DNA of 23,171 bases from a virus, in the IMG/VR virus record IMGVR_UViG_3300037586_000149, positions 1-23,171 of that record, one strand, 5' to 3'. Numbering within the stretch: position 1 is the first letter of the stretch; each line of letters begins with the position of its first letter. The notes beneath the pieces are model-generated. The model was not told the origin of the DNA and did no database searches. It saw only the letters and a program-made list of their open reading frames with translations. Shown in pieces: positions 1-23,171 of this stretch. Position numbers and translations under genes: made by a program.

Positions 1-2
1 CC

Positions 3-2015
3 TCAGATACCGTTGAGGCGGTTGAAGGGTACTCAGCAGTTTTATCTGAGCTGCTACTTAATAATAAAAAAATAGCAAGATTCATACCACACTCACAAAC
101 AGCAGTGGACGTACATAGAGCACGACTAGCTTCTGATGTGACTAACTACTGTATCTTCAAAAAGAATAAAGGGTGGGAGATCCTCAACACTTGGATCAAA
201 GCCTCCTTATTATGGAAGAATGCAGCAGTAGCATGGGAATATGTTGAAGACTTCGAGATGACCTTTGAGGAATACGAAGAGATTTCAGCAGAAGCCTTGG
301 ACCTGCTCCTTGCAGACTCTGAAGTAGAAGTGGTGGGTGATCTCTTTATTAATGAAGCAGGTATGTACGAATCAGTACGTATCAAGAGAACTATTAATAA
401 GAGTGGTGTCAAGCTTAGGAACATTGAGCCTGAGTCTCTCCTGATAAGCCAGGGGGCATCTTCTATTGGAGAAGCTTCTTTTGTAGGTATCAGGACAGAA
501 ATGACTCGCTCTGAAGTTCGTAAGTCGTACCCCGACCAAGCTGAAGATATAGAGTGGGATGAGGTCAATGACCAGAGCTTTACTTTCCAGCAAGCTATAA
601 ATGTTGAAAAGTCAGCCCGAAGAACTTCTGTTGGACTATCTAATGTTTCATTCCAAGGAAGTGACACCGCTGAAGCTAACCTACCAGTTAGTGTCATTGA
701 GTGTTGGTTACGTGTTGACCGAGATGGCGATGGCATTGCTGAGCTTAAAAGGTTCATCACTATCGGGGATCACATCCTATTTGAAGAAGATGTTGACTTC
801 ATCCCTGTAGCTGACATTAAGCCTTTTGATATCCCGCACGAGTGGGCTGGGCTTTCTATGGCGGACATGACTCGTCCTTCAACCTTAGCGTCCACAGCGA
901 TTCTTCGTGGGTTTGTTGAGAATACTTATCTCACGAACTACTCACCTAAGTTAGCTGACCCTAATGTGGTTGACTTCTCTGCTTTGCAGAATATGAAGCC
1001 AAAACAAATTGTACCTACCAATGGAAACCCCGCAGCTGCTGTGCAGAACATGCCACCAGAAGCGTTATCCACAGGTACTGTGCCTCTGTTGGAGTTCCTG
1101 CAGAAGCATAAAGAACAAGCGAACGGGCTCTCTAAAGCAGCCCAAGGCTTAAACGATACTCTCTACGTGTCAGGAAATTCAGAACAGAAAGTATCGGCTG
1201 TGCAATCCGCAGCACAAACTCGTATCCAACACATTGCTCGAAGATTCATGGAGACTGGCTTTGCCGTTCTTTGTGAAGGTGTATACAAGACAATGCGTAC
1301 CGAGATGCGTACACAGAGCATGAGCTTCTATGACCGCAACGACTTCTATAAAACAATCGACGTTAAGGAATTACCCGATAACATGATGTTACAAGTAGAG
1401 GCGGATGTGGGTGACGGAAGTAACCAGTCTGTGTTAACAAAGATGCAAATGATTGGTCAACAAGTCCTACCTGCTTTACTGCAGGCTGGGTACCAAGGGG
1501 CCATCAATCCTGTAGCACCAGCTACGATTGCTTTCAAAACCATTGAGGCACTAGGCGAAGATCCGTTAGACTACATAGTAGACTACACTTCCGAAGAGTA
1601 CAAGGATTCCGCAATGGAAGGAAAGAAACAACAACAAGAAGCAGACCAGAAGAAGAAAGCGATGGAAGAGCAAACCTTCATGACGAAGATGGCCCTCGAC
1701 CAAGCAAATGTCGACTACACTAATGTACAGTCTCAGAATGCCATACAAGACAATCTGAAACAACTTGTTGTTGCCTTGGATAAATCATATCAAGAATGGG
1801 CGAAATTGGACCTCGCTGCTAATAAAGAAGGGCAACCCACACCCGAACAGCCAGACATACAGGCAATGTATGAAACGGCTCAGTCTTTAATCCGACAAAC
1901 CATGACCCCACCACAGGGAGCAGGAGGAGAAGGAGAACCCGAAGGACCTGAAGGAGGAGAGCAGTTATCTCCTGAAATGATCCAGGCTATGCTTCAACAA
2001 GGCGGGATGGTATGA
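3..2015 (+). CDS. Portal protein (5'-truncated), P22-like podoviral type
   Basis: The frame is open from base 3 with no start codon at its head, so the true start lies upstream; 670 codons are visible. The GTG at 105 lacks an SD and is probably internal. Portal is the dodecameric ring at the capsid vertex through which DNA is packaged and ejected and on which the neck assembles. Visible traits are an acidic N-terminal region, a DRDGDGIAELKRF segment typical of the wing region of P22-like portals, a central stretch (about 1020-1260) with many Asn and Gln, a Gln/Lys-rich helical segment near 1610-1800 that could form the stem/barrel, and a Gly/Glu/Pro-rich tail before the stop. Its place just upstream of scaffold and capsid fits portal in T7-like and P22-like phages. 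Terminase would be expected upstream. The portal role is well supported; the subfamily is inference. Confidence 0.88.
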   Translation, partial: SDTVEAVEGYSAVLSELLLNNKKIARFIPHSQTAVDVHRARLASDVTNYCIFKKNKGWEILNTWIKASLLWKNAAVAWEYVEDFEMTFEEYEEISAEALDLLLADSEVEVVGDLFINEAGMYESVRIKRTINKSGVKLRNIEPESLLISQGASSIGEASFVGIRTEMTRSEVRKSYPDQAEDIEWDEVNDQSFTFQQAINVEKSARRTSVGLSNVSFQGSDTAEANLPVSVIECWLRVDRDGDGIAELKRFITIGDHILFEEDVDFIPVADIKPFDIPHEWAGLSMADMTRPSTLASTAILRGFVENTYLTNYSPKLADPNVVDFSALQNMKPKQIVPTNGNPAAAVQNMPPEALSTGTVPLLEFLQKHKEQANGLSKAAQGLNDTLYVSGNSEQKVSAVQSAAQTRIQHIARRFMETGFAVLCEGVYKTMRTEMRTQSMSFYDRNDFYKTIDVKELPDNMMLQVEADVGDGSNQSVLTKMQMIGQQVLPALLQAGYQGAINPVAPATIAFKTIEALGEDPLDYIVDYTSEEYKDSAMEGKKQQQEADQKKKAMEEQTFMTKMALDQANVDYTNVQSQNAIQDNLKQLVVALDKSYQEWAKLDLAANKEGQPTPEQPDIQAMYETAQSLIRQTMTPPQGAGGEGEPEGPEGGEQLSPEMIQAMLQQGGMV

Positions 2016-2016
2016 T

Positions 2017-2037
2017 ATAAGGAGGTGTATTCCTTAT
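2017..2037 (+). promoter_or_regulatory. Orphan Shine-Dalgarno sequence inside a hairpin
   Basis: Just after the portal stop, TAAGGAGGTG (2018-2027) is a 10-base perfect complement of the conserved 3' end of 16S rRNA. No usable start codon follows at normal spacing. The GTG at 2025 overlaps the SD itself and opens only a nine-codon frame. ATAAGGA (2017-2023) pairs with TCCTTAT (2031-2037) around a short loop, so the SD can be sequestered. It may be a ribosome-binding mRNA stabiliser or the relic of a lost gene start. Confidence 0.5.
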
Positions 2038-2042
2038 CTAAC

Positions 2043-2064
2043 GAGGGGCCCTGACGGGCCCTTC
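2043..2064 (+). terminator. GC-rich hairpin, possible terminator or RNA-processing site
   Basis: GAGGGGCCC (2043-2051) pairs with GGGCCCTTC (2056-2064) around a TGAC loop: nine pairs including one G-U. No proper T-run follows, so it may terminate weakly or protect the 3' end of a processed message. It sits in the 78-base gap between portal and the next gene. Confidence 0.5.
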
Positions 2065-2093
2065 AACTTAAGACACTAACCAGAGGAGTTATA

Positions 2094-2453
2094 GTGGATA
2101 AGTATAAGAATGGGGCTAAGAATAAATTCAAGCCCAAGATGGACCAAAAAACGGGAGAGTACAAGGCTAATCCCTTTCAAGACTCTCAACACTCTTTATC
2201 CAGAGCAACGTTCTCTAAGAAAGAAAGAGATGAGTTCTTCACTGAAGCTTACTCAGATATTCTTGTAGAACTATTTACTCAATGGATAAGGACAGAACCA
2301 CATTGCACAAAAGAGCGTGAGTACTTATACCACGTAGCTATGGGCCTTGGCTCTGTCAAAGAACGTCTAATACAAATAGAAACTTATGGTTTCAATCAAG
2401 ACCTATTAGATCATAATAAATCTCAAGAAGGAGATGATGATGAAGGTGAGTAA
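2094..2453 (+). CDS. Hypothetical phage protein between portal and scaffold
   Basis: A 119-residue protein starting at GTG 2094, with a strong SD (AGAGGAG, 2082-2088) five bases upstream that decides the start. The N-terminal 40 residues are Lys/Asn/Gln-rich and probably disordered. Residues 41-105 look helical, with a segment reading TKEREYLYHVAMGLGSVKERL, and the C-terminus is strongly acidic (GDDDEGE). Its last bases overlap the next gene, so the two are likely translationally coupled. I do not recognise a characterised family. Position between portal and scaffold suggests a head-assembly or packaging accessory, which is inference from context only. Confidence 0.75.
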   Translation: MDKYKNGAKNKFKPKMDQKTGEYKANPFQDSQHSLSRATFSKKERDEFFTEAYSDILVELFTQWIRTEPHCTKEREYLYHVAMGLGSVKERLIQIETYGFNQDLLDHNKSQEGDDDEGE

Positions 2454-2667
2454 AGACTTCAACTTAAATGAAGAAGTACTAAACCAAGCTACAAGATCCA
2501 CAGAACAGGCAGTATGTGCCTTAGTAGGTGAAGTAGCACGAGGAGCCGGAAAGGCTCGACAATTCGCAGGAGATATGGCTGATATAGTCGACTCTCTAAA
2601 AGCCCTTAATGAGCTTCAAGAATTGATTAAACCCCGAGCGGCTAAGAAGAAGCCAGCGGTTAAATAG
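2440..2667 (+). CDS. Small hypothetical protein, helical with Lys-rich tail
   Basis: Three consecutive ATG codons (2434, 2437, 2440) are in frame. AAGGAG at 2428-2433 abuts the first and lies six bases before the third, so 2440 is the best start (75 residues). The gene overlaps the acidic tail codons of its upstream neighbour. The protein appears entirely helical, with a small-residue segment (GEVARGAGKARQFAGDMADI) followed by an amphipathic helix and a basic end (AAKKKPAVK). The basic tail could contact nucleic acid or the acidic scaffold encoded next. No family is recognised. It is retained as real because of the SD, the coupling and the absence of a competing frame. Confidence 0.65.
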   Translation: MKVSKDFNLNEEVLNQATRSTEQAVCALVGEVARGAGKARQFAGDMADIVDSLKALNELQELIKPRAAKKKPAVK

Positions 2668-2689
2668 GACTAATATAGGATAACAAATT

Positions 2690-3790
2690 ATGAGCAATGA
2701 AAACGCTACAGCCTCTACCCAATCGGATGACGCTGGTTTTTACGCTGGTCAAGATGGTCAGTCTATTGATGACATTCCAGTTCCGATGGGACCTATGGGT
2801 GAGGCTTTGGGCCTTACCTCCCCTGAAGAGGAATCTCTACCTGAAGAGGACGAATCTGCTCTTGACCCGGAAGATTCTGCAGAAGAAGACGATAACCCAG
2901 AAGACACTGCAGATGAAGACGATACTGAAGGCGAGGAGCAAGACGCTTCAGATGACGACGAGGATGAGGATGAAGAAGATTCTACCCAAGATGACGAGTT
3001 GCCAGATGAAGAGGAAGTTGATTGGGACTATAAAGTTCCAGTTAAGGTAGACGGTAAGACCGAGTACTTACCCCTATCTGAACTTCGTAAAGGCTTTGCT
3101 ACGGACCAACACTTGTCTAAGAAGGGTAGAGAAGTTAGCGAACTTGAGAAGCAACTCAAAGAGGAATACTCTACGAAAACTGATCAAGTTACTGAACTTG
3201 GGGCTGCTTTGGCTACACAATTACAACAAGAAGAGACTGTGTTTTCAAAAGAGTACCATGACTTAGAAGCTAAAATTGAGAAAGCGCGTGATGATGGTGA
3301 TACCTACGAGCTTAATGATCTTAAGGATAAAAGGGAAAGAGTACAGAAGAAATACTGGGAAGCTAGGAAAAAGCGAGAAGGTGTTTCGGGTGCTATTCAA
3401 AAACAACAAGCGGAGATGCTACAGGCTCAGGTAGATGAGTTGATGGGTAAGTTCAATGAAGATATCAAAGAACTTGTCCCCGACTACGACTCTGAGGCTA
3501 TTAGAACTTTCGCGTTGGAAGAGGGTGTTCCCCAAGAATTTCTTGATATCATTATGGATGCTAACGTTGTTAAGTTTGTCGATGATTATCGTAAGCTAAA
3601 ACAGAAAGCATCTAAAGGCTCCGCTAAACGTAAAAAGGTTAAAGCGAAAGGTGTGCCTACCAAACGTAAAACTACTCCAAACCAAAGAAAAGCCAGAGAC
3701 CAAGAAGCTCTAAGGCAAAGTGTTTTAAGTGGTGGTAGTGGTAGTGATTCTCAAATGGAGTTCCTAAAGTCAATAAGTAAGTTCCGCTAA
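2690..3790 (+). CDS. Capsid assembly scaffolding protein
   Basis: A 366-residue protein with weak SD AGGA (2677-2680). Residues about 28-110 are extremely acidic (runs of Asp and Glu). A short ordered segment follows (VDWDYKVPVKVDGKTEYLPL, about residues 112-131). Then comes a long charged coiled coil (about 145-260) and a basic Lys/Arg-rich C-terminal region (KRKKVKAKGVPTKRK). A disordered acidic N-terminus, central coiled coil and basic capsid-binding tail immediately upstream of the major capsid gene are the classical scaffold layout of podophages (T7 gp9, P22 gp8). Scaffold nucleates procapsid assembly and leaves before or during packaging. The sequence alone would be hard to assign; order and composition together make it secure. 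Confidence 0.85.
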   Translation: MSNENATASTQSDDAGFYAGQDGQSIDDIPVPMGPMGEALGLTSPEEESLPEEDESALDPEDSAEEDDNPEDTADEDDTEGEEQDASDDDEDEDEEDSTQDDELPDEEEVDWDYKVPVKVDGKTEYLPLSELRKGFATDQHLSKKGREVSELEKQLKEEYSTKTDQVTELGAALATQLQQEETVFSKEYHDLEAKIEKARDDGDTYELNDLKDKRERVQKKYWEARKKREGVSGAIQKQQAEMLQAQVDELMGKFNEDIKELVPDYDSEAIRTFALEEGVPQEFLDIIMDANVVKFVDDYRKLKQKASKGSAKRKKVKAKGVPTKRKTTPNQRKARDQEALRQSVLSGGSGSDSQMEFLKSISKFR

Positions 3791-3827
3791 TAAAAGATTC
3801 AATATAAAATAAAAAGGAAATTATAAA

Positions 3828-4895
3828 ATGGCTGCACAATATCAAGTAAATACGACTGCTAAGTCGGAAAAGGAAGATCTGGCGAATTTCATCTCGATGA
3901 TCAGTCGAGACGAGACTCCATTCATGTCTTCAATTGGCAAAACTAAATCTAAAGCGATCTTCCACGAATGGCAAACTGATGAGCTAACTGCTCCTACTTC
4001 TCAGCCTTTCGCTGAAGGTGATTCATTCACAACTGTACAATCAGGTACTGCTGCTAACGTTGACCGTACTCGTATCGGTAACTACACTCAGATCAACTCT
4101 AAAACTGTTTCTGTGTCTGGTACTAAACGAGCTGTTGATCAAGCAGGTGTTGCTGATGAATATGCTTACCAGCTTAAAAAGCGTGGTACTGAGCTTAAGC
4201 GTGACCAAGAGCATGACCTAGTTCACTCTTGTAAAGGCAAGAACGGCACAGGCACTCGTACTATGGGTGGTTACCAAGCATATGTTAACCAAAACCTTGA
4301 AGATGTAACTACTTCTGGTAACAGCTCTTGGACAGCTCCTGGTAGTTTAGGTGATGGTACTATGGATGAAACCCCTATCACTCGTTCTGCTTCAGGTCAA
4401 ACCAATGATGGCAACCTAAAAGCTATCGAGTTGTCAAACGTAGACAACATCATGCAAACTATCTACGAAGCTGGTGGTCGTGCGACTACTCTTATGACTT
4501 CACCTGCTAACAAACGTGCTCTATCTTCTAAAGCACACGGTGCTAGTCAGAACACCATCCGTAACTTAGACGATACTGGTAAGATCCGTCAAAGCATCGA
4601 GCTATTCGATTCTGACTTCGGTGAAATCCAAATCGTACCTAACTACATCATGGGTCTAAGCTACAACACTGACCGTGCTGAGTCTGGTAACATTGCCGCC
4701 GAAAGTGATGCTGCGGATTACTTTGCACTAGTATACGATCCATCTAACTTTGCTATAGCTTCTCTACGTCCACTTCAAGAAACTGAAGTTGGTCAGTTTG
4801 GTGATAGCACTGTTGGTCAGATTGTTGAAGAGTGTACACTTGAAGTTAAAAATCCTAAAGCTGCTGGTATGATCACTGGCTTGAACGGACAATAA
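3828..4895 (+). CDS. Major capsid protein, SU10/DUF5309 type (HK97 fold)
   Basis: A 355-residue protein with SD AAGGA (3814-3818). The N-terminal portion (AQYQVNTTAKSEKEDLANFI, then DETPFMSSIGKTKS and FHEWQTDEL) and the later segments TRIGNYTQI and TLMTSPANKRAL are typical of the SU10 major-capsid family (SU10_MCP, formerly DUF5309). Such proteins form the icosahedral shell with the HK97 fold. Length matches the family, so there is no sign of an N-terminal prohead delta domain and a separate scaffold is expected; it lies directly upstream. A strong intrinsic terminator follows the stop, consistent with very high expression and a defined mRNA 3' end. This capsid type is shared with phage SU10/phiEco32-like viruses and many marine podoviruses. 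Confidence 0.92.
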   Translation: MAAQYQVNTTAKSEKEDLANFISMISRDETPFMSSIGKTKSKAIFHEWQTDELTAPTSQPFAEGDSFTTVQSGTAANVDRTRIGNYTQINSKTVSVSGTKRAVDQAGVADEYAYQLKKRGTELKRDQEHDLVHSCKGKNGTGTRTMGGYQAYVNQNLEDVTTSGNSSWTAPGSLGDGTMDETPITRSASGQTNDGNLKAIELSNVDNIMQTIYEAGGRATTLMTSPANKRALSSKAHGASQNTIRNLDDTGKIRQSIELFDSDFGEIQIVPNYIMGLSYNTDRAESGNIAAESDAADYFALVYDPSNFAIASLRPLQETEVGQFGDSTVGQIVEECTLEVKNPKAAGMITGLNGQ

Positions 4896-4908
4896 GTCTG
4901 GATTTTTT

Positions 4909-4937
4909 AGGGGGTCCTTATGGGCCCCCTTCTTTTT
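4909..4937 (+). terminator. Intrinsic terminator after the major capsid gene
   Basis: AGGGGGTCC (4909-4917) pairs with GGGCCCCCT (4922-4930) around a TTAT loop, giving nine pairs with one G-U. It is followed by TCTTTTT. It begins 14 bases after the capsid stop and ends 15 bases before the next start. It is the strongest terminator in the window. Leaky termination here would set a high capsid-to-neck expression ratio. Confidence 0.85.
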
Positions 4938-4951
4938 ACCTTGGAGGCACA

Positions 4952-5257
4952 ATGGATAATAAGATTATATCTAATGTAGACGATGGAAACAGGATAACTG
5001 TTGCACAAGATGTTCAGAGCTACATTGATTACGCAAGACAGTCTCGAAGAGACCAAGAGAGAGGTGATGCTTCTCACTACAGATCTTTCGCTATCATACC
5101 AGATATTATAGCTATAGAGATCTTAGAGAAACATGGATTAAACTTACATGCGTCTGAATTTATGTCTAATAAAGAAGATGTCACTAAGCTTAAAAGAATT
5201 ATAAAATCAGAATACCCGAACCTGTTGACATCTAACGTCTCAAGGGCTCGAGGTTAG
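4952..5257 (+). CDS. Conserved hypothetical neck-region protein
   Basis: A 101-residue protein starting at ATG 4952, with SD TTGGAGG (4941-4947) five bases upstream. It is mostly helical and charged. The central segment RSFAIIPDIIAIEILEKHGL and the following LHASEFM resemble small uncharacterised proteins that sit between major capsid and head-tail adaptor in marine podoviruses; I recognise the pattern but know no function. It lies right after the capsid terminator and 15 bases before the adaptor gene, so it belongs to the neck gene set. A role in head completion or connector assembly is inference from position. Confidence 0.7.
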   Translation: MDNKIISNVDDGNRITVAQDVQSYIDYARQSRRDQERGDASHYRSFAIIPDIIAIEILEKHGLNLHASEFMSNKEDVTKLKRIIKSEYPNLLTSNVSRARG

Positions 5258-5272
5258 AACAGGAGATAACTT

Positions 5273-6034
5273 ATGGCAACGCCATTATACGATGCTTTAG
5301 TGACAAAGGTTAGGTCATGGGCTAACAGAGATTCTAACGTACTGACTGACACACTAATCGGAGACTTCTTAGACTACTCAGCAGACTACTGCTATAGAAC
5401 TATCAAGTTCCCTCCATTTGAAGAAACATTTGATTATGCTGCAATCACAGCAGAAGATGTAGGAGAAACCTCTATTGCATTGCCATCTGATTTCTCGGAG
5501 CTAATACAGTTTAGCAAGACTGATAGCGCAGGTAATACCGTAGTCTTTGAAGAGAGACTCACTTTAGCCGCACTAGAGGATAAAGACTACACCCTTTCAG
5601 GGGAAGTGTTTGCAAGGAAAGGTGATGAATACATTTTCTACCCTGCTGCAGAAGAAGGGGATGTGTATCAAATGCACTATTTCAAACGATTAGCAGACCT
5701 TAACGCAACATATGCAGTCAACCAGACTAACCTTGATGCTGGACTTAATGTAGCAGCTAGCGAAAGCGACCCAGAAGCCGCTGAGATCGTTGAAGGATCT
5801 GGGAACTACTACACAGGCACTGAAGTCCCTAACTGGCTACGAGACAGTAACGAGCGTACACTCCTTTGGGGAGCTGTGGCTCATGCGTTAGATTACGTAG
5901 GTGAAGATGAGAGAGCCGCTAAGTTCTTTGCTAAACAACTAGAAGCTATCACAGAACTTAACAAAGAAGAGATAAACCGAAGAGTCCGAGGGGCAACCTT
6001 AACTACTTCGTACTCTAATGTCGCCGATCTATAA
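5273..6034 (+). CDS. Head-tail adaptor protein (SU10 adaptor / T7 gp11-like)
   Basis: A 253-residue protein with SD AGGAG (5261-5265). The N-terminal helical part (residues about 1-45, with LIGDFLDYSADYCYRTI) precedes a beta-rich middle (IALPSDFSELIQF, GDEYIFYPAAEEGDVYQMHY) and a C-terminal helical part (NERTLLWGAVAHALDYVGED, then AKFFAKQLEAITELN). This helix-sheet-helix layout is that of the adaptor ring bound under the portal in SU10-like phages, equivalent in role to T7 gp11 and P22 gp4. It joins the portal to the nozzle encoded at 10805. The stop codon overlaps the SD of the next gene, so translation is likely coupled to the fibre gene. Confidence 0.8.
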   Translation: MATPLYDALVTKVRSWANRDSNVLTDTLIGDFLDYSADYCYRTIKFPPFEETFDYAAITAEDVGETSIALPSDFSELIQFSKTDSAGNTVVFEERLTLAALEDKDYTLSGEVFARKGDEYIFYPAAEEGDVYQMHYFKRLADLNATYAVNQTNLDAGLNVAASESDPEAAEIVEGSGNYYTGTEVPNWLRDSNERTLLWGAVAHALDYVGEDERAAKFFAKQLEAITELNKEEINRRVRGATLTTSYSNVADL

Positions 6035-6045
6035 GGAGAATAATA

Positions 6046-8631
6046 ATGGCTATTCAGTATCAACCCGCAAATGAGGCAAACCTAGTAGATGCTCCATCAG
6101 AAGGTGGAGCGTTTAGCTCAGGAGTTTCTTCTGGGCAGATCGTAGACTCTAAGAACAAGGCTGCAGAAGCCGCTTCCTCTGCAATCGAGGCGGCAGCCTC
6201 AGCTACCACAGCGGCAGCCTCAGCTACCACAGCATCAACCAAAGCCGATGAAGCTAATGCTAGTGCTGTGGCCGCTGCAATCAATGCTTCTACGTTGACT
6301 CAAGACCTAGACACCAACGGCAACGACATCACCCTTGGCGATAACGACGAGGCTATATTTGGTGCAGGGAATGACCTACAGATTTACCATGATGCAGGGG
6401 GCGATAGCTATATCAAAGAGTCTGGGTCTGGTCAGCTTTATATAGAAGCTACTAATTTACGCTTAAAATCGGCAGGTGACGAAACCTATCTCACCGCAAA
6501 TGCCGATGGTGCCGTTTCTCTTTACCATGACAACTCAATCAAACTAGCCACCACAGCCACAGGCGTTGACGTTACTGGTGATGTATCCTTACCTGACGAT
6601 GGCAAAGTTACCTTTGGTGCAGGGGATGACCTACAGATTTACCATAATGGAATAGCGACATTCATTGATGAGGTTGGTACTGGTTCTTTGAATATTCGTG
6701 CAACCGACCACTTGTTTACTGACCCAGTAGGCAACAATAAAATTATAGCAACTACAGGCGGTTCGGTTGACCTTTTTCACAACGCCTCTAAAAAACTAGC
6801 CACCACAGCCACAGGCATAGACGTTACTGGCAACATCACCTTTGGCGATTCCGATAAGGCTATATTTGGTGCAGGGAATGACCTAAAGATTTACCATGAT
6901 GGGGCTAATAGTTGGGTAGACGAAAGCGGAACAGGCAACTTAAATTTGACAACGAATGGCGGTGCAATCAACTTCACATCTAACGGTGAGAATTTAGCTA
7001 GTTTCAATACCAACGGCGCAGTAACCCTCTACCACGACAACTCAATCAAACTAGCCACAACATCCACAGGCATAGACGTTACTGGTGATATAAATGTCAA
7101 CTCATCATACCCACGCATCAACCTCACCGATGAGGGGGACAATCCAGATTATTCGATTATTAATTCTGACGGCATCTTTACTATTTACGATGTAACAAAT
7201 GCAAGCAACCGCTTAGCTCTCAGTACCGCAGGTTTAGGCATTGGTATGAGTCCCGCTGAAGTCCTCGATTTGAAAGCAAGTTCAGGTGATACACGCATCA
7301 GACTAGATGCCGCAAGCGGGGCTGATACTGAGATTAAGTTCTGGAACGATGGGGTAGCTCAGTACACAATTGGCCATGACGACAGTTCAGACAACTTCGT
7401 AATCGGTGGTGCGAATGTCGATGCGCCGATGGTTTCCGTTGATAAAAGCGGCAAACTATTGGTGGGCAAAACGACTTCTAGCCCAACTACAGCGGGCGTT
7501 GAGTTGCAAACAGGCACAGGGGCTTATGGTGCGTTGGTAGCTACCGCCTCTGTCCAACCTTTGCTTTTGAACCGACTTTCAACTGATGGCGGCATTGCAG
7601 TGTTCCGTAAGGACAACACAAACGTGGGGTCTATTGGCAGTCGAGCAGGGGTGCAGTTATACATCGGGGATGGTAACTCCGCGCTTTTGTTCGTGGATTC
7701 AACCAACCAAATTCTACCGCACGATATAGCGACAAATGCTCCTACAGACAACATACTAGACCTCGGCGGTAGTTCATCACGCTTCAAAGACCTCTACCTC
7801 AGTGGCACAGTCACAGCTAACAAACTAAAACTTGTAAACGATGCAACAGACGGAATTAAAATCTCAAGAACATCGGGCGCATCTGAAAACCTATATCTAG
7901 GAACTAAAGCGTCAGCAGGCATTTCGGGGACTGATTTTCCTGCACAAATTGAGGCGAACGGCTGTAACCTTTTAGAAGTGTATACGCAGGGAAGTCAGCC
8001 AGTTGTTTTTGGCACTGATAGCACTGAACGTATGCGCATCGACTCCAGCGGTCGCGCACTCGTGGGCATCACCGGCGCTAGTGGATTCGGGCAACTCGAA
8101 ACAACTACCTTTGCCACGGAGGGGCAGTGCATTCTTGCAAGAACGGGAGGCTCAGTATTGGTGGGGGCTACCTCAATCATCGGAGCAGAAAAAACACATA
8201 TATCTTTTGACAGAACAGGCGAATGGGGTCTTTGCATAGCAAACACATCTTCTACTGCCCCCAACAACGCTACTATGATTGATTTTAGGTACGCAGGTTC
8301 GCAGACTGGTTACATAGGTTCGAACGGCACGACAACATCCTACAACACATCCTCTGACCAACGCCTCAAGGAAAACATTGCAGACGCTGATGACGCTGGT
8401 AGCAAGATAGACGCAATTCAGGTCAGACAGTTTGATTGGAAAATTGATGGTGAGCATCAGAACTACGGCATGATTGCACAGGAGTTAATCGAAGTAGCAC
8501 CAGAAGCAGTCACTGAGGGTGAGACTGAAGATGACATGATGGCTGTCGATTACAGCAAGCTCGTTCCTACCCTCATCAAAGAAATCCAAACACTACGCAA
8601 CCGTGTTGCACAACTGGAGAACAACGAATGA
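6046..8631 (+). CDS. Tail fibre/spike with C-terminal S74 intramolecular chaperone
   Basis: An 861-residue protein with SD AAGGAG (6033-6038). Residues 1-35 form a putative virion-anchoring start. Residues 36-80 are an Ala/Ser/Thr-rich repetitive helix or coiled coil. Residues 92-348 contain three units of about 85 residues with the motif FGAGNDLQIYHD and the closing motif KLATTATGVDVTG. A long beta-rich shaft follows. The C-terminus (about 775-861) is a peptidase S74 domain: SSDQRLKENI, the core IQVRQFDWK, NYGMIAQELIEVAPEAV, then VDYSKLVPTLIKEIQTL and a short coiled coil. S74 domains drive trimerisation of beta-helical fibres and cut themselves off (established for the endosialidase/T5 L-shaped fibre class). 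The Ser-Asp step in the SSDQRLKENI segment is the expected cleavage region. The receptor is unknown. Confidence 0.9.
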   Translation: MAIQYQPANEANLVDAPSEGGAFSSGVSSGQIVDSKNKAAEAASSAIEAAASATTAAASATTASTKADEANASAVAAAINASTLTQDLDTNGNDITLGDNDEAIFGAGNDLQIYHDAGGDSYIKESGSGQLYIEATNLRLKSAGDETYLTANADGAVSLYHDNSIKLATTATGVDVTGDVSLPDDGKVTFGAGDDLQIYHNGIATFIDEVGTGSLNIRATDHLFTDPVGNNKIIATTGGSVDLFHNASKKLATTATGIDVTGNITFGDSDKAIFGAGNDLKIYHDGANSWVDESGTGNLNLTTNGGAINFTSNGENLASFNTNGAVTLYHDNSIKLATTSTGIDVTGDINVNSSYPRINLTDEGDNPDYSIINSDGIFTIYDVTNASNRLALSTAGLGIGMSPAEVLDLKASSGDTRIRLDAASGADTEIKFWNDGVAQYTIGHDDSSDNFVIGGANVDAPMVSVDKSGKLLVGKTTSSPTTAGVELQTGTGAYGALVATASVQPLLLNRLSTDGGIAVFRKDNTNVGSIGSRAGVQLYIGDGNSALLFVDSTNQILPHDIATNAPTDNILDLGGSSSRFKDLYLSGTVTANKLKLVNDATDGIKISRTSGASENLYLGTKASAGISGTDFPAQIEANGCNLLEVYTQGSQPVVFGTDSTERMRIDSSGRALVGITGASGFGQLETTTFATEGQCILARTGGSVLVGATSIIGAEKTHISFDRTGEWGLCIANTSSTAPNNATMIDFRYAGSQTGYIGSNGTTTSYNTSSDQRLKENIADADDAGSKIDAIQVRQFDWKIDGEHQNYGMIAQELIEVAPEAVTEGETEDDMMAVDYSKLVPTLIKEIQTLRNRVAQLENNE
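6319..7089 (+). repeat. Three tandem ~255-bp repeats in the fibre gene
   Basis: Three units start near 6319, 6577 and 6832. Each contains a nearly identical stretch beginning TTTGGTGCAGGG at 6358, 6613 and 6865, spaced 255 and 252 bases. Each closes with a copy of the sequence coding KLATTxTGxDVTG. The ends of the units are more alike at DNA level than their middles, which suggests recombinational shuffling of cassettes. Confidence 0.85.
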
Positions 8632-8924
8632 ACTTTACAATCGCAAACTTAGAACGCAACACAGAAACCGATGGCGTGATAGTAGCCCACTGGCGCATCA
8701 GCAAGTCCGTGGATGAGCATACAGCCACGAGCTACGGCACAGCATCTTTTACTCCCGACCCTACCGCAGACGGCTTTATACCCTTTGCTGACCTCACCGA
8801 AGATACAATAATCGGTTGGGTACAGGAAGCATTAGACACAGAAGCACTTGAGGATTCACTGGACGCAGACCTAGCGGAACAAGCTAGTCCGTCTACTCTG
8901 GTAGGAGTACCTTGGGGTGATTAA
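8628..8924 (+). CDS. Small fibre-associated protein (DUF7936-like)
   Basis: A 98-residue protein whose ATGA start overlaps the stop of the S74 fibre gene, so it is translationally coupled to it. The order of segments, beta strands with VIVAHWRISKS and ATSYGTASF, then GFIPFADLTEDTIIGWVQEAL and a C-terminal GVPWG, matches a small uncharacterised family that often follows tail-fibre genes in tailed phages (I recall it as DUF7936, not checked). The tight coupling suggests a fibre-assembly chaperone or a minor fibre-tip component. No catalytic motif is seen. Family resemblance is fairly clear; the function is inferred from context. Confidence 0.75.
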   Translation: MNFTIANLERNTETDGVIVAHWRISKSVDEHTATSYGTASFTPDPTADGFIPFADLTEDTIIGWVQEALDTEALEDSLDADLAEQASPSTLVGVPWGD

Positions 8925-8971
8925 GACAACGGCAAGATATATATACCGAAAAGAGATAAGGAGAAAGATGA

Positions 8972-9235
8972 ATGTCTAAGGAATTTACTATAAATAAAAA
9001 TATACCGATAATGTTTTTATTAGCTCTAGCATTACAGTTTATTTATTTTGTTAATTTCATTTCAAGCTTAGACGCTAGGCTACATAATAGCGAGAAGCAA
9101 TTGATTAAACAAGAAGCACGTCTCTCGTCTATCGAAGAGAATGTACAAGGCCAACAGGTTTCTCTGGCTAGAATAGATGCAAACATAAAGCATATTAGAG
9201 ATACTGTTGACAGACTTATAAACGGAACAAAATAA
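8972..9235 (+). CDS. Small membrane protein: one TM helix plus coiled coil, lysis-associated
   Basis: An 87-residue protein. Residues 14-32 (IMFLLALALQFIYFVNFIS) form one clear transmembrane helix. Residues 33-84 are an amphipathic coiled coil with heptads (LDARLHNSEKQLIKQEARLS and onward). There is no signal peptidase site and no lipobox. The layout resembles XhlA/hemolysin-type or T7 gp17.5-type small lysis proteins and some i-spanins. It sits just before the 3-TM holin, so a role as holin partner, second holin or inner-membrane spanin is inferred. SD AAGGAG (8958-8963) is eight bases from this ATG but only four from another ATG at 8968 that opens a three-codon frame. Confidence 0.7.
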   Translation: MSKEFTINKNIPIMFLLALALQFIYFVNFISSLDARLHNSEKQLIKQEARLSSIEENVQGQQVSLARIDANIKHIRDTVDRLINGTK

Positions 9236-9248
9236 TAGGTATGAAACT

Positions 9249-9635
9249 ATGAGTATACTATCATCATTGATTGAGCCCGTCACAGGCTTGCTTGACAAGT
9301 TCGTAGTGGACAAGGATAAGAAATTAGCCCTTGCCCATGAGATAGCAACTATGGCTGAACGTCATGGTCAGGAACTTGCAAAGGCACAGCTAAAAATAAA
9401 CGAGAAGGAGGCAGCACATAAGTCCCTATTCGTAGCAGGTTGGCGACCCGCAGTTGCTTGGGTTTGCGTGGGTGGGTTCACTATCAATTTCATGATTAGT
9501 CCGCTTGCCGCACCCTTTGGTATCCTTATACCACAGGCAGACACAGCTACTATGATGCCTGTCCTTCTAGGTTTACTTGGACTAGGTACAATGAGAACCT
9601 ATGAGAAGAAGAATGGCGTTCAAAGAGAACGATAA
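9249..9635 (+). CDS. Holin, 3-TM GTA-holin type
   Basis: A 128-residue protein. It opens with an amphipathic helix (residues 1-20) and a charged helical segment (21-58). The signature FVAGWRPAVAWVCVGG (about 61-76) begins the hydrophobic part, which continues through residue 95. A final membrane helix (about 101-115) ends in LLGLGTMRTYEK. The GWRP start and the LGLG-x-x-RT-x-EK end are hallmarks of the 'holin of 3TMs, for gene-transfer release' family. Holins permeabilise the inner membrane at a set time. The SD is weak, and a four-codon frame (ATG 9241 to TGA 9252) overlaps this start, which may throttle expression. No separate endolysin gene lies next to it; the only lysozyme visible is the virion one at 19954. 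Confidence 0.85.
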   Translation: MSILSSLIEPVTGLLDKFVVDKDKKLALAHEIATMAERHGQELAKAQLKINEKEAAHKSLFVAGWRPAVAWVCVGGFTINFMISPLAAPFGILIPQADTATMMPVLLGLLGLGTMRTYEKKNGVQRER

Positions 9636-9657
9636 CGAATTATGAAGGAGAACTAAA

Positions 9658-10203
9658 ATGGCTAGTTCCATTGACTCAAATAAACCAGTAACAGGCAGTC
9701 CGACAACATCGTCTGTTCGAGATAACTTTCAACATGCACAGTCAGAAATTAATAGGTTACTCAGAAGTTCTGAAGAATTCCGCACCAACACTGGCAGCGT
9801 AAATGCTCTTGCAGCTGATTTCGGCGTTGACGTAGCTTTGACTGCTGGTGCTCGGATAGTTGTTAAGACTACGGGCGCTAACACAGGAGCTGTTACTTTA
9901 GCATGTGACGGAGGTTCACCTAATAATGTAAAACTCCCTGATGGGTCTTCATTAATTGGCGGGGAGATCCCTGGGGGAACCCACTTTTTAGACTTGTTCT
10001 ATGATGGTACCAATTGGATTTTGCTTAACCCTCAGGCCACTACAAACAAGATCAAAGATAGTGACGGTAATACTTTGCAATCCGATCTTGATGGTAAACT
10101 AGGTTCTAGTGCTACAGCAGTAGCAGCTACTAAGTGGAATGTCTATAATATCTCAACATCCCAGTCTGGCACTGACTCAAGCACCATCTACTTTAGGACG
10201 TAA
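9658..10203 (+). CDS. Hypothetical virion-associated protein, beta-rich
   Basis: A 181-residue protein with strong SD AAGGAG (9645-9650). The N-terminus (SSIDSNKPVTGSPTTSSVRD) leads into a short helix (NFQHAQSEINRLLR). A Gly/Thr/Ala-rich beta region follows, with FLDLFYDGTNWILLNPQ near residues 108-124, a pattern seen in capsid-decoration and tail-fibre head domains of marine phages. The N-terminal lead-in TxSSVRDNFxxxxxEI occurs in several phage fibre and appendage proteins. No TM or catalytic motif is visible. It is nearly contiguous with the next gene (two bases apart). It is probably a structural appendage, with low confidence in anything more specific. Confidence 0.65.
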   Translation: MASSIDSNKPVTGSPTTSSVRDNFQHAQSEINRLLRSSEEFRTNTGSVNALAADFGVDVALTAGARIVVKTTGANTGAVTLACDGGSPNNVKLPDGSSLIGGEIPGGTHFLDLFYDGTNWILLNPQATTNKIKDSDGNTLQSDLDGKLGSSATAVAATKWNVYNISTSQSGTDSSTIYFRT

Positions 10204-10205
10204 TT

Positions 10206-10790
10206 ATGAGCATCTTTATTGGAAGCAATGAAATCAACGACATAGTGATAGGGTCTACTCCCATCAACAGCGTATGGATCGGAGCTAATCAAGTATGGAG
10301 TCGCAGTAAGGTAATAACTAATGACTGGTACGAGCATAATCAGTATCTTAACTATGGCTCTAGCAAAGTGACAAAGTATGCAGGTTTCTCCTCAGATCAT
10401 ACGAGTACTGATAGTTCAGGATCGGATACTGTTCTCGATGATAGCTCGATAGCCCCTAACGCTTCCTTTACGAGATCACCTCAGGTAGCAGGCCAAACAG
10501 CGGGTACAGACATTGAGGATTTGTTCTGGTATAAGATGGTTTACATTGAGACTAACCATCTTCAGGAGGTTTTAAACGTCACCACCACTGAACATGTGAA
10601 ACTTAGATTAACTAAGGAAGTCACGGATACTGGATGGACATCTATGACTATTGGTAGTATGACTTTAAACCGAGCTGATGCAGATTCTTTTAATGGTTGG
10701 GAATGGGAATGGGATGTTACCTCAAATCCCTTTGGATCTGATGAAGAGTCAGGGTTAGACACTACCACTGAAGTGACCTGGGTTGCTTAA
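10206..10790 (+). CDS. Hypothetical structural protein with N-terminal IGS triple repeat
   Basis: A 194-residue protein. Its start follows the previous stop by two bases, with AGGACG (about 10196) as a poor SD, so it is probably translated by coupling. Residues 2-32 are three short pseudo-repeats: SIFIGSNEIND, IVIGSTPINS, VWIGANQVWS. This IGS-x-x-IN motif is common at the N-terminus of tail- or baseplate-associated proteins of aquatic phages, where it probably forms a small beta structure for attachment. The remainder is Ser/Thr/Asp-rich and beta-like with several Trp (WEWEWDV near the end). No enzyme motif is visible. A tail accessory or receptor-binding role is inference. Confidence 0.65.
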   Translation: MSIFIGSNEINDIVIGSTPINSVWIGANQVWSRSKVITNDWYEHNQYLNYGSSKVTKYAGFSSDHTSTDSSGSDTVLDDSSIAPNASFTRSPQVAGQTAGTDIEDLFWYKMVYIETNHLQEVLNVTTTEHVKLRLTKEVTDTGWTSMTIGSMTLNRADADSFNGWEWEWDVTSNPFGSDEESGLDTTTEVTWVA

Positions 10791-10804
10791 TAAGGAGAAT
10801 AAAT

Positions 10805-12835
10805 ATGTCAACTTCACCAAGATCTCCGAGGAACTTTTTCCCCGCAGACTTAACCCCTTTGTTACTCTCAGGGTGGCAAACAAATAAATTTGATTTAAGT
10901 ATTCCTTTCTGGGAAGAAGTTGATGGACTCCAATTCACAGAGACTTCTATAAGAAGGAAACCTGGTCATTCACAAATAGGTACCACAGCAACTGCAAACA
11001 TACGGGGGATGATATCTGTCCCTGAGTTTGACACAAGCACCTTGTATATTGGGACTCTTAGCAATATTTACAGATGGAAGCTAGATGAGTATACCGATTC
11101 TTTCACCAACGTAGGGTCTGGGTATAATTTAAACCAAAACTCAAGTACAGCAGGGTGGGACAGTGCATCTGGTCGTGTCAATGAATATACTATAACGTCA
11201 AGAGGTAATGGTTACGCTGTGGGGGAGATTCTCACTTTCACTTCATCGTCCTCTGGCATTGACTTCAAAGTAGAAGTAACCGAGGTAGGAGGTACTGGTT
11301 CAATTTATGGAATCTTAGTACTTAATTCAGGTACTGGTCATATTGTCGACGAAGTCCTAACTTACAATGCTGGAAGCAGTGGCGGGAATTTTGTGGTAAC
11401 TGTTAACTCAATTACTACTCATTCCACTTGGATTGATGAGGGTGCAGTTTCTACATGGGACTTCGGGTCTAATGAAGCCTCTCAATGGAGTTTCACTAAC
11501 TTCGGTACTTGGGTATTGGGTGCTAATGATGCAGGGCCTCTAGTCATCAAGAAAAGCTCTGAATCTTTCTTAAACCTTGAAGCTGCTAAAGTATCAGGCG
11601 CTACTATCTCTACTGCAGGTGATAGTTATACCGTAGGTGAAGCTTTGACTTTCACAGGCGGATCTGGTTCATCCTTCACAGCTACTGTTACTTCTATTGG
11701 AGGCTCTAGTGGTATAACAGGTATTAAAGTTACTGCCGTTGGATCAGGGTATCTTAACGGTGAAGAACTTACTGAGAACGCTGCTGGTGGTGGGTCAGGC
11801 GCAAAGGTTGTTGTTACAACTTCTGACTGTCCTTTCACAAGAGTTAGGGCTGTAAGTAAATCTGGACCTCATCTTATTGCAATTAACTACGATACCTCTG
11901 CTGGTAATTTCCCTCAAAATGTAGCATGGTGTTCTATGGATGACCCTGACACTTGGATAGGTGCTGCTGATAACTCAGCGGGTAGCTTAACGTTAAGAGA
12001 AGCAACCTCAGATTTAAAATGCATAGTACCCTTAGGGGAATCTAAGGCTATATATACTGACAGTCAAATGTTTATACTAAACTATATTGGAAGCCCTTAC
12101 TACTTCGGATACGAGACCGCAATGGCTAATGGTGCTGGTGCGATTTCTTCACAAGCTGTTATAGCTGTTGATCGTGTTAATTATGGATTATCTTCCAGAG
12201 GATTCTTCATGACCGATGGTAATAGCGTTGAGGTGATTGGGGGAAAAGAGGGAATCTCTAATTGGGTCTTTGACCAGTTATCTACGGGTGAGTATGCACA
12301 AGTAGTTGCCTCTCATAATCGGGATAATCACGAAGTTGTCTGGTCATTACCTATAGGAGATGCCAGTAAGTGTACTGCCGAAGTGGTTTATAACTATGTT
12401 ACTAGCACTTGGAGTAAGAGAACTTCCACTCTATGTTCATCCACAGAACTCTCAGGCACCCTCCCTTTACGTGTCTCAGGTGACTCAGCAGGCAATGTTT
12501 ATTTAGAAGATGGGGAAACCTCCCCTCACAATACGACTGCCACAACCAGAGCACACGACTTTGATGACCCCTTTGCTATTAAGGAATTAACTTCTATCAG
12601 GGTCGGGAAAACTGGCGATGGTGATCCTCTCATAGAAATAGGTTGGGCTGAGAATATAGATGATGAGCCTACCTTCAACCCTTCTGACAGTTTCCATGCG
12701 AAGAAGCAATATAAAGAGTATAATATTAGGACTTCAGGTAGATACCTCTTCTTGCGGATATCTTCTTCAGATGATAATGATTCTTGGGAGATCTCCAATA
12801 TAACAATCAAAGGTAGGATACGAGGGTTTAGATAA
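10805..12835 (+). CDS. Tail nozzle / stabilisation protein (P22 gp10, T7 gp12 class)
   Basis: A 676-residue protein with SD AAGGAG (10792-10797). The N-terminus (PRNFFPADLTPLLLSGWQTN, then IPFWEEVDGLQFT) and the blade-like segments LYIGTLSNIYRWKLDEY, TRVRAVSKSGPHLIAINYD, WCSMDDPDTW, FMTDGNSVEVIGGKEGISNW and VYNYVTSTWSKRTSTL match the beta-propeller nozzle proteins that extend the tail below the adaptor. It is longer than P22 gp10 (about 470). Two inserted modules at about residues 125-202 and 263-340, themselves repeats, account for much of the excess. It would bind the adaptor ring from 5273 and carry fibres. The gene ends in TAATG, coupling it to the next gene. Confidence 0.78.
   Translation: MSTSPRSPRNFFPADLTPLLLSGWQTNKFDLSIPFWEEVDGLQFTETSIRRKPGHSQIGTTATANIRGMISVPEFDTSTLYIGTLSNIYRWKLDEYTDSFTNVGSGYNLNQNSSTAGWDSASGRVNEYTITSRGNGYAVGEILTFTSSSSGIDFKVEVTEVGGTGSIYGILVLNSGTGHIVDEVLTYNAGSSGGNFVVTVNSITTHSTWIDEGAVSTWDFGSNEASQWSFTNFGTWVLGANDAGPLVIKKSSESFLNLEAAKVSGATISTAGDSYTVGEALTFTGGSGSSFTATVTSIGGSSGITGIKVTAVGSGYLNGEELTENAAGGGSGAKVVVTTSDCPFTRVRAVSKSGPHLIAINYDTSAGNFPQNVAWCSMDDPDTWIGAADNSAGSLTLREATSDLKCIVPLGESKAIYTDSQMFILNYIGSPYYFGYETAMANGAGAISSQAVIAVDRVNYGLSSRGFFMTDGNSVEVIGGKEGISNWVFDQLSTGEYAQVVASHNRDNHEVVWSLPIGDASKCTAEVVYNYVTSTWSKRTSTLCSSTELSGTLPLRVSGDSAGNVYLEDGETSPHNTTATTRAHDFDDPFAIKELTSIRVGKTGDGDPLIEIGWAENIDDEPTFNPSDSFHAKKQYKEYNIRTSGRYLFLRISSSDDNDSWEISNITIKGRIRGFR
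11177..11824 (+). repeat. Duplicated ~78-residue module inside the nozzle gene
   Basis: Copy 1 (about 11177-11410) and copy 2 (about 11591-11824) encode related modules. Each contains two half-units of the pattern G-x-x-Y-x-x-GE-x-LT followed by a Gly/Ser-rich strand pair ending in VTxxG or VVTV/VVTT. The region between the copies (about 11411-11590) is Trp-rich and nozzle-like. Protein-level similarity is clear; DNA similarity is weak, so the duplication is old or the copies were acquired separately. Confidence 0.7.
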
Positions 12836-13149
12836 TGTTACCAGTTAAATATGATGCCAAAGCAACACAGAGAGAGATAAACAAATCCCTGGCATCCTCT
12901 GATCTTTCGACACTAGTTGTGTTGACAGGAGATGCAGGAACTGATGTTACTTATAATTCGGAGACAAATACCCTCACCATACCTCAGGGGGATACAGGGG
13001 TTGGGTCCGAGGAAACCCCCCAACAACTTTTAAATAAGATACTGCAAGTAGATGGCATTAGCAGCAATCTCGATGCAGATAAATTAGATGGAAATGACAG
13101 TAACCACTACTTAAACGTGAACAGTAGTATTAATGCTGGAACATTCTAG
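12835..13149 (+). CDS. Small fibre-like protein with LDADKLDG motif
   Basis: A 104-residue protein whose ATG shares one base with the nozzle stop (TAATG). The N-terminus is Lys/Ala-rich and helical (residues 1-25). A short beta region includes TDVTYNSETNTLTIPQGDTG. The C-terminus contains VDGISSNLDADKLDGNDSNH followed by YLN, a widespread tail-fibre motif in which LDAD-x-LDG precedes a receptor-binding or knob domain. Here the protein ends soon after the motif, so it looks like a fibre N-terminal part without the usual distal domain, either a small adaptor or a remnant of a longer fibre. Coupling to the nozzle suggests an adaptor linking nozzle and fibres (inference). Confidence 0.65.
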   Translation: MLPVKYDAKATQREINKSLASSDLSTLVVLTGDAGTDVTYNSETNTLTIPQGDTGVGSEETPQQLLNKILQVDGISSNLDADKLDGNDSNHYLNVNSSINAGTF

Positions 13150-13163
13150 AGGAAATATAAATT

Positions 13164-14342
13164 ATGTCACAAACAATTCAGATAAAAAGAAGTGATAGTG
13201 CTACAATATCAAGCTTCTCACCAGCAGCCGGTGAACTGGCGTACGTGAGTACGTCTGGCACAGATAAACTATACATAGGGCACCCAGATGGATCAACAGG
13301 AGCTGTAGCTATTGGGGGTGCAAGCTACATGTCTAAGCTAGATGGTATAGACGCATCCGCAACAGCTAATTCAGACGAATCAATACAAGACCTTGTTGGT
13401 GCTATGGTTTCTGGTAATACCGAGACAGGTATCACAGTGACTTACCAAGATGCTGATGGGACTTTGGATTTTACTGTAGCCACCCAATCAGACGTAAACT
13501 TTACCTCCGCTGACCATACAAAACTGGACGGTATAGAAACCAGTGCCGATGTGACCGATGCTACTAATGTAACAGCGGCAGGGGCGTTAATGGATTCGGA
13601 GGTGACTAACCTTGCAGAAGTTAAAGCTTTTGATGCTTCAGATTATGCAACAGCGGCTCAAGGTCAGTTAGCTACTGATGCTTTACCTAAAGCTGGTGGG
13701 GCGATGACAGGGGCGGTGTCTATATCAACTGCTTCTGTAGCAACGCCAGCCCTAACCCTTACAAATACTGACGATGGCTCAGGAAATTCACCAACACTTG
13801 AGCTGACAAGAACCTCAACTTCCCCAGCGGCTGATGATCATATAGGACAAATTGTCTTTAAAGGTAAGGACTTAAGTGGCGGCGACAATACGTACGCAAA
13901 AATATCCGCACAAATTACGGATGCTACCAATGGTAGTGAGGACGGTAAGCTCTATTTCGGTGTTCCCAAAAACGGCAATTTTACAACTACGCTGGGAATG
14001 GATGCCGATGCGGCTTCCTTTGTGGGTGATGTATTAGTTGCGGGTGATCTAATAGTCTCAGGCTCAACTACCACCATTAACACTGAAGAAATTGAGCTTG
14101 CCGATAATTATATTTTACTTAACAGTAATCTAACTGGCGATCCTGCTGATAATATAGATACAGGGATTGAGATTAATCGTGGGAACTATACAAATGTAAA
14201 GCTTTTCTGGGATGAAAGTGATACGCGATGGATGGTTCAGGAAGCTCCTGATGGCGCAGGTCAAGCGAGTGCTAATTACGCTCTTTTACACACTGGTAAT
14301 TCCTCATCTGCAACTTATACCATTGATGGCGGTACATGGTAA
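13164..14342 (+). CDS. Tail fibre protein with M(S/A)QTIQ-KRS N-terminal module
   Basis: A 392-residue protein with SD AGGA (13150-13153). Residues 1-50 form an N-terminal module (SQTIQIKRSDSATISSF, GELAYVSTSGTDKLYIGHPD) shared with the fibre at 14431. Residues 55-150 carry repeats with KLDGIDASATAN and KLDGIETSADVTD, a well-known phage-fibre motif. A DALPKAGGAMTGAVSISTAS segment (about 174-193) is a hinge or shaft motif common in fibres. The beta-rich C-terminal half has EEIELADNYILLNSNLTG and ends with a WMVQEAP region. No S74 chaperone is present. It is probably a receptor-binding or intermediate fibre. A weak terminator-like hairpin follows. Confidence 0.8.
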   Translation: MSQTIQIKRSDSATISSFSPAAGELAYVSTSGTDKLYIGHPDGSTGAVAIGGASYMSKLDGIDASATANSDESIQDLVGAMVSGNTETGITVTYQDADGTLDFTVATQSDVNFTSADHTKLDGIETSADVTDATNVTAAGALMDSEVTNLAEVKAFDASDYATAAQGQLATDALPKAGGAMTGAVSISTASVATPALTLTNTDDGSGNSPTLELTRTSTSPAADDHIGQIVFKGKDLSGGDNTYAKISAQITDATNGSEDGKLYFGVPKNGNFTTTLGMDADAASFVGDVLVAGDLIVSGSTTTINTEEIELADNYILLNSNLTGDPADNIDTGIEINRGNYTNVKLFWDESDTRWMVQEAPDGAGQASANYALLHTGNSSSATYTIDGGTW

Positions 14343-14352
14343 TAAACACTAC

Positions 14353-14382
14353 GAACCCCAGTATTAAAGCTGGGGGTTCTTA
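14353..14382 (+). terminator. Hairpin after fibre gene, weak terminator candidate
   Basis: GAACCCCAG (14353-14361) pairs with CTGGGGGTTC (14370-14379) with one bulged G and a loop of eight bases. Only a short TTCTT follows. It separates the fibre gene at 13164 from the fibre gene at 14431. Confidence 0.6.
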
Positions 14383-14397
14383 ACCTTAAGATACTCC

Positions 14398-14434
14398 GTG
14401 TATATACACAGATAATAGGAGTCCATATATATGG
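14398..14434 (+). promoter_or_regulatory. Two 12-bp perfect palindromes, the second over a start codon
   Basis: GTGTATATACAC (14398-14409) and CCATATATATGG (14423-14434) are both perfect 12-base palindromes with an ATAT core and centres 25 bases apart. The second contains the ATG at 14431 and the SD AGGAG (14417-14421) lies between them. They could be operator half-sites or weak mRNA structures. No convincing -35/-10 pair is visible. Confidence 0.35.
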
Positions 14435-15027
14435 CACAAACAATACAATTAAAGAGGTCAGCTAACAGCACAATGACCTCTGGGAACGGTATCCCAACAA
14501 CAGGGGATTTAGAGCTAGGTGAACTAGCCATTAACACTTATCATGGCAAACTGTACACTAAGGCTACCGTTGGGGCTGACCACATAGTAGAGATTTCAGC
14601 CAACACTATTGAAGATTCTGATGACTACTCCGCTGGTACTTGGACACCAACTATAACTGCGCCCAGTGCTACTAGTATAGCATATTCCGTACAGCAGGGG
14701 TATTACATTAGAATGGGTGATCTCGTTACGTGTAATTTCCGTATGCTACTGACGGAAAATGGCACAACTTATGGTGCGCTTTCTATAGGGGGGCTACCCT
14801 ATACGGCTGGTGCAACCCCAACAAGGCAAGAATGCTCCCTAACAACAGGGGACGTTACGATTGGCTCTGATAACCAAATGGCGGCTATGTTGACTAATGG
14901 AGCTACATCTATAGCTTTATATAAACAGAATCCATCAAATGCCTTATCTGTGTTGAGTTCATCAGGTTCTACTTGGTTTGAGAATACTGCTGAATTTGTT
15001 GGATCAATAACTTACCGCAAAGCTTAA
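14431..15027 (+). CDS. Second tail fibre, paralogous N-terminus, different C-terminal head
   Basis: A 198-residue protein with SD AGGAG (14417-14421). Residues 1-50 (AQTIQLKRSANSTMTSG, GDLELGELAINTYHGKLYTK) match the N-terminal module of the fibre at 13164 in order and spacing. The C-terminal part, from about residue 70, begins GTWTPTI and contains YSVQQGYYIRMGDLVTCNFR, the pattern of a beta-sandwich receptor-binding head found at the ends of many phage fibres. It is therefore a short fibre in which a common attachment module is joined almost directly to a head domain. Two fibres with one attachment module suggest alternative receptors or competition for one site on the tail (inference). Confidence 0.75.
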   Translation: MAQTIQLKRSANSTMTSGNGIPTTGDLELGELAINTYHGKLYTKATVGADHIVEISANTIEDSDDYSAGTWTPTITAPSATSIAYSVQQGYYIRMGDLVTCNFRMLLTENGTTYGALSIGGLPYTAGATPTRQECSLTTGDVTIGSDNQMAAMLTNGATSIALYKQNPSNALSVLSSSGSTWFENTAEFVGSITYRKA

Positions 15028-15030
15028 TTA

Positions 15031-15050
15031 TACCTAGTGGATTCTAGGTA
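15031..15050 (+). other. Short RNA hairpin in fibre-downstream gap
   Basis: TACCTAG (15031-15037) pairs perfectly with CTAGGTA (15044-15050) around a TGGATT loop, immediately after the fibre stop and before the SD of the next gene. It lacks a T-run, so terminator function is doubtful. It could be an RNA-processing site. Confidence 0.4.
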
Positions 15051-15069
15051 CGGACAATAGGAAAATATT

Positions 15070-15399
15070 ATGACATTACTTAAAACAGTAAAAGCAGATA
15101 AAATGGAAGTTGTAGGCGATTTTAACACAGTTCAAGTGAGGACTGCGACTATAATCTCTGAGGATGGTGTAGAACTCTCCCGAACATACCACCGCCACAC
15201 AATCAGCGCAGGGGAAGATTACTCAGGCGAAGATACAAGCGTAAGGGCGGTGTGTGAGGCTGTTCACACAGAGGACATAGTAAAAGCATTTGAGGACTAC
15301 AAGAACTCCCGAAAGACAAAAGAGGAGTTGGCTATAGAAAAGAAGTATGCCAAAGAAATCAAGAGACTAGAGGAAGAGGCGTCTAAAACAACAACCTAA
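15070..15399 (+). CDS. Small conserved phage protein of unknown function
   Basis: A 109-residue protein with SD AGGA (15059-15062). The first half is beta-like (LLKTVKADKMEVVGDFNTVQ, then VRTATIISEDGVELSRTYHR), and HRHTISAGEDYS follows. The second half is a highly charged helix (about 75-105) rich in Lys and Glu. Short proteins of the form VREATxIxEDGVExSRxxHRH occur near fibre genes in marine cyanophages and pelagiphages; I recognise the pattern but no function is known. Its stop lies directly against an ATG at 15400. Confidence 0.7.
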   Translation: MTLLKTVKADKMEVVGDFNTVQVRTATIISEDGVELSRTYHRHTISAGEDYSGEDTSVRAVCEAVHTEDIVKAFEDYKNSRKTKEELAIEKKYAKEIKRLEEEASKTTT

Positions 15400-15417
15400 A
15401 TGAGGACTGGAGTATTT

Positions 15418-15771
15418 ATGATATTTATCAAAACTAATTGGTTTATCCCTAAACAGTTTGATGCATATAACTTCGGGTTCATTACTTTGATGCGACCAAA
15501 AGTGTACCATAACGAACCGCTAAGGGATCACGAACGTATGCATTTAAAGCAGATGCTTCGCTTCCCCTTTAATCATGTGTACCTTTACCATTTTAATAAA
15601 GAGTATCGATTCAAGGCAGAAGCAGAGGCATTTAATAAACAACTGCAACACTTCAAGGGTAAGGAGCGCATAAAAGCATTGAAAAGGTTTGCCACCTTCC
15701 TTAAAGATAACTATGGATTAGATAGAACACTTAAACAATGTAAGACTGCAATTGAAGACTTAGTTGTCTAA
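15418..15771 (+). CDS. Small HExxH protein, candidate zinc metallopeptidase
   Basis: The frame opens at ATG 15400 without an SD. The second in-frame ATG, 15418, has GGAG (15409-15412) five bases upstream and is the better start (117 residues). The protein has DHERMH at residues 37-42, a canonical HExxH zinc-binding and catalytic motif, and an E-x-E-A-F segment at residues 68-72 that could give the third zinc ligand, as in small gluzincin-like peptidases. Between the two lies a hydrophobic/aromatic stretch (FPFNHVYLYHF). No signal peptide is seen. It lies between fibre genes and the internal virion block. Possible roles are a virion or host-directed protease or wall endopeptidase; all are inference from one motif pair. 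Confidence 0.6.
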   Translation: MIFIKTNWFIPKQFDAYNFGFITLMRPKVYHNEPLRDHERMHLKQMLRFPFNHVYLYHFNKEYRFKAEAEAFNKQLQHFKGKERIKALKRFATFLKDNYGLDRTLKQCKTAIEDLVV

Positions 15772-15828
15772 CTGACCCTCTAGGCACTTCAATGACATTA
15801 AGTTACAGGATAAAAACTGGAGGATCCT

Positions 15829-16281
15829 ATGCTTTGCATGTGGACACAAGAACATTTTAAAGATATGCCAGCTTCAACGCTGGATCACATTAAGTCTGCC
15901 TTAGAATTTAGTTATGGTGAAAGGAGACTTCAACACGTAATGAGTGAGCTTGTACAAGGCACTAAACAGATTTGGCTTGGGACAATTGATGACAAGTTTG
16001 TTGCCACTGTAGTAACCCACATAATTGACTACCCCCTAAAGCGAACCTGTGAGGTTTGTTATCTGGGAGGGGAACCTGGATCTGGTGTAATAGAGGCTTT
16101 AGATAAAGTCAGTTACATCGAAGATTGGGCTTTAAAGAACGACTGTGATGACATTCAAGTGTTCGGAAGAAGGGGCTGGCTTAAAGCCTTAAAGAAATAC
16201 GGGTACTCAGATAGGTACACTATACTGGGTAAATATCTGAGAGAACCACAGGATAATAAAGGATCTAAAAATGAAACTTAA
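15829..16281 (+). CDS. GNAT-fold protein, T7 gp13-like virion assembly protein
   Basis: A 150-residue protein with strong SD GGAGG (15819-15823). The middle shows GNAT-like strand order: IWLGTIDDKFVATVVTHIID, then RTCEVCYLGGEPGSG, a helix (SYIEDWALKND), DDIQVFGRRGWLKALKKYGY and a final strand DRYTILGKYL. The acetyl-CoA pyrophosphate loop (R/Q-x-x-G-x-G/A) is poorly formed here (GGEPGSG), so activity is uncertain. T7 gp13, needed to incorporate internal proteins, belongs to an acetyltransferase-like family and precedes genes 14, 15 and 16; this gene holds the same place. It overlaps the next gene by 11 bases. Confidence 0.65.
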   Translation: MLCMWTQEHFKDMPASTLDHIKSALEFSYGERRLQHVMSELVQGTKQIWLGTIDDKFVATVVTHIIDYPLKRTCEVCYLGGEPGSGVIEALDKVSYIEDWALKNDCDDIQVFGRRGWLKALKKYGYSDRYTILGKYLREPQDNKGSKNET

Positions 16282-17068
16282 AGGTAAACGGTCTCAACTT
16301 GGGGCTAACTATGATGAGTCTATAGGCTGTTTTACAGACAGTTACATGATTCAATGTAAGGGTGGTGGTACAACTGTGACTGGCCCTTCAAAACAACAAG
16401 AGGCAATTCTTAGGCGACAACTCGCATTATCTCGGAATATGGAAGGCTTAGGGCCAATGGATTTCTATCGTGATGAGACCCTTGCTGCACAAGATCGGTA
16501 TAGCCAAGAAGGTCTTATACGACAAGCAGAGGCCGCAGGAGATGTAGGTGGTATAAGTGACACAGCAACTGCAAGATTCCAAGATGCTATGGCATACGAC
16601 CCGACTCAAGATCCACGAACTGAGCAGTACTTAGATGCAATAACCTCTCCATTACAAGAAGAGTTTACTGAAGAAGTGCTCCCAACCTTAGGATCTCGAG
16701 CTGTATCCCAAGGAGCCTTTGGTGGCTCTCGTGCAGCTATTGAAGAAGATAAAGCTGTACGTACATTCGGAAGAGCTATGGGTGATACTCGAGCTAAAGG
16801 ATTGATGGATATCATTGATTCTAATAGACAACAACAAGCGACAATGATGAGTGCAGTACCTTCGCTACAAGATGCAGCCACACAAGAGAGTCAAGTACTC
16901 CGTGATGTTGGTTCTGGATATGAAGGGAGAAGTCAGTTAGAGATTGATGCCGACAGAGAAAGATTTGAATTTGGAGAGCAATCCCCAAGAGATCATTTAA
17001 GAGATGTTTCTGGTATGCTTGGCGGCATAGATTTCGGAAATATAACTAAAACAAAAGGAGGTAAATGA
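16271..17068 (+). CDS. Internal virion protein, T7 gp14-like by position
   Basis: A 265-residue protein overlapping the GNAT-like gene by 11 bases. The N-terminus has two Cys (IGCF, MIQCKGGG). From residue 40 it is helical and charged (SKQQEAILRRQLALSRN). The central segment, YLDAITSPLQEEFTEEVLPT followed by LGSRAVSQGAFGGSRAAIEE, then MDIIDSNRQQQATMMSAVPS, is typical of small internal-virion or ejection proteins in marine podoviruses. There is no TM or enzyme motif. T7 gp14 forms the outer-membrane pore of the ejectosome; equivalence is inferred from gene order. The last ATGATG overlap couples it to the next gene. Confidence 0.6.
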   Translation: MKLKGKRSQLGANYDESIGCFTDSYMIQCKGGGTTVTGPSKQQEAILRRQLALSRNMEGLGPMDFYRDETLAAQDRYSQEGLIRQAEAAGDVGGISDTATARFQDAMAYDPTQDPRTEQYLDAITSPLQEEFTEEVLPTLGSRAVSQGAFGGSRAAIEEDKAVRTFGRAMGDTRAKGLMDIIDSNRQQQATMMSAVPSLQDAATQESQVLRDVGSGYEGRSQLEIDADRERFEFGEQSPRDHLRDVSGMLGGIDFGNITKTKGGK

Positions 17069-17760
17069 TGCCGATTCCATTAATAGCAATGGCGTTAGGT
17101 GGGGCAGCATTAGGTGCCTTGGCTAACCCAGAAGACAGAAAGAAAGGGGCCCTTATGGGTCTTGGAGCTGGACTCACAGGCGGTGCATTGGCCGGTGCAG
17201 GAGCAGCAGGAGCAGCGGGAGCAGCGGGAGCAGCAGGGGCTACAGCAACACCGTTGGTAGCACCAGCAGCACTTGCTACGACAACACCAGCACTTGCAGG
17301 AGCTACAGGAGCCGCTGGAGCTACAGGAGCCGCTGGAGCTACAGGAGCTACGGGTGCATTGACAGGAGCCGCTGGAGCTACACAAGCTGCAGCCGCAGGT
17401 GCTCCTATTGTTGAAGCAGGGATGACTACTAGTGCAATTAACGCTAACGCAGCTCAACTTGCTGCACAACAAGCCGCAGCACCCGTAGCTACATCAGCTG
17501 GAACAGCAGCCCCCACAGGCCCACTAGGTAAGCTAGGAGCCTGGGGTAAGAAGAATCTTCCTGGGATGGCAGGGGATATTGCAAAGCAAACCATAGTCTC
17601 GGAGCTGATACAGAAACCGCAACAAGCACCCGCAGGTAGAAGTCATGCGCTAGCTCAACAAGCACAAGCACCTAACAACCCTTACCAAAGGGCAGTTGTC
17701 AATCGCCAAACACGCATGAAGCAAAGGGGTGCTGGTGGCGGACCTCGTAGGTTTATTTAA
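17068..17760 (+). CDS. Ala/Gly-rich hydrophobic virion protein with collagen-like repeats
   Basis: Two ATGs (17065, 17068) are available; SD AAGGAGG (17055-17061) is six bases before the second, so 17068 is preferred (230 residues). Residues 1-18 (MPIPLIAMALGGAALGAL) are a hydrophobic Gly-zipper-like helix. After a charged DRKK spacer, another Gly/Ala-rich hydrophobic stretch follows. Residues about 45-58 are GAA tripeptides and about 77-110 are GAT/GAA tripeptides encoded by tandem DNA repeats. The C-terminus (LGKLGAWGKKNLPGMAGDIA, then a Gln/Pro-rich and Arg-rich tail) is soluble-looking. Lack of Pro in the repeats argues against a collagen triple helix. Position among ejection genes suggests a membrane-inserting ejection protein (inference). 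Confidence 0.65.
   Translation: MPIPLIAMALGGAALGALANPEDRKKGALMGLGAGLTGGALAGAGAAGAAGAAGAAGATATPLVAPAALATTTPALAGATGAAGATGAAGATGATGALTGAAGATQAAAAGAPIVEAGMTTSAINANAAQLAAQQAAAPVATSAGTAAPTGPLGKLGAWGKKNLPGMAGDIAKQTIVSELIQKPQQAPAGRSHALAQQAQAPNNPYQRAVVNRQTRMKQRGAGGGPRRFI
17200..17352 (+). repeat. Tandem 9-bp and 18-bp repeats coding Gly-Ala-Ala/Thr
   Basis: Four copies of a GGAGCAGCR unit run from 17200 to 17235. An 18-bp unit beginning GGAGCTACAGGAGCC repeats at 17299-17316 and 17317-17334, with an imperfect third copy to 17352 and a partial one near 17364. Copy number is likely to vary by slippage. The repeat period is a multiple of three, so the frame is preserved. Confidence 0.85.
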
Positions 17761-17774
17761 TAAAGGGGAATAAT

Positions 17775-19934
17775 ATGTCCGATTCAAATGCATTAGTCAA
17801 ACTGTTCGGTAACCTCATGAAAGGTCTGGATGACGATGACGATAAGAAGGTGGCGCAAGGTCTTGCACCTGTGCCACAATTAGCTACACCTCCCCAAGTG
17901 ACTCCTCCGGTTTCAGCTCCAACACAACAAGCAGCCCCTACACCAGTACAACAAGGAGTTCCTCCACTTCTGGCTAGACCAGTACAGCAAGAGGTTCCAG
18001 TAGATTTCGATCCAGCCAAACTAGTTCCTATTGAACTAACGCAGGAAGAAGAAGATTGGATAGCAGCACAACAGGGAGTTCCTGCGCCAGTACAACAAGG
18101 AGTTCCTGCGCTATTAGCTAAACCAGGATTAGACCCATCTCAGATAATCCAAGATCCTCAGGCTCAGCCTAGTCTTGGGTTTGATGGTATACCTACACTA
18201 GAAAGTGTACAACCACCACCTGCACAAGAAGATCCGTATGGACACCTCGACTGGGGGGATGCGAATAGAGCAGGATTCCCAGTATGGATGTCTGACCCCT
18301 TAGATTCTGACAGTGCTCGGGGAGCCCCAGAAAGGATTAAACGCATTGATAAACGATTGCAAGAGTTAGAGGCTCTAAGGGATTCTGGTGAGCTGAGCCC
18401 TTATCTTTTTGAGAGACAGGCCAATGAATTGAGATTTCATCGTAAGAGTAGTGAGGGGCATATAGAGGAACAAGAAACTAATCTTAAAGACAGAGAACTT
18501 TATAAGGTAAAACGTTTATATGATGCTGGTCTTACTGATCAAGCTGAAGCATTAGCTGTGGAGCTGGGACTTCCTTCTCCATCAGGCGTACCACCAGTTG
18601 AACTCAACGAAGATGGTGTACCTGTTATGATTGGAAGACCAGAGTCATCAGTCACTCAGGAAGATGTTGACGCTGATGACGCAATAGTTAATAGCGAAGG
18701 GAATGCGAAAGGTAAGGAAGAGCTTGATGAAAAGCTAGAAGGCAATTCTGATCTCCAGAAAAAAGGAGAAGATGAGGATGACGATAGTTTCCTTTCTAGA
18801 TTATGGGATGGTGTTAAGGATGTTATTGTAACACAATTTAAAGATCCTGTAAACCAGAAAGCTATGTTCGCATATGCTATCTCTCGTGCTTTAGGGTACG
18901 ATGGTGCTACTATTGCTGGTAAAGTATTAGAAGATGGATGGTCAAGACAAGCTGAAGCTGAGAAAATATATGGTAAGCAAGTCGTTGCTACAGAGAAGAA
19001 ACGTATCGAAGACAAGAAGATCGATTACTCTAAGCCTATTACAGTGTATCACCCGAAGACCCAGAAAAACCATACTATTTTTAGGACCAAAGGTGGGGAT
19101 CAGTTTGTATGGGAAGTAGGTGGTAGTACAAAGGGTGTGGATATTTCGACGCTTCTCAAAAAGGGGTACGAATTTAAAACAGGCTTGACTCGACAAGATC
19201 ATAGAGATTCGATGCTTAAGACTTTGACTGCTGATACAGCCAGAGCTTTTGACCATATATCAAGTGAGGGTATCGATAATGAGACTAAAGCTGCAATAAG
19301 GAAAGGTATTGATCCTGCAGAATTAAGATCAGCTATAGATAACTTTGTAGGCCAATACCCTAAAGGTACTGACTTTATTAATTCTAATATTATGAATGCA
19401 ATCTCCAGATCAGCAGGTAACTATGTGCAAGCTATTAGCGATAAACGAGCTATAGGGTCTAAAGATCTTACAGGTTATCTCGACTATGAAAAACTCACCC
19501 TTGATATCAAGGATAACGGGTTACCCTCAACATTCTTTGCAATTTCAAAGCATCCTGAGCAAGAGATTGGGGTTAATGGTTGGAGCAAGGTTAACCATAA
19601 GGTTAATGGTTTAATGCAATCAATTAACAGCCAACTACTCAAAGCAAATAAAGATGCACAACCTATGACTAAGGGAGAGGTGTACAAAGCATTGTACGAT
19701 GAGTACGTTACGATGGGAGCAGCTTCGATTGACCCTAAGGACAAGGATGACAATCCATTTGCTACATACTGGGAAAAGGCATCTGTTGAATCATCTGATG
19801 ATAAACATCTTTCCTTATCACCAGCTATGTTATGGATTCAAAACATTGATAAGAAACCTGACCCATCATATTCACCTCCTAACGGGGGTGCATTGATAAA
19901 GACCCTTGTTGCTAACAGATTAGGGAAATCTTAA
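17775..19934 (+). CDS. Large internal virion protein, T7 gp15-like by position
   Basis: A 719-residue protein with SD-like AAGGGGAA (17763-17770). Residues 1-30 are a short helix with an acidic run (LDDDDDKK). Residues 31-150 are Pro/Gln-rich and disordered, with PVQQGVPPLLARP (57-69), PVQQEVP (69-75), AQQGVP (98-103) and PVQQGVPALLAKP (105-117). Residues about 190-300 are helical and charged. Residues about 345-400 contain WDGVKDVIVTQFKDPVNQKA and AISRALGYDGATIAGKVLED, a small-residue helical region common in phage ejection proteins. The rest is globular and helical. T7 gp15 is 747 residues and sits before gp16, as here. No enzyme motif is recognised; assignment is by length and order. Confidence 0.6.
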   Translation: MSDSNALVKLFGNLMKGLDDDDDKKVAQGLAPVPQLATPPQVTPPVSAPTQQAAPTPVQQGVPPLLARPVQQEVPVDFDPAKLVPIELTQEEEDWIAAQQGVPAPVQQGVPALLAKPGLDPSQIIQDPQAQPSLGFDGIPTLESVQPPPAQEDPYGHLDWGDANRAGFPVWMSDPLDSDSARGAPERIKRIDKRLQELEALRDSGELSPYLFERQANELRFHRKSSEGHIEEQETNLKDRELYKVKRLYDAGLTDQAEALAVELGLPSPSGVPPVELNEDGVPVMIGRPESSVTQEDVDADDAIVNSEGNAKGKEELDEKLEGNSDLQKKGEDEDDDSFLSRLWDGVKDVIVTQFKDPVNQKAMFAYAISRALGYDGATIAGKVLEDGWSRQAEAEKIYGKQVVATEKKRIEDKKIDYSKPITVYHPKTQKNHTIFRTKGGDQFVWEVGGSTKGVDISTLLKKGYEFKTGLTRQDHRDSMLKTLTADTARAFDHISSEGIDNETKAAIRKGIDPAELRSAIDNFVGQYPKGTDFINSNIMNAISRSAGNYVQAISDKRAIGSKDLTGYLDYEKLTLDIKDNGLPSTFFAISKHPEQEIGVNGWSKVNHKVNGLMQSINSQLLKANKDAQPMTKGEVYKALYDEYVTMGAASIDPKDKDDNPFATYWEKASVESSDDKHLSLSPAMLWIQNIDKKPDPSYSPPNGGALIKTLVANRLGKS
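17943..18125 (+). repeat. Repeated PVQQGVP-coding segments
   Basis: The string GTACAACAAGGAGTTCCT occurs near 17947 and again near 18090. Degenerate versions lie near 17985 and 18068. They encode PVQQGVP-type units in a disordered Pro/Gln region. Near-identity at DNA level points to recent duplication. Confidence 0.7.
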
Positions 19935-19953
19935 TTAATAGGAGATGTCGATT

Positions 19954-22900
19954 ATGAGCGACAATAAAGAAGTACTTCATGGGCAAGACGCAATAGCTCA
20001 AGTCGAACAAAACTTAGGAAGACCGTTAACCTATGCGGAGAAACGCGTAGTCGAGGAAGAGGGGTACGTTGCTACCCCTTATACCGACACTAAAGGTGTT
20101 ACAACCTTTGGGGTAGGTCAAACGGGAAGGTGGATCGAGGAAGGTTTTGAGCCTGCTTTTCAGCATCATGTTGACAGAGCTAGAGCTCGTATACCTAAGT
20201 TCGATAAGTTCCCTGAGGAACTCCAAGCTGAGCTTATTCAAGCTGAGTACAGGGGTGACTTGGGGCATTCCCCTACTTTTGTACGTCTTATGAATGAAGG
20301 TAATTACCAAGAAGCCTCTCAGGAATTCTTGGATAACAATGATTACCGTAAGTCACAGGAAGAGATGACAGGTGTCCACGGGAGAATGAAGAGAGTATCT
20401 GATGCAGTTGCATCCTTTGGTGCTCCTGCGGTAGACGAAAAGGGGAGAGTAGTACCTGAGGCTACAACAGCCCCTGTAACCGACTTTAGAATCGGTACCT
20501 CAGGATATTCATTCATTGACGGTGATACTGTTAAGGATGATACTACAGGTGAACGAATAAGACTCCGTGAGATAGACCTTGCTGAGCTTACTAAAGTCAC
20601 AAGAGAAGGTGGGTATTCAGTTGGTGAAGGTGCAGGTCAAGTTACTAAAGAGTACGTGGCACACCTAGCTAACAAGTATGGATACACACAAGTAAAAGCT
20701 GGAAAAGAAAAAGATGACTATGGGCGTAGGATTGGTGATCTAGTTGATGAAGAGGGCAACTCCTTTACCGACTTCTTGATCAGCCAAGGTATCGCAAGAC
20801 CTACCTTCATTGGTAGATCAACTGAGATGATGAGCGATGAGAGTTATGATCGATTCGTCTGGGGTGAGAGCCTAAGAAGCCTTAGGGGTCCCGACACAAA
20901 GAGAACAGATATAGATGTTGCTCGAGAGTTAATACAGAGAGCAGCCTTAGATCCTTCTAATGGTGTCCCTCTATTCAAACAGAAAGCTTTTAACGAAGAG
21001 GAGTTCGCATCTTTCCCTGAGTTATTCTCAGGTGTAGTATTACGTAATAAGAATGCAACCTTTGACAACAGATCTAAGACACCTTTCTCAGATTCTTTTG
21101 GTGCTGGTGTAACATCAGCCGTTAACTCTTTCAGAATGGCTGGTGCAGCTATGGCAGACACTGTGGGTGCTGACGATGCTCAGGCTTGGTTTGAGGGCGG
21201 TGCTGCTTACCATAGATCTAAGTTGGCTGATGCACCTAAGGTCCGATTGAGCTATGAGGATGTTGATTGGTCTTCATTCGGTCAAGTCACAGAGTTCCTT
21301 GGGTCTAACATTGCAATGTCTCTCCCTTACATGGGAGTCACTATGGCATCAGTAGTGGCCGCTCCGTTCACTTTCGGAACTAGCTTAACTGTCCCTGTGG
21401 CAATGTACTCAGGTATGATCCTTGACGAAATGCCAGGGAAGATGGAAGATAAGAGCTACGGTGTTGCCCTTGCAGGTGGCGCAATAGCTGCATCATTAGA
21501 TCGTTTAGGTCTTAAAGCGGCTATGGGTTCTTTCACCCCTAAGCATTTCTTAACTGGAGAAGCTAAGGATAAGGCTATCGATGCTATCCAACAAGCAGGA
21601 CTAGCGGTAAGTAGGGAAGAAGCTGAGCAAGTTCTTTCAAAAGCTACTAAGCGAGAGCTACTAGGCTATCTCGGTGATGCAAGTAATTTCATGGAGAATC
21701 AAATAACCAAGAGCTACATACTAAAGCAGTTTGCTAAAAGGATGTCAGTCTCAGGTGGCATGGAAGGTGGTACGGAGATGCTTCAAGAGCTAACCCAATA
21801 CACATCTGCTGTCATAGGATCTGAGAAGACTTGGGATTATGATGAGCTTGAAGAGCGTATGGCCAATGCCGCTATTGCTGGTGGTATGATTGGTAGTTCT
21901 TTCTCTGTACCCTCTACAGCTTTCCAAGCAGGTCAATGGAAAGATGCTGGGGTTGCTAAGTCAGATTATGATAAGCGATTTGATGATGCCACAGCTGGCT
22001 TTAGGGCAGATGAAAGGGCAAAGACTGCAACAGAAGGTAGTAAAGGATATGTCCCCGACATTCAAACTAAACTGTCTGGGTTCTGGGATAGGATCAAAAG
22101 TAAGAAAGTAGACAGGCAAGAGAAGCTCAAGAAAGGAACTCCTGTTCCAGACGAGACTACACTTGACGACTTCGCATCCGAATCTGATACGAGGAGAGAT
22201 GCAAGACCTACCTCTCAGAAGCTAAAGGATATCCTAAAGGACCCAGTATCTGCATTAAGATCATCTCTTGACACACGTATAACTATTGACATGCTTAATA
22301 GCAGCCCTACCCTACGACTCATATATGATGGGTTTGCGGGTAAGAAGAATAAAACACATGGTGGTATTGATTTCCAGAACGATAAGCTACTAAACTTTAC
22401 CCATTTTGAGAAGTTCCTTCGACCAATCGAAGAGATCCTGAATGATTTTAAGGTTAAGGGTAGAACTTATGGTAAGAGACGTACCGCAATCTCGACCCTT
22501 GTGCAGAAATTCTATGAGAAAGAGATACGACCTATAACCAAAAGGGATAGTAACAAGAAGTGGAAGAGTGTCGATGATATCTTCAGTCAAATAGATTGGA
22601 ATAACGTATCAGATCCTGCCTTTGTTAAGAACAAGGATGCAATAGAGACTCTAGTTCGAGAACTCTACACTGTCGATGATGCAATGTATCGGAATATAAC
22701 AGCAGTCCAAGAGGTAGCTGGGGAAAGGCAGATAGGTGAACTGCAAGATCACATCTTCAGAAGCAAAGGTTTCTTAAAGAAGCATATTGGTAAGAAGAAA
22801 GAGGAGTTCACTAACCTACTCGCTGAGACTTATGGACTTAGTAGAGATGTTGCAGCATCTGTCACTGATTCTATCATTGATAACCCTGAAGTTAACACCT

Positions 22901-23171
22901 TAGATGAGGCGTTTGACTTGACTAAAGGGGGCATAGTACCTAAGGGCCACAAGCGTAGGTCACTTAACCTTGCGGATAACCCAGAGTTCTCTGAGTTCTT
23001 AGAGCAAGATGTCTTCAGGAACCTCGAGTTCCTCATGAAGGGCTCAGCTCGCTACATGACTATGACTAAGTTCATTGGTCGTGACAGTGTAGTGCTGATG
23101 GAACAGCTCAGGGATGTTTATAGAGAACTTCGAGGAGATGCAGAGGAAGGCTCGCCCAAAGCTCAAGCAGC
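19954..23171 (+). CDS. Giant virion protein: GH24 lysozyme + SNase-like nuclease + long C-terminus (3'-truncated)
   Basis: ATG 19954 has SD AGGAGA (19940-19945). The frame has no stop through the right edge, so at least 1072 residues are coded. Residues about 25-155 are a T4-type lysozyme: E36, D45 and T51 reproduce the E-x8-D-x5-T triad in EEEGYVATPYTDTKGVTTFG, and later segments (SPTFVRLMNEGNYQEASQEF, GRMKRV) fit the same fold. Residues about 177-311 match staphylococcal nuclease: D189, D191 (IDGDTVK), R203, D208, E211 (IRLREIDLAE) and R258 (KDDYGRR) align with D19, D21, R35, D40, E43 and R87. Residues about 447-525 hold hydrophobic segments, perhaps membrane-inserting. The rest is long, charged and helical. 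Position after gp14/gp15-like genes equals T7 gp16, which also carries an N-terminal wall-cutting domain. Enzyme calls rest on motifs; ejection into the host is inference. Confidence 0.85.
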   Translation, partial: MSDNKEVLHGQDAIAQVEQNLGRPLTYAEKRVVEEEGYVATPYTDTKGVTTFGVGQTGRWIEEGFEPAFQHHVDRARARIPKFDKFPEELQAELIQAEYRGDLGHSPTFVRLMNEGNYQEASQEFLDNNDYRKSQEEMTGVHGRMKRVSDAVASFGAPAVDEKGRVVPEATTAPVTDFRIGTSGYSFIDGDTVKDDTTGERIRLREIDLAELTKVTREGGYSVGEGAGQVTKEYVAHLANKYGYTQVKAGKEKDDYGRRIGDLVDEEGNSFTDFLISQGIARPTFIGRSTEMMSDESYDRFVWGESLRSLRGPDTKRTDIDVARELIQRAALDPSNGVPLFKQKAFNEEEFASFPELFSGVVLRNKNATFDNRSKTPFSDSFGAGVTSAVNSFRMAGAAMADTVGADDAQAWFEGGAAYHRSKLADAPKVRLSYEDVDWSSFGQVTEFLGSNIAMSLPYMGVTMASVVAAPFTFGTSLTVPVAMYSGMILDEMPGKMEDKSYGVALAGGAIAASLDRLGLKAAMGSFTPKHFLTGEAKDKAIDAIQQAGLAVSREEAEQVLSKATKRELLGYLGDASNFMENQITKSYILKQFAKRMSVSGGMEGGTEMLQELTQYTSAVIGSEKTWDYDELEERMANAAIAGGMIGSSFSVPSTAFQAGQWKDAGVAKSDYDKRFDDATAGFRADERAKTATEGSKGYVPDIQTKLSGFWDRIKSKKVDRQEKLKKGTPVPDETTLDDFASESDTRRDARPTSQKLKDILKDPVSALRSSLDTRITIDMLNSSPTLRLIYDGFAGKKNKTHGGIDFQNDKLLNFTHFEKFLRPIEEILNDFKVKGRTYGKRRTAISTLVQKFYEKEIRPITKRDSNKKWKSVDDIFSQIDWNNVSDPAFVKNKDAIETLVRELYTVDDAMYRNITAVQEVAGERQIGELQDHIFRSKGFLKKHIGKKKEEFTNLLAETYGLSRDVAASVTDSIIDNPEVNTLDEAFDLTKGGIVPKGHKRRSLNLADNPEFSEFLEQDVFRNLEFLMKGSARYMTMTKFIGRDSVVLMEQLRDVYRELRGDAEEGSPKAQA

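Follow-up and report, generated by a model that had tools for sequence, protein, structure and literature searches.

A staphylococcal nuclease domain in a giant phage protein

The window, by which we mean the whole 23,171-nucleotide stretch of viral DNA that was analysed, encodes a giant protein in which residues ~187–290 form a staphylococcal nuclease (SNase) domain directly behind a lysozyme domain. We favour, at a little short of an even chance, a reading in which an SU10-like marine podovirus uses this protein as a giant ejection protein: the T4-type lysozyme and the presumed Ca2+-dependent SNase-type nuclease at its N-terminal end would be delivered with the genome, and the nuclease would act, probably in the periplasm, on DNA not enclosed in the conduit of its own phage.

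The open-reading frame starts at 19945, or at an ATG at 19954, and meets no stop before the window end; a public viral contig (L003), which overlaps the window by 3,938 bases without a single difference, yields the complete protein of 1,529 aa (L003 712–5301). Its parts are as follows.

19945..23171, + strand: giant protein, a probable ejection protein, N-terminal 1,075 of 1,529 aa
19975..20403, + strand: T4-type lysozyme domain, residues ~8–150, triad E36-D45-T51
20512..20823, + strand: SNase domain core, residues ~187–290
20518..20529, + strand: D189-G190-D191-T192 (D19-D21-T22 of S. aureus nuclease), invariant or nearly so among relatives
20560..20586, + strand: R203 (R35), D208 (D40) and E211 (E43), with D40 changed to E or N in some relatives
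20719..20727, + strand: Y256-G257-R258 (Y85-G86-R87), from the alignment with staphylococcal nuclease and relatives
20902..23171, + strand: large, mostly helical body, common to CRP-7 gp34 and phiA008 gene0066

The first-pass annotation of this DNA had proposed a SNase-like domain in the order and spacing of the S. aureus nuclease core, and profile searches bear this out. The domain belongs to PF00565 by its curated cut-off (21 bits), both as the cut-out residues 177–311 (E=5e-5, 24.1 bits) and in a separate six-frame scan (23.9 bits), whilst the window's whole protein scores slightly under it (20.5 bits). The best phmmer match to solved S. aureus nucleases had E=0.0034, and phrog_37474 spans both the lysozyme and the SNase (E=6e-37). 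A profile built only from the other lineages scored the window at 72 bits, against 15.6 bits for the best of 5,000 shuffles, and the catalytic residue pattern was found at a single place in the six frames and in none of 300 shuffles. In the AF2 model the strands and helices follow the order of the SNase OB-fold, and all 50 of the 50 Foldseek matches listed from the PDB were staphylococcal nuclease (prob 1.00); at TM(target) ~0.56 and rmsd ~5.5 Å, however, the model backs the topology of the proposed fold and not its active-site geometry. Among the matches listed, VIA-align returned lysozyme-type structures only, because the lysozyme half occupied all of them, and this is no evidence against the SNase half.

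The lysozyme was absent from the first-pass annotation. Its PF00959 score (18.9 bits) lies under the curated cut-off of 22.3, whilst residues 25–155 superpose on T4 lysozyme (VIA-align, Z ~9.5) and E36-D45-T51 are spaced as E11-D20-T26 of that enzyme. N4-like Vibrio phages (NC_020848, which is our L061, 5992 onward, and others) have a relative of this lysozyme (43–45% identical) as the N-terminal part of their virion RNA polymerase, which by its sequence is another carrier of the same wall enzyme.

Genomic setting and the putative ejection cassette

The window carries head genes of the SU10 type; among cultured phages, roseophage CRP-7 has the capsid protein nearest to its own (50% identity). 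Further on lies a late cassette, in which the SNase gene follows four other ORFs.

3..2015, + strand: portal protein, SU10 type (PF23899, E=1e-108)
3828..4895, + strand: major capsid protein, SU10 type (PF17236, E=5e-75)
5273..6034, + strand: head–tail adaptor, SU10 type (PF24175, E=5e-15)
9249–9635: holin gene, in the same late region as the giant-protein gene
15829..16281, + strand: 150-aa ORF that opens the putative ejection cassette (matched to CRP-7 gp38 by hhalign, E=9e-9)
16271..17068, + strand: cassette ORF, 265 aa (weak match to "DNA ejection protein", phrog_4287, E=5.5e-5)
17065..17760, + strand: cassette ORF, 231 aa, Ala/Gly-rich in relatives and in the same order there
17775..19934, + strand: cassette ORF, 719 aa, directly upstream of the SNase protein, no family match, same order in relatives

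The SNase gene occupies the place in the late cassette held in SU10 by gp20–24, proteins which were detected in virions by mass spectrometry and were absent after genome release (PMC9509320). The placing of the domain inside a candidate ejection protein is upheld by this position, and the full-length protein also matches phrog_6958, "virion structural protein" (E=1.3e-25), whilst the body distantly matches a KPP25/R18 protein (hhalign) labelled structural in the KPP25 record. We therefore consider it highly probable that the giant protein is present in virions, and the giant protein of this marine short-tailed phage is very probably ejected into the host with the DNA. As a homologue of SU10 gp20–24 it was rejected, as hhalign detected nothing, and the AF2 model of the body (pLDDT 45) was too poor for a fold search.

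Alternatively, the protein may stay behind, with nuclease and lysozyme acting towards the end of infection in the cell that made them, at lysis for instance, as could be suggested by the holin gene in the same late region and by the authors of the R8W genome, who took gp43, a homologue of the window's lysozyme, as the endolysin (PMC8228385). We regard this as very unlikely, given the match in cassette position to SU10 gp20–24, the membership of the R8W and H4/4 proteins in the T7 gp16 family, and the oddity of a 1,529-aa carrier for a lysis enzyme.

Two further genes deserve mention. A 181-aa open-reading frame (9658–10203) has a sub-threshold match to Trypco1, a trypsin-co-occurring domain. 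Just 3' of the SNase protein, beyond the window end, lies a putative, divergent look-alike of the N4-type virion RNA polymerase, found in relatives at L032 5305 onward (1,296 aa), L019 12131–16156, L012 12072–15869, L021 11709–15275 and L055 6353–10480. It matches phrog_2206 (E=2.2e-7, L019) and the VBP47 virion RNA polymerase (hhalign prob 93), and its conserved motifs resemble A (DG.SNG), B (K..LMTF.YG) and C (PIYDA..TD); CRP-7 gp33, which holds the corresponding position, was not alignable to it.

Conservation of the catalytic residues

The equivalence of D191, R203, D208, E211 and R258 to D21, R35, D40, E43 and R87, as first proposed, was confirmed residue by residue (189 D, 191 D, 203 R, 208 D, 211 E, 256 Y and 258 R in the window's protein), with all five present at matching spacing. 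Equivalents of D21, R35, E43 and R87 are retained in every lineage examined, whilst D40, a Ca2+ ligand, is replaced by E in L055 and by N in R8W, H4/4 and the uncultured L065. The SNase was better conserved than the body in all 14 of the 14 pairs compared, which are not independent of one another, and its dN/dS of ~0.1 indicates purifying selection.

The SNase fold is an OB-fold, and some SNase-like domains of other proteins have lost catalysis. The domain might thus serve in the head or conduit as no more than a DNA- or protein-binding part, a reading with which the variation at D40 would agree. It is, however, distinctly unlikely in our judgement, as the other four residues are kept across lineages whose domains share only ~30–40% identity; this conservation argues for catalysis over mere binding, and the domain is, from its sequence, probably catalytically competent.

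One enzyme pair on two bodies

A homologous body with an N-terminal SNase is shared by the window's group, the CRP-7 group, the contigs L021, L055 and L070, and Aeromonas phage phiA008. The position of the wall enzyme differs between them: in the window's group the lysozyme and SNase are in the same protein, whereas in the CRP-7 group a lysozyme-like domain sits on the preceding protein. In L021 it seems to be a separate small gene, as a 258-aa product (5124–5897) encoded two genes before the SNase protein is lytic transglycosylase-like by eye, with no Pfam match. The body relatives R18 and KIT05 are without the SNase domain, which is therefore not universal in the body family.

In Alteromonas phages R8W and H4/4 the SNase is instead part of a T7 gp16-family protein, whose body is a different one (R8W against phrog_342, E=1e-77), and it comes directly after a lysozyme with 48% identity to that of the window. 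In both, the lysozyme and SNase/gp16-like frames overlap at GTA AAA AAG TAG, a classical −1 slippery site (R8W, L002 8459–8490; H4/4, L064 8965–8985); the H4/4 record annotates a −1 frameshift fusion and the R8W record two separate genes, whilst in L065 lysozyme and SNase are fused in frame. As the two SNase-carrying bodies show no detectable mutual similarity (hhalign prob 2%), the lysozyme–SNase pair is attached to two bodies without detectable likeness. The comparison with T7 gp16 drawn in the first-pass annotation thus holds in part: the body in the window is not detectably related (no homology to T7 gp14–16 by hhalign, no match to phrog_342), yet the pair occurs on a true gp16-family protein in the Alteromonas phages.

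Two other matches were set aside. The one match in the genome-contig scan (L067) lies on an Acidimicrobiales contig that has the usual cellular genes but none from phages, and it was taken as spurious; a Dinoroseobacter R4C phage match is a small gene beside an integrase and not an ejection protein.

A possible site and target of the nuclease

Under our preferred reading, the giant protein, packed in the head, would be at least partly unfolded as it exits via the tail, ahead of the DNA or together with it, and would then refold in the cell envelope and help to form a trans-envelope conduit. The lysozyme would open the peptidoglycan, and the SNase beside it would sit in the periplasm, at a Ca2+ level near ambient, and cut DNA not enclosed by that conduit; rival phage genomes on their way in would be the most useful target. 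The adjoining lysozyme would place this end of the giant protein in the periplasm rather than the cytoplasm, and we give a periplasmic site slightly better than an even chance. With the phage's own genome inside the conduit, the DNA exposed to the enzyme in the periplasm would come from other sources, chiefly competing phages; that competitor DNA is the main target we suggest only tentatively. Ca2+ is plentiful in the periplasm and scarce in the cytoplasm, so the SNase would be silent during assembly.

Counted for this reading are the SNase profile and fold, the catalytic conservation, the better conservation of the SNase than of the body, the purifying selection, the SU10-like cassette place, the virion-structural family of the body and the pair on a gp16-family protein; counted against it are the D40 replacements in L055, R8W, H4/4 and L065, the danger that an active SNase in the head would pose to the phage's own DNA in seawater, and R18 and KIT05, which manage without the domain.

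In the main rival reading, the ejected nuclease would pass into the cytoplasm and attack the chromosome or RNA of the host, either to take the cell over or to gain nucleotides. Nucleotide recycling is plausible in that CRP-7 has ribonucleotide reductase genes and an exonuclease, and the product of the neighbouring gene, if it truly is a virion RNA polymerase, would have to arrive in the cytoplasm together with the DNA. However, S. aureus nuclease requires Ca2+ at a near-millimolar concentration, of which the cytoplasm falls far short, the enzyme would have access there to the phage's own DNA, and the adjacent lysozyme works in the periplasm, hence we consider a cytoplasmic action somewhat unlikely.

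How the phage spares its own DNA from a Ca2+-dependent nuclease, a puzzle raised in the first-pass annotation, is in our judgement a real one, as an active SNase in the head would threaten that DNA if virions sit in seawater of 10 mM Ca2+. One possible answer to the survival of the packed genome is partial unfolding of ejection proteins, cited in PMC8402733 as documented for T7 gp15 and gp16. A broader proposal, which we hold to be unlikely, is that lysozyme and SNase form a mobile two-enzyme module on unrelated giant ejection proteins of at least two podovirus lineages, a virion-delivered periplasmic weapon against competing phage DNA at the start of infection, with the phage's own DNA spared because the enzyme is unfolded in the head and the conduit keeps the two apart.

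Relation to known systems

Members of the staphylococcal nuclease family (PF00565) are alike in fold order and in the D21-R35-D40-E43-R87 spacing, but are free secreted or plasmid-borne enzymes, whereas the SNase in the window is built into a giant phage protein behind a lysozyme; the nearest cellular sequences among plasmids are alphaproteobacterial thermonucleases (~32–36% identical). T7 gp16, with its lytic transglycosylase head, is likewise a giant ejection protein with an N-terminal peptidoglycan enzyme, and its family phrog_342 includes the SNase-bearing R8W gp44, yet the T7 genome itself, unlike the window, has no SNase. SU10 shares the genomic place of gp20–24 and a related capsid, portal and adaptor, but has no SNase, its wall enzyme is the separate gp20, and gp20–24 have no detectable sequence relation to the SNase protein. 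CRP-7 gp34 and phiA008 gene0066 have the homologous body and N-terminal SNase, but no lysozyme in the same protein. An enzyme is also enclosed with the genome when foreign proteins are placed in T4 heads by internal-protein fusion (Mullaney and Black 1998), an engineered and not a natural arrangement; these proteins are reported to have included staphylococcal nuclease, which cut the packed DNA once Ca2+ was added.

The earlier remark that no described ejection protein with this domain was known holds for the literature searched but not for deposited genomes, where the domain is already present, unremarked, in CRP-7 gp34 and phiA008 gene0066 (both annotated hypothetical protein), R8W gp44 and H4/4 gp40. 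Our literature search found no published description of a SNase or thermonuclease in connection with a virion, which is weak evidence since most subscription papers lay outside its coverage, and the available portions of the CRP-7 and R8W papers contain no word beginning with "nuclease" and no discussion of such a domain. SNase domains are known and ejection proteins are known; within this partial coverage no paper joins them.

The enzymes ejected by short-tailed phages are, to our knowledge, peptidoglycan cutters or DNA transcribers. A nuclease ejected with the genome, if true, would be a new ejection-protein function, delivered before any phage gene expression, and would assign a function to proteins annotated only as hypothetical or internal virion proteins. 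It raises the question of how a virion in Ca2+-rich seawater can keep an enzyme that cuts DNA next to its own genome, and the reading is directly testable in the cultured phages with the domain, CRP-7, R8W, H4/4 and phiA008. The same domain pair in an unrelated phage family suggests that some phages may deliver a DNA-cutting enzyme at infection.
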